DNA of 52,971 nt from NCBI RefSeq assembly GCF_030539355.1, contig NZ_JAUNSF010000010.1, positions 1-52,971 of the forward strand, in the 5' to 3' direction. Positions 1-52,971 of this stretch are shown piece after piece; position 1 is the first letter of the stretch, and the number at the start of each line of letters is the position of its first letter. The translations under genes were made by a program, and so were the position numbers. The notes below the pieces were generated by a model. That model did not search any database, had not been told where the DNA came from, and saw nothing but the letters and a program-made list of their open reading frames with translations. The stretch comes from Sutterella sp. (lineage in GTDB: Bacteria; Pseudomonadota; Gammaproteobacteria; Burkholderiales; Burkholderiaceae_F).

Positions 1-13
1 GCTCCGCCGGTGA

Positions 14-55
14 AAAAAAGCCTTCCGCGGAGACCTCTCCGTCGGAAGGCTTTTT
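14..55 (-). terminator. Intrinsic terminator downstream of ettA
   Basis: A hairpin with arms AAAAAAGCCTTCC and GGAAGGCTTTTT. Both ends are A- and T-rich, so it could stop transcription from either side. It lies 48 bases past the ettA stop codon and is most simply the ettA terminator; a gene to the left of the window could share it. Confidence 0.8.
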
Positions 56-102
56 GCTTATCGAGCGCACCCCGGGCCCGAGGGCCCGGGCGAGAGCACC
101 GG

Positions 103-1767
<1,665 letters not shown>

Positions 1768-1834
1768 AGGTGTCGAGAGATTCTCTTGCAGTGCAGTGCG
1801 CCCCGTCCGTCGGGGAACGGCGCGCACAGGATTT

Positions 1835-1867
1835 CGGGCCCGTGATCATACCTGATCAGCGGGCCCG
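1835..1867. promoter_or_regulatory. Inverted repeat enclosing a TATGAT -10-like hexamer upstream of ettA
   Basis: The arms CGGGCCCGTGATCA (1835-1848) and TGATCAGCGGGCCCG (1853-1867) are complementary except for one extra G. On the minus strand the centre reads GGTATGATC, so a good -10 hexamer sits in the middle about 80 bases before the ettA start. No good -35 is visible. It could be an operator over the ettA promoter or a terminator for the kinase gene, although the T run is missing. Confidence 0.4.
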
Positions 1868-1899
1868 CTCTCCACCCTAACTGGCTGATTTTTGGCGTA

Positions 1900-2568
1900 T
1901 CAGCCTTTCTTCTTCAGACCGAAGTAGCCGTGCAGCACCCAGAACTTCCGGATGTGGTTGATGCGGTCAAGCCGGGCCCGGCGCTCCTCTCCGAGATCGT
2001 CGGGGCGATACTTGACCCACTTCTTCCATGCGCCCGAGAGGTCGATCTCCTCGAGGGTCGAGCGGAGAAACTTCGGCAGCCCCTCGGTGAAGACCGCGGC
2101 CTGGAAGTCGATGATCGCCGGTCTGCCGTCCGGGCGGATGAGGACGTTGCCCTCGCCGCGCACGTCAAGATGCACCACGCCCCTGGCGTGCATCTCGTTC
2201 ATGAGGTTCTCGAGCTGCTCGAGATACTCGTTCGTGATCCGGGCGGGATCGGCCTTGTCGGTGGCCTGGCCCTCCTGGAACTCGATCGCGATCGCGTGGC
2301 GGTCAATCCTGAAGGCATGCTCGGCGATGCCGTCGATGCCGGCGAGCCGCCTGAAGGCACCGAGCTCGCGGCCGATCAGATAGGGAGCGAAAAGGTTCCG
2401 GACGATCCAGTTCCTGCCGGAGAAGTCCTTGACGGTCCATTCGCGGCCGGCGAGCTCGACCCGCCAGACCACTGCATTTGCACTTCGTCCGTCCCGCAGA
2501 AGGCGCTTCGGGGCCTTCTCGAATTCCTCCCGGGTGAAGGAATCGTTGCTTCTGCTTTCGGGCTGCAT
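1900..2568 (-). CDS. Small WaaP/RIO-like kinase, substrate unknown
   Basis: A 222-residue protein with the skeleton of a small lipopolysaccharide-kinase or RIO-type kinase. Visible are a strand-3 lysine (K47 in VKDF), a helix-C glutamate (E68), the catalytic loop HLDVRGEGN with D135 and N141, and the metal-binding aspartate D154 in IIDFQ. There is no signal peptide or membrane segment, so it should be cytoplasmic. Related proteins phosphorylate Kdo or heptose in LPS, or protein serines; nothing here decides which. The core LPS genes are 45 kb away and do not support an LPS role directly. A GGTGA sequence sits just upstream of the ATG. The 132 bases between this gene and ettA hold the inverted repeat and a weaker GGCTGA/TCAGCC hairpin at its stop codon. 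Confidence 0.75.
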   Translation of the reverse strand: MQPESRSNDSFTREEFEKAPKRLLRDGRSANAVVWRVELAGREWTVKDFSGRNWIVRNLFAPYLIGRELGAFRRLAGIDGIAEHAFRIDRHAIAIEFQEGQATDKADPARITNEYLEQLENLMNEMHARGVVHLDVRGEGNVLIRPDGRPAIIDFQAAVFTEGLPKFLRSTLEEIDLSGAWKKWVKYRPDDLGEERRARLDRINHIRKFWVLHGYFGLKKKG

Positions 2569-2641
2569 AAAAAAATCACCAGTTCCTCAGACACGAACGG
2601 CGCTTTGCTGAGGGGAGTGAAAGCGCCGTCGGGTGTCTGGA

Positions 2642-2665
2642 GCGGGAAACCCCCTGGCTTCCCGC
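2642..2665. other. GC-rich hairpin between the conserved unknown gene and the kinase
   Basis: The arms GCGGGAA and TTCCCGC flank a 10-base loop in the 116-base gap. No T run follows on the minus strand, so it is a weak terminator candidate for the gene at 2685-3089. Confidence 0.3.
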
Positions 2666-2684
2666 CGGGTTTTGGATTTCCGGA

Positions 2685-3089
2685 TCAGGGCATCACGATG
2701 CCGCTGCCGCCCGCGGCGGGCGGAGCCTGGAAGCCGGGCATGCCCGGCGTGACGATCTGGCTCGCCTGTTGGCGGCGCATTTCGCGCAGGCGCTCGACCG
2801 TGTCGTGCAGGCCCTGCTTGGCGGCGGCGCCGTAGCCGGCCACGGCCTCGGCGAGCGTCTTCGCGGGGATCTCGAAGTTGATGGGGATCGGGCCGACCTG
2901 GGTCATGATCTGCGCCTCGCCGAGGAAGATGATGTCGCGGGACTCGTCACGCGTGCCTTCCGTCGTGATCGGGGTGAGCATGCGCAGGGTGCCGACGCGG
3001 CGGTCGGAGATGATGTCCTCGCGGTAGAGGCTCGTCGGGTCCATCTGAGCGTCAAGCTCGTCCATGCCGGTCTGAGTGTCTTCAGCCAT
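2685..3089 (-). CDS. Conserved protein of unknown function
   Basis: A 134-residue protein with no signal peptide, membrane segment or recognisable catalytic motif. The order is an acidic polar N-terminus (1-25), a mixed segment with the pattern RRVGTLRMLTP, a strand-rich centre that includes VGPIPINFEIPA, a probable helix (about 82-110, AKQGLHDTVERLREMRRQQ), and a Gly/Pro-rich tail ending in IVMP. I recall similar small proteins in other betaproteobacteria but know of no assigned function, so I give none. The ATG at 3089 follows AGAGAGA. It shares the strand of the flanking kinase and usp genes but is separated by about 90-115 bases on each side, so it may be a single-gene unit. Confidence 0.75.
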   Translation of the reverse strand: MAEDTQTGMDELDAQMDPTSLYREDIISDRRVGTLRMLTPITTEGTRDESRDIIFLGEAQIMTQVGPIPINFEIPAKTLAEAVAGYGAAAKQGLHDTVERLREMRRQQASQIVTPGMPGFQAPPAAGGSGIVMP

Positions 3090-3180
3090 TTGTTCTCTCT
3101 GAAAAGGAAATTCTGATTGCTCTCCGGCCCCGCCGTCCCGTGCGAGCAGAACGGGCGGAGCCGCCTGGGAGGCGCGAATC

Positions 3181-3615
3181 TTAGCGATAAACCATCACGG
3201 GGAAGCGCGAGTGCGTGAGCACCTTCTGGGTCTCGGAGCCGAGGAGCACCGCGGCGATGCCCTTGCGGCCGTGGCTCGCCATGAAGATGATGTCGCAGCC
3301 GTTCTTCTCGGCCTGCTCGATGATCGCCTCGGAGGGCGAGAAGCTCTTCACCATCACCGTCTTGTTCTCGACGCCGACGGCGTCGGCGATGCGGCGGGCC
3401 TCGATGAGGCGGTCCTCGGCCTCGGCGGTCACGCGCTCGTCGTACTGCTCGATCGACTCAGGACGGTACTCGGCGAGGTTCGTGTAGGAGTAGGGCTCGA
3501 CCACGGTCATGAGAACGAGCGTGGCACCGAGAGGCTTGGCGAAGCGCGCGGCACCCTCAACAGCCTTCACTGAGCGCTCCGATCCGTCCGTCGGCACAAG
3601 AATGCGCTTGTACAT
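3181..3615 (-). CDS. Universal stress protein, single UspA domain
   Basis: A 144-residue single-domain universal stress protein with the HUP/Rossmann-like fold of the UspA family. The N-terminus MYKRILVPTDGSERS and the C-terminal MASHGRKGIAAVLLGS are diagnostic. The ATP-binding pattern G-2x-G-9x-G(S/T) is present except that the first glycine is alanine, a common variant; nucleotide binding is therefore likely but not certain. These proteins accumulate during growth arrest and redox or energy stress. AAGGA lies at a suitable distance before the ATG. A second usp locus lies across the 785-base gap in the opposite orientation. Confidence 0.92.
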   Translation of the reverse strand: MYKRILVPTDGSERSVKAVEGAARFAKPLGATLVLMTVVEPYSYTNLAEYRPESIEQYDERVTAEAEDRLIEARRIADAVGVENKTVMVKSFSPSEAIIEQAEKNGCDIIFMASHGRKGIAAVLLGSETQKVLTHSRFPVMVYR

Positions 3616-4400
3616 GATGTTTCCTTTTGTTCTGCAGATTCTTTGTTCGAGGCACGACTGAAGGGCGGGATGTCCTCTATCAGAAGGCCATCCTGTTATT
3701 TTAGGGCCTCAGGGGGCCTGCTTGGCCCGGCCTGAGCGACTGCGAGCGACCCGCCCCCGGGCCGGGGAATCCGCGGAACGATCAGATGGTACGGCCTCCG
3801 CCGGTTTTGAGCGAGAGCGGCGTCGGCCCTGCGCACCCTCACCTGTTGGACAGGGCGTCGCTGCGGAGTCACCGAACCCTAAGACGGATTCCGCCGTCTC
3901 CGCGAGACCCTTGTTGGAACTCCCGCCCAGGTTCGTCACATTTGTTTACAAACCGCGGCTTCAGCATCACGGAATCAGAACCGGTCCCGGAGGACGGTCA
4001 GGCCCCCGGCGAAAAGCACTCCCCGGATTCGCGGGTCCCTCGGAGACAAATCTTCTCTTCGCGACACATCACGATGAGGTCCGCCTGATTGAGATTTGTA
4101 ACCCTCTGATACCCGCCCCTTCGTCACTGCGGACAATCTGCGATCCGAATTCCTTCGAATTCAAGCGTCTGCATTTTGCATTCAGACCGGTTTCGATTAC
4201 GTAAGCTTTCGGGCGTCGGAATGACAAAGCGCAAATTGAAGAAGAATTCCCTCAAAAAAACGCCCCGCCGGGCCGCCGACGTGGTAACGTTCACTTATCC
4301 AATTCAGGAAGGTTTCGCATCGTCGCCGAAGGTTTCCCGCCCGTGGATATCCCTTCGCATGCCGACGACCGCCTTCCGCAGATTTCCGCCAGGAGGCCAT
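3616..4400. other. 785-base gap between divergent usp genes without a convincing gene
   Basis: This is the longest gene-free stretch in the window. It has open frames (for example 3722-4204 on plus), but their products are Arg/Pro/Ser-rich with no domain, signal or ribosome-binding site, so I do not call them. The part from about 4040 to 4260 is more A+T-rich than the surroundings. It contains CGAATTCCTTCGAATTC, a TGCATT direct repeat, and a run of seven A followed by GC-rich sequence. On the minus strand a TAAAAT hexamer (3698-3703) about 80 bases before the left usp gene is a candidate -10. A long leader or a small RNA is possible. Confidence 0.5.
3698..3703 (-). promoter_or_regulatory. Candidate -10 element for the single-domain usp gene
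   Basis: On the minus strand the sequence CCCTAAAATAAC contains TAAAAT about 80 bases before the start codon. The same CTAAAAT-type hexamer recurs upstream of other genes here. No matching -35 is seen, so confidence is low. Confidence 0.35.
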
Positions 4401-5300
4401 ATGCGCATACTCGTTCCGGTTGACGGCAGCACCAACTCGCTCAACGCCGTTTCGTTCATCGCTTCTCGCCAGACGCTGCTCGGCAGCAACCCCGAGATCG
4501 AACTGCTCAACATTCAGCTTCCGCTTCCCGCCCGCGCCTGCCGCCTCGTCGGCCAGGACGCCATCCAGCGCTACTACGAGGACGAGGCCGAGAAGGTCTT
4601 CGAGCCCGCCCGCAAGATCCTCCAGAAGGTAGGCTTCACGGCGAGCGAGTCCTTCGTCGTGGGCGAGGCCGCCCCGTCGATCAGCAAGGCCGCCGAGAAG
4701 ACCAACGCCGACCTCGTCGTCATGGGCTCCCGCGGACAGAGCGCCATCAAGGGCCTCTTCTTCGGCTCCGTCTCGAACGGCGTGCTCGCCCAGTCGAAGT
4801 GCCCGATGCTCGTCATCCGCGGCAAGGCTCCGACCGAGTCTGATGCGCTCCGCGTCGGCATCGCGGTTGACGGCTCGAAGTACGGCCGCGCCGCCGTGCG
4901 CTACGCCATCAAGCACGTCTCGCTCTTCGGCGCCGGCGCCACGTTCTATCTCATCAACGTCGTCAGCGACTACGCCGGCGCCGTGATGCCCGACATGGCC
5001 GGCATGGCCCTTCCCGCCCTCTCCGAGGAGGAAGTGCTTGACCTGCAGCGCGAGGAGTTCAACGAGGCCGTCGAGCCGCTCCGTCCGTTCTTCTCGAAGG
5101 CCGCCATCAAGGTGAAGGAAGTCTGTCTCGTCGGCAACCCCGGCGATGAGATCTCCGCCTTCGCCAAGAAGCGCAAGCTCGACATGGTCGTCATGGGCTC
5201 GCACGGCTACGGCCGCTTCAAGAGCGCCATCATGGGCTCGACCGCGACCCGCATCGCCGCCTCCGGCGACGTGCCGCTCCTGGTGATCCGCCAGGCCTAA
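4401..5300 (+). CDS. Tandem-domain universal stress protein (UspE-like)
   Basis: A 299-residue protein made of two UspA domains in tandem, about residues 1-147 and 150-299. Both keep the complete ATP-binding pattern: GSRGQSAIKGLFFGS in the first and GSHGYGRFKSAIMGS in the second. Two intact sites differ from many tandem Usp proteins in which one half has decayed. I choose the ATG at 4401 because AGGAGG lies five bases before it and the protein then begins MRILVPVDGS, the usual UspA start; 75 further in-frame upstream residues are not protein-like. It is followed by a strong terminator and so is probably transcribed alone. Confidence 0.92.
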   Translation: MRILVPVDGSTNSLNAVSFIASRQTLLGSNPEIELLNIQLPLPARACRLVGQDAIQRYYEDEAEKVFEPARKILQKVGFTASESFVVGEAAPSISKAAEKTNADLVVMGSRGQSAIKGLFFGSVSNGVLAQSKCPMLVIRGKAPTESDALRVGIAVDGSKYGRAAVRYAIKHVSLFGAGATFYLINVVSDYAGAVMPDMAGMALPALSEEEVLDLQREEFNEAVEPLRPFFSKAAIKVKEVCLVGNPGDEISAFAKKRKLDMVVMGSHGYGRFKSAIMGSTATRIAASGDVPLLVIRQA

Positions 5301-5318
5301 AGCCGCCATATGACGAAG

Positions 5319-5370
5319 ACCCGGGAACTTTCAAGAGGCATCCGCCCCCCGAAAGTCCCGGGTTTCTTGT
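5319..5370 (+). terminator. Intrinsic terminator after the tandem usp gene
   Basis: The arms ACCCGGGA-CTTTC and GAAAGTCCCGGGT form a long stem followed by TTCTTGTT. It begins 18 bases after the stop codon. Confidence 0.75.
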
Positions 5371-5603
5371 TGACTGAAGCGCGCTTCACCCGCATCCCCG
5401 CCCGGAAGAAACACGCGCGAAGCTTCCCGCCCCCGCCCGTCCGTCCGTGCCTGTCGTTTAAGGGCACTTCGGGAGAGCCCTGCCGCGGAGCCTCGTGATA
5501 ACATCAGCTATTCGGGTTTTTCCCGATCTCGAACTTCACTGCCGAGCGCGCAGCTTGTTCTGCTCTGCGCCGGTCTCCCTCCAGTTGCAGTCTGAAGAAA
5601 CGC
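5371..5603. other. Region upstream of the LuxR-type regulator, no gene seen
   Basis: Together with the preceding terminator this makes a 303-base gap. It should hold the promoter of the regulator. GTGATAACAT near 5496 is the best -10-like sequence I find, without a convincing -35. No operator-like palindrome stands out. Confidence 0.4.
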
Positions 5604-6329
5604 ATGACGATGGACGAAAACACCAACAACATACCGATCCGCGAACCTCTGCGGATTTTCATCGCCGCGGAATCCGCCGATGAATGCGAACGGATCGCCG
5701 AGAAGCTTTCCGACGCGCCGGACATGAAAGTTGTCGGAACCGTCTCGGAAGCCGACCGACTTGAAGAGGCGCTCTGCTGCGCCACGAACGTTGACGTGCT
5801 CATCAGCGACGTGATGATCAGGGAGGTCGACATGACCCCCGTTCTCACGCAGATCAAGCGTCAGAACGAAGGCATCGACATCCTCGTCTTCACGAACAAC
5901 TCGCAGGACAGCTGCGTGATCCGCGCGATCCTCGCCGGCGCGACGGGCTACATCCTCTCGGACAGCCAGGAAGACCTCAAGACGAGTGTGAGGCTGCTGC
6001 GCGGCGGCGGCTCCCCGGTCTCCCCGACGGTCGCGAGAAGCGTGCTGCGCGCGATCCACTCGCGCTCCTTCGCGCCCCAGCTCCTTGTGCCGAAGAAGCG
6101 TGACACCTCCGACCCCATGCCGCTCTCGCAGCGTGAGACGGAGATTCTCGGTCTGCTCGCCAAGGGCATCTCGTTCGCCGACATCGGCCAGGTCCTCCAG
6201 ATCTCGCCGCACACGGTGACGGCCCACATCAAGAAGATCTACCGCAAGCTTCAGGTGCACTCGCGCGGCGAGGCGGTCTACGAGGCCTCCGTCATGGGCA
6301 TCCTCCCGGACCGCATCCTCGGCGGCTGA
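5604..6329 (+). CDS. NarL/FixJ-type response regulator with atypical receiver
   Basis: A 241-residue transcription regulator with an N-terminal receiver domain (about 16-140) and a C-terminal LuxR/GerE helix-turn-helix (about 172-235: LSQRETEILGLLAKG followed by the recognition-helix region SPHTVTAHIKKIYRKL). The phospho-acceptor aspartate D69 is present in LISDVMI. Two other receiver landmarks are altered: the acidic pair after strand 1 is Ala-Glu (22-23), and the conserved lysine after GY is serine (GYILSD instead of GYLLKD). Phosphotransfer may therefore be weak or absent. No histidine kinase lies nearby, so it is an orphan. The start may be the ATG at 5604 or the one at 5610. Confidence 0.88.
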   Translation: MTMDENTNNIPIREPLRIFIAAESADECERIAEKLSDAPDMKVVGTVSEADRLEEALCCATNVDVLISDVMIREVDMTPVLTQIKRQNEGIDILVFTNNSQDSCVIRAILAGATGYILSDSQEDLKTSVRLLRGGGSPVSPTVARSVLRAIHSRSFAPQLLVPKKRDTSDPMPLSQRETEILGLLAKGISFADIGQVLQISPHTVTAHIKKIYRKLQVHSRGEAVYEASVMGILPDRILGG

Positions 6330-6362
6330 TCAGACTGAAATTCCCGCCCGGGGGCGTGATCG

Positions 6363-6848
6363 TCAGATCCCGCCCTCGCGCAGCCAGTGGCCGGACTTTC
6401 CGCCGTCCTTCTCAAGGAGCCCGATCGCGGTCATCACCATGCCGCGGTCAACGGCCTTGAGCATGTCATAGACCGTGAGCAGCCCCACCTGCACCGAGGT
6501 GAGGGCCTCCATCTCCACGCCCGTCTGCCCGTTGCACTCACACTGGGCGACGCAGATCACGCGGCTCGCGGCCTCGTCGAGCTCGAAGTCCACCGCCACG
6601 CGCGTGAGCGCGATCGGGTGGCAGAGCGGCACGAGGTCCGAGGTGCGCTTCGCGGCCATGATCGCGGCGATGCGCGCCACGCCTATCACGTCGCCCTTCC
6701 TGGCGCTGCCGGCTTTCACGAGCGCGAAGGTGGCCGGCGCCATGTGAATCTCGCCCCTCGCGCGGGCGATGCGCTTCGTGCTCGCCTTGGCGCCGACGTC
6801 GACCATGTGCGCGTCACCCTTTGCGTCGAAATGCGTGAGCTCACCCAT
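6363..6848 (-). CDS. moaC: Cyclic pyranopterin monophosphate synthase MoaC
   Basis: A 161-residue MoaC, the second enzyme of molybdenum-cofactor synthesis. It converts the cyclic intermediate made from GTP by MoaA into cyclic pyranopterin monophosphate. Family motifs are clear: [13 protein letters not shown] with the active-site lysine and histidine, and [20 protein letters not shown] followed by MLKAVDR. Length is normal and the protein is soluble. AGGTGA lies seven bases before the ATG. Its partner genes moaA, moaD and moaE are not in the window, so it stands alone, convergent with the LuxR regulator and divergent from the M48 protease gene. The 33 bases to the regulator hold no clear terminator. 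Confidence 0.95.
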
Positions 6849-6901
6849 TTTTTGTCACCTTTCAAAACGTTCTGTTAGTGCGCCGGAGACCGGGCACGGG
6901 C

Positions 6902-6907
6902 CATAAT
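6902..6907 (+). promoter_or_regulatory. Candidate -10 element for the BepA-like gene
   Basis: CATAAT lies in the 166-base gap between divergent moaC and the M48 protease gene, about 110 bases before the plus-strand start. The -35 region is poor. Confidence 0.3.
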
Positions 6908-7014
6908 GACTGCCGCGAAACCTCGCCGCGGCCTCCCCTCAGGGGAAGAAACTGTGCCGCGAGATTACCGCATCCGGCCCCGGGCCGCGATCCCGTCCTC
7001 CTTCCGCTCACCGC

Positions 7015-8517
7015 ATGAAGCTCAAGTTCCTCAAGTCCGTCGTCGCCGTCGGGGCAGCCCTGATGACGGCCGTCACGCCGCTCTCGGCGACGGCCGCGTC
7101 CGCGCTTGACCTGAACCTCCCCTCGCTCGGCTCGACGGCCGACGCGGGGCTCTCGCCGCAGGACGAGTACCGGCTCGGCGTGCAGCTCATGCAGCGCGTG
7201 CGCTCGGACGCGAGCTACCTTGCGGATCCCGAGCTCATGGAGTACCTCGGGCACCTCGGCTACCAGCTCGTCTCGCACGCCCGCACGAGCACCTACAACT
7301 TCTTTTTCTTCCCGATCCGCGACGACTCGCTCAACGCCTTCGCGCTTCCCGGCGGCTTCATCGCCGTCCACACGGGCACGATCATCTCCGCGCAGAGCGA
7401 GAGCGAGCTCGCGGGCGTCATGGCCCACGAGGTGAGCCACGTCGCGCAGCGCCACATCGCCCGCATGATCGAGGGGCAGAGCGGCAACCTCGCGATCACG
7501 CTCGGCTCGATCCTGCTCGCCATCCTCGCCGCCCGCGCGGGCGGAAGCTCGGGCGGCAACGCCGCCGCGGGCATTGTGCTCGGCAGCCAGGCCGCGATGA
7601 TCCAGTCGCAGCTCAACTATTCGCAGAACGCCGAGCGCGAGGCGGACCGCATGGGCATCAGCACCCTCTACAACGCCGGCTTCGATCCGCGCGGCATGGA
7701 GGACTTCTTCGCGCGGCTCCAGTCGAACAACCGCTACTACCGCTCGGCCGCCCCGGCGTACCTCTCCACCCACCCGCTCACCGAGGAGCGAATGGCCGAC
7801 ATGGAAAACCGCTCGCGGCAGCTGCACACGCGCATGCACGTCGACTCGGACGACTTCCCGCTCGTCCAGATGCGCGCCCGCGTGCTGCAGCTCGATGACT
7901 GGGACGGCTGGACGAAGCTCAAAAAGCAGTTCCAGCGCGAGCTCGCCGCCGCCTCCGGCAAGAAGGCCTGCGCGATCAACTACGGCATCTCGGTCGTTGA
8001 GCAGGAGCTCAAGAACCCGAAGCAGGCGTACGCGGCCGCCCGGAACGCCATGCGCTGCGGCATGAAGTCCGCGATCCTCGAGCGCAACCTCACCCGCACG
8101 CGCTTCGACGCCGCGGACTCGATGAAGGAGAAGCTCGCCGCGCTCGAGGATGCCCGCAAGGCCGTCACCCGCTATCCGCTCTCGGCGATGATGGCGATGA
8201 ACTACGTCGACCTCCTCTACGCGCTCGGCCGTCACGAGGACCTGATCGCCTTCCTGAGAAGCGGCCAGGCGCTCTCGGAGAACTCGAGCGACTACCACGC
8301 GATCCTCGCGCGCTCCTATGAGGCGCTCGGCCGCAGAAGTTTGCAGTACATGCACACCGGTGAGATGTACGCGCTCCAGGGCGGCACCGAGGCCGCGGTC
8401 TACCAGTACGGGCTCGCGCAGAAAGCGAACGACGGCGACTACTACGTGATGAGCGAGATCGACGCGCGCCTGCGCGAGCTGCGCCGGGACTTCGACGACG
8501 AGAAGAAGCGCCGGTGA
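7015..8517 (+). CDS. M48-family periplasmic metalloprotease with TPR tail (BepA-like)
   Basis: A 500-residue protein with a Sec signal peptide (about 1-30, cleavage near ATAASA), an M48 peptidase domain and a C-terminal TPR-like helical region (about 310-490). The zinc site is intact: HEVSH at 138-142, with a glutamate of AEREADRMG (about 207-209) as third ligand. The order matches BepA/YfgC, a periplasmic chaperone-protease that helps assemble or remove outer-membrane proteins such as LptD. LptD and SurA are encoded 18 kb away, so a role in the same process is plausible. A hydrophobic segment follows the zinc site at about 158-175. It appears to be a single-gene unit. Confidence 0.88.
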   Translation: MKLKFLKSVVAVGAALMTAVTPLSATAASALDLNLPSLGSTADAGLSPQDEYRLGVQLMQRVRSDASYLADPELMEYLGHLGYQLVSHARTSTYNFFFFPIRDDSLNAFALPGGFIAVHTGTIISAQSESELAGVMAHEVSHVAQRHIARMIEGQSGNLAITLGSILLAILAARAGGSSGGNAAAGIVLGSQAAMIQSQLNYSQNAEREADRMGISTLYNAGFDPRGMEDFFARLQSNNRYYRSAAPAYLSTHPLTEERMADMENRSRQLHTRMHVDSDDFPLVQMRARVLQLDDWDGWTKLKKQFQRELAAASGKKACAINYGISVVEQELKNPKQAYAAARNAMRCGMKSAILERNLTRTRFDAADSMKEKLAALEDARKAVTRYPLSAMMAMNYVDLLYALGRHEDLIAFLRSGQALSENSSDYHAILARSYEALGRRSLQYMHTGEMYALQGGTEAAVYQYGLAQKANDGDYYVMSEIDARLRELRRDFDDEKKRR

Positions 8518-8593
8518 GATTCTCCCCGGATGCGTTAGTCCGTCTGAATCCCCAACTCTCCCTTCCGGGGCACGTTTTTCCCCGGGCGACTGT

Positions 8594-8615
8594 GCGAAAA
8601 TAGCCGCATTTTCGC
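8594..8615. promoter_or_regulatory. Perfect inverted repeat upstream of the ferredoxin-NADP reductase gene
   Basis: The arms GCGAAAAT and ATTTTCGC are separated by AGCCGC. It lies 114 bases before the reductase start in a 211-base gap. AAAATA inside it could be a -10 hexamer, so the repeat may be an operator. No T run follows, so it is a poor terminator for the upstream gene. Confidence 0.4.
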
Positions 8616-8728
8616 GCCGGGGGATCCCTGTCCCCTTACGAGGGCGCTTTCCGCTTTTCTCATGACGCCGGTGCCGGTCCCCCATCAGCGGGGATCCGCC
8701 TGCCTGTCTGACCACCATCCGCAGAAAA

Positions 8729-9811
8729 ATGGCCATTGAAGACTACCTTACCGTTGCCCAGCCGGGCGGCGAAATGATCGAGACCGACGTCGTTGTCGTC
8801 GGCGCCGGCCCCGTCGGGCTTTTCCAGGTTTTCGAGCTCGGGCTCCTCGAGATGAAGTGCCACGTCGTCGACTCGCTCCGCAACGTCGGCGGCCAGTGCA
8901 TGGAGCTCTATCCCACGAAGCCGATCTATGACATCCCGGCCGTCCCGGTCTGCTCCTCCTACGAGCTCACCGAGAACCTCCTCAAGCAGAACCACCACTT
9001 CCAGCCCGTCTTCCACCTCGGGCAGGAAGTCACCGACGTGAAGAAGCTCGAGGACGGCACGTTCCACGTCAAGACCTCGCTCGACACGAAGTTCCACTGC
9101 AAGGCCGTGATCATCGCCGCCGGCGTCGGCTCCTTCCAGCCGCGTCCGCTGCGCGTGAAGGGCATCGAGAAGTTCGAGGGCACGCAGCTCCACTACAGCT
9201 GCAAGGATCCGTCGAAGTTCGAGGGCAAGAACGTCGTCATCCTCGGCGGCGGTGACTCCGCGCTCGACTGGACGCTGAACCTCGTCGGCAAGGCCGAGAG
9301 CGTCGTGCTCGTCCACCGCCGCGACGGCTTCCGCGCCGCCGCCGCCAGCGTGAACCGCATGAAGGAGCTCTGCGAGGACTGGCAGATGCAGTTCGAGGTG
9401 GGTCAGGTCACGGGCTTCACCGAGGAGGACGGGAAGTTGACCGAGGTCGCCGTCTCCGGCGCCGACGGCGTCACCCGCCGCATCCCGCTCGACCACCTGC
9501 TCGTCTTCTTCGGCCTGCAGCCCAAGCTCGGCTCGATCGAGAACTGGGGCCTCAACATTGAGCGCAAGCAGATCGTCGTCGACACCGCCCGCTTCGAGAC
9601 CAACATCCCGGGCATCTTCGCCGTGGGCGACATCAACACCTACCCCGGCAAGAAGAAGCTCATCCTCTCGGGCTTCCACGAGTGCGCCCTCGCCGCCTTC
9701 GCGGCCTGCGACTACGTCTTCCCCGAGAAGCGCGTCTTCCTGCAGTACACGACCACGTCGCCGAAGCTTCACAAGGTGCTCGGCGTCGAGACGCCGACCT
9801 TCGACGACTGA
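8729..9811 (+). CDS. Ferredoxin/flavodoxin-NADP+ reductase, thioredoxin-reductase-like type
   Basis: A 360-residue FAD- and NADPH-binding protein of the thioredoxin-reductase-like ferredoxin-NADP+ reductase family. It shows the FAD motif VVGAGPVGL near residue 25, the GGQCMELYP segment following the first FAD region, an NADP-binding GGGDSALDW motif in the centre, and the late FAD motif GIFAVGDIN. The CxxC redox pair of true thioredoxin reductases is missing, which separates it from that enzyme. It probably passes electrons between NADPH and ferredoxin or flavodoxin; no such carrier gene is adjacent, so the partner is unknown. A terminator follows closely. Confidence 0.9.
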
Positions 9812-9835
9812 CCGGTCTGACGTCCTCTGACAGTT

Positions 9836-9873
9836 GAAAATCCACCCCGGGGCAGACCCTGAGGCGGATTTTT
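9836..9873 (+). terminator. Intrinsic terminator after the ferredoxin-NADP reductase gene
   Basis: AAAATCC-A-CC pairs with GG-C-GGATTTTT, with one mismatch. It begins 24 bases past the stop codon and has a T run. Its left arm nearly repeats the left arm of the terminator at 10271. Confidence 0.65.
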
Positions 9874-9900
9874 ATTGAGCCCCCCTATCCCGACCCGAAC

Positions 9901-10239
9901 ATGAAGAACGAAGACCTCTTTGCTGCGGCGCTCCAGCTCTCGGCCCCCTGGTTCATCACCAAAGTCGACTTTCCCGGGACGGCCGGCACCTCGGCCGCGC
10001 GCGAGCTCCACATCCACATTGACTTCCGGAAGGGGGCCGAGTTCCCCTGCCCCGCAGACGGCTGCGGGAAGGCCTGCCCCGTGCATGACACCCGGGATCT
10101 CGTCTGGCGGCACGCGAGCTTCTTCCAGTTCCCGTGCTACCTGCACGTCCGCGTCCCGCGAGTCCTCTGTCCCGACCACGAAGTCCGGCAGGTGAATCTT
10201 CCGTTCGTCCGCCCCGGATCGGGCTTCAGCCCGCTCTGA
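9901..10239 (+). pseudogene. ISL3-family transposase fragment, N-terminal zinc-finger domain only
   Basis: A 112-residue reading frame matching the start of ISL3 transposases: a DLFAAALQLSAPWFI opening, a strand-rich segment, a cysteine/histidine zinc finger (C50, C55, C59, H62, then C90 and H93), the segment CPVHDTR, and the conserved end PGSGFS. Full-length proteins continue for about 300 residues with the DDE catalytic domain. Here a TGA follows three codons later, and none of the three forward frames continues the family. It therefore cannot transpose. No ribosome-binding site is seen. It sits alone between two terminator-like hairpins with nearly identical left arms. It is most likely an IS remnant; a retained DNA-binding protein is the less likely alternative. 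Confidence 0.75.
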
Positions 10240-10270
10240 GGCGCGGTCTGCCGCTGAAACGCCCAAAAGA

Positions 10271-10309
10271 AATCCGCCCCGGGGGAAACCTTCGGGGCGG
10301 ATTGCTTTT
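10271..10309 (+). terminator. Intrinsic terminator after the ISL3 fragment
   Basis: Perfect 11-base arms AATCCGCCCCG and CGGGGCGGATT, followed by GCTTTTC. It could also serve apbC from the other side, although apbC is read towards it with less T-rich sequence on that strand. Confidence 0.75.
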
Positions 10310-10358
10310 CTGGAGCGCCCCCGCAGGAGCGCTCCTTTCACTGCGGTCCGGACGAAAC

Positions 10359-11447
<1,089 letters not shown>

Positions 11448-11527
11448 CTTGGGGAATCCTAAAACTTGAACTGAGACGGACGGGACACGGCCGCGCGCGG
11501 TCAGTCCCTTCTGAATTTGACGTGCAT

Positions 11528-11533
11528 TCTATA
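11528..11533 (-). promoter_or_regulatory. Candidate -10 element for apbC
   Basis: The minus strand reads CCTATAGAAT, containing TATAGA about 80 bases before the apbC ATG. The -35 region is weak. Confidence 0.35.
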
Positions 11534-11736
11534 GGTGCGAGCACGGCGAAAACCTTACGCCGAAAGTTCTAGCCGTCCGGGGCCTGCACGGGGGGCCCTG
11601 CGGGGCCTCGCGGAGCAGTGCAAAATGCTAAAGTTTTACGTTTCTAAAAATTCCCCGGTCCGCCGGCTCCTTCAGGACGGCTTCCATCAGGCTTGTCCCC
11701 GGCCCCGGGCTCTTCACGCACCCTAAAAAACACAAC

Positions 11737-13806
11737 ATGACTCAGCGCAAACTTTTCGTGACCACGGCGCTTCCCTATGCCAACGGCGCCTTCCACATGG
11801 GTCACATCATGGAATACATCCAGGCCGACATCTGGGTTCGTCATGAACGCATGTGCGGCAACATCGTGCACTTCGTCGGCGCGGACGACGTGCACGGCGC
11901 TCCGATCATGATCGCCGCCCAGAAGCGCGGCCTCACCCCGCAGGCCTTCGTCGCCGAGATCGCCGCCGGCCGCCGCCAGTACCTCGACGGCTTCCACATC
12001 AGCCACGACTACTGGGGCAGCACCGACTCGCCCGAGAACCACGCCCTCTCGCAGGAGGTCTACCGCCGCCTCAAGGCCCGCGGCCTCATCTACACGAAGG
12101 ACGTCGAGCAGTTCTACGACACCGTCAAGGGCATGTTCCTCGCCGACCGCTTCATCAAGGGCACCTGCCCGCGCTGCGGCGCCCCGGACCAGTACGGCGA
12201 CAACTGCGAGAAGTGCTCGGCCGTCTACGCCCCGACCGAGGTGATCAACCCCTACTCGACCCTCTCGGGCTCGACGCCGGAGATCCGCAGCTCGACGCAT
12301 TACTTCTTCAAGCTCTCCGACCCGCAGTGCGTGGAGTTCCTCCGCTCCTGGACCACGGGCAAGGGCAAGGACGGCACGCCCTCCGTGCAGGAGGAGGTGC
12401 TCGCCAAGGACAGCGAGTGGCTCGGCGCCGACGGCCACCTCTCCGACTGGGACATCTCGCGTGACGCGCCCTACTTCGGCATCGAGATCCCGGACCATCC
12501 GGGCAAGTACTTCTACGTGTGGCTTGACGCCCCGGTGGGCTACCTCGCCGCGCTCAAGGCCTGGAGCGAGAAGAAGGGCTTCGACTTCGAAGCGTTCCTC
12601 TCCGACCCCGAGACCGAGCAGATCCACTTCATCGGCAAGGACATCATCTACTTCCACACGCTCTTCTGGCCGGCCATGCTGAAGTTCTCCGGCCAGCCCT
12701 TCCGCACGCCGGACCACGTCAACGCCCACGGCTTCATGACCGTGAACGGCGAGAAGATGAGCAAGAGCCGCGGCACGGGCATCTCGCCGCTCGAGTACCT
12801 CGAGCTCGGCATGAACGCCGAGTGGCTGCGCTACTACCTCGCCGCGAAGATGAACTCCCGCGTCGAGGACGTCGACTTCACGAAGACCGACTTCGCGCAG
12901 CGCGTCAACTCCGACCTGATCGGCAAGTACGTCAACATCGCCTCGCGCGCCGCCGGCTTCATCGTCAAGCGCTTCGAGGGGCGCGTCAACGACGCCGCCA
13001 TGAAGGACGCCCTGGTCGAGAAGATCCGCAGCCGCGTGCCCGAGGTCTCCGCCTACTACGAGGCCCGTGAGTTCGCCCGCGCGACCCGCCTCGTGATGGA
13101 GCTCGCCGACCTCGTCAACGAGTACGTCGACGAGCAGAAGCCCTGGGAGCTCGCGAAGAACCCCGAGAAGATGAACGAACTGCAGTACGTCTCGTCGGTC
13201 GCCCTCGAGTGCTTCCGCCTGCTCACGCTCTGCTTGAAGCCCGTGCTTCCCGCCACGGCCGAGCGCGTCGAGAACTTCCTCTCGATCGCTCCGCTCACCT
13301 GGGCGAGCGCCGGCGTCCCGCTCTCGAGCGCGAACCCGATCAAGCCCTACCAGCACCTGATGCAGCGCGTCGACATGGAGAAGCAGTTGAACCGCCTCAT
13401 CCCCGAGCGCGCCCCCGAGCCCGAGAAGGCTCCCGAGCCCGCGCTCCCCGGCGGCGAGGCGATCGCGCCCGAGGTGACGATCGACGACTTCAGCAAGCTC
13501 GACATGCGCGTCGCGAAGGTCCTGAAGTGCGAGGCGGTCGAGGGCTCCACCAAGCTCCTGCGCTTCACGCTCGACGTGGGCGAGGGCCGCACCCGCAACG
13601 TCTTCTCCGGCATCCAGAGCGCCTACAAGCCCGCCGACCTCGAAGGGAAGCTGATCATCATGATCGCCAACCTCGCCCCGCGCAAGATGCGCTTCGGCGT
13701 CTCCGAGGGCATGATCCTCTCCGCTTCGCATGTGAGCGACAAGGCCCAGGGCATCTTCGTGCTCTCGCCCGACACGGGCGCGGTGCCCGGCATGCGCGTC
13801 CGCTGA
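11737..13806 (+). CDS. metG: Methionyl-tRNA synthetase
   Basis: A 689-residue class I aminoacyl-tRNA synthetase charging tRNA-Met. The HIGH-type motif is HMGH in the N-terminal catalytic domain, and the KMSKS loop is exact in [11 protein letters not shown] zinc knuckle with two CxxC pairs ([17 protein letters not shown]) marks the zinc-containing form. A Pro/Glu-rich linker (about 550-575) leads to the C-terminal dimerising tRNA-binding domain (580-689). All parts of the long bacterial form are present. No strong ribosome-binding site precedes the ATG. The gene ends shortly before a strong terminator. The elongator tRNA-Met it serves is at 45546-45622. Confidence 0.97.
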
Positions 13807-13870
13807 GGAAAAAACGGCACACCTCAATCCCGAGCCGCCTATCCGGTGACTGATTGAGTTAGCGCAAACT

Positions 13871-13897
13871 GGCGCGGCCAAACGGCCGCGCCTTTTT
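13871..13897 (+). terminator. Intrinsic terminator after metG
   Basis: Perfect nine-base arms GGCGCGGCC and GGCCGCGCC with loop AAAC, followed by TTTTT. Confidence 0.9.
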
Positions 13898-13950
13898 CTT
13901 TACACTAATGGGCCTCAATTTTTTCCTTCCGCCCTTTGTTTTCTCACAAA

Positions 13951-15819
13951 ATGCGACTCTCAAAGCAGGCAGGAGAAGTCCTGCATCATCTGCCGCTCGC
14001 GAAGTTCCGACCGGTTCTGATGGAATCCCTGAGCGGCTACAGCCGCCACATGCTCACCCGCGACATCTCCGCGGGCCTCACCGTCGGCATGGTCGCGCTC
14101 CCGCTTGCGATGGCCTTCGGCATCGCCTCCGGCGTGCCGCCCGAGTCGGGTCTCTACACCGCGATCATCGCGGGCTTCCTGATCTCGCTCCTCGGCGGCT
14201 GCCGCGTGCAGATCGGCGGTCCGGCCGGCGCCTTCGTCGTGATCATCTACGGCATCATCGCGCAGTACGGGCTCTCGAACCTGATGCTCGCCACGATCGG
14301 CTCGGGCATCATTCTCTTCTTCATGGGCCTCTTCAAACTCGGCGGCTTCATCAAGTTCATCCCGATCTCGATCGTGATCGGCTTCACGAACGGCATCGCC
14401 GTGATGATCGGTCTGCAGCAGGTGAAGGACTTCCTCGGCCTCACGGTCGCGAAGATGCCGGCGGACTTCTTCGAGATGATCAAGACGATCATCGCGCACA
14501 TCGGCACCTTCAATCCCTGGGCCTTCGGCATCGCGCTCGCGAGCTTCCTCATCGTCTTCTTCTGGCCGAAGGGCTACTCGATGAAGGGCCCGCAGTGGGT
14601 GAAGTGGCTCGCGCACCTGCCGGGCACCGTGGTCGTCCTCGTGCTCTCGACGCTCGCCGTCTCGCTCTTCAACCTCCCCGTCGAGACGATCGGCAGCAAG
14701 TTCGGCGGCATCCCGCAGGGCCTGCCCTCGATCCAGTTCCCGGAGTTTGACTGGCAGAGCGCCAAGCAACTCTACGGCGCGATGCTCACGCTCGCCGTGC
14801 TCGGCTCGATCGAGAGCCTGCTCTGCGCGCGCGTGGCCGACACGATGACCGATGACCGCCATGACCCCAACCAGGAGCTCATGGGCCAGGGCATCGCGAA
14901 CTTCATCGTTCCGTTCTTCGGCGGCATCCCCGCCACGGGCACGATCGCCCGTACGGTGACGAACATCAAGTCGGGCGCCTTCTCGCCGGTCGCCGGCATG
15001 GTGCACGCCGTCACGCTCCTCGTCGTGATTCTCGTCGCCGCCCCGCTCGCCGCGAGCATCCCGCTCTGCGCGCTCGCCGCGATCCTCGTCTTCGTCGCCT
15101 GGAACATGGGCAACTGGCGCGAGTTCCTCCGCCTGCGCCGCATGTCGATGTCGTACAAGGTGACGCTGCTGCTCACGTTCTTCCTCACGGTCATCTTCGA
15201 CCTCACGGTCGCCGTTGAGTTCGGTCTTGTCTGCGCGTGCGGCTTCTTCCTCTTCCGCATGAACAACATCACCGTGGTCGAGCCCGCGACGCTGCCCTTC
15301 CACATGCCCGAGACGGTCGAGGCCTGGCACATCCGCGGCGCCCTCTTCTTCGGCTCGATCAGCAAGCTCGAGCACGTCACGGATCCGCACCGCCTGATGG
15401 CCGCCGACTCCGCGAAGATCGTCATCCTCGACTTCACCGACCTCGTCAACATCGACAACTCGGCGATGGACCAGATCGAGGTCTTCGTGAGGGCGCTCCA
15501 CCGCCACAAGCATGAGCTCATCATCGCCGGCGCCTCCGGACACCCGCTCCGTCAGCTCCAGCGCACCGGCATCGACCAGGAGCTCGGGTCCAACCTCGTT
15601 CCGGACATGGAGTTCGCCATGGCCCGCGCCGACCAGGTGCTCGCCGAGCTCGCCGCGGCCGAGAAGCCCGCGGCTCCCGAGACGAAGCCCCTCGAGGTCA
15701 CCCCGGTCAAGACCGAGGCCGAGACCCCGGCTGAGAAGGCCGCTGAGGCCGCCCCTGCCGAGGAAGTGAAGGCCGAGGAGACGAAGGAGGAGAAGTCCTC
15801 CGACAAGCCCGTCGCCTGA
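13951..15819 (+). CDS. SulP-family anion transporter with STAS domain
   Basis: A 622-residue inner-membrane transporter of the SulP (SLC26) family. Hydrophobic segments run from about 35 to 430 and include the early GLTVGMVALPLAMAFGIASG and the IGGPAGAFVVII region. A cytoplasmic STAS domain covers about 455-560 (VILDFTDLVNIDNSAMDQIE). Members carry sulfate, bicarbonate or dicarboxylates; the substrate cannot be told from sequence alone. The last 60 residues are an unusual Ala/Glu/Lys/Pro-rich tail. An ATG at 13951 is preferred over the TTG at 13936; neither has a clear ribosome-binding site. It lies between two terminators and is a single-gene unit. Confidence 0.88.
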   Translation: MRLSKQAGEVLHHLPLAKFRPVLMESLSGYSRHMLTRDISAGLTVGMVALPLAMAFGIASGVPPESGLYTAIIAGFLISLLGGCRVQIGGPAGAFVVIIYGIIAQYGLSNLMLATIGSGIILFFMGLFKLGGFIKFIPISIVIGFTNGIAVMIGLQQVKDFLGLTVAKMPADFFEMIKTIIAHIGTFNPWAFGIALASFLIVFFWPKGYSMKGPQWVKWLAHLPGTVVVLVLSTLAVSLFNLPVETIGSKFGGIPQGLPSIQFPEFDWQSAKQLYGAMLTLAVLGSIESLLCARVADTMTDDRHDPNQELMGQGIANFIVPFFGGIPATGTIARTVTNIKSGAFSPVAGMVHAVTLLVVILVAAPLAASIPLCALAAILVFVAWNMGNWREFLRLRRMSMSYKVTLLLTFFLTVIFDLTVAVEFGLVCACGFFLFRMNNITVVEPATLPFHMPETVEAWHIRGALFFGSISKLEHVTDPHRLMAADSAKIVILDFTDLVNIDNSAMDQIEVFVRALHRHKHELIIAGASGHPLRQLQRTGIDQELGSNLVPDMEFAMARADQVLAELAAAEKPAAPETKPLEVTPVKTEAETPAEKAAEAAPAEEVKAEETKEEKSSDKPVA

Positions 15820-15849
15820 GCCCCGGATTCCTGATCCGAAAGTGAATCG

Positions 15850-15883
15850 CGGCCGCCCTGTGAAGAACGGGGCGGCCGTTTTC
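15850..15883 (+). terminator. Intrinsic terminator after the SulP transporter gene
   Basis: Arms CGGCCGCCC and GGGCGGCCG followed by TTTTCC, about 30 bases past the stop codon. scpA converges from the other side. Confidence 0.85.
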
Positions 15884-15901
15884 CTTGATGCCGCGCGCTT
15901 C

Positions 15902-16876
15902 TCAGAAGAGTGAGCCGGAGGAGCCGCTGATGCCGCCGCCCTCGAAGAAGGCGTCGAGGTCGGCCTCGGGGTCGCGGTCCCCGCCCGCCGCGGGAAGCGC
16001 CCCCGCCTCCTCCATCTCGAGCGCGGCCTCGGTCTCCGTGGAGAGATAGACCGCCGCGTAGGGCTCGGCCTGCTGGATGCGCACGAGGAAGATCTTTCCG
16101 AGCTCGAGCGTGGCAAGGAGCCACACCGTGACCTGCCCGCGGTCGGCGCCCGCGCCCCAGAGCTCGTCGAGCCGGATGAACTCGCGGTCCTTGAGCCGCT
16201 TCAGAATCCCGGACATGTGCTCGCGCACGGAGAGCTCCTCGCGCGTGACATGGTGATGCGCCGTGAGCGCGAGCAGCGCCTCCACGGCCTCCCAGGCGAC
16301 CGAGAGGTCGTCGGGCGTGATCGTCGGGCGCTCGCGCACCGGGGTCTCCCAGGTGCCCGTCGAGACGAGGAAGTCGCGCCCGAGGCGCGGCATGTCATTC
16401 AATTCCCGCGCGGCCTCGCGCATCATTTCGTATTCGATGAGGCGCCGGGCGAGCTCGGCGCGCGGATCCTCGGGCTCCTCGCCCGTCACGGCGTCGGGGC
16501 GCTTGGGCAGAAGCATCCTGCTCTTGATCGACATGAGCGTCGCGCTCATCACGAGGTAGGCGCTCGCGAGCTCGAGGTTCGTGCGGCGGATGAGCTCCAC
16601 GTAGGCCATGTACTGCTCGGTGAGCTTCGCCATCGGGATGTCCATCACGTCGAACTTCTGGCTGCGGATGAGCCAGAGCAGCAGATCGAGCGGTCCCTCG
16701 AAGCGGTCGAGGATCACCTCGAGCGCGTCGGGCGGGATGTAGAGCCCGTCGGGGAGCTCCGTGAGAGGCTCGCCGTAGAGGCGCGCGAAGACGCGCCCGC
16801 CGGCCGCCGCCGGCGTGCGTTCCGCGGCCTGTGCCGCGCCCGTCTCCTCTGGAGCCTGTGTGTTCTCGTCTGCCAT
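15902..16876 (-). CDS. scpA: Segregation and condensation protein A
   Basis: A 324-residue kleisin subunit of the SMC-ScpAB condensin complex, which compacts and separates chromosomes. The N-terminal SMC-binding region has the diagnostic FEGPLDLLLWLIRSQKFDV, followed by the MSIKSRMLLP helix region and a C-terminal winged-helix part (about 215-290). The first 35 residues are Ala/Glu-rich and unstructured, and the last 30 are acidic and Gly/Ser-rich, longer than in the minimal family. scpB and smc are not in the window. The gene is alone on the minus strand, 160 bases downstream of the malic enzyme gene. Confidence 0.92.
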   Translation of the reverse strand: MADENTQAPEETGAAQAAERTPAAAGGRVFARLYGEPLTELPDGLYIPPDALEVILDRFEGPLDLLLWLIRSQKFDVMDIPMAKLTEQYMAYVELIRRTNLELASAYLVMSATLMSIKSRMLLPKRPDAVTGEEPEDPRAELARRLIEYEMMREAARELNDMPRLGRDFLVSTGTWETPVRERPTITPDDLSVAWEAVEALLALTAHHHVTREELSVREHMSGILKRLKDREFIRLDELWGAGADRGQVTVWLLATLELGKIFLVRIQQAEPYAAVYLSTETEAALEMEEAGALPAAGGDRDPEADLDAFFEGGGISGSSGSLF

Positions 16877-16975
16877 GACGCCCGAAATGATAACGGCCTC
16901 CGGCGAGCCCCTGTGAGAGCTCGGCCGAAGGCCGCTGTCAATCGCCGTCAGTGGGAACGAGGACCCGGGGAGACG

Positions 16976-17001
16976 GCGCCGGTACCGCAGGGAACCGGCG
17001 C
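16976..17001 (-). terminator. Possible terminator after the malic enzyme gene
   Basis: Arms GCGCCGGT and ACCGGCGC with a 10-base loop, 33 bases past the malic enzyme stop. There is no T run, so the call is weak. Confidence 0.35.
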
Positions 17002-17033
17002 GCCGGATCCGTCATTCCGCAAAGACTTGCCGA

Positions 17034-18650
17034 TTACGGACGATACATGAACTCATCAACCGCCTTCTCGAGGTCGGCCGGACGCTCGTTCTGGGCGAGG
17101 CCCTTGTCGTACGCATAGGCGGCGACGGCGGCACCGACCTTCACGGACACCGGACGGATGTCGGAGAGCGGCGGATAGAGCGAGCCCTGGGCGAGATCCT
17201 CTTCCGTGACGAGCTCGGCGAGCTTCTTCGCGGAGACGAGGAACATCTCGTTGGGCATCCACTTCGAGCGGCTGACGACGGCGCCGAGGCCGAGGGCCGG
17301 GAAGACGTAGCTGTTGTTGCCCTGGCGCGGCACGAAGGTCTTGCCCTCGTACTCGACCGGAGCGAACGGCGAGCCGGAGGCGAAGAGCGCCTTGCCCTTC
17401 GTCGCGACATAGGCCTCCTCGGCCGTGCACTCGGCACGCGAGGTCGGGTTGGAGAGCGCGAAGATGATCGGGCGCTCATTGAGCTTGGCCATCTCCTCGA
17501 GCACTTCCTTCGTGAAGGTCTTCGGCTGGGCCGCGACGCCGATGATTGCGGTCGGCTTGTACTGGCGGATCGCCTCGATGAAGCACTTCGTGTCGGCGAG
17601 CTCATGGGCGAACGGCTTCTTGTGAGCCGCGAGGTCCGTGCGCTGGGCCGTCACGAGGCCCTTCGAGTCGAAGAGGGCGCAGTGCTTGAGCGCCTCGGCC
17701 GGGTCAACGCCCTCGCTCGCGATGGCGTCCGCGAGCAGCGTGGCGATGCCGCAGGCGGCTTCGCCGGCGCCGAAGAAGAGGAAGCGCTGATCCTCGATCT
17801 TCTCCTTCTTGATGCGCATGGCGGAGTACATGCCGGCGACGACGACGGAGGCCGTGCCCTGGATGTCATCGTTGAAGCAGAGGACCTTGTCCTGGTACTT
17901 GCTGAGCAGGCGGAAGGCGTTGGAGTTGCCGAAGTCCTCGAACTGGATGAGGACGCCCGGCCAGCGGCGGCGGGCCTCGGTGATGAACTCATCGACGAGC
18001 TGGTCGTACTCGGGGCCGCGGCAACGCTGCTGGCGCAGGCCGAGGTACAGAGGATCGTTGAGGTACTCCTCGCGGTTCGTGCCGACGTCGAGCACGACCG
18101 GGAGGGTCTTGGCCGGGTGGATGCCGGCGCAGGCCGTGTAGAGGGCGAGCTTGCCCACCGGGATGCCCATGCCGTTGAGGCCCTGGTCGCCGAGACCGAG
18201 GATGCGCTCGCCGTCGGTGACGACGATCACGTCAACTTCCTGGTTCGGGGCGCGCTCGATCACCTCGCGGACATGGCCGACGTGCTCGAGCGACAGGAAC
18301 AGACCGCGCGGATAGCGGAAGAAGTGGCTGAAGCGCTGGCAGGTCTCGCCGACGGTCGGCGTGTACACGATCGGCATGTACTCGTCGGTGTAGCGGGTGA
18401 GGAGCTGGAAATAAAGACGCTCGTTCGTGGCGCGCAGGCTCTCGAGGACGAGGGCCTTGTCAATCGGCTTCTCAAAACGGCCGAGAATCTCGCGCATACG
18501 CTCGACCTGCTGGTCATCCGTGGAGACGGCCGTGGGGATGAGGCCGCTCAGACCGCGCTCCTCGCGCTCCTCTTTCGTAAAGGCCACGCCCTTGTTCTGG
18601 AGCGGGCAGCGCAGGGCGGCAGTGCCGGTGTGCTTGCAGCATTGAGACAT
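17034..18650 (-). CDS. maeA: NAD-type malic enzyme (MaeA-like)
   Basis: A 538-residue malic enzyme that oxidatively decarboxylates malate to pyruvate. The malic N-terminal domain carries YTPTVGETCQRFS and VVTDGERILGLGDQG; the NAD(P)-binding domain carries FFGAGEAACGIA and ALSNPTSRAECT. Overall order and length match E. coli MaeA (565), so NAD is the likely cofactor, but specificity was not tested residue by residue. The first 16 residues include three cysteines (C4, C5, C15), not a usual feature. GGAGGTG lies seven bases before the ATG. Immediately before that is a terminator-like hairpin, which suggests regulation of read-through by the leader. Confidence 0.92.
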   Translation of the reverse strand: MSQCCKHTGTAALRCPLQNKGVAFTKEEREERGLSGLIPTAVSTDDQQVERMREILGRFEKPIDKALVLESLRATNERLYFQLLTRYTDEYMPIVYTPTVGETCQRFSHFFRYPRGLFLSLEHVGHVREVIERAPNQEVDVIVVTDGERILGLGDQGLNGMGIPVGKLALYTACAGIHPAKTLPVVLDVGTNREEYLNDPLYLGLRQQRCRGPEYDQLVDEFITEARRRWPGVLIQFEDFGNSNAFRLLSKYQDKVLCFNDDIQGTASVVVAGMYSAMRIKKEKIEDQRFLFFGAGEAACGIATLLADAIASEGVDPAEALKHCALFDSKGLVTAQRTDLAAHKKPFAHELADTKCFIEAIRQYKPTAIIGVAAQPKTFTKEVLEEMAKLNERPIIFALSNPTSRAECTAEEAYVATKGKALFASGSPFAPVEYEGKTFVPRQGNNSYVFPALGLGAVVSRSKWMPNEMFLVSAKKLAELVTEEDLAQGSLYPPLSDIRPVSVKVGAAVAAYAYDKGLAQNERPADLEKAVDEFMYRP

Positions 18651-18664
18651 GTGAGTTCACCTCC

Positions 18665-18698
18665 GAAAAAGCCGCCCGGGGTCGGGATGGGCGGCTTG
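18665..18698 (-). promoter_or_regulatory. Terminator-like hairpin directly before the malic enzyme ribosome-binding site (possible attenuator)
   Basis: On the minus strand, AAGCCGCCC and GGGCGGCTT form a nine-base stem followed by TTTTTC. Only one base later comes the Shine-Dalgarno GGAGGTG (18658-18664) and then the ATG. No gene lies upstream on this strand for over 200 bases, so it is not simply the end of another transcript. CCTCCG in the leader (about 18807-18812) could pair with the CGGAGG of the ribosome-binding site. Confidence 0.5.
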
Positions 18699-18833
18699 AA
18701 TTAGCTCTGGGGTTGACAGTATGGTCGTCTCTTCCTCACCGGGAAAGCGGCGGCGCATGCTTAAAAGTGCTTATACGGGTTTTTCCCTGTCCCGGCATCG
18801 GCCGTCGGAGGGAGTCCCGCAAATCTTTTGGGT

Positions 18834-18839
18834 ATTTTA
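18834..18839 (-). promoter_or_regulatory. Candidate -10 element for the malic enzyme gene
   Basis: The minus strand reads GCCTAAAATACC. A start here would give a leader of about 175 bases containing the terminator-like hairpin. The -35 region is weak. Confidence 0.35.
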
Positions 18840-18922
18840 GGCACTGCCTAATGAGGGGTAACAGTGCTCCGCCAAAAGACGTGGGGGAAATCCCTGACTC
18901 AAGGCACAGCCGGGAAATGGAT

Positions 18923-19699
18923 TTACTGTTTCGCGGGCTCGGGCGCGGGTTCGGGCTCGGGCGGCAGTTCCTTCAGGCGCTTGGCGGCCTCCCTGCCGGC
19001 ATCGGTCTTCGGATAGGCGCGCACGATCTTCTGGAGCGTGCTGCGAGCCGCCGTGACGCTGCCGCTCGCGGCCTGCGACGAGGCGACGAGGAGCATCGCG
19101 TCAGCCACGCGCCGGTTCTTCGGATAGTCGCGGAGCAGCTGGTTCTGCGAGGAGATCGCTGTCTTGTAGTGCTCGGCGCCGAAGGCGCTCGTGCCCCACC
19201 AGAAGAGCGCGGCCGGGCGATAGGGCGACTTCGTCCACTTGCGGGTGAAGTCCCTGAAGGCGCGCTCGGCCTGGGCGTACTTGCCGCCCTGCAGGAGCTC
19301 GAGCGCCGCATCGAAGGAGTTCTTCTCCTCGGCGTCCACCGTGACCGTGACGCCGTCGACGGTGACGGTCTGCGGCTCGAAGACGCCGAGGCGCTTGTCC
19401 ATCGATTCGTAGAGCGTGCGGTTCGAGCGCTTCTCCTGCGCGAGACTGTTCGAGAGCTCCTCGACGCGGCCCGTGAGCCTGCGGTTGAGGTCCTTCAGAC
19501 CGTTGATCTCGTTCGAGAGCGAGAGCTGGGAGCGGCGCAGCACGTCAATGTCGGCCTGCATCTGCTTGACCTGCTCGCGCAGGTCGAGAATCGCGCGGCG
19601 GGCGTCATCGTCAGCGAAGGCAAGCGCCTCGCCGGCGAGCGCGAGCGAGAGCGCCGCGGCGAGCACGCCGCGCGAGAGCGTCGAAAGAGTGAAAGTCAT
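18923..19699 (-). CDS. cpoB: Cell division coordinator CpoB (YbgF)
   Basis: A 258-residue periplasmic protein. It has a Sec signal peptide (about 1-27, ending EALAFA), a trimerising coiled coil (about 30-100) with heptad-like LRE/LSNEINGLKDLNRRL, a linker, and a C-terminal TPR domain (about 130-240; FDAALELLQGGKYAQAERAF). CpoB binds TolA and couples peptidoglycan synthesis to outer-membrane constriction. The tail is Pro/Glu-rich. It is the third gene of tolB-pal-cpoB, 159 bases after pal; that gap holds GC-rich dyads such as CCGGCGG/CCGCCGG but no T run. tolQRA are not in the window. Confidence 0.9.
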   Translation of the reverse strand: MTFTLSTLSRGVLAAALSLALAGEALAFADDDARRAILDLREQVKQMQADIDVLRRSQLSLSNEINGLKDLNRRLTGRVEELSNSLAQEKRSNRTLYESMDKRLGVFEPQTVTVDGVTVTVDAEEKNSFDAALELLQGGKYAQAERAFRDFTRKWTKSPYRPAALFWWGTSAFGAEHYKTAISSQNQLLRDYPKNRRVADAMLLVASSQAASGSVTAARSTLQKIVRAYPKTDAGREAAKRLKELPPEPEPAPEPAKQ

Positions 19700-19858
19700 C
19701 GCAAGTGGAAATCGGTTTGGAGGGGGATAAAACGAAAAGGACCGGTCAGCCGCCTCCGGGAGCCCTTGTTTAAAGGGCCCCGGCGGTGCCGCCGGTCTCT
19801 CGAGAGGGAACCCGGGCGCGCCTCAAGGGGAGCGGCGCGCCGTCAGGTCAGGTTCCTA

Positions 19859-20392
19859 TCAGCGGGCAGCGGACGCAGGCTGCGGGACGGTCTCGCCGTA
19901 GTTGGCCGGGTAGACGATGTCCGCGCGGCGGTTCTGGGCCCAGGCCTCCTCGGTGTGGCCCTCGGCGAAGGGCTTCTCCTTGCCGAAGGAGACGGCCTCG
20001 ACGCGGTCGCCCGAGACGCCGAGCAGCTGCATGCGCTGGCGCACGGCCTCGGAGCGCTTCTGGCCGAGCGCGAGGTTGTACTCGCGGCCGCCGCGCTCGT
20101 CGGTGTGGCCCTGCACGACAATGTTGACCTGCGGATGGTCGCCGAGCCACTTCGCGTGCGCCTCGACGATCGCCGCGTACTCGGGCGAGACGTCGTAGGA
20201 GTCAAAGTCGAAGTAGACCGAACGGCGCGAGAGCGGGTTCGAGGGATCCTCGAACGGGTTCACGGCGGCGGCCTTCTGTTCGCCGGCGAGAGTGCCCTCG
20301 AGCGCGCCTTCGTCGAGCGAGACGGAGGAGCAGCCCGAGAGGAGAGCGGCGACGGCGGCCGCGGCAGCAAGAGCCTTCCAGGAAATGGTCAT
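19859..20392 (-). CDS. pal: Peptidoglycan-associated lipoprotein Pal
   Basis: A 177-residue outer-membrane lipoprotein. The lipobox is LLSGC with the lipidated cysteine at position 21. After a flexible segment, the OmpA-like peptidoglycan-binding domain (about 70-170) starts YFDFDSYDVSPEY and includes the diagnostic VVQGHTDERGGREYNLALGQ and the arginine segment NRRADIVY. It anchors the outer membrane to the cell wall and works with TolB and CpoB encoded on either side. It starts 41 bases after the tolB stop and is probably cotranscribed. The asparagine and arginine positions expected for diaminopimelate binding are present. Confidence 0.97.
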   Translation of the reverse strand: MTISWKALAAAAAVAALLSGCSSVSLDEGALEGTLAGEQKAAAVNPFEDPSNPLSRRSVYFDFDSYDVSPEYAAIVEAHAKWLGDHPQVNIVVQGHTDERGGREYNLALGQKRSEAVRQRMQLLGVSGDRVEAVSFGKEKPFAEGHTEEAWAQNRRADIVYPANYGETVPQPASAAR

Positions 20393-20433
20393 TTTGTTCT
20401 TCCTTTCTTCTCAAAAAAACTTGGATGCCTTGG

Positions 20434-21726
20434 TCAGCCGAGGATCGGACTCCAGGCGGGTTCGCGGATGTTGCCCTCGCCCGAGAGACGGGTCGAGAGG
20501 CGCGCGTCCGCCGAGCAGGTGCCGAGGATGCCGCGTCCGCTCACCTCGGTCGCATAGACGATGAAGCGGCCGTTCGGGGCGAAGGACGGCGACTCGTCGC
20601 GGTCGGAGTTCGTCACGAGGAGATCCTGGCCGTTCTCGAGGTCCATCACCGCGACGCGGAAGCTGTCATCGATCTTGGAGATGTAGGCGAGGCGCTTGCC
20701 GTCGGGCGAGACCACCGGGCTGATGGCGTAGTTCGAACCGAAGGTGACGCGCTCGGCGCGGCCCTCGGGCTCGTTCACGGCCTGGCGGTAGATCTGCGGC
20801 GTGCCGCCGCGGTCGCTCGTGAAGTAGATCCACTGGCCGTCCTTCGTGAAGAAGGGCTCGGTGTCGATGCCGTAGCTGCGCGAGAAGCGGCGGGCGGCCG
20901 AGCCGTCGGCGTTGATGAGGTAGATCTGCGTGAGTCCGTCGCGCGAGAGCGCCACGGCGAGCTGACGGCCGTCGGGCGACCAGGCAGGCGCCGAGTTGTT
21001 GCCGCGGAAGGCCGCGACCGGGCGGCGGGCGCCGGTCGAGAGCTCGTGAACGAAGACGATCGGCTTGCGGTTCTCGAAGCTCACGTAGGCGAGGCGGCGC
21101 CCGTCGGGCGACCACGCCGGCGAGATGATCGGCTCGGGCGAGGAGAGCGCCGTTCTCGGCACGGCGCCGTCGCAGTCGGTGATGATGAGTTCGTAGCGAC
21201 GCGGGCCGAGCTGTGCGACATAGGCGAGCTGCGAGGCGAACATCGGGCCCTCGCCCGTCATCTTCTTGTAGATCTCGTCGGCGCAGCGGTGCGCGGCCAT
21301 GCGCAGCAGGTCGGTGGACGAGGAGAAGCCCACGGAATTGATCTGCTCGCCCGTGACGGTGTCATAGAAGAGGCAGCGCACGTCCCAGCGCGCGGGACCG
21401 AGCGGCTGCACGGAGCCCACGACGTAGACCGTGGCGCCCGCCTGCTTCGCGGCGGCGAGCCCCGAGGGCTTGGTGAGATCCTCGTTCGCATCCCCGCCGC
21501 GCAGCTGGATCAGGCGGAAGGCGCCCGAGCGCACGAGGTCGGCGCCGATCACCTGCGCGGGATCGACGGGCGCGGAACCCGCGCCCTGGAAGGAACGGAT
21601 GGCGATCGGGAGCTGGTTCGCCCCGACGCCGGTGATTTCAATGCGCAGATCGGCAAGCGCCGGACAGGCTCCGAGCACGCCGGCCGACAGGCCGGCGCCG
21701 AGGAGCGCGCGGCGCGAGAGACGCAT
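20434..21726 (-). CDS. tolB: Tol-Pal system periplasmic protein TolB
   Basis: A 430-residue periplasmic beta-propeller protein. An N-terminal domain (about 26-165) is followed by WD40-like repeats with recurring SPDGRRLAY / SPDGRQLAV / SPDGKRLAY motifs. TolB binds Pal and regulates its mobility during division. The ATG at 21726 gives the normal length and a signal peptide; 39 upstream in-frame residues are rejected. The signal is unusual: MRLSRRALLGAG carries a twin arginine, and LGAC (18-21) resembles a lipobox, while ALA|D at 23-26 is an ordinary cleavage site. tolQRA normally precede tolB, but here purH does, with 200 bases between. Confidence 0.95.
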   Translation of the reverse strand: MRLSRRALLGAGLSAGVLGACPALADLRIEITGVGANQLPIAIRSFQGAGSAPVDPAQVIGADLVRSGAFRLIQLRGGDANEDLTKPSGLAAAKQAGATVYVVGSVQPLGPARWDVRCLFYDTVTGEQINSVGFSSSTDLLRMAAHRCADEIYKKMTGEGPMFASQLAYVAQLGPRRYELIITDCDGAVPRTALSSPEPIISPAWSPDGRRLAYVSFENRKPIVFVHELSTGARRPVAAFRGNNSAPAWSPDGRQLAVALSRDGLTQIYLINADGSAARRFSRSYGIDTEPFFTKDGQWIYFTSDRGGTPQIYRQAVNEPEGRAERVTFGSNYAISPVVSPDGKRLAYISKIDDSFRVAVMDLENGQDLLVTNSDRDESPSFAPNGRFIVYATEVSGRGILGTCSADARLSTRLSGEGNIREPAWSPILG

Positions 21727-21855
21727 CGATTCGCTCGACTCTTTCACTCTTTGGTACTCCGGAGATGACGCGCCCTTTTCGCTCCGAAGGGATGAACCCC
21801 GGAGACGGGGAGCGAAGGCGCGGACTGAAAATTCTTGAATCAATATACGCGAAAC

Positions 21856-21887
21856 GGCGCCGGGGTGTCCCTGCGGGTCCCGGCGCC
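21856..21887 (-). terminator. Probable terminator between purH and tolB
   Basis: Perfect nine-base arms GGCGCCGGG and CCCGGCGCC, followed on the minus strand by GTTTCG. The short T run makes it a moderate terminator. It would separate the amgK-to-purH operon from tolB-pal-cpoB. Confidence 0.5.
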
Positions 21888-21926
21888 GAAGTGCAACAGA
21901 AGTTGCCGCTCTTTCGTCAGTCAGTC

Positions 21927-23480
21927 TTAGTGACGGAAGTGGCGCTCGCCCGTGAAGACCATGGCGATGCCGCGCTCGTTGGCGGCGTCAATCACCTCCT
22001 GGTCACGGATCGAGCCGCCCGGCTGGATGACGGCGGTGCAGCCGGCGTCGACCACGACGTCGAGACCGTCACGGAACGGGAAGAAGGCGTCCGAGGCGGC
22101 GACGCTGCCGACGAGCGAGAGACCGCCTTCCTCGGCCTTGATGGCGGCGATGCGGGCGGAGTCGACGCGGCTCATCTGGCCGGCGCCGACGCCGAGCGTC
22201 ATGCCGTCGCGGGCGTAGACGATCGTGTTCGACTTCACGAAGCGGGCGACGTTCCAGGCGAAGAGCAGGTCAATGATCTGGGCCTGGGTGGGCTGCTTCT
22301 CGGTGACGCAGCGCAGCTGCTCGGCCGTGGCGAGCTGGATGTCGGGCGACTGCACGAGGATGCCGCCACCGACGCGCTTGAAGTCAAAGTCGTTGTGGGC
22401 GCGGCCGCGGGCGATCTTCAGGAGGCGCAGGTTCTTCTTCTTCGAGAAGAGCTCAAGCGCGGCGGGCTCGAACTCCGGCGCGATGATGACCTCGGCGAAC
22501 TGGTGCGAGACCTTCTCGGCGCAGCCGAGCGTCACCGGGCCGTTGAAGGCGATGATGCCGCCGAAGGCCGACTTGCTGTCCGTGAGGAAGGCCTTGGCGT
22601 AGGCGGCCTCGCAGTTCTCCGCGACGGCGACGCCGCAGGGGTTCGCGTGCTTGATGATCACGCAGGCCGGAGCCTCGAACGAGCGGACGCACTCCCAGGC
22701 GGCGTCGCTGTCGGCGATGTTGTTGTAGGAGAGCTCCTTGCCCTGGAGCTGCTCGTAACCGGCGAGCAGGCCCGGGGCGACGTGGACCTCGCGGTAGAAG
22801 GCGCCGGACTGGTGGGGATTCTCGCCGTAGCGCAGATCCTGCACCTTCTCCCACTGGCGCGTGAGGACCTCGGGGAACTTGCCCGGATGGTTCTCCTCGT
22901 CGAGGCTCGTGAGGTAGTTGGTGATCATGCCGTCGTAGCGGGCGGTGTGGGCGAAGACCTTCTTCGCGAGGGCGAAGCGCGTGGCCGGCTCGACGCCGCC
23001 GGTGGCGCGGATCTCCTCGAGCACGTCGTCATAGTCGGCCGGGTCGACCACGACCGCGACGGACTCGCAGTTCTTCGCGGCGGCGCGGATCATCGTGGGG
23101 CCGCCGATGTCGATGTTCTCGATGGCGTCCTCGAGCGTGCAGTCCGGGCGGGCGACGGTCTGCTCGAACGGATAGAGGTTCACGCAGACGATGTCGATCG
23201 GGTCGATGCCGTGCGCGGCGAGGGCGGCCATGTGCTCCTCGGAGGGACGGCGGGCGAGGATGCCGGCGTGGATCTTCGGGTTGAGGGTCTTGACGCGGCC
23301 GTCGAGCATCTCGGGGAAGCCCGTGTAGTGAGCGACCTCCTCGACCTCGATGCCTTCCTTCGCGAGGAGCTTGGCGGTGCCGCCCGTCGAGAGGATGTGA
23401 TAGCCGGCCTCGACGAGACCGCGGGCGAAGTCGACGATGCCCGTCTTGTCGGAGACGCTAAGAAGTGCCTGTTTGCGCAT
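21927..23480 (-). CDS. purH: Bifunctional AICAR formyltransferase / IMP cyclohydrolase PurH
   Basis: A 517-residue enzyme for the last two steps of purine synthesis to IMP. The N-terminal IMP cyclohydrolase domain (about 1-145) begins [18 protein letters not shown] and includes [10 protein letters not shown]. The C-terminal formyltransferase domain includes the catalytic KHANPCGVA and the late [12 protein letters not shown]. Length is normal. It starts three bases after fis, so translation is likely coupled within dusB-fis-purH, an order characteristic of betaproteobacteria. Confidence 0.97.
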
Positions 23481-23483
23481 GGT

Positions 23484-23840
23484 TCACTTTTCCTTCAATT
23501 TTCGTGGAACACCCCGGGCCTGAACGATTCCATGTTCCTGGAGCTTCTTGCGCAGAGTGTTCCGGTTAATGCCAAGTAATTCCGCTGCCGCGCACTGGTT
23601 GTTCCGGCACATCGTCATCGCGTAGTCGATGAGAGGCCGCTCCACGGCGTGCACGACAAGTTCATAAAGGGGATGCGGGGTCCGGCCGCCGAGCCGGGCG
23701 AAATAGAGGTCGAGCTGACGGACGACGGCTTCCTCAAGCGAATTGCCCTCGTCCTGGAATTCGAACGCTTCGGCGTCATCCGCCCCGTTCCCGGCGTCAT
23801 CGGCGGGAAACGGTTCATCAGGAAAGGCTTCAGGGGTCAT
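23484..23840 (-). CDS. fis: Fis-family nucleoid/DNA-binding protein with acidic N-terminal extension
   Basis: A 118-residue protein whose C-terminal half is Fis: LYELVVHAVERPLIDYAMT leads into the helix-turn-helix CAAAELLGINRNTLRKKLQEHGI. Fis bends DNA and controls nucleoid structure and rRNA and tRNA promoters. Ordinary betaproteobacterial Fis is about 75-100 residues. Here the first 40 residues form an acidic segment rich in Asp, Glu, Ala and Phe. The start is supported by a four-base ATGA overlap with dusB, and no later in-frame ATG precedes the Fis domain. It lies between dusB and purH, as expected for true fis. Confidence 0.9.
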   Translation of the reverse strand: MTPEAFPDEPFPADDAGNGADDAEAFEFQDEGNSLEEAVVRQLDLYFARLGGRTPHPLYELVVHAVERPLIDYAMTMCRNNQCAAAELLGINRNTLRKKLQEHGIVQARGVPRKLKEK

Positions 23841-24838
23841 TCGGGATCCGGACTTGAGGAAGGCTCGGAGAACGCTCGCGCACGCTCAAGGAACGCACGC
23901 ACCATCGCGATCTGCCGCTCGGGATCCTCCTCGGCGAGGAGGGCGGGAAGAGCCTCTTCGGACCCTGCGAGCGGCCTGAGATAGGCGGCGAGATGCTTGC
24001 GGAACGTGCGCACCGCGCGGCGGCCATCATAGTAGTCGAAATGCCGGGCCCTGTGATCGAGAATGACCCTGAGAAGCTCCCCGGGCCCGGGTTCGCTGAA
24101 GGGTTTCCCCTCAATGGCCGCGCGCACCGCGGCGAAGATCCAGGGGCGCCCGACGGCGCCGCGGCCGATCATCAGGCCGTCGGCGCGGGTGAGCTCGAGC
24201 ACCCGGAGCGCCTTTGCGGGACAGGTGATGTCGCCGTTCGCGACGACGGGAATCGAGGAGAAGCGCTTCACCGCGGCGATCGTCTCGTACTCGGCCTCGC
24301 CGCGGAAGGCGTCCTCGCGGGTGCGGCCGTGGATCGCGAGCATCGCGATGCCCGACTCCTCGGCGATCCGCGCGACCGCCGGGGCGTTCCGGTGCGCCCG
24401 CTCCCAGCCCGTGCGGATCTTGAGGGTGACGGGGATCGTGACCGCCCCGGTGACGGCGGTGAGGATCTCGCGCACGAGCCCCTCGTCGCGCATGAGGGCG
24501 CTGCCGCACTCGGCGTGGAGCACCTTCTTCGCGGGGCACCCCATGTTGATGTCGATCACGTCCGCGCCGTCGGCCTCGGCGGCCGCGGCGGCCTCGGCCA
24601 TCACGGCCGGGTCGGCGCCGAGAAGCTGCACGACCTTTATGCCGGACTCCCCGGGCTCGACCCAGCGCGTGAGACTCTTCTCACGGTCCCTCAGGTCCGC
24701 GCGGCTCGCGGTCATCTCGGCGACGGCGTAGTCCGCGCCCCAGCTGCGGCAGAGCTCGCGGAACGGGAGATCCGTGAAGCCCGCCATCGGGGCGAGCATC
24801 AGCGCGGGATCGGGGAGCTGGTGCGCGCCGATTTTCAC
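23837..24838 (-). CDS. dusB: tRNA-dihydrouridine synthase DusB
   Basis: A 333-residue FMN enzyme that reduces uridine to dihydrouridine in tRNA. The TIM barrel shows PMAGFTDLPFR near residue 20, NMGCPAKKV with the catalytic cysteine near 102, and the lysine and histidine of LKIRTGW and AIHGRT. A C-terminal helical tRNA-binding domain covers about 245-325. It overlaps murU by four bases on one side and fis by four on the other. The dusB-fis pair is conserved in many proteobacteria, and DusB translation can influence fis expression. Confidence 0.95.
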   Translation of the reverse strand: MKIGAHQLPDPALMLAPMAGFTDLPFRELCRSWGADYAVAEMTASRADLRDREKSLTRWVEPGESGIKVVQLLGADPAVMAEAAAAAEADGADVIDINMGCPAKKVLHAECGSALMRDEGLVREILTAVTGAVTIPVTLKIRTGWERAHRNAPAVARIAEESGIAMLAIHGRTREDAFRGEAEYETIAAVKRFSSIPVVANGDITCPAKALRVLELTRADGLMIGRGAVGRPWIFAAVRAAIEGKPFSEPGPGELLRVILDHRARHFDYYDGRRAVRTFRKHLAAYLRPLAGSEEALPALLAEEDPERQIAMVRAFLERARAFSEPSSSPDPE

Positions 24839-25545
24839 GCCGCATCGCTCCCGAAGAGCTTCTCCGCGCGCTCGAGCTCGACGGGCGTGCCCACGTTGGC
24901 CCAGCGGCCGGAGAAAAGCTCGCCCGTGACGCGCCCCGCGTCGACGGCGCCGAGGAGCCAGGGAAAGAGCTTCGCGCGGCCGTCGGGGACGCCCCGGAAG
25001 AGCGCCGGATGGTAGGCGGCGAGGCTCGAGAAGGTGTATTTCGTGCCCTCCCGGGCGATGAGGCCGTCCGGGGTGAGCGCGAGGTCGCCCTGCGGATGAA
25101 AGTCCGGGTTCGGCACGAGGATCAGGTGCGCGAGGGCCCCCTCCTCCGAGAGCGCGGCGGCGCGGCCGACGAGCGCACGGTAGTCATAGTCGGTGACGAT
25201 GTCGCCCGCGACCACGATGAAGCCGCCGCCCTCCCCGCCTTCGGCGAGGAGCGGGAGCGCCCGCACGATGCCGCCCCGGGTCTCGAGCGCCTCGCCGGCC
25301 GAGTCGCCCTCGTGCGACCAGAGGATGCGGACGCCCAAGTGCGAGCCGTCCCCGAGCGCGCCCGTCAGCACGCGCGCCCCGTGGGCGGCGTTCACGACGA
25401 ACTCGCGGATGCCGGCCGCCTTCAATGCGGCGATCTGCCGCTCGATCATCGGCACGCCCGCGACGCACGTCAGGGGCTTCGGATGAATCTGCGTGAGCGG
25501 ACGGAGCCTTCTGCCCTCGCCCGCGGCAAGGATGAGCGCACGCAT
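24835..25545 (-). CDS. murU: N-acetylmuramate alpha-1-phosphate uridylyltransferase MurU
   Basis: A 236-residue sugar nucleotidyltransferase. The signature LILAAGEGRRLRPLT followed by HPKPL binds the nucleotide, and GDIVTD holds the metal ligand. The short length and the pairing with the upstream anomeric kinase gene identify it as MurU rather than a glucose-1-phosphate enzyme. It makes UDP-MurNAc from MurNAc-1-phosphate in cell-wall recycling, which bypasses MurA and can give some fosfomycin tolerance. The start overlaps the amgK stop by one base (TGATG), and the end overlaps dusB. Confidence 0.88.
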   Translation of the reverse strand: MRALILAAGEGRRLRPLTQIHPKPLTCVAGVPMIERQIAALKAAGIREFVVNAAHGARVLTGALGDGSHLGVRILWSHEGDSAGEALETRGGIVRALPLLAEGGEGGGFIVVAGDIVTDYDYRALVGRAAALSEEGALAHLILVPNPDFHPQGDLALTPDGLIAREGTKYTFSSLAAYHPALFRGVPDGRAKLFPWLLGAVDAGRVTGELFSGRWANVGTPVELERAEKLFGSDAA

Positions 25546-26552
25546 CAGAAGGTGTAGCCCGCTTTTTCCTGGACGCCCTCGAGCTCGTCGAGGAGGTGCC
25601 TCAGGGGCGAGAGCTCGCGGTAGCGGCCCGCGGTCTGGCGGGCGTAGGCCATGAAGCGCGGCGTGTCGGCGAGGTACTTCGGCTTCCCGTCGCGGTAGTT
25701 GATGCGCGCGAAGATGCCGAGCACCTTGAGATGGCGCTGCAGCCCCATGAACTCGACGCTTCTCCAGAAGCTGCCGAAGTCCTCCGGAACGGGGAGCCCG
25801 GCCTTCCTCGCCTTCTCCCAGTAGCGGATCGTGATGTCAAGCACGAAGGACTCGGACCAGGAGACGAAGGCGTCACGAAGGAGCGACGCGATGTCGTACG
25901 TGATCGGCCCCATGAGCGCGTCCTGGAAGTCGATGACGCCCGGGAGCGGATCGCTCATCATGAGGTTCCTCGGCATGAAGTCGCGGTGCACGAAGACCGT
26001 CGGATCGGCGAGGTTCACCTCGATGATCGCGTCGGTGGTCATCTTCCACCACTCCTCGCGCTTGGCGTCCCAGGTGACGCCCAGGTGGCGGCCGACGTAC
26101 CACTCGGGGAAGAGATTCATCTCACGGAGCAGCACCGCGCGGTCATAGGGCGGGAGCACGCCGGGACGGCTCGCGAGCTGCCACTTGACCAACGCCGTCG
26201 TGGCGGCGTCCATCAGGCGGGCGGCGTTTTCCTCGTTGATCACATTGAGGAAGGTCTCGCGGCCGAGGTCCGAGATGATCGCGAAGCCCTGCTCCTCGTC
26301 AGCGGCGTGGATCACGGGGACGTTGAGGCCGGCGTCGGCCATCAGGCGGTCGATGCGCAGGAACGCGGGCAGGTTCTCGGTGGCCGGGGGCGCGTCCATC
26401 ACGATCAGCGTGCCGCCGCCGGGGCAGGTCACGCGGAAGTAGCGGCGGAAGCCCGCGTCGGAGCTCGCCGGCGCCATGCTGTCAAGGTCAAAGCCGAGCC
26501 TCGGCTGCTCTTTCTCGAGCCAGGCATGGAGCGCGCTGTCGCGGTCTGTCAT
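25545..26552 (-). CDS. amgK: N-acetylmuramate/N-acetylglucosamine anomeric kinase AmgK
   Basis: A 335-residue aminoglycoside-phosphotransferase-fold kinase. The active-site loop HRDFMPRNLM and the metal site VIDFQDA are visible. AmgK phosphorylates the anomeric hydroxyl of MurNAc or GlcNAc; MurU next door then makes UDP-MurNAc. Placement divergent from lptD and upstream of murU matches the conserved amgK-murU arrangement. It starts the amgK-murU-dusB-fis-purH operon. A real aminoglycoside resistance role is not supported. Confidence 0.88.
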   Translation of the reverse strand: MTDRDSALHAWLEKEQPRLGFDLDSMAPASSDAGFRRYFRVTCPGGGTLIVMDAPPATENLPAFLRIDRLMADAGLNVPVIHAADEEQGFAIISDLGRETFLNVINEENAARLMDAATTALVKWQLASRPGVLPPYDRAVLLREMNLFPEWYVGRHLGVTWDAKREEWWKMTTDAIIEVNLADPTVFVHRDFMPRNLMMSDPLPGVIDFQDALMGPITYDIASLLRDAFVSWSESFVLDITIRYWEKARKAGLPVPEDFGSFWRSVEFMGLQRHLKVLGIFARINYRDGKPKYLADTPRFMAYARQTAGRYRELSPLRHLLDELEGVQEKAGYTF

Positions 26553-26647
26553 CGGTGAGGTTCCTTCTGATCGGGGCCTCCGGGCCCCGTGTCCCGCCCC
26601 GCTTTCCCCGCTGCGGGAGGGAACCCGCGGGAAGGCAGAGGCTAAAC

Positions 26648-26656
26648 TGTTAAAAT
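26648..26656 (+). promoter_or_regulatory. Candidate extended -10 promoter for lptD
   Basis: TGTTAAAAT matches an extended -10 (TGnTAAAAT), which can act without a good -35. It lies in the 227-base gap between divergent amgK and lptD, giving a leader of about 115 bases. The leader contains the perfect hairpin CCCGTCCC/GGGACGGG at 26698-26715. Confidence 0.45.
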
Positions 26657-26779
26657 TTCGGACGCTCCGGACTTTCTGAAGGTCCGGGGCATCCGTCCCC
26701 GTCCCTCGGGACGGGTGAACGGCCGCCGTCGGAGATGACCGCGGCTTTTCCCGTGAAGTCGAACATTTTACAGTCCTCC

Positions 26780-29119
26780 ATGCATCTGCCTCCCGTCCGA
26801 GCGCTTGCGCTCAGCGTGGCCGCCGCGCTCGCAGCCATTTCCGCCGCCGAGAGCGCCTCAGCCGCTCCGAGCAACGTGCGCGTTGACCTCGAAAGCGTGA
26901 GTTCACTTGATCCCGCGAGAGCCCAGACCCCCGACGGCGAGGCGATGAGCATCGCGAGCGCCGAGCGCATCGAGGGCAGCCCCGAGGACGAGCTCCACCT
27001 GATCGGCGACGCCGAGGTCCGTCATGCGGGCACCGTGCTCACGGCCGACAGGATCACCTACGTGCAGCGCACCGACGAGGTCTCCGCCACGGGCAACGCG
27101 CGCATGTCGCGCGAGGGCGTGAGCTTCTCGGGCCCGAGCATGCAGTTCCGTCTCACGAGCCGCTCGGGCTCCATGGACGAGGCCGACTGGGAGTACGGGC
27201 CGAGAAACGTCCGCGGGTGCGCGAAAAACGTGCGCTTCCTCTCGGGCGACCGCACGACCTTCGAGGACGTGACGCTCACCACCTGCAAGCGCGGCGACGA
27301 CTCGTGGTACATCTCCATGAACGAGATGGAGATCGACGAGTACGACCAGACGGCCTCCGGCACGGGCGCGCTCTTGCACTTCCAGGGCGTGCCGATCCTC
27401 GGCACCCCGTGGTTCGCCTTCCCGATCTCTGGCGAGCGCCGCTCGGGCATCCTGACGCCCACCTACGGCATGAGCTCGACGCGCGGCGTCGACATCGCCG
27501 TGCCCTACTACTTCAACCTCGCGCCGAACTACGACTACACGCTCACCCCGCGCGTGATGAGCAAGCGCGGCGTGATGCTCGGCAACGAGATCCGCGCGAA
27601 GTACTACAACTTCGAGGGCCTCGTTGACGTCAACTACCTCCCGAACGACCGCCTGACGAGCGAGAAGCGCTGGAGCGCCCACATCGCGGCCTCCTACCGC
27701 TGGGACAAGCTCGCGTTCAACATGGACTACAACCGTGTGTCGGACGACGACTTCCTCACGGACTTCTCGGGCAGCATCCGCGAATCCTCCGAGGCCGTGC
27801 TCCCGCAGGACTACGCGCTCAGCTGGACGGACACCTACTGGAACGCGAGGCTTCGCGTCACCCAGAACCAGACGCTCAGAATCTCGGGCGTGACGACGAT
27901 CATCCCGTACGAGCGCGAGCCGCAGTTCGTCTTCAACGGCTACGCCGCGGACGTGGGCGGGTTCGAGCTCTCGACCGTGTTCGACGCGACGCACTTCACG
28001 CACCCCTTCCGCATGGGCGGCACGCGTGTCGTCGCGAACCAGACCGTGAGCTATCCGCTTCGCGGCGCGGGCTGGTTCATCATCCCGAAGGCGGAGTTCA
28101 TGGGCGCCTGGTACGAGCTCGAGGACATGTCCCGCGACGCCTACTACAACGGCCGCGACAGCAATCCGAGCCGCTACACCCATACGCTCTCCCTTGACGC
28201 GGGCCTCGTCTTCGAGCGCGACTCGAGCTACTTCGGCCGCAGCGCCTTCCAGACCCTCGAGCCGCGCATCTACTACGCCTACACGCCGTACCGCAACCAG
28301 GACGACATCCCGGTCTTCGACTCGACCGTGACCGACCTCTCGTTCGCGACGCTCTTCACGCCGAACCTCTACTCGGGCTACGACCGCGTCTCCGAGGCGA
28401 ACCAGCTCACCGCAGTGCTCTCGACGCGCTACATCGACCGCGACACCGGCCTCGAGCTCTTCCGCGCAAGCGTCGGCCAGCGCCAGTACTTCAGCGACCA
28501 GAACGTGCGCTTCATTCCCGAGGAGAAGAGGAGCGGCGCGCTCTACGACCCGTACTACGCGGGCATCAACGATCCGAACACCGACGTGCGAAGCGACCTC
28601 CTGGGCAGCGTGGGCGCGCGCCTCACCCGCGACCTCTACGGCTCGGCGACGGTGCAGTACTCGTCCTCCCTGAACCGAGTGGTGAAGGCGAAGACCGGCG
28701 TCACCTGGAAGCCGGACAACCGCTCCGTCCTCGGTCTCTACTACCGCTACAACTACTCGGCCACCTCCACGGGCATCGACGGCGACAACATCAAGCAGAT
28801 CGATTTCCAGATGCAGTGGCCGATCACCGAGCGCCTCTACGCCCTCTTCCGCTATAACTACTCGCTCTACCGCAAGAAGCCCATCGAGCTGATCGGCGGC
28901 TTCGAGTGGCTCGACGACTGCTGGACGCTGCGCTTCGCCGCACAGCGCTACACCACGGCCGCCAACGAGGAGGAAACCAACTTCTTCTTACAACTCGAGC
29001 TCAACGGCCTCGGTAGCATAGGCATCAATCCGCTTAACGAACTGCGCCGCAACATCCGCGGCTACCAGTCGACCAATCCGCTGCCCACTGCGACAGGTCC
29101 CTACGACTACTATGACTAA
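26780..29119 (+). CDS. lptD: LPS-assembly protein LptD
   Basis: A 779-residue outer-membrane beta-barrel that inserts LPS with LptE. A signal peptide (about 1-29) is followed by a periplasmic OstA-like beta-taco domain (about 55-180; LIGDAEVRHAGTVLTAD) and a C-terminal barrel rich in aromatic strands. Cysteines are C147, C169 (TTCKRGDDSW, the counterpart of E. coli C173) and C714 (DDCW); E. coli LptD has four. One domain-to-barrel disulfide, C169-C714, is expected. The ATG at 26780 is chosen because the signal peptide starts there; an ATG at 26735 with GGAG right before it would add 15 residues. It overlaps surA by eight bases. Confidence 0.93.
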   Translation: MHLPPVRALALSVAAALAAISAAESASAAPSNVRVDLESVSSLDPARAQTPDGEAMSIASAERIEGSPEDELHLIGDAEVRHAGTVLTADRITYVQRTDEVSATGNARMSREGVSFSGPSMQFRLTSRSGSMDEADWEYGPRNVRGCAKNVRFLSGDRTTFEDVTLTTCKRGDDSWYISMNEMEIDEYDQTASGTGALLHFQGVPILGTPWFAFPISGERRSGILTPTYGMSSTRGVDIAVPYYFNLAPNYDYTLTPRVMSKRGVMLGNEIRAKYYNFEGLVDVNYLPNDRLTSEKRWSAHIAASYRWDKLAFNMDYNRVSDDDFLTDFSGSIRESSEAVLPQDYALSWTDTYWNARLRVTQNQTLRISGVTTIIPYEREPQFVFNGYAADVGGFELSTVFDATHFTHPFRMGGTRVVANQTVSYPLRGAGWFIIPKAEFMGAWYELEDMSRDAYYNGRDSNPSRYTHTLSLDAGLVFERDSSYFGRSAFQTLEPRIYYAYTPYRNQDDIPVFDSTVTDLSFATLFTPNLYSGYDRVSEANQLTAVLSTRYIDRDTGLELFRASVGQRQYFSDQNVRFIPEEKRSGALYDPYYAGINDPNTDVRSDLLGSVGARLTRDLYGSATVQYSSSLNRVVKAKTGVTWKPDNRSVLGLYYRYNYSATSTGIDGDNIKQIDFQMQWPITERLYALFRYNYSLYRKKPIELIGGFEWLDDCWTLRFAAQRYTTAANEEETNFFLQLELNGLGSIGINPLNELRRNIRGYQSTNPLPTATGPYDYYD

Positions 29120-30485
29120 ATTCAATCTCCTTCCCGCGCTCGGCCTTTCCGCGACGATCGCGTTCTTCGCCGGCACGGCCGGCGCCGCGACCATGACCGA
29201 CGCTGCCGGGTCGGAACAGCAGCCGACTGCCATCACCGCCGAGCTTGACCGCATCGTGGCCATCGTCAACAACGACGTGATCACCGAGCACGAGCTCGAG
29301 CAGCGTGTCCACACGGTGGCCATCAACCTGCGCCGCCAGCAGATCAACCTCCCGCCGATGGAGCTGCTGCGCGCCCAGGTGCTCGAGCGCCTCATCTCCG
29401 AGCGCTCGATCCTGCAGCGCGCCCGCCAGACCGGCATCCGCGTCGATGACCAGATGGTGAACGCCTCGATCGAGCAGATCGCCCGCCAGAACAACCTCAC
29501 GGTCGAGGAGCTCCGCCAGCGTCTGCTCGCCGACGGCGTGACGTTCGCGGCCTTCCGCAACGAGATCCGCGACGAGATCACCTCGCAGCGCCTGCGCGAA
29601 CGCGAAGTGAACGAGAAGCTCGAGATCAACGAGAGCGAGATCGACGCCTTCCTCCTCGAGCAGGCCGGCTTCAAGGGCGACTCCGCGACCGAGTATCACC
29701 TCGAGCACATCCTCATTCCGGTCGAGACCGCCGAGGAGGAGGAAAGCGTGCACCGCGCCGCCGACTCGCTCGCCGAGCGCGCGAGGAACGGCGAGGACTT
29801 CGCCCAGCTCGCCGCCGCCTTCTCCCGCGCCGATGACGCGATGACGGGCGGCGACCTCGGCTGGAAGACGCTCTCCGACATGCCGGTCGCGCTCTCCGAC
29901 ATCCTGCGCGAGCGCCCGAACGAGAAGATCTACGTCTTCTCCGACAAGCGCGCCTGGCACGTCGTGAAGGTCTCCGACAAGCGCGACGGCGTTCAGGCGA
30001 AGCTCGGCGGCGGCCCGGTCGAGCAGACTCACGCCCGCCACATCCTGATGTTCGTCTCCGAGATCACGCCCGAGGGCGATGTGATCCGGCGCCTCAACGA
30101 CATCCGCAACCGCGTCCAGTCGGGAGAGGCGGACTTCGCCACGATGGCCCGCCTGCACTCCGTCGACTCGACCGCGACCCGCGGCGGTGACCTCGGCTGG
30201 CTCCAGCCCGGCGACACGGTTCCCGAGTTCGAGCAGGCCCTCGCCGGTCTCCGTCCCGGCCAGATCTCCGAGCCGGTGCGCACGCCCTACGGCTACCATC
30301 TGATCCAGGTGGTCGAGCGCCGCACCGAGAAGGAAGGCAACCCCGAACGCATGCGCGTCGCCGCCCGCCAGGCCATCCGCCAGAAGAAGCTCGCCGAGGC
30401 GAGCTACAACTGGGAGCGCGAACTGCGTGACGAGGCCTATGTTGAGATCCGTGACCCGCAGCTGAAGGAAACGCTGGGCCGCTGA
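29112..30485 (+). CDS. surA: Periplasmic chaperone and peptidyl-prolyl isomerase SurA
   Basis: A 457-residue periplasmic protein that escorts outer-membrane proteins, LptD among them, to the BAM complex. It has a signal peptide (about 1-25, GTAGAA), an N-terminal chaperone region (LDRIVAIVNNDVITEHELEQ), and two parvulin-type PpiC domains at about 190-290 and 300-405 (HILIPVE and HILMFVS starts; the second ends PYGYHLIQVVERR). Start and overlap indicate translational coupling to lptD. The lptD-surA-pdxA-rsmA order is conserved widely in proteobacteria. Confidence 0.95.
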   Translation: MTKFNLLPALGLSATIAFFAGTAGAATMTDAAGSEQQPTAITAELDRIVAIVNNDVITEHELEQRVHTVAINLRRQQINLPPMELLRAQVLERLISERSILQRARQTGIRVDDQMVNASIEQIARQNNLTVEELRQRLLADGVTFAAFRNEIRDEITSQRLREREVNEKLEINESEIDAFLLEQAGFKGDSATEYHLEHILIPVETAEEEESVHRAADSLAERARNGEDFAQLAAAFSRADDAMTGGDLGWKTLSDMPVALSDILRERPNEKIYVFSDKRAWHVVKVSDKRDGVQAKLGGGPVEQTHARHILMFVSEITPEGDVIRRLNDIRNRVQSGEADFATMARLHSVDSTATRGGDLGWLQPGDTVPEFEQALAGLRPGQISEPVRTPYGYHLIQVVERRTEKEGNPERMRVAARQAIRQKKLAEASYNWERELRDEAYVEIRDPQLKETLGR

Positions 30486-30575
30486 TTCCCGAAAAGGACT
30501 CAGGTCAACTTTTCCGACTGAGGACGGCCCCGCGGCCGTCCTCGATTTGTTTCTCCCTCCCCGATTTTTTCCGAA

Positions 30576-31559
30576 ATGACCGCCTACCCGAAGCCGCTCG
30601 CCATCACGACGGGCGAACCCGCCGGCATCGGACCGGAAGTGTCCGTGCGCGCCGCCTGGGCCGCGGAGACGCCGCTCGTCCTCGTCGGCGACCGCGGCAT
30701 GCTGCTTGAGACCGCCCGCAGACTGGGGCTTGCGCCCGAGCCCCCCGCGTGCGTCACCTTCCACCACGTGCCGCTTGGCACGACGCCCGTGCCGGGCGAG
30801 CTCTCGCTCGCCAATTCCGAATACGTGATCAGGACGCTCGCCGAGGCCCACCGGCTCGTCACCGAGGGCGCGGCGCGCGCGATCGTCACCGCCCCCGTGC
30901 AGAAGAGCATCCTCATCGAGGCCGGGCACTGCTTCACGGGCCACACGGAGTTCTTCGCCGAGGCGGCCGGCGTCTCCCGCGTCGTGATGATGCTCGTCTC
31001 CTCGCCCGAGGCGGACGCGCTGCGCGTGGCGCTCGCCACGACGCACCTGCCGCTGCGCGAGGTGCCCGACGCGATCACGCCGGACCTGCTGCGCGAGGTG
31101 CTCTCGATCCTGGTCAACGACCTCCACCGCTCCTGGGCGATCAGGAAGCCCGTCATCGCCGTCGCGGGCCTCAATCCGCACGCGGGCGAGAACGGCCACA
31201 TGGGCCGCGAGGAGATCGAGGTGATCGAGCCCGCGCTCGGCCGCGCCCGCATTCTCTTCGGCGACACGGCGGAGCTTGTCGGGCCCCTCCCCGCCGACAC
31301 GATCTTCGTTCCCTCGAAGATGAAGCGGTGGGACGCCGTCCTCTGCATGTACCATGACCAGGGGCTGCCGACCCTGAAGCACGTCGGGTTCGAGCGCGGT
31401 GTCAACGTGACGCTGGGCCTCCCCTACGTGCGCACCTCGGTCGACCACGGCACGGCGCTTGACATCGCCGGCCGCGGCATCGCCGACGCCCGCAGCATGA
31501 CCGCTGCCATTCTTCTTGCTCAAACCCTCGCAGACAACCGTGACTCAGCAATGGCTTGA
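30576..31559 (+). CDS. pdxA: 4-hydroxythreonine-4-phosphate dehydrogenase PdxA
   Basis: A 327-residue NAD-dependent dehydrogenase of vitamin B6 synthesis. It oxidises 4-phosphohydroxythreonine to a product that PdxJ condenses to pyridoxine 5'-phosphate. Visible are the start ITTGEPAGIGPE, the metal-binding histidines in GHTEF, NPHAGENG and MYHDQG, and VRTSVDHGTALDIAG near the end. It lies 90 bases after surA; the gap includes a GC-rich dyad (GGACGGCC/GGCCGTCC) that may weaken transcription between them. It overlaps rsmA by 20 bases. Confidence 0.95.
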   Translation: MTAYPKPLAITTGEPAGIGPEVSVRAAWAAETPLVLVGDRGMLLETARRLGLAPEPPACVTFHHVPLGTTPVPGELSLANSEYVIRTLAEAHRLVTEGAARAIVTAPVQKSILIEAGHCFTGHTEFFAEAAGVSRVVMMLVSSPEADALRVALATTHLPLREVPDAITPDLLREVLSILVNDLHRSWAIRKPVIAVAGLNPHAGENGHMGREEIEVIEPALGRARILFGDTAELVGPLPADTIFVPSKMKRWDAVLCMYHDQGLPTLKHVGFERGVNVTLGLPYVRTSVDHGTALDIAGRGIADARSMTAAILLAQTLADNRDSAMA

Positions 31560-32349
31560 AGGGCACCGCGCCCGCAAACGCTTCGGACAGAACTTCCTCC
31601 ACGATCACCACTGGATCGAGCGCATCGCGCGCTCGATCGACCCGAAGCCCGGTGACGCCCTGATTGAGATCGGCCCGGGCCAGGCCGCGCTCACCCGCGA
31701 GGTGATCGCCCTTGCCGGGAAGGAAACCGCCGTCGAGATCGACCGTGACCTCGCGGCCTTTCTTCGCACGCAGTTCCCGGACGGGTCGCTCGAGCTCATT
31801 GAGGCCGACGCGCTCACGCTTGACTGGGCCGGGATCAAGCCGGGCGAGCGCCTCCGCATCTTCGGCAACCTCCCCTACAACATCTCCTCGCCCATTCTCT
31901 TTGCGCTGCTCCCCGCGGCCGGCCGCGTGATCGACCAGCACTTCATGCTGCAGCGCGAGGTCGTGGACCGCATGATCGCGGGCCCGGGCTCGAAGACCTA
32001 CGGGCGCCTCTCCGTGATGCTCCAGCGCCGTTACGTCATGCACAAGCTCTTTGACGTGCCGCCCGGGGCCTTCACGCCGGCGCCGAAGGTGACCTCGTCG
32101 ATCGTGCGCATGGTGCCGCGCCCCGTCGAGTCGCTCGCCCCCGTCAACGAGGAGGTGTTCGGCGAGCTCGTCGCCGCCGCCTTCCAGCAGCGCAGGAAGA
32201 CGATGCGGAACGCCATCTCGGCCTTCCTCACCGAGGAAGGCATCCGCGCCGCGGGCATTGACCCCACGGCACGTGCCGAGACGCTCGCGGTCGAGGACTT
32301 CATCGCGCTCGCCAACGCCGCCGCTGCGGCCAGGGCAACTGCGGAATAA
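31540..32349 (+). CDS. rsmA: 16S rRNA dimethyladenosine transferase RsmA (KsgA)
   Basis: A 269-residue SAM-dependent methyltransferase that dimethylates two adjacent adenosines near the 3' end of 16S rRNA, a late step of 30S assembly. Motifs are RKRFGQNFL at the start, EIGPGQAALT for SAM, and the catalytic NLPYNISSPI. I choose a GTG at 31540 (protein beginning MTQQWLEGHRARKRFGQ) because it matches known KsgA starts; a TTG at 31516 would add eight residues. It overlaps the end of pdxA. It converges with the peptidase gene at 32357, leaving seven bases and no terminator. Confidence 0.93.
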   Translation: MTQQWLEGHRARKRFGQNFLHDHHWIERIARSIDPKPGDALIEIGPGQAALTREVIALAGKETAVEIDRDLAAFLRTQFPDGSLELIEADALTLDWAGIKPGERLRIFGNLPYNISSPILFALLPAAGRVIDQHFMLQREVVDRMIAGPGSKTYGRLSVMLQRRYVMHKLFDVPPGAFTPAPKVTSSIVRMVPRPVESLAPVNEEVFGELVAAAFQQRRKTMRNAISAFLTEEGIRAAGIDPTARAETLAVEDFIALANAAAAARATAE

Positions 32350-32356
32350 ACCCGCC

Positions 32357-33109
32357 TCAGAGGTCGTGAAGCAGTTCGTCGGGCTTCCTCGCCCGCATCT
32401 GCTTCTCGGCCTCTTCCCATCCGGGACAGATGCGCCCCACCTCGGCCCAGAAGCGCGCCGAGTGATTGAACTCCACGAGATGCGCGAGTTCGTGGGCGAT
32501 CACGTATTCGATCTCGCCGTCGGTGAGCGCCATCATGCGCCACGTGAGGCGAATGCTGCCCTTCGCCGAGCAGCTTCCCCAGCGCCCGCGCGCTGAGGTG
32601 ATGGAGATCCTGAAGGGCAGGCGCTGCGGCAGATGCGAGGCGTCGCCGATCAACCGCGTGAAGCACGCGTTGAAGACGCGGTCGGCCTCTTCCTTGAGCA
32701 TTCCGACGAGCTCATCACGGATCTTCTCCTTCGGCGCATCAGCCGGGCTTTTAAGCCAGAGCTCCAGTTTCCCGTCGCCCATCGGCATCTTGACGCAGGT
32801 CTTCATCCCGAGCCTCAGCACGGCCCTGCCGCCGCGCCAGGGGATCTCAACGCCGTCGGAGAGCCGGTCAGCCGTGAGCCGCGGTCTCTGCTCCTCGCCA
32901 GGCCTGATCTGCGCGAGCACCCAGTCCGCGCTCCTGAGGATGAAGGCCTCTATTTCCCGGCGCGTCGTTCCCGGAGGAACGCGGGCCTCGAGGGCGCCGC
33001 CCACGGCATAGAGAGAAAGTCTGCGGCGGCGGCCGTTCTCACGGATCACGTAGGGAATTCGCACGCCGCGAATCTCCACGCTCTGCGGATCGAGGTTACG
33101 TGAATTCAA
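32357..33109 (-). CDS. YgjP-like metallopeptidase (DUF45/M48-type, HExxH)
   Basis: A 250-residue cytosolic protein of the YgjP/DUF45 family of zinc metallopeptidase-like proteins. An N-terminal basic beta-alpha module (about 16-68: RRRRLSLYAVGG, then PPGTTRREIEAFI and SADWV) precedes a linker and the catalytic domain with HELAH at 206-210 and the third ligand H216. Its substrate is unknown; database names such as UTP pyrophosphatase are not supported by anything visible. The start is a TTG with AAGGG eight bases upstream, and only two bases separate it from the stop of the repeat-protein gene, so translation is probably coupled. It is the last gene of glyQ-glyS-plsC-repeat protein-peptidase. 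Confidence 0.85.
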   Translation of the reverse strand: MNSRNLDPQSVEIRGVRIPYVIRENGRRRRLSLYAVGGALEARVPPGTTRREIEAFILRSADWVLAQIRPGEEQRPRLTADRLSDGVEIPWRGGRAVLRLGMKTCVKMPMGDGKLELWLKSPADAPKEKIRDELVGMLKEEADRVFNACFTRLIGDASHLPQRLPFRISITSARGRWGSCSAKGSIRLTWRMMALTDGEIEYVIAHELAHLVEFNHSARFWAEVGRICPGWEEAEKQMRARKPDELLHDL

Positions 33110-33111
33110 GA

Positions 33112-34401
33112 TTACGACCCTTCAGAGACTTTCTTTTTTAGGCGTCCCATTACAGTTCCCGTAGCCAGATAAAATTCTTCACGGGAACTGAATCTCGAAC
33201 GCGCATCGATCAGCATTGCCTTTAATTCCGGCAACTCCGGAATATCGGGGAACATGCTTCTAAGATGCCGTTCCTTTCTTTTAAGCCATTTTCTCGGCGT
33301 ATCTTCCGGACTGAACGGACCGAGCCACAGCATGATTGTCCTTGCCATTCCGTTCACCGAATAGAGGCTTCTTCTCAGACGCGCATCCCGGGATACCAGT
33401 ACTGCAACCTTTAGATCCGCCAGGTCGTACTCGAAAGCCCACATCTTGTCCGGCAACGGGCGAGGAGAAACGCTGTCTGAAGAGTCCTGCACGGTAATTC
33501 CCTGCAGATCCAGATTGCTGCGCATGAAATTTATTGTTCTCTCCTCCTGCAAGATTTCAATCGCCCGCGATCTTGTCATTCCCTTGGGCACAGTAAAACG
33601 GAAGACCCCGGTTACATTGTCAAGTCCGCCATCAGGGGTTTCTTCCGTGTCCAAATATTCCAGAACCACCCTGTGTCTTCCCCACGGCATCTTCAGAAGC
33701 ACTGCTTCCTTCTTGCTTCCATACCAAAACTGATCTTTATGATCCTCGCGAAGCAGTTCCCTCCAATCTGACTTCAGCGTCCTGATCATCACGCACTGAG
33801 CCCATTCCCCGCAGAATTTCCGGTACAGCGATTCCAGTTCTTCGTCAGAGACTATCGGACTCTCCTTCCTCTCCGGCGTTTCACTTGTCTCATTTCGTGC
33901 CGAGAGCGAGCCCTGTTCGGACGGCCTGCTGCCTGCGATCCACTCCCCCTTCCTATCCAGCCACTTCATGACAGCCGACTCGGATGTCCAGGGATCCATT
34001 TCAACCGTCAGAATTGAGGGCTCCGTCCATTCCGGTCTTATCGACTCAAGGCGGCTGTTTCTTACCAGCCTGACCTCCGTCATCACCCCGCCGATCTCGC
34101 GTCGGACAACATTGATCCCCCTGCTGACGGCGCATTTCTCCAAGGCATCAAACGACTCCTCAGGCGAAATGCCTGCCCGACCGAGTTCTCCGTAAACCCA
34201 GTCGGCATTCTCGGACACATACCCGATCACGCGCTCCCTTGTCAGTCCATCAGAGGCCGTCATGTAAAGGCGCCCTGTCATCGCAGTATCCACGCGGAGT
34301 GTGCTGGTCTTTGTACGTCCGCTGCGAATGATCAGCACTCGGAACGTCCCTTTGGGCGTTGCGACGGCAATTATTTCCTTTCTCGGCAGTCTGAACGGCA
34401 T
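33112..34401 (-). CDS. Unrecognised protein with four copies of the YgjP N-terminal module, no catalytic site
   Basis: I do not recognise this 429-residue protein as a whole. It contains four diverged copies of the N-terminal module of the adjacent peptidase, at about residues 20-73, 108-157, 243-295 and 331-383. In the peptidase the module reads P-x-G-x-T-R-x-x-I-x-x-F-I-x5-W-V. Copy 1 keeps GLTRERVIGYV and ADWV; copy 3 keeps PKGMTRSRA; copy 4 keeps SLYSVNG against SLYAVGG; copies 2 and 4 keep the aromatic at the same spacing (W147, W372). There is no HExxH, signal peptide or membrane segment. Base composition is visibly lower in G+C: 33601-33660 is 30/60 and 33841-33900 is 31/60, against 39/60 in glyS at 35341-35400. 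The ATG at 34401 leaves 11 bases to plsC. Confidence 0.8.
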   Translation of the reverse strand: MPFRLPRKEIIAVATPKGTFRVLIIRSGRTKTSTLRVDTAMTGRLYMTASDGLTRERVIGYVSENADWVYGELGRAGISPEESFDALEKCAVSRGINVVRREIGGVMTEVRLVRNSRLESIRPEWTEPSILTVEMDPWTSESAVMKWLDRKGEWIAGSRPSEQGSLSARNETSETPERKESPIVSDEELESLYRKFCGEWAQCVMIRTLKSDWRELLREDHKDQFWYGSKKEAVLLKMPWGRHRVVLEYLDTEETPDGGLDNVTGVFRFTVPKGMTRSRAIEILQEERTINFMRSNLDLQGITVQDSSDSVSPRPLPDKMWAFEYDLADLKVAVLVSRDARLRRSLYSVNGMARTIMLWLGPFSPEDTPRKWLKRKERHLRSMFPDIPELPELKAMLIDARSRFSSREEFYLATGTVMGRLKKKVSEGS

Positions 34402-34412
34402 GGTGCTTTTTC

Positions 34413-35132
34413 TCAGCGAAGCTTCACATTGGCCTCGATCCACTGCTCGACCTCGTCGGTCACCTCGTGCGGATCACGGCCCTTGGTCTCAATGACAGGC
34501 CCCACGACCACGTCGATCGTGCCGGGAATCTTGGCGACGCTGTTCTTCGGCCAGCAGTAGCCGGCGTTGTGCGCGACCGGCAGGACGGGAAGGCCCAGGG
34601 CGCAGGCGAAGCGCGCGCCGCCCGTCTTCCAGCGGACGTGCTCGCCCGGCGGCACGCGCGTGCCCTCGGGGAAGAGCGTGATCCACCAGCCGCGCTTCTC
34701 GAACTCGGGACCGCGGCTCATGACCTGCTCGAAGGCCTTCCTGCCCTTGCCGCGGTCGATCGCCATCATGTTCATGCTCTTGAGCGCCCAGCCGAAGAAC
34801 GGAAGCAGGTGGAGCGACTTCTTGTAGATGAAGCAGGGCGGGTGCCTCAGGTAGGCGCCGAGCCAGAAGGGATCCCAGGCCGACTGGTGCTTCGCGAGCA
34901 CGACCACGGGGTAGTCGGGCATGTTCTCAAGGCCCGAGGCGCGGTAGTCCACCCCGCAGGTGACCTTGAGGAGCCAGAGGATCATCTTCGCCCAGGGGCG
35001 GCAGACGAGCTCGTAGCGGCGCTCGTAGCTCATGAAGGGCCACGTCACGAGGAGCGCGGCCGTGAGCAGGATGACGGTCACCGAGAAGAGCAGATAGAAG
35101 AGCCATCCGCGCAGCGTGTGGATGAAATTCAT
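34413..35132 (-). CDS. plsC: 1-acyl-sn-glycerol-3-phosphate acyltransferase (PlsC family)
   Basis: A 239-residue membrane-bound acyltransferase making phosphatidic acid from lysophosphatidic acid. One N-terminal membrane segment (about 8-35) is followed by the catalytic HQSAWD (HX4D) near residue 80 and the substrate motif FPEGTR near 153. I use the ATG giving MNFIHTLRGW, with GGGGA upstream, rather than a TTG eight codons earlier. In related bacteria gmhB commonly lies between glyS and plsC; here the 151-base gap to glyS contains no gene. Confidence 0.9.
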   Translation of the reverse strand: MNFIHTLRGWLFYLLFSVTVILLTAALLVTWPFMSYERRYELVCRPWAKMILWLLKVTCGVDYRASGLENMPDYPVVVLAKHQSAWDPFWLGAYLRHPPCFIYKKSLHLLPFFGWALKSMNMMAIDRGKGRKAFEQVMSRGPEFEKRGWWITLFPEGTRVPPGEHVRWKTGGARFACALGLPVLPVAHNAGYCWPKNSVAKIPGTIDVVVGPVIETKGRDPHEVTDEVEQWIEANVKLR

Positions 35133-35283
35133 GAGACTGAAATCCCCATAAAGCAAAGGCCCGCGCCGCCCATAAACCCTCCCGCCGGCGACTGCGGAGA
35201 AGATTATCAGAAGCGGGCCGCGGGCCCTCGGAACTCTTTCTGACGAGGCCGCCCGGGGCGGCCCCGCTCAAAAGAGGGATGGA

Positions 35284-37374
35284 TTACTTCGCGAGGCGGG
35301 CGATTTCCGCGACGCGGTTCATCACGCCGTAGAGGCGCGAGAGAAGCGCGAGACGGTTCGCACGGAGCGCGGGATCCTCGGCGTTCACCATGACCTTCTC
35401 GAAGAAGGCGTCGACGGGGGCGCGCAGCGCCGCGATCGCGACGAGCATGTCCTCGAAGCGACCCTCGGCGTAGAGCGCCTCGGCCTTCGGCTCGACCTCG
35501 GTGAGGGCGGCGAAGAGCGCACGCTCCTCGGCCTCGGTGAGAAGCGACTCGTTGACCGTGCTCTCGACCACGCCCTCGGCCTTGCGCAGGATGTTGCCGA
35601 TGCGCTTGTTGGCGGCGGTGAGGGACTCGGCCTCGGGAAGCTGCATGAAGGCCTGGAGGGCCGCCACGCGGGCCGGGATGTCGGCGAGCTTCGCGGGGTT
35701 GAGGGCGAGGATGGCGTCGGCTTCCTGGGCGGAGGCGCCGCGGTCGCGGAGCATCACGCGCAGACGGTCGGCGAAGAACTCGAGGAGCGCGGCACGGTTG
35801 TCCGTGACGCCCGCGACGGTCTGCTCGGCCGCCCAGGCCGCGTCGATCATCTCGGGGAGGCTCACGTCGAGCTGCTTCTCAATGAGCATGCGAAGGACGC
35901 CGAGCGCATGACGGCGCAGCGCGAACGGATCCTTCTCACCGGTCGGGAGCTGGCCGATGCCGAAGAGGCCCACGAGGGTCTCGAGCTTGTCGGCGAGCGC
36001 GACGGCGAGGCTCACGGGCGTCGAGGGAAGCTCGTCGCCGGCGTAGCGGGGCTGGTAGTGCTCGCGGATCGCGAGGGCCACGTCGGCCGGTTCGCCGTCG
36101 TGACGGGCGTAGTACTCGCCCATGATGCCCTGGAGCTCGGGGAACTCGCCCACCATCAGCGTGCGGAGGTCAGCCTTCGCAAGGGTGGCGGCGCGCTCGG
36201 CCTGCGTGCGGTCCGCACCGATCAGATCGGCGATGCCGCCCGCGATCGCGCGCACGCGGAGCATGCGCTCGTGCTGGCTGCCGAGCTTGTTGTGGTAGAC
36301 GACGTGCTCAAGGCCTTCGACGCGGCTCTCGAGCGTGTGGAGCTGATCCTGGTCGTAGAAGAACTTCGCGTCGGCGAGGCGGGCGCGGACCACGCGGGCG
36401 TTGCCCTCGCTGATCGCCTTGCCGCCGTCCTTGGCGACGAGCTGGCTGACGAGGAGGAAGCGGTTCATGAGCTTGCCCTCGGCGTCGCGCAGCGCGAAGT
36501 ACTTCTGATTGAGCTGCATCGTGAGAATGAGGCATTCCTCGGGAACCGAGAGGAACTCCTTCTCGAACGTGCTCTCATAGATCACCGGCCACTCGGTCAG
36601 AGCCGTGACTTCCTCAAGGAGGTCCTCGGGCATGATCGCGGTGGCGGAGAGCGCGGCGGCGCGCTCTTCGAGCTGAGCCTTGATCTCGTCGCGGCGGGCG
36701 TCGAAGCTCGGGTTGACCTTGACCGAGTTCATCACGGACTCGTAGGCGTCGGCATTCGGGATCTCGACGGGCTCGGGCGCGTGGAAGCGGTGACCGCGCG
36801 TCGTGCGGCCGGACTTGAGGCCGAAGAGTTCGACCGGGACGATCTCGGCGCCGTAGAGGGCCGTGAGATAGCGGACCGGGCGGACGAAGGAGACCGTGGT
36901 CTCGCCGTCGGCGAGCTGGTAGGTCATGACCTTCGGGATCGGGAGGTGCTTGACGGCGTAGTCAAGGGCCTTCTGAAGGGCCGGGGCGAGCTCGACGCCC
37001 GGACGGACGCCTTCGTAGACGAGCTGTTCGTTCTTGCCGTCGGAGACGCGCTCGAGCTTGGCGACATCGCAGGTGATGCCGAGCGCGGCCATCTTCTTCA
37101 CGAGGGCGGGCGTGGCGGAGCCGTCGGCGGCGATGCCGACCTTGACCGGCACGAGCTTCTGGCGGAAGGTCTCGTCCGGGCTCTTGGCGCGGACGTCCGT
37201 GATGTGCACGGCGAGGCGGCGCGGGGCGCCGTAGGCCTTGACCTGGCTCGAGGCCTCGAGGAAGTGACCTTCCTCAAGGCTCTTCCTCACACCCTCGGCA
37301 AACGCGTCGGAGAGCTTGCGGAGCGCCTTCGGCGGGAGTTCCTCGGTCTGCAATTCAACGAGAAGATTCGTCAT
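35284..37374 (-). CDS. glyS: Glycyl-tRNA synthetase beta subunit
   Basis: A 696-residue beta subunit of the alpha2beta2 glycyl-tRNA synthetase. It begins with LLVELQTEELPPKAL, typical for GlyS, and ends with the helical anticodon-binding region (about 570-690). The central HD-like segment and GEFPELQGIMGEYYA are also visible. It binds tRNA while GlyQ carries the active site. It follows glyQ by 26 bases and is surely cotranscribed. Length is normal. Confidence 0.96.
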   Translation of the reverse strand: MTNLLVELQTEELPPKALRKLSDAFAEGVRKSLEEGHFLEASSQVKAYGAPRRLAVHITDVRAKSPDETFRQKLVPVKVGIAADGSATPALVKKMAALGITCDVAKLERVSDGKNEQLVYEGVRPGVELAPALQKALDYAVKHLPIPKVMTYQLADGETTVSFVRPVRYLTALYGAEIVPVELFGLKSGRTTRGHRFHAPEPVEIPNADAYESVMNSVKVNPSFDARRDEIKAQLEERAAALSATAIMPEDLLEEVTALTEWPVIYESTFEKEFLSVPEECLILTMQLNQKYFALRDAEGKLMNRFLLVSQLVAKDGGKAISEGNARVVRARLADAKFFYDQDQLHTLESRVEGLEHVVYHNKLGSQHERMLRVRAIAGGIADLIGADRTQAERAATLAKADLRTLMVGEFPELQGIMGEYYARHDGEPADVALAIREHYQPRYAGDELPSTPVSLAVALADKLETLVGLFGIGQLPTGEKDPFALRRHALGVLRMLIEKQLDVSLPEMIDAAWAAEQTVAGVTDNRAALLEFFADRLRVMLRDRGASAQEADAILALNPAKLADIPARVAALQAFMQLPEAESLTAANKRIGNILRKAEGVVESTVNESLLTEAEERALFAALTEVEPKAEALYAEGRFEDMLVAIAALRAPVDAFFEKVMVNAEDPALRANRLALLSRLYGVMNRVAEIARLAK

Positions 37375-37400
37375 TTTGTTCTTTTCTCCTTCCTTGTCGA

Positions 37401-38312
37401 TCAGCAGGCCGCGGGCTTGCGCAGCATCGGGAAGCCGAGGCGTTCACGCGAGTCGTAGTAGCTCTGGGCGACGTTCCTCGAAATGGCACGGATGCGGGCG
37501 ATGTAGTGCGCGCGTTCCGTCACCGAGATCGCGCCGTGGGCGTCGAGCAGGTTGAAGGTATGGCCGGCCTTGAGAACCATCTCGTAGGCCGGGAGGGCGA
37601 GGTTGAGATCCATCAGGCGCTTCGCCTCGGTCTCGTAGTAGTCGAACTGGCCGAGAAGCTTCTGGCAGTCGCTCGCCTCGAAGTTGTAGGTCGACTGCTC
37701 CACCTCGTTTTGGTGGAAGACGTCGCCGTAGGTGAGCTTGCGCTCGGAGCCGTCGGGCTCCTTCCAGGTCGTGAAGACGAGGTCGAAGACGTTGTCGCAG
37801 TTCTGCAGGTACATCGTCAGACGCTCGAGACCGTAGGTGATCTCACCGGTGATCGGCTTGCACTCGAGGCCGCCGACCTGCTGGAAGTAGGTGAACTGCG
37901 TCACTTCCATGCCGTTCATCCAGACTTCCCAGCCGAGACCCCAGGCGCCCAAGGTCGGGTTCTCCCAGTTGTCCTCGACGAAGCGGATGTCGTTCACCTC
38001 GGTGTCGACGCCAAGGGCGCGGAGCGAGCCGAGGTAGAGGTCAACGATGTTCGTGGGGGCGGGCTTCAGCACGACCTGGTACTGGTGATGCTGGTGCAGG
38101 CGGTTGGGGTTCTCGCCGTAGCGGCCGTCCTTCGGACGGCGCGAGGGCTGGACGTACGCGGCACGCCAGGGCTCGGGGCCGAGGGCGCGCAGGAACGTGG
38201 CGGTGTGGGAGGTGCCGGCGCCGACCTCCATGTCGATCGGCTGCAGCAGCGCGCAGCCCTGCCGGTTCCAGTATTCCTGCAGGCGCAGGATCACTTCCTG
38301 AAAAGTAATCAT
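37401..38312 (-). CDS. glyQ: Glycyl-tRNA synthetase alpha subunit
   Basis: A 303-residue class II synthetase subunit holding the glycine-activating site. The start [20 protein letters not shown] and the segments [18 protein letters not shown] and [10 protein letters not shown] are family hallmarks; length equals that of E. coli GlyQ. Fifty-eight in-frame residues upstream are not homologous and are excluded. It opens the operon glyQ-glyS-plsC-repeat protein-peptidase. The 264 bases upstream hold the porin terminator and no gene. Confidence 0.97.
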
Positions 38313-38483
38313 TGTCTTGTCCGCACCGCTCTGGCGGGCGGCGCTTGAGTGAAAGGAAAGAGCCGCCCCGGGGTTCGAAGCGGCGTTTCGAGCAAATATT
38401 GAATTATACGAGGCCCGCCCGGGGCTTCGCGACCCTCGGCGCCCGTCTTCAGGCCGGAACCGTCCGCCAGTGTGGACAGCACC

Positions 38484-38524
38484 CAAAAAGAATTCGGCGC
38501 ACCCTCCGAAGAGAATGCGCCGAA
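38484..38524 (-). terminator. Intrinsic terminator after the porin gene
   Basis: On the minus strand TTCGGCGCA and TGCGCCGAA form the stem, followed by TTCTTTTTGGG. It starts about 50 bases beyond the porin stop codon. Confidence 0.85.
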
Positions 38525-38576
38525 AGCATCTTTTAATCCTCAGGCCTGAGCCGTGATGCTCAGGCGGTCTGACGGA

Positions 38577-39713
38577 TTAGAAGTGGTGGTCGAGACCGAC
38601 GTAGACGCCGCCGAGCTTGTACTCAGCATCCTGCGTGTGAGCAGCATCGTACTTGTCAGCAGTGACTTCGCCGTAGCCGCCGCCCACGTAGATCGTGGTG
38701 CGCTCGGAGAGCGGGTAGCAGTAGCGGGCAGCGAGACCGTAGTAGGTGAGGTCAGCATCAACACCAGTGGCGACTTCCTCAGCCGAGCCATCCGTGTAGT
38801 ACGCACCGACCGTCAGGTCGCCGCCGGCGATCGGGGCGATCGCACCGAGATGCACGCTGTAGCCCTTATAGCCCTTGGCCGGGGTAAGGCCAAAGCCGGT
38901 GTCTTCATCCGAAACCGTGAAGTCATCAAGGTTCTTGAAGTACTGCGCCATCGCGAAGACCTGAACAACCTCGAAGTTGTAGTTGCCGCCGAGGGAGATG
39001 ATGTAGGCATCGTCCGGGAGCGTGCGGGAGGCACCAGCACCGTTATAGCCATACTTCGTCATTTCGCCGGCGAGGACGAACTGGGCGGGGCCGTACTCAC
39101 CCGTCAGCGAGAGGCCAGCATAGCGGTCTTCGCTCGAGAAGGTGCCTTCCGTGCCCTGGCCAGAAGAATCCTTCTTGAAGGAGTACATGCCGGTCACCTG
39201 GAGGCCGGCGAACTGCGGGGTCTGGTAGACAACGAGGTTGTCAAAGCGATCCGTGCCGGGCATGCCGAAGACGAACTCGTCGCCGCCGTCAAAGGAGTCG
39301 CCGATCGCGTAGATGATGTCGTACGTGCCAGCAGCACCACCGAGGGCGCCCATGCGGCCGAGGGACAGCGTGCCGTAGTCGGTGTAGACGGAGACCTGAG
39401 CCTCACGGCCGAAGAGGCGGCCGCCCTGACCGAGCGTGCCGTCGTCAGAGCTGAAGCCGTTCTCAAGACGGAAGCCGATCTTGATGCCGTTGCCGAGATC
39501 CTCGGTGCCCTTCAGGCCGAAGCGCGAGCCGGAGTTGACGCCGGAGGACATTTCAAGCTTGTTCACGTCATCGCCGTTGGCGGTGAAGGAGTTCGACTTG
39601 GAATAGGAATACATAAGGCCGGTATCGACCACGCCGTAGAGCGTGACGTCAGCGGCGGCAGCCGTGCCGGCAAAAGCGCCGAGGACGGCGAGAGCAGCAA
39701 GAGTCTTCTTCAT
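38577..39713 (-). CDS. Outer-membrane porin (Gram-negative porin, betaproteobacterial type)
   Basis: A 378-residue trimeric-porin-like protein. A signal peptide (about 1-21, TAAAA|D) is followed directly by DVTLYGVVDTGLMY, the usual first strand of Burkholderiales porins, and the protein ends in a strand closing with phenylalanine (YVGLDHHF), the BAM recognition signature. The middle carries SRFGLKGTEDLGNGIKIGFRLE-type strands and an RLFGREAQVSV segment typical of the family. Codon use is strongly biased and the G+C is a little lower than that of neighbours, which fits a highly expressed gene. Substrate specificity cannot be read off. It has a long leader and its own terminator. Confidence 0.93.
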   Translation of the reverse strand: MKKTLAALAVLGAFAGTAAAADVTLYGVVDTGLMYSYSKSNSFTANGDDVNKLEMSSGVNSGSRFGLKGTEDLGNGIKIGFRLENGFSSDDGTLGQGGRLFGREAQVSVYTDYGTLSLGRMGALGGAAGTYDIIYAIGDSFDGGDEFVFGMPGTDRFDNLVVYQTPQFAGLQVTGMYSFKKDSSGQGTEGTFSSEDRYAGLSLTGEYGPAQFVLAGEMTKYGYNGAGASRTLPDDAYIISLGGNYNFEVVQVFAMAQYFKNLDDFTVSDEDTGFGLTPAKGYKGYSVHLGAIAPIAGGDLTVGAYYTDGSAEEVATGVDADLTYYGLAARYCYPLSERTTIYVGGGYGEVTADKYDAAHTQDAEYKLGGVYVGLDHHF

Positions 39714-39739
39714 GATGTGTAAAGCCCTGAGAGTTGTCC

Positions 39740-39759
39740 TGTCGCGAGCCCTCGCGACA
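39740..39759 (-). promoter_or_regulatory. Perfect hairpin in the porin leader
   Basis: TGTCGCGAG and CTCGCGACA are exact complements with a two-base centre; as RNA this is an eight-pair stem with a GGGC loop. It lies 26 bases before the porin ATG. No T run follows, so it is a leader structure, not a terminator. Confidence 0.6.
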
Positions 39760-40049
39760 TGAACGTAAATTTGTGCGTTCAGGAAGGACTTTCGTCTTCC
39801 CGGTGCCGTTCAGACACACGGAGTCGGAGTCACCGTTTCCTGAAGGCTGACGCTGATCGTACAGGTTCGTTAGCAATTCGTCTCATTTCGTTTCAGGAGC
39901 CCCCGAGCACTTCCCCAAATAACAGTTACTTAGCAAAAAACTAGACTGTGTTAGTTAAGCAACAGAATGAGATTCGCTCGTATTCGCACGCCGTTTCCCA
40001 CTCTCGCAATCGCTCTCAGTTCGCTTTGAGCCACGCCTCCCCGGATGCG

Positions 40050-40084
40050 AAAAGGCGCACCTCCCGGCGAAGCAGGTGATGCGC
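40050..40084 (-). terminator. Intrinsic terminator after lnt
   Basis: On the minus strand GGCGCA pairs with TGCGCC, extended by ACC/GGT with a bulge, followed by TTTTCG. It closes the miaB-phoH-ybeY-corC-lnt operon. Confidence 0.7.
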
Positions 40085-40132
40085 CCTTGAAGTCTCTTCA
40101 GCCCGGAGAACGGTACCTCCGGAGGGGTTGGA

Positions 40133-41704
40133 TCAGCTGAATTTCCTCGAGTAAACCGCGCAGCCGAGGAGCGTGAGCACAGCGAGGATCAGCGCCGGGA
40201 CATCGCCGAAGCGGATGAACGGCGTGGGCGAACCGGCGGTGACGGAGATCTCGCGCGTCAGAACCGCGGCTCCCTTCACCGGAGCCTGGGCTATCCTGCG
40301 CCCCTTTTCATCGATCAGAGCGGATCTTCCGCTCATGTTCACACTCGCGGCGGGTCTCGCCGAGGCGATGGCGAGAAGCCTCGTCATGTCGAGGTGCTGC
40401 GGGATGATCGAGGGCGAGAACCAGCCGAGGTTCGCGGTGACGACGAGGAGGTTCGGCGCGGCCTCGGGATCGCGCCAGAGGCTCCTCAGGACCTCGCCGT
40501 CCAGGTTCTCGTAGCAGATGAGAATGCCCGCGCGGATGCCCGCGACGGGAAGCGCCGTCTGTTCGAACCCGCCCGCGGTGAGGTCTGTCAACGGAATGCC
40601 CATCGCGTCCACGAACCAGCGGAAGCCCGGCGGGACGTATTCGCCGAAGGGCACGAGCTTGCGCTTGTCGGTGACCGCGACGGTCGCGCCCTCGACGAGG
40701 AACGAGGAGTTGAGCCAGCTGCGGTTCTCGTCCCTGCGGAAGCCGTTGAAGAGCACCGGGCCGCCCGCGCTCTCGAGGAACTTCTCGAGCGCCTCCTGGC
40801 CCTTCTGATTCAAGCGAAGGATGTCGCTCGAGATGATGCCCTCGGCGGTGAGGACGAGTCTCGGGGACTTCACCTCAGCGTCCCAGGGCGTGCGCATCAA
40901 TTCTGAAGCGACATCAAGACGGTCGGCGGCGCTGGCACGCGTCCAGCCGTCCACTACGGGCAGGTTCGCCTGAACGAGGCGCACGTTCACCTTGCCCGCG
41001 GGCTCGGACCACGTGTGCGCCCCGCTCCAGATGCCGGCCATGATGAGCACGGCGGGGAGCGCGAGGAGGAACGTGGGCAGGAGTTGCCTTCTCGCCCTGC
41101 CGATGAGAGCCGCCGCGAAGCCGGCAAGCGAAAGGAGCAGCATCAGGTTGACGAGATGGCCGCCCCCGAGGGGCGCGAAGCCCGTGAACGCCGTGTCGAG
41201 CGTCGCGAGCGCGGGCGTCAGCCACCCGAAGTCAGCGAATCCGGAGCCGCGCAGCCACTCAAAGACCGTGAGCGCGCCGGCCAGCCCGAGAAGCCTCGGC
41301 GTGAAGGTCCGGCAGAACTTCGCCGTCACCGCAGCCGCGACGGCCCAGAAGAGCGCGCAGAGAGCGGCGAGCGCCACGAGCCCGAGGAGGGCGACCGGCA
41401 TCGGAATCCGGCCGAACTCCGCCATGGAGCGCACCGTCCAGGAGAGACCCGGCACGAAGGCGCCGAGCGCGAAGAGGAACCCGAGGAAGAACGCAGGCCA
41501 GGCGCTCCGATGGGCTGCCATGAGAACGAGGCCCGCAGTGAGGCCGATGAAGCCCGGAACCTTGAGCGAAAGGGGCGCGAAGGCGGTCGAGTAGAGGCCG
41601 CCCAAGGCAACCGCCGCGACCGCCGTGAGCCAGCGGCCGCTGCGGGAGTGAACAAACTTGTTCAGAGGCGCGAACGGATCACCCACGTCAGTGGCGCTCC
41701 ACAC
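40133..41704 (-). CDS. lnt: Apolipoprotein N-acyltransferase
   Basis: A 523-residue inner-membrane enzyme that adds the third acyl chain to lipoproteins such as Pal. About eight hydrophobic segments (20-230 and a final one near 495-515) flank a periplasmic nitrilase domain. The catalytic triad is recognisable: Glu in LTAEGII, Lys in DKRKLVPFGEYVPPG, Cys in ILICYEN. The start is a GTG at 41704 overlapping corC by 17 bases; another GTG six codons later is possible. The position after corC, ybeY and phoH matches the widely conserved gene order. Confidence 0.93.
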   Translation of the reverse strand: MWSATDVGDPFAPLNKFVHSRSGRWLTAVAAVALGGLYSTAFAPLSLKVPGFIGLTAGLVLMAAHRSAWPAFFLGFLFALGAFVPGLSWTVRSMAEFGRIPMPVALLGLVALAALCALFWAVAAAVTAKFCRTFTPRLLGLAGALTVFEWLRGSGFADFGWLTPALATLDTAFTGFAPLGGGHLVNLMLLLSLAGFAAALIGRARRQLLPTFLLALPAVLIMAGIWSGAHTWSEPAGKVNVRLVQANLPVVDGWTRASAADRLDVASELMRTPWDAEVKSPRLVLTAEGIISSDILRLNQKGQEALEKFLESAGGPVLFNGFRRDENRSWLNSSFLVEGATVAVTDKRKLVPFGEYVPPGFRWFVDAMGIPLTDLTAGGFEQTALPVAGIRAGILICYENLDGEVLRSLWRDPEAAPNLLVVTANLGWFSPSIIPQHLDMTRLLAIASARPAASVNMSGRSALIDEKGRRIAQAPVKGAAVLTREISVTAGSPTPFIRFGDVPALILAVLTLLGCAVYSRKFS

Positions 41705-42533
41705 TGAGGAGCTCGACCTGACGGTCGTCGCCGCGGATGATGCGGAAGAGGAAGCCGTTCTCCTCGATGGTCTCGCCCACCTTCGGCACGTGCTCGAAGC
41801 GGTCCGTCACCAGACCGCCGATCGTCTCGCAGTAGTCGTCCTGCAGACGGGCGCCGAAGTAGTCGTTGAACTGCTCGATCGGCGTGTAGGCGCGCACGCG
41901 CCAGGTGCCGTCCCCCTCGGGGACGATGTTCGCCTTCGAGTCATCACGGTCGAATTCGTCGGAGATGTCGCCGACGATCTGCTCGAGCACATCCTCGATC
42001 GTGATGAGACCCGAGATGCTGCCGAACTCGTCGATCACGAGCGCGAGGTGGCTGCGCGTCGCCTTGAAGTCCTTGAGCAGCACGTTGATCGGCTGGCTCT
42101 CCGGGATGAAGCGCGCCGGGCGCAGCATCGTCCTCGGGTCGATCTTGGGGTCGATGAGGAGCTTGAGGAGGTCCTTCGCGTGCAGGATGCCGGCCACTTC
42201 GTCAAGGTCGCCCTCGACGGCAGGGAAGCGCGAGTGCCCGGACTCGATCACCTTGCGGATCCAGTCGTTCTGGTTGTCCGTGAGGTCAACGGCGTCAACC
42301 TGAGCGCGCGGGATCATCAGATCCGAGGCGCGCAGGTCGGAGACCTTCAGCGCGCCCTCGATCATGGAAAACGCATCGGCCGCGATGACGCCGCTTGCGC
42401 GGGCTTCGGAGAGCGCCTCGGCGAGATCGTTCTTCGCGGTTCCCTCGTCGTCCGGTTCGTCGCGGAAGTGGGAGGTGATGCGGTCAAAAAAGCCTTGTTT
42501 CCGGCTTTGTGAGGATGGTTCTTCGGTGGACAT
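41688..42533 (-). CDS. corC: CBS-domain protein CorC (YbeX)
   Basis: A 281-residue cytosolic protein of the CorC/HlyC family. Two CBS domains (about 65-185; MIPRAQVDAVDL, ALVIDEFGSISGLITIEDVLEQI) bind adenine nucleotides, and a C-terminal CorC-HlyC domain covers about 200-280. It is linked to magnesium/cobalt efflux and, as YbeX, to ribosome metabolism; its neighbours YbeY and PhoH favour the latter. It has no membrane domain, unlike larger homologues. It starts 50 bases after ybeY. Confidence 0.92.
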   Translation of the reverse strand: MSTEEPSSQSRKQGFFDRITSHFRDEPDDEGTAKNDLAEALSEARASGVIAADAFSMIEGALKVSDLRASDLMIPRAQVDAVDLTDNQNDWIRKVIESGHSRFPAVEGDLDEVAGILHAKDLLKLLIDPKIDPRTMLRPARFIPESQPINVLLKDFKATRSHLALVIDEFGSISGLITIEDVLEQIVGDISDEFDRDDSKANIVPEGDGTWRVRAYTPIEQFNDYFGARLQDDYCETIGGLVTDRFEHVPKVGETIEENGFLFRIIRGDDRQVELLSVERH

Positions 42534-42583
42534 TTAAGTCGGTTGATGGGGGAAACGTCTTCGATATTAGCCTTTTTCGGGCC

Positions 42584-43057
42584 TCAGTCGTGGACCATAC
42601 CGATTCGGTCACTGTAAGGATTTGGAAAACCGAGACCGGTGAGAATCTCGGTCTCGCGGGACTCCATCTCCTCGGCTTCCTCGTCGTCGAGGTGGTCGTA
42701 CCCCTCGGCGTGGAGCACCCCGTGCACGAGCAGGTGCGCGAGGTGGTCGCGGAAGGGCTTCTCCTGCTCCGCGGCCTGGCGCTCGAGCACCGCCGGGCAG
42801 ATCACGATGTCGGCGGTGACGACGGGCTCGCGGGTGTAGTCGAAGGTGAGCACGTTCGTCGCGTAATCCTTGCCGCGGTACTGGCTGTTGAGCGCCCTGC
42901 CCTCCTCCTCGTCGACGAAGCGGACGGTGAACTCGCCGTCGTGCTCGAGCGCGGCGCGCATCCAGCGCGCCATCACCTTGCGGTCGGGGAGCTTGTCGCG
43001 GAACATCGCGGCCTGCTGCAGGTGGAGCGTGAGCTCCGGCTTCTTCTCAGTCGTCAT
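42584..43057 (-). CDS. ybeY: Endoribonuclease YbeY (rRNA maturation factor)
   Basis: A 157-residue zinc-dependent endoribonuclease needed for 16S rRNA 3'-end processing and ribosome quality control. The zinc motif H-x3-H-x5-H is intact in [11 protein letters not shown] (about 116-126). The preceding segment [17 protein letters not shown], with its conserved arginine, is also present. It overlaps phoH by four bases (ATGA). Confidence 0.95.
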
Positions 43058-44109
43058 TCTTCCTTCTCCGCGGCCAGGTGCGCGGCCTTCCTCGCCTCGC
43101 GCTCGGCCTTTCTCGCGGCTTCCTCGGCAGCGGAAGCCGCCTCGTACGCCTCAACGATACGCGCCACGAGCGGGTGGCGGACGACGTCGCTCGAGCGGAA
43201 GTGGGTGAAGCTGATGCCGCGCACGCCCTCGAGCACCTTCGAGGCCTGCTTGAGGCCCGAGAGGACGCCCTTCGGGAGGTCGATCTGCGTGATGTCGCCC
43301 GTGATCACCGCCTTCGAGCCGAAGCCGATGCGGGTGAGGAACATCTTCATCTGCTCGCCCGTGGTGTTCTGCGCCTCGTCGAGGATGACGAAGGCGTTGT
43401 TGAGCGTGCGGCCGCGCATGTAGGCAAGGGGCGCCACCTCGATCGCCTGACGCTCCATCAGGCGCTGCGCCTTGTCAAAGCCCATCAGGTCGAAGAGCGC
43501 GTCATAGAGCGGACGCAGATAGGGGTCGACCTTCTGCGCGAGGTCGCCCGGGAGGAACCCAAGGCGTTCGCCCGCCTCGACCGCGGGGCGCGTGAGCACG
43601 ATGCGTTCGACGGTGCCGCGCTCGAAGGCGTCGACGGCCGCCGCGACGGCAAGGTAGGTCTTGCCCGTGCCCGCCGGCCCGATGCCGAAGCTGATGTCGT
43701 GCGAGAGGATGGCCTGCAGGTAGGCGCGCTGGTTGGGCGTGCGGCCGCGCAGGTCGCGGCGGCGGGTCTTCAGCATGATCTCGCCCGTGCCGGCGCCATC
43801 GCCCTCGGCCTCCCTCGCCTCGTCGTCATTGCCGACGAAGTGCCACTGGATGTCATCGGGGGAGAGCTCGACCCCGGTGCGCTTCACGCGGTCAAGGAGC
43901 ACCTCGAGCGCACGGAGCGCCCTGCGGGCGGCGTGCTGCTCGCCCGAGACGCGGAACTGGCCGCCGCGGCGCGAGATCGTCACCGAGAGGATCGTCTCGA
44001 TCTGGCGGATGTTCTCGTCAAGCGGCCCGCAGAGGTGCGCGAGCACCGTGCCGGCAGCGTCCGCCGCGAGCGTGTAGTGCTCGACCGGGTTCTTCTTTTC
44101 GTCTGCCAC
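43054..44109 (-). CDS. ybeZ: PhoH-family P-loop ATPase (YbeZ)
   Basis: A 351-residue ATPase of the PhoH family. The Walker A is [11 protein letters not shown] (about 141-151) and the Walker B is [10 protein letters not shown]. An N-terminal KH-like/ARM region covers about 15-90, and the C-terminus is an Ala/Glu/Lys-rich helix probably exposed. PhoH partners YbeY and is thought to be an RNA helicase-like factor in rRNA processing. It starts 19 bases after the miaB stop. Confidence 0.93.
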
Positions 44110-44128
44110 TCTCTGTCCTCTCTGGAAG

Positions 44129-45478
44129 TTATTCGGTGACGAGTTCGCCGCCGAGGGAATGCGGATACACCGAAGTGATGCGCACGGTCGCCATGCGGTT
44201 GATGAGATCGGGGGAGCCCTCGAAGTTCACGATGCGGTTGTTGTCCGTCCTCGCCATGAGCTCGCTGCCGCCGCGGCGCGACGGTCCGAGAACGAGCACG
44301 CGCTCGAGATTCCCGAGCATGCCCTCACTGATCTCGGTCGCATTCTCGTCGATCCGCTTCTGCAGGCGCTGCAGGCGCTCGAGCTTCACCTGATAGGGCG
44401 TGTCATCGGGCAGGCGCGCCGCGGGCGTGCCCGGGCGCGGGCTGTAGACGAAGCTGAAGCTCGCGTCGAAGTGCGCGAACTCAATCAGGTCCATCGTGCG
44501 CTCGAAGTCCTCTGCGGTCTCGCCGGGGAAGCCCACGATGAAGTCGGTCGCGATCGAGATGTTCGGGCGCACCGCACGGAGACGCCTGATGATCGACTTG
44601 TACTCGAGCACCGTGTAGCCGCGCTTCATCGCCGCGAGGATGCGGTCCGAGCCCGACTGGACGGGCAGGTGCACGTGGTTCACGAGCTTCGGGAGCTTCG
44701 CATAGGCGTCGATCAGGCGCTGCGTGAACTCCCTCGGATGGTTCGTCGTGTAGCGGATGCGCTCGATGCCGGAGATCTCGCTCACATACTCAAGGAGCAG
44801 AGCGAAGTCAGCCGTGTCGCCGTCCGGGGTCCTGCCCTGGTAGGCGTTCACGTTCTGGCCGAGGAGCGTCACCTCCTTCACGCCCTGGTCGGCGAGCTGC
44901 GCGCACTCGACGAGGACATCAACGAGCGGACGCGAGATCTCCTCGCCGCGGGTGTAGGGCACGACGCAGTAGGTGCAGTACTTGGAGCACCCCTCCATGA
45001 TCGAGACGAAGGCAGCGGCGCCCTCGGCCTGCGGGGCGGGGAGCGCGTCGAACTTCTCGATCTCGGGGAAGCTGATGTCCACCTGCGGGCGGCCGGTGGC
45101 GGCGCGCTCGCGGAGCATCTCGGGGAGGCGGTGGAGCGTCTGGGGGCCGAAGACCGCGTCGACCCAGGGGGCGCGCTTCAGGATCTTTTCGCCCTCCTGG
45201 CTCGCCACGCATCCGCCCACGGCGATCATCATGCCGGGGTGAAGCTTCTTCGCCTCACGGATGCGTCCGAGGTCGGAGAAGACCTTTTCCTGGGCCTTCT
45301 CACGGATCGAGCAGGTGTTGAGAACCACGACATCGGCTTCCTCAAGGACATCGGTCTTCTCGAGACCCATGTCCTCCTTCAGGAGGTCGGCGATGCGGGC
45401 GGAATCGTAGTCGTTCATCTGGCAGCCGAAGCTGCGCAGGTAAAGCTTGGAAAGCTTGGGGGTGTCTGTCGCGGGCAC
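44129..45478 (-). CDS. miaB: tRNA-2-methylthio-N6-dimethylallyladenosine synthase MiaB
   Basis: A 449-residue radical-SAM methylthiotransferase that modifies A37 of tRNAs. Three cysteines in the N-terminal domain ([26 protein letters not shown]) hold the auxiliary 4Fe-4S cluster; CSKYCTYC is the radical-SAM CxxxCxxC; a TRAM domain occupies the last 65 residues. The start is a GTG without a strong ribosome-binding site; no ATG lies before the first essential cysteine. It heads the miaB-ybeZ-ybeY-corC-lnt operon, just past the tRNA-Met terminator. Confidence 0.95.
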
Positions 45479-45507
45479 GGTTTAGATCCGGAGGCGGCTT
45501 AAGAAAA

Positions 45508-45533
45508 AAGCCCCGCGGATTCCGCGAGGCTTT
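45508..45533 (-). terminator. Intrinsic terminator after tRNA-Met
   Basis: On the minus strand AGCC-CGCGGA and TCCGCG-GGCT form a hairpin followed by TTTTTTC. It starts 12 bases after the encoded CCA and separates the tRNA from miaB. Confidence 0.85.
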
Positions 45534-45545
45534 CTTCAGGATGTC

Positions 45546-45622
45546 TGGTGGCGCATCACGGACTCGAACCGCGGACACAAGGATTATGATTCCTCTGCTC
45601 TAACCGACTGAGCTAATGCGCC
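45546..45622 (-). tRNA. tRNA-Met (anticodon CAT, elongator type)
   Basis: A 77-base cloverleaf on the minus strand. The acceptor arm GGCGCAT/ATGCGCC, D arm GCTC/GAGC, anticodon stem GAGGA/TCCTT with loop ATCATAA, and T arm CGCGG/CCGTG with TTCGAGT all fold; the 3' ACCA is encoded. Anticodon CAT could also be the lysidine-modified tRNA-Ile2. The arm sequences resemble betaproteobacterial elongator tRNA-Met as I recall it. The first pair G-C excludes the initiator type, which has an unpaired first base. Confidence 0.93.
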
Positions 45623-45634
45623 GTGAGGATGCGA

Positions 45635-45663
45635 ATATTGCCTGACCTAGAACCATCCGTCAA
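45635..45663 (-). promoter_or_regulatory. Sigma-70 promoter for tRNA-Met
   Basis: On the minus strand TTGACG (45658-45663), a 17-base spacer and CAATAT (45635-45640). Transcription would begin about six bases before the mature tRNA. It lies in the 55-base gap after thiD. Confidence 0.7.
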
Positions 45664-45677
45664 GGGTGACCTTGAGT

Positions 45678-46526
45678 TCAGTTACATTTTGTTGCATTCC
45701 AGAGAGACCAGAAGTGGTGGACGGGGCCGTGGCCCCCGCCGGCATTGAGTTCGTCGGCGTGCGCGATCGCGACCGAGAGGTACTCCTTCGCCTCCTGGAT
45801 CGCCTGGGCAACGTCGTTCAGATAGGCGAGACGCGCCGCGATCGAGGACGAGAGCGTGCAGCCCGTGCCGTGCGTGTTCTTCGTGGGCGTCCGCTTCCCC
45901 TCGAACCACACGAGCGCGTTTCCGGGGCCGGCGAGGCAGTCCGGGGACTCCTCGCCCGTGAGATGGCCGCCCTTCACGAGCACCCAGGGCACGCCGAAGC
46001 GGCTCTGCAGCGCCCTCGCCGCGCGGGACATGGTCTCGCGGGTGGTGATGGCGTTCTCCGGCAGATCGAGAAGGTCAAGCGCCTCGGGGATGTTCGGCGT
46101 GATGAGGGTCGCGCAGGGAAGGAGCACGCGGCGCAGCGCATCGAGCGCATCGGCGCGCAGCAGCCTGTCGCCGCTCTTCGCGACCATCACCGGGTCGAGC
46201 ACGACCCAGCGGAGGCGGTACTTCCTCAAGGCGCCGGCGACCTCGCCGATCACGGCGCTGTCGTTGAGCATCCCGATCTTCACCGCGTCGATCGCGAGGT
46301 CGGAGAAGACGGCCTCGAGCTCGGCGCGCACGAACTCCGGCGTGATCGCCTGCACGCCCGTGACGCCCCGCGTGTTCTGCGCGGTGAGCGCCGTGGGCAC
46401 GCCCGCGGCGTAGACGCCGAGCGCGCTCATGGCCTTCACGTCGGCGAGCAGTCCCGCGCCGCCCGAGGGATCAATGCCCGCGATGGTCAGTACATTCGGG
46501 ACTCGTTCTTCCTTGCGTAGCTCCAT
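45678..46526 (-). CDS. thiD: Hydroxymethylpyrimidine (phosphate) kinase ThiD
   Basis: A 282-residue ribokinase-fold kinase of thiamine synthesis that phosphorylates HMP and then HMP-phosphate. VLTIAGIDPSGGAGLLAD opens the protein, LDPVMVAKSG lies in the centre and THGTGCTLSSSIAA forms the anion hole with the catalytic base. The ATG at 46526 overlaps the end of waaA by 40 bases; no later start codon precedes the first strand. Other thi genes are absent, so it appears to ride at the end of the LPS gene cluster. Confidence 0.93.
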   Translation of the reverse strand: MELRKEERVPNVLTIAGIDPSGGAGLLADVKAMSALGVYAAGVPTALTAQNTRGVTGVQAITPEFVRAELEAVFSDLAIDAVKIGMLNDSAVIGEVAGALRKYRLRWVVLDPVMVAKSGDRLLRADALDALRRVLLPCATLITPNIPEALDLLDLPENAITTRETMSRAARALQSRFGVPWVLVKGGHLTGEESPDCLAGPGNALVWFEGKRTPTKNTHGTGCTLSSSIAARLAYLNDVAQAIQEAKEYLSVAIAHADELNAGGGHGPVHHFWSLWNATKCN

Positions 46527-47803
46527 AGCTTCTCCAGAATCTTCATCATGCGGTCCGTGGCGCCGGCGCACCCCTGGGCGAACGTGCGCGCGGCCTCGGC
46601 CGCGGCGGCGCGGCGCCCGGGCTCGGCGATCCAGCCCTCGACAACGCCGAAGGCGCCGTCGGCGTCCTTCACCTGCACCATGCCGCCCGCGGCGATGCCC
46701 TCGCGGATGATGCGGTCAAAGTTGAAGGTCGAGGGCCCCACGATGACCGGGGACCCGGCGAGCGCGGGCTCGACCACGTTCTGCGAGCCGCAGTTAGCGA
46801 ACGAGCCGCCCATGATCGTGAAGGTCGCGAGTGCGCAGTAAAAGCTCATCTCGCCCATGCTGTCGCCGAGGATCACGTCGGTGCCCTCGGGGATGTCCTT
46901 CGGGTCCGAGAGCCCGGAGCGGCGCGCGACTTTGAGGCCCGCGGCGCGGATCTGCTCCGCGACGGGGGTGAAGCGCTCGGGATGGCGCGGAACGAGCACG
47001 ATCTGAACGGTCTTCGTGAGCTCGGGATGCTTTTTGAGGGCATCGAGGAACATCTCCTCCTCGCCCTGGCGGGTGGAGGCGAGAAGCAGCACCGGGCGGC
47101 CGATGGCCTCGCGCCAGATGTGCGCGGTCGCCACCTGCGAAGCGTCGGCGCGGATGTCGAACTTGAGGCTGCCGGTCACCTCGACGTCGCGGGCGCCGAG
47201 GCTCTCGAGGCGTTCCTTGTCCTCGTCGCTCTGCGCGAGCACCGCCGAGAAGGACCCGAAGGCCGGGCGCATCACGTCGATCACCTTCTCAGCCTGCGCG
47301 CGGGACTTCTCGCTCTCGCGGGCGTTGGCGAGCACGACGGGGATCTGGCGGCGGGCGAGTTCCTCGATCAGGTTCGGCCACACCTCGGTCTCCATGATGA
47401 CGCCGAGCGTGGGGCGCGTCTGACGGACGAACTTCTCGACCGCGTAGGGCGCGTCATAGGGCAGGTAGCACTGGTGGATGCGCTCGGGCGCGAGGCGCAC
47501 GAGCTTCTTGCCGGCCTCGCGGCCCGTGGGCGTCATGTGCGTGAGCACCACGTCGCACTCGGGCCAGGCCTTGAGCATCGCCTCAAGGAGCGGACGCGCC
47601 GCGTTCGTCTCGCCCACGCTCACCGCGTGGATCCACACGCGGGGGCGGGAGTCCTGGCGCAGCGGATACGTGCCCCAGGCGAAGCGCTCGTCCCAGTAGT
47701 CGCGATAGGCGGGCTGGCGGCGGGAGCGCCACATCAGATAGAGGCTCGCCAGCGGAAGCGCCACCGTGGTGACGCAGCGGTATATCCCGGGCGTGATTTT
47801 CAT
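46487..47803 (-). CDS. waaA: 3-deoxy-D-manno-octulosonic acid (Kdo) transferase WaaA
   Basis: A 438-residue membrane-anchored GT-B glycosyltransferase that adds Kdo to lipid IVA. A short N-terminal anchor (about 8-25) precedes VWIHAVSVGETNAARPLL with the catalytic glutamate, the segment METEVWPNL, VTGSLKFD, and a C-terminal donor domain with LGDSMGEMSFYCAL and GGSFANCGSQNVVEPA. Length is normal. It overlaps waaC by four bases. Whether it adds one or two Kdo units cannot be told. Confidence 0.95.
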   Translation of the reverse strand: MKITPGIYRCVTTVALPLASLYLMWRSRRQPAYRDYWDERFAWGTYPLRQDSRPRVWIHAVSVGETNAARPLLEAMLKAWPECDVVLTHMTPTGREAGKKLVRLAPERIHQCYLPYDAPYAVEKFVRQTRPTLGVIMETEVWPNLIEELARRQIPVVLANARESEKSRAQAEKVIDVMRPAFGSFSAVLAQSDEDKERLESLGARDVEVTGSLKFDIRADASQVATAHIWREAIGRPVLLLASTRQGEEEMFLDALKKHPELTKTVQIVLVPRHPERFTPVAEQIRAAGLKVARRSGLSDPKDIPEGTDVILGDSMGEMSFYCALATFTIMGGSFANCGSQNVVEPALAGSPVIVGPSTFNFDRIIREGIAAGGMVQVKDADGAFGVVEGWIAEPGRRAAAAEAARTFAQGCAGATDRMMKILEKLWSYARKNESRMY

Positions 47804-48780
47804 CGGTTGTTCTTCTTCTCAAGCACGCGCTCGCAGGCGGCGAGCACGGCGGCGGCCGAGGGGATCTGTCCCTTGCCGCCGAGGTTTTCCGTCGGGCCGT
47901 CACCGATCAGGCCCAGCGTCTCGGTGGGCGTGGCGACGAAGATGCCGACGCTCGGGCAGCCGAGCGCCGCGGCGAGGTGCGCGAGGCCCGTGTCGACGCC
48001 GATCATGAGGCTCGCCTTCTGCAGGCCAGCGGCCACGTCGGAGAGACGGGCCCTGGGCGACACGAGCGCGCCGGGGATCGTGGCGGCGATGCGCTTCGCC
48101 CTCTCCTCCTCGGCCTTGCCGCCCCAGTAGATGACGGGCGTGAAGCCGCGGGCGCGGAGCGCGAGACCGAGCTCGGTCCAGTGCGTCTCGGGCCAGAGCT
48201 TCTCGTCGCGGCTCGTGTTGACCGCGAAGGAGACCGTGGGGCCATCGGCCTCGACCGGAGCCTTCCCGCGGGCCTCAAGCCCGAAGACCGGGTGCTCCGG
48301 GTCGATCGTGTAGCCGAGCGTCTCGGCCGCTGCCATGCGATAGCGCTTCACGGCGCCGAGCGACTCGGGGAGATCGAGGCGCCTCGAGTAGGCGAGCGCC
48401 GCGAGGGGCTCGCGGATGGTGCCGAAGGTGTAGCCCGTCGAGGGGACGCCCGTCCAGCGGGCGACGAGGCCGGAGCGCATCAGGCCCTGGATGTCGAGCA
48501 CGCAGTCATAGCGCTCGGCACGGAGCCCCTCTTTGAAGGCGGCTATCTCGGCGCGGGTCCCGGCCGAGAGGAGCGACTTCCGCCAGCGGCGGAAGGCGGT
48601 CACCTGGACCTTCTCCACCGCGGGGGCGAGCGTCGGAATGTCCCGGAAGCTCTCCTCGGCGACCCAGTCGATGCGCACGTCAGGGAGAGCCTTCCGGATG
48701 TCATGCGCCACGGGGAGCGCATGGATGATGTCCCCCATGGAGGAGGACTTGATGATCAGGATCTTCTTCGGCGTGCTCAT
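47800..48780 (-). CDS. waaC: LPS heptosyltransferase I WaaC
   Basis: A 326-residue GT9 glycosyltransferase that transfers L-glycero-D-manno-heptose to Kdo2-lipid A. It begins KILIIKSSSMGDIIHALPV with the catalytic aspartate in GD, and has ALGCPSVGIFVATPTETLG and the donor-site MIGVDTGLAHLAAALG. It overlaps pgi by four bases and waaA by four. Its donor is made by the HldA/HldD pathway encoded at the right end of the window. Confidence 0.93.
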   Translation of the reverse strand: MSTPKKILIIKSSSMGDIIHALPVAHDIRKALPDVRIDWVAEESFRDIPTLAPAVEKVQVTAFRRWRKSLLSAGTRAEIAAFKEGLRAERYDCVLDIQGLMRSGLVARWTGVPSTGYTFGTIREPLAALAYSRRLDLPESLGAVKRYRMAAAETLGYTIDPEHPVFGLEARGKAPVEADGPTVSFAVNTSRDEKLWPETHWTELGLALRARGFTPVIYWGGKAEEERAKRIAATIPGALVSPRARLSDVAAGLQKASLMIGVDTGLAHLAAALGCPSVGIFVATPTETLGLIGDGPTENLGGKGQIPSAAAVLAACERVLEKKNNR

Positions 48781-50246
48781 TGAAGCGCAACCTCGGCAAG
48801 GATGGCCTGAAGGTCAGCGCCGCCCTCCGCGCGCCGCGAGAGGCGCTTGCCGAGCTCGACGCCGGGCTGGTCGAACGGATTGAGTCCGAGGATGTGGCCG
48901 AGCATCGTGGTCTTGTGCTCGTACATCGCCATGAGGGCGCCGAGACGGCGCGGCGTCACGGCGTCGAGCACGATCGTCGAGACCGCGTTGAAGAAGGGGT
49001 TGCCGGGACCGCGCATCACGAGCGCCTCGGCCTGAGCGCGGGCGTTCGCGAGGAGCACGCGGTAGTGCTCGGCATAGCGGTGGCCGGGCATCTCGCTCCA
49101 GAGGAGGTCAATGCTCGTGCGGCCCGTGCCGTCACGCAGCCACTGGTAGAAGCTGTGCTGGCCCTCGTTGCCGTTGTGGCCCCAGACCTGCAGGCCCGTG
49201 AAGCCCTCGACGTGCTTGCCGTCGGCGCCCGTGGTCTTGCCGAGCGACTCCATCTCGAGCTGCTGCAGCCAGGGCACGAGCGTGCGCAGACGCTCGTCAT
49301 AGGGGAGCATGCAGTGCGAGGTGATGCCGAGACGGTTGGCGTTCCAGTACTCAAGGAGCGCGAGGAGCGCCGGGAGGTTCTGCCCCACGGGCGTCTCGAG
49401 CGAATGGCGGTCCATCTCGTTCGCGCCCATGAGGAACTCCGTGAAGGCCTCGGTGCCGAGAGCGAGCATCACGGGGAGTCCGATCGCGCTCCAGACGGAG
49501 AAGCGGCCGCCCACCCAGTCCCAGATGCGGAACTGGTTCTCCGGGGGCAGGCACATCGCGTCGGCCGCCGCCGTGTTGGAGGAGACCACCACCATGTGGC
49601 GGGCGCGGTCGCCGCCCACGACGCCGCCCTCGAGGAGCCACTGGTCCACGGCCGCGGCGTTGACCTGCGTCTCGCGGGTCGTGAAGCTCTTCGAGCTCAC
49701 GATCACGAGGGTCGAGCGGGGCTTGCAGACCGAGAGGATGCGCTCGAGGAGCACGCCGTCCACGGAAGCGAGGAAGTGGAGCTTGAGATCAGGGTTCGCC
49801 GTGCGGAGCGCCTGCCAGACGGCGTGCGGGCCCATCTCGGAGCCGCCGATGCCGATGTTGATCACGTCCGTGATGCGGTCGCCGCGGCAGCCGCGCCAGC
49901 GGCCCTCGCGGACCGCCTTCGTGAAGGCGAAGAGACGGTTGCGCTCGGCGACGACCTCGTCGTACTTCGGCGCCGCGGCCGAGAAGGCGCGCAGCGACGT
50001 GTGCAGAGCCGCGCGGCCCTCGGCGGCGTTCACGGTCTCGCCCGCGCACATGCGGGCATGCGCGCCGAGAAGGTCCTTCTTCTCGGCGAAACCGATCAGT
50101 TCGTCCAGGTCCTCGCCCGTGAGACGCTGGCGGGAGATGTCAAGCTTGATGCCGCAGGCGCAGGCAACCGCGCGTTCGGGCGCGCTCTCGCGCAGGAAAG
50201 GAATGTGGCTCGGCTGCATGTTCTGGTTCTTTTCCTTCTTCGGCAT
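48777..50246 (-). CDS. pgi: Glucose-6-phosphate isomerase
   Basis: A 489-residue phosphoglucose isomerase interconverting glucose 6-phosphate and fructose 6-phosphate. The SIS-domain motifs NIGIGGSEMGP and SSKSFTTRETQ bind the phosphate. GHNGNEGQHSFYQWL corresponds to the signature around the catalytic residues; the GNEGQHS form differs slightly from E. coli GTNGQHS. It is about 60 residues shorter than E. coli Pgi. I start at 50246 (MPKKEKNQN); the ATG at 50219 is an alternative, with AAGGA upstream. It lies 41 bases after pgm. Confidence 0.93.
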   Translation of the reverse strand: MPKKEKNQNMQPSHIPFLRESAPERAVACACGIKLDISRQRLTGEDLDELIGFAEKKDLLGAHARMCAGETVNAAEGRAALHTSLRAFSAAAPKYDEVVAERNRLFAFTKAVREGRWRGCRGDRITDVINIGIGGSEMGPHAVWQALRTANPDLKLHFLASVDGVLLERILSVCKPRSTLVIVSSKSFTTRETQVNAAAVDQWLLEGGVVGGDRARHMVVVSSNTAAADAMCLPPENQFRIWDWVGGRFSVWSAIGLPVMLALGTEAFTEFLMGANEMDRHSLETPVGQNLPALLALLEYWNANRLGITSHCMLPYDERLRTLVPWLQQLEMESLGKTTGADGKHVEGFTGLQVWGHNGNEGQHSFYQWLRDGTGRTSIDLLWSEMPGHRYAEHYRVLLANARAQAEALVMRGPGNPFFNAVSTIVLDAVTPRRLGALMAMYEHKTTMLGHILGLNPFDQPGVELGKRLSRRAEGGADLQAILAEVALQ

Positions 50247-50287
50247 GGTGGAGATTTCAGCAGGCTTGAGGGTTCTGTTCCGGGAAA

Positions 50288-51670
50288 TTATTCGGGAAGA
50301 CGGAGCGTCGGTTCGACGCGGCGCATCTCCTCGGTGAAGCGCTTTTCGATGCGCTTGAGCGCTTCCTCGGTGTCGCCCTCGAAACGGATCACGACGACCG
50401 GGGTGGTGTTGGACGAGCGGGCGAGCGCGAAGCCGTCCTTCCACTCGACGCGCACGCCGTCCACGGTGATCACGTGCTCGGCATCGTCAAACTTGCACTC
50501 GCTCTTGAAGCGCTCGATGAAGCGCTTCGGCTCCCCTTCGTTCATCGGGATCTGGAGCTCGGGGGTGTTCACCGCGTTCGGGAGGCTCCGGAGCGTCTCC
50601 GAGGGATCGTCGGAGCGCGAGAGGATCTCAAGGAGGCGCACGGCCGAGTAGAGACCGTCGTCAAAGCCCGTCCAGCGCTCGTCGTTGAAGAAGATGTGGC
50701 CGGACATCTCGCCCGCGAACGGGGCCTGCGTCTCACGGAGCTTGGCCTTGACGAGCGAGTGGCCCGTCGGGCTGATCGTCGGCACGCCGCCCTTCTCGGC
50801 GATCCAGTCGACGAGACGGCGCGAGCACTTCACGTCGTAGACGATCGGCTCGCCCGGGTGGCGCGTGAGAATGTCCGCTGCGAAGAGCATCATCAGGCGG
50901 TCGGGGAAGATCACGTCGCCCGTGTTCGTGACGACGCCGAGGCGGTCGCCGTCGCCGTCGAGCGCGAAGCCGTAGTCGGCGCCGATTTCCTTCACCTTCG
51001 CGATGAGGTCGGCGAGGTTCTTCGGCTTCGAGGGATCCGGGTGGTGGTTCGGGAACGTGCCGTCGGGCTCGCAGAAGAGCGGCGTCACGTCGACGTCAAG
51101 GCGCGAGAGGAGCGCGAGAAGGGTCGGGCCGCCGATGCCGTTGCCGGCGTCAGCGACGACCTTGAGGCGGCGGGAGATCTTGATCCCGTTCAGGGCCTTC
51201 TCGATGTAGGGATCGACCGCGTCGACCGACTCGACCTCGCCCGGCTGCTCAGCCGTGATCCAGTCGCCGGCTTCGGCGCGGCGGCGGATGTCCTGGATCT
51301 TGTCGGCGAAGAGCGTGACGCCGGCGACCATCATCTTGAGGCCGTTCCAGTCGGGCGGGTTGTGCGAGCCCGTGACCGCGACGCCCGTGCCGTTGCCGAA
51401 GTGCTTGGTGGCGTAGTAGAGGACCGGGGTCGGGACGGCGCCGGCGTTGAGCACCTTGATGCCCGTCGAGGAGATGCCGTCGATCAGGGCGCCGAGCAGG
51501 CGCTCACCCGACACACGGCCGTCGCGCGCCACGCAGAAGGAGGGCGCGCCCGCCTCGATCGCAAGCGTGCCGAGCACGCGGCCGATCGCGCGGACCGCCT
51601 CCTCGGTGAGCGTGCTGTCGACAACACCGCGGATGTCGTAGGCCTTGAAAATGGACGGATCGAGCTGCAT
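50288..51670 (-). CDS. Phosphomannomutase/phosphoglucomutase (AlgC-type)
   Basis: A 460-residue alpha-D-phosphohexomutase moving phosphate between C6 and C1 of mannose or glucose. The phosphoserine loop is TGSHNPPDWNG (serine near 108), the metal loop DGDGDRLGV (near 245), the sugar-binding loop GEMSGHIFF (near 330), and the phosphate-binding domain ends the protein with RSSNTTPVVVIRFEG. It starts with the typical IFKAYDIRG. It is first in pgm-pgi-waaC-waaA-thiD and probably supplies sugar phosphates for envelope glycans. Confidence 0.92.
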   Translation of the reverse strand: MQLDPSIFKAYDIRGVVDSTLTEEAVRAIGRVLGTLAIEAGAPSFCVARDGRVSGERLLGALIDGISSTGIKVLNAGAVPTPVLYYATKHFGNGTGVAVTGSHNPPDWNGLKMMVAGVTLFADKIQDIRRRAEAGDWITAEQPGEVESVDAVDPYIEKALNGIKISRRLKVVADAGNGIGGPTLLALLSRLDVDVTPLFCEPDGTFPNHHPDPSKPKNLADLIAKVKEIGADYGFALDGDGDRLGVVTNTGDVIFPDRLMMLFAADILTRHPGEPIVYDVKCSRRLVDWIAEKGGVPTISPTGHSLVKAKLRETQAPFAGEMSGHIFFNDERWTGFDDGLYSAVRLLEILSRSDDPSETLRSLPNAVNTPELQIPMNEGEPKRFIERFKSECKFDDAEHVITVDGVRVEWKDGFALARSSNTTPVVVIRFEGDTEEALKRIEKRFTEEMRRVEPTLRLPE

Positions 51671-51787
51671 CAGAAAATTCTCCAGTTTTGTTCGGGCTCC
51701 TCAGCCGCGCAGAGGGGTCTCTCCGCGCGTCGGGCAAATTGGACTCGGCATCCCGCCGACACGTCCCTGCCTGAGGTAGAACTTTCA

Positions 51788-51793
51788 ATTTTA
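51788..51793 (-). promoter_or_regulatory. Candidate -10 element for the pgm-pgi-waaC-waaA-thiD operon
   Basis: The minus strand reads GGCTAAAATTGA, about 118 bases before the mutase ATG. The -35 candidate TCGAAC at 17 bases is poor. Confidence 0.4.
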
Positions 51794-51856
51794 GCCTTGT
51801 GCACCCTGCAGTTCGAGCCACTTTTAACCACCCTCGCGCACACGCAGTGGCTCCCT

Positions 51857-51862
51857 TAAAAT
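51857..51862 (+). promoter_or_regulatory. Candidate -10 element for the heptose kinase gene
   Basis: The plus strand reads CCTTAAAATTCG, about 52 bases before the ATG. It lies 64 bases from the divergent -10 of the mutase operon. Confidence 0.4.
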
Positions 51863-51913
51863 TCGTCGCACGGCTGACGTGCCCTCCCGGCACGTCAGCA
51901 CTGGAGATTTTTT

Positions 51914-52840
51914 ATGGACAGAACCCTGCTCAAAAACGCCCGTGTGCTCGTTGCCGGCGACGCGATGCTTGACCGCTACTGGTTCGGCGACGTGGACCGC
52001 ATCTCGCCCGAGGCTCCCGTGCCGGTCGTCAATGTGGTGCGCACCGAGGAACGTCTCGGCGGCGCCGCCAACGTCGCCCGCAGCATCGCCGCAGTGGGCG
52101 CCTCCTCGACGCTCCTTTCCGTCGTGGGCGGTGACGAGGCCGGCCGCTCGATCGAGCGGCTCCTCATCGCCGAGGGCATCACGCCGAAGCTTGAGTTCGA
52201 CGATGCTCTGAAGACCACCGTGAAGCTGCGCGTGGTCGCCCGTCAGCAGCAGCTCGTGCGCTGCGACTTCGAAGCCGCGCCCGGCGAGGAGTGCCTGAAG
52301 CGCCACCTCGGTCTCTTCACCGAGCTCATGCGCACGAACGAGGCGCTCGTGCTCTCCGACTACGGCAAGGGCGGGCTCTCCCACATCATCGCGATGATCG
52401 CCGGCGCCCGCGCCGCGCAGATCCCGATCCTCATCGACCCGAAGGGCGATGACTACAGCCGCTACCGCGGCGCGACGGTGATCACGCCGAACCGCTCCGA
52501 ACTGCGCCAGGTGATCGGCAGCTGGTCGAGCGAGGAGGCCCTGATCGAGCGCGCGCAGAACCTGCGCCGCGAGCTCGATCTGCAGTACCTGCTCCTCACC
52601 CGCAGCGAGGAAGGCATGACGCTCTTCGGGCCCGACGGGCAGCTCAATGTCCCCGCCCAGGCCCGCGAGGTCTATGACGTCTCGGGCGCGGGCGACACCG
52701 TGATCGGCATTCTCGCGGCGATGCTCGCCACCGGCATGCCCATCGAGGAGGCCGTTCCCATCGCCAACCGCGCGGGCGGCATCGTCGTCGGCAAGCTCGG
52801 CACCGCATCCGTTTCCTACGAGGAGCTCTTCGGCGAATAA
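51914..52840 (+). CDS. hldA: D-glycero-beta-D-manno-heptose-7-phosphate kinase (single-domain RfaE1/HldA type)
   Basis: A 308-residue PfkB/ribokinase-family kinase adding the C1 phosphate to heptose 7-phosphate in ADP-heptose synthesis. Visible are VLVAGDAMLDRYWFG, the glycine motif ERLGGAANVARSIA, and the anion-hole segment VSGAGDTVIGILAAML with the catalytic aspartate. Unlike E. coli HldE there is no C-terminal nucleotidyltransferase domain, so the adenylyl step must be encoded elsewhere. GGAGA lies six bases before the ATG. The next gene begins hldD, 78 bases on, supporting the assignment. Confidence 0.9.
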   Translation: MDRTLLKNARVLVAGDAMLDRYWFGDVDRISPEAPVPVVNVVRTEERLGGAANVARSIAAVGASSTLLSVVGGDEAGRSIERLLIAEGITPKLEFDDALKTTVKLRVVARQQQLVRCDFEAAPGEECLKRHLGLFTELMRTNEALVLSDYGKGGLSHIIAMIAGARAAQIPILIDPKGDDYSRYRGATVITPNRSELRQVIGSWSSEEALIERAQNLRRELDLQYLLLTRSEEGMTLFGPDGQLNVPAQAREVYDVSGAGDTVIGILAAMLATGMPIEEAVPIANRAGGIVVGKLGTASVSYEELFGE

Positions 52841-52918
52841 GCCCGGAGTCCTTTCGCAGCACCGTTCCCCAGGCGGCTCCCCGTGAGAGGCGGGCCGCCC
52901 AACATTCAGGAAAAAGAA

Positions 52919-52971
52919 ATGAGCATTCTCGTCACCGGCGCGGCCGGCTTCATCGGCTGCAACAACGTGCT
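52919..52971 (+). CDS. hldD: Start of ADP-L-glycero-D-manno-heptose 6-epimerase (cut by the window end)
   Basis: Only 17 codons are present. They encode MSILVTGAAGFIGCNNV, a Rossmann GxxGxxG start typical of short-chain nucleotide-sugar epimerases. AGGAAAAAG precedes the ATG. Placement after the heptose kinase makes HldD (RfaD) the best assignment, but another sugar epimerase cannot be excluded from so little sequence. Confidence 0.7.
   Translation, partial: MSILVTGAAGFIGCNNV

Follow-up and report, generated by a model that had tools for sequence, protein, structure and literature searches.

The closest described systems to the locus reported here are the YgjP-like proteins of PF01863 (DUF45). 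In an extract of PMC8003623, E. coli ygjP is listed as 'putative metal-dependent hydrolase', and a table row of PMC12783615 labels Salmonella ygjP 'UTP pyrophosphatase'; the labels in these parts of the two papers differ and leave unsettled what YgjP-like proteins do. Among solved structures, Proabylysin (4jiu), a small zincin with 105 residues in its solved chain, is related to the YgjP-like enzyme studied here through its catalytic part, the match (E 8.7e-06) covering residues 172-236 of the enzyme and none of the N-terminal module. We report on a stretch of 52,971 nucleotides from Sutterella sp., called the window below (contig C68 of the source genome), in which such an enzyme is preceded by a gene, named Q here, whose product carries relatives of the enzyme's N-terminal module (N-module). 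A first-pass annotation of this DNA had read Q as four copies of the module, duplicated and detached from catalysis. Our analysis shows that the observation is in large part correct and concerns something uncommon, and that Q is better described as a split, multi-copy form of the N-module array that is fused to YgjP in relatives.

Gene Q and the adjacent enzyme

The YgjP-like metal enzyme of the window is encoded on the minus strand at 32357..33109 (250 aa, TTG start) and matches PF01863 with E 4.7e-41. Its own N-module lies at 32888-33085 on the same strand, and its zinc-site residues H206, E207, H210 and H216 (HExxH...H) are invariant across 17 aligned sequences. Gene Q (33112..34401, minus strand) fills the slot between plsC and ygjP; its reading frame runs from an ATG at 34401 to a stop at 33112 with 429 open codons, and the product is a 429-aa non-catalytic protein of N-type modules joined by linkers. 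Upstream, the plsC-like acyltransferase gene (34413..35156, minus strand) has its stop 11 nt before the ATG of Q. The names used for plsC and the other neighbours, all except YgjP, are presumptive and follow the look of the proteins. The coordinates, frame, product length and quoted residues in the first-pass annotation agree with the sequence, as does its statement that HExxH is not found in Q.

Searched against Pfam, NCBIfam and PADLOC, Q has zero matches at E <= 1, the PF01863 model included, and a sequence search of the PDB with the same cut-off likewise finds nothing; PHROG gives a single weak match (E 0.44). No whole-protein relative of Q was found outside the source genome. A match in one other genome, G042 (E 0.004, one internal stop), coincides with two long reading frames whose products look by eye like respiratory-chain proteins, and it was rejected as chance.

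At the junction of the two genes (33107..33124, minus strand, read directly from the sequence), the stop TAA of Q (33114-33112) stands 2 nt ahead of the TTG of ygjP (33109-33107), in line with the earlier placing of the peptidase gene two bases downstream. An AAGGG (33122-33118) precedes the TTG by 8 nt. The ygjP frame is closed by a TGA at 33124-33122, so that its upstream open frame amounts to 4 codons, and the open frames of Q and ygjP have 7 nt in common (33121-33115). Close to its 3' end, Q contains an in-frame heptamer A AAA AAG (33139-33133, minus strand), which we take to be a slippery-site motif. Programmed frameshift fusion of Q to YgjP was considered and rejected, because a -1 shift at the heptamer, though it leads into the ygjP frame, runs into the TGA at 33124-33122 ahead of ygjP.

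Module copies in Q

We scored each putative copy in Q against a profile of 37 YgjP N-modules and against 1000 shuffles. The profile score is reached by none of the 1000 shuffles for copy 1 (34168..34371, minus strand, Q residues 11-78) and by none for copy 2 (33916..34107, minus strand, residues 99-162), and by their sequences these two can be taken as firm relatives of the YgjP N-module. For copy 3 (33505..33702, minus strand, residues 234-299), which also scores z 5.4-5.9 against copy 1, 22 of 1000 shuffles reach the score, and for copy 4 (33244..33435, minus strand, residues 323-386) 27 of 1000 do; the units had been proposed in the first-pass annotation from the same sequence, which makes the values of copies 3 and 4 somewhat favourable. 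In a separate test copy 4 was reached by 713 of 2000 shuffles, and it is missed at E <= 0.1 by the module model A4, from whose training it had been left out. The annotated count of four copies therefore holds firmly for two; the third likely belongs to the set and the fourth possibly does. The relation is specific to the N-module: neither the middle nor the catalytic region of YgjP matches the Q copies, whose scores there are reached by 48 to 773 of 1000 shuffles.

Profiles built without Q give the same picture for the whole protein, with 0 of 2000 shuffles reaching its score for each of two such profiles (14 and 18 modules), and all eight other window proteins that were scored with the second of them either fail to match or score below zero. 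Against two earlier profiles, Q obtains 10.4 bits (32 modules, reached by 1 of 2000 shuffles) and 13.2 bits (nine modules of the genus, 0 of 2000). For the part of Q with copies 3 and 4, 14 of 2000 shuffles reach the score of a profile that itself contained copies 1 and 2. In pairwise comparison, the best BLASTP match of Q to YgjP places copy 1 on the N-module (51 columns, 27% identity, E 0.004). The z of copy 1 is 6.6 against the window YgjP module and 8.5 against that of the relative G008, and the corresponding values of copy 2 are 4.3 and 5.0; copies 3 and 4 score 2.6 and 2.4 against the window module. Two short likenesses pointed out earlier, PKGMTR (272) in copy 3 to PPGTTR (45) in YgjP and SLYSVNG (345) in copy 4 to SLYAVGG (32), are confirmed.

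Structure prediction, proposed earlier as a check, succeeded in part: whole Q gives no usable model (pLDDT 35.6), while AlphaFold2 gives a confident model of copy 1 (pLDDT 87.0, pTM 0.70) from an alignment of nine rows, namely the four Q copies, the window YgjP module, three Sutterella seckii modules and one viral-contig relative. The model has strands at 2-5, 8-16, 24-27 and 35-39, followed by helices at 45-54 and 56-65, and no clear relative was found among solved or viral structures. The predicted fold supports one shared module fold, the alignment itself presupposing kinship. Chance resemblance, with Q an unrelated orphan, could appeal to the missing family match and to copy 4, which is unsupported in two tests; it has to face the 0/1000 and 0/2000 shuffles, the specificity for the N-module and a slot that is the same as that of the fused arrays described below. 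We regard it as scarcely credible in view of the Q-free profiles, the N-profile shuffles and the copy 1 fold.

Within the enzyme itself, the catalytic part was also considered as a relative of the module and rejected (N-module versus catalytic part, hhalign P 0.043 over 12 columns; Q copies versus catalytic part at chance). The middle region of YgjP gives a profile-profile P of 5.6e-4 with the N-module over 49 columns, at a probability of only 29.7; to judge from this alignment, it may be a distant N-module copy, in which case the family would begin as a module tandem.

Fused arrays in the same slot

Relatives of plsC and ygjP occur together in 19 of 20 fetched regions, the twentieth being a chance hit, and in 14 of the 19 the lptD-surA-rsmA group lies on the other side. 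The slot was inspected by reading the open reading frames in nine regions of the same genus and by gene distances in ten other plsC-ygjP regions. YgjP frames were seen in six of eight further regions (that of G015 ends before the catalytic part, and the hit in G010 is not ygjP), and the remaining family genomes were surveyed through module hits alone.

In G008, ygjP and plsC are adjacent with nothing inserted and no array. The slot of G007, a species of the same genus, holds a YgjP reading frame of 481 residues with a 241-residue N-terminal extension, and this extension contains two extra modules, A and B, ahead of YgjP's own. All three G007 modules are recovered by model A2, built from eight modules (five of the window, three of S. 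seckii), with G007 itself untrained and its close relative S. seckii trained. S. seckii (the same-genus genome G004, taken to be of this species) has modules A and B in the YgjP reading frame in the same slot; no stop separates the plsC end from the array, which gives a 735-aa open reading frame (L034 8563-10770), and its true start was set by likeness to G007. Near its 3' end the plsC likeness in S. seckii changes frame, so that plsC, array and peptidase come to lie in one open frame. Fused two-module YgjP proteins are also present in two species of another genus: the extra copy of G031 has iE 1.4e-14 and lies beyond the stretch used for training, and that of G016 has iE 6.9e-9, with G016 absent from the training set. 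By eye, extra degenerate modules are possible in G090 and in the contig-cut G015, both excluded from our counts. Extensions of about 100-180 residues at the N-terminus of YgjP are seen in G006 (L037 8929-10224), G001 (L040 8494-9432) and G009 (L064 2901-3893), and no clear extra module was found in these three.

Among the regions inspected, a separate array gene is thus found in the window genome and in no other. The search for the gene pair elsewhere, suggested in the first-pass annotation, yielded fused forms in four genomes. The array is indeed a separate gene here; it is not simply detached from catalysis, since in sister species it is fused into the enzyme (G004 and G007, as also in G031 and G016).

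The fused forms raise the question of an assembly error, namely an indel within the 7-nt frame overlap that splits one fused gene. Modules and enzyme share one frame in both sisters, the two frames overlap here (33121-33115), and the source genome, of 3.24 Mb, is assembled in 203 contigs. Against this, the indel would have to be confined to 7 nt, and the TTG has an AAGGG at a distance of 8 nt upstream. We hold such an error to be very unlikely.

Occurrence of tandem modules

Using model A4 at E <= 0.1, we find tandem modules in five of 67 genomes of the family, those of the window, G004, G007, G031 and G016, and none in the other 62. The model was trained on three Q copies, the YgjP module of the window and those of S. 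seckii, and on none from G007, G031 or G016. In a draw of 300 genomes from the order, with E <= 0.01 as cut-off and up to 20 candidates scored per genome, so that some may have been missed, none outside the family has more than two hits. In the 21 non-family genomes with two hits, these are never in tandem, being separated by over 100 kb or placed on separate contigs. This is in accordance with the earlier statement that a single module is the normal state in the YgjP family. In many family genomes the module model repeatedly gives weak hits (E about 0.006-0.08) to frames of roughly 470-710 aa, near positions 5-38, and these were not counted; they look like one conserved unrelated protein. In two family genomes, second and divergent ygjP matches are seen (G085 C90 and G022 C73).

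These counts bear on the suggestion that Q is an inhibitor or a propeptide-like cap, released as a separate subunit. The position of the fused modules before the catalytic part is what such a cap would have, yet YgjP needs no array in the 62 of 67 family genomes without tandem modules, and on this comparison of genomes a cap appears quite unlikely.

Evolution of the array

A tree built on the GlyS, GlyQ and PlsC sequences of 19 genomes groups the window species (G000), S. seckii and G007 in a clade, with G008 next (support 80). Between S. seckii and G007, modules A and B show dN of 0.21 and 0.16 with dN/dS of 0.42 and 0.36, and the linker from array to YgjP shows a dN of 0.45 and a dN/dS of 0.69. 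The values for YgjP's own module are 0.09 and 0.22, and for the rest of YgjP 0.055 and 0.19, while seven neighbour genes range over dN 0.001-0.043 and dN/dS 0.01-0.11. The fused arrays thus change far faster than the neighbour genes, yet are constrained.

The simplest account of the distribution is a single gain before the window species, S. seckii and G007 parted, followed by fission here or by fusion in the sisters. An independent duplication of Q is conceivable, because the Q copies reach at most z 4.0 with modules A and B, no closer a likeness than that of copy 1 to the YgjP N-module (z 6.6 in the window, 8.5 in G008). On these scores Q may be a separate duplication unlinked to the sister arrays; fast change could also hide the link.

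Fast evolution is as well what a decaying extension would show, that is, duplicated leftovers under weak constraint and with little function, the split being one step of decay. The linker dN/dS of 0.69 agrees with this, and copies 3 and 4 are barely recognisable. The GC3 of Q is 0.61 against 0.79-0.92 in nine other genes, dropping to 0.51 at the 3' end, and its GC is also below that of the neighbours (the GC3 of the G007 extension is 0.67). The codon score of Q is weak, yet the best among the six frames; together with the low GC3 it fits weak constraint, and we count both against a role as targeting subunit. The next relative, G008, is without an array. Decay is harder to reconcile with the dN/dS of modules A and B, below 1 and below that of the linker, with the open frame that Q holds over all its 429 codons and the AAGGG ahead of ygjP, and with the recurrence of extra modules in a second genus. 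On the whole we think decay unlikely.

A possible role for Q

Extra modules recur in front of the enzyme and change rapidly under constraint, and the two genes nearly abut; this suggests a binding or targeting subunit. A working link between Q and the neighbour enzyme is likely, and the two genes may be translated together. We favour the reading that Q would bind YgjP or its substrate and act in trans as a targeting or recognition subunit of the enzyme, and give it, on what the sequences tell, about an even chance. In the ancestor of the clade of this species, S. seckii and G007, YgjP would have carried or gained extra N-module copies. In the two sisters these share a reading frame with the catalytic part that follows them, and here the array would have become a gene of its own, ending 2 nt before ygjP. 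Q would then bind the YgjP protein or the YgjP substrate and steer the enzyme in trans, its rapid sequence change supplying new specificity; contact, one array origin, the targeting role and the identity of the substrate are what we infer. The full course of events, a two-gene YgjP whose N-modules were duplicated, fused and then freed, and which steer the enzyme to changing targets, is more tentative and seems to us rather doubtful as a whole. If true, a two-gene YgjP would let specificity evolve apart from catalysis. That close relatives range from a single module through fused arrays to a split one offers a handle on the role of the N-module and on the substrate, and the module is amenable to study alone, in cis and in trans.

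Comparison with known systems

Compared with PF01863, Q is alike in its relatives of the N-terminal module and adjoins a full member of the family, but it differs in lacking a catalytic region, HExxH and any Pfam match at E <= 1, and in the number of modules, which is two to four where the family has one. With the fused YgjP proteins of G031 and G016 it shares extra N-modules of like kind. The multi-module YgjP proteins of S. seckii (L053) and G007 have these too, and with them Q also shares the slot. The multi-module YgjP is one reading frame, whereas here there are two genes and probably more modules.
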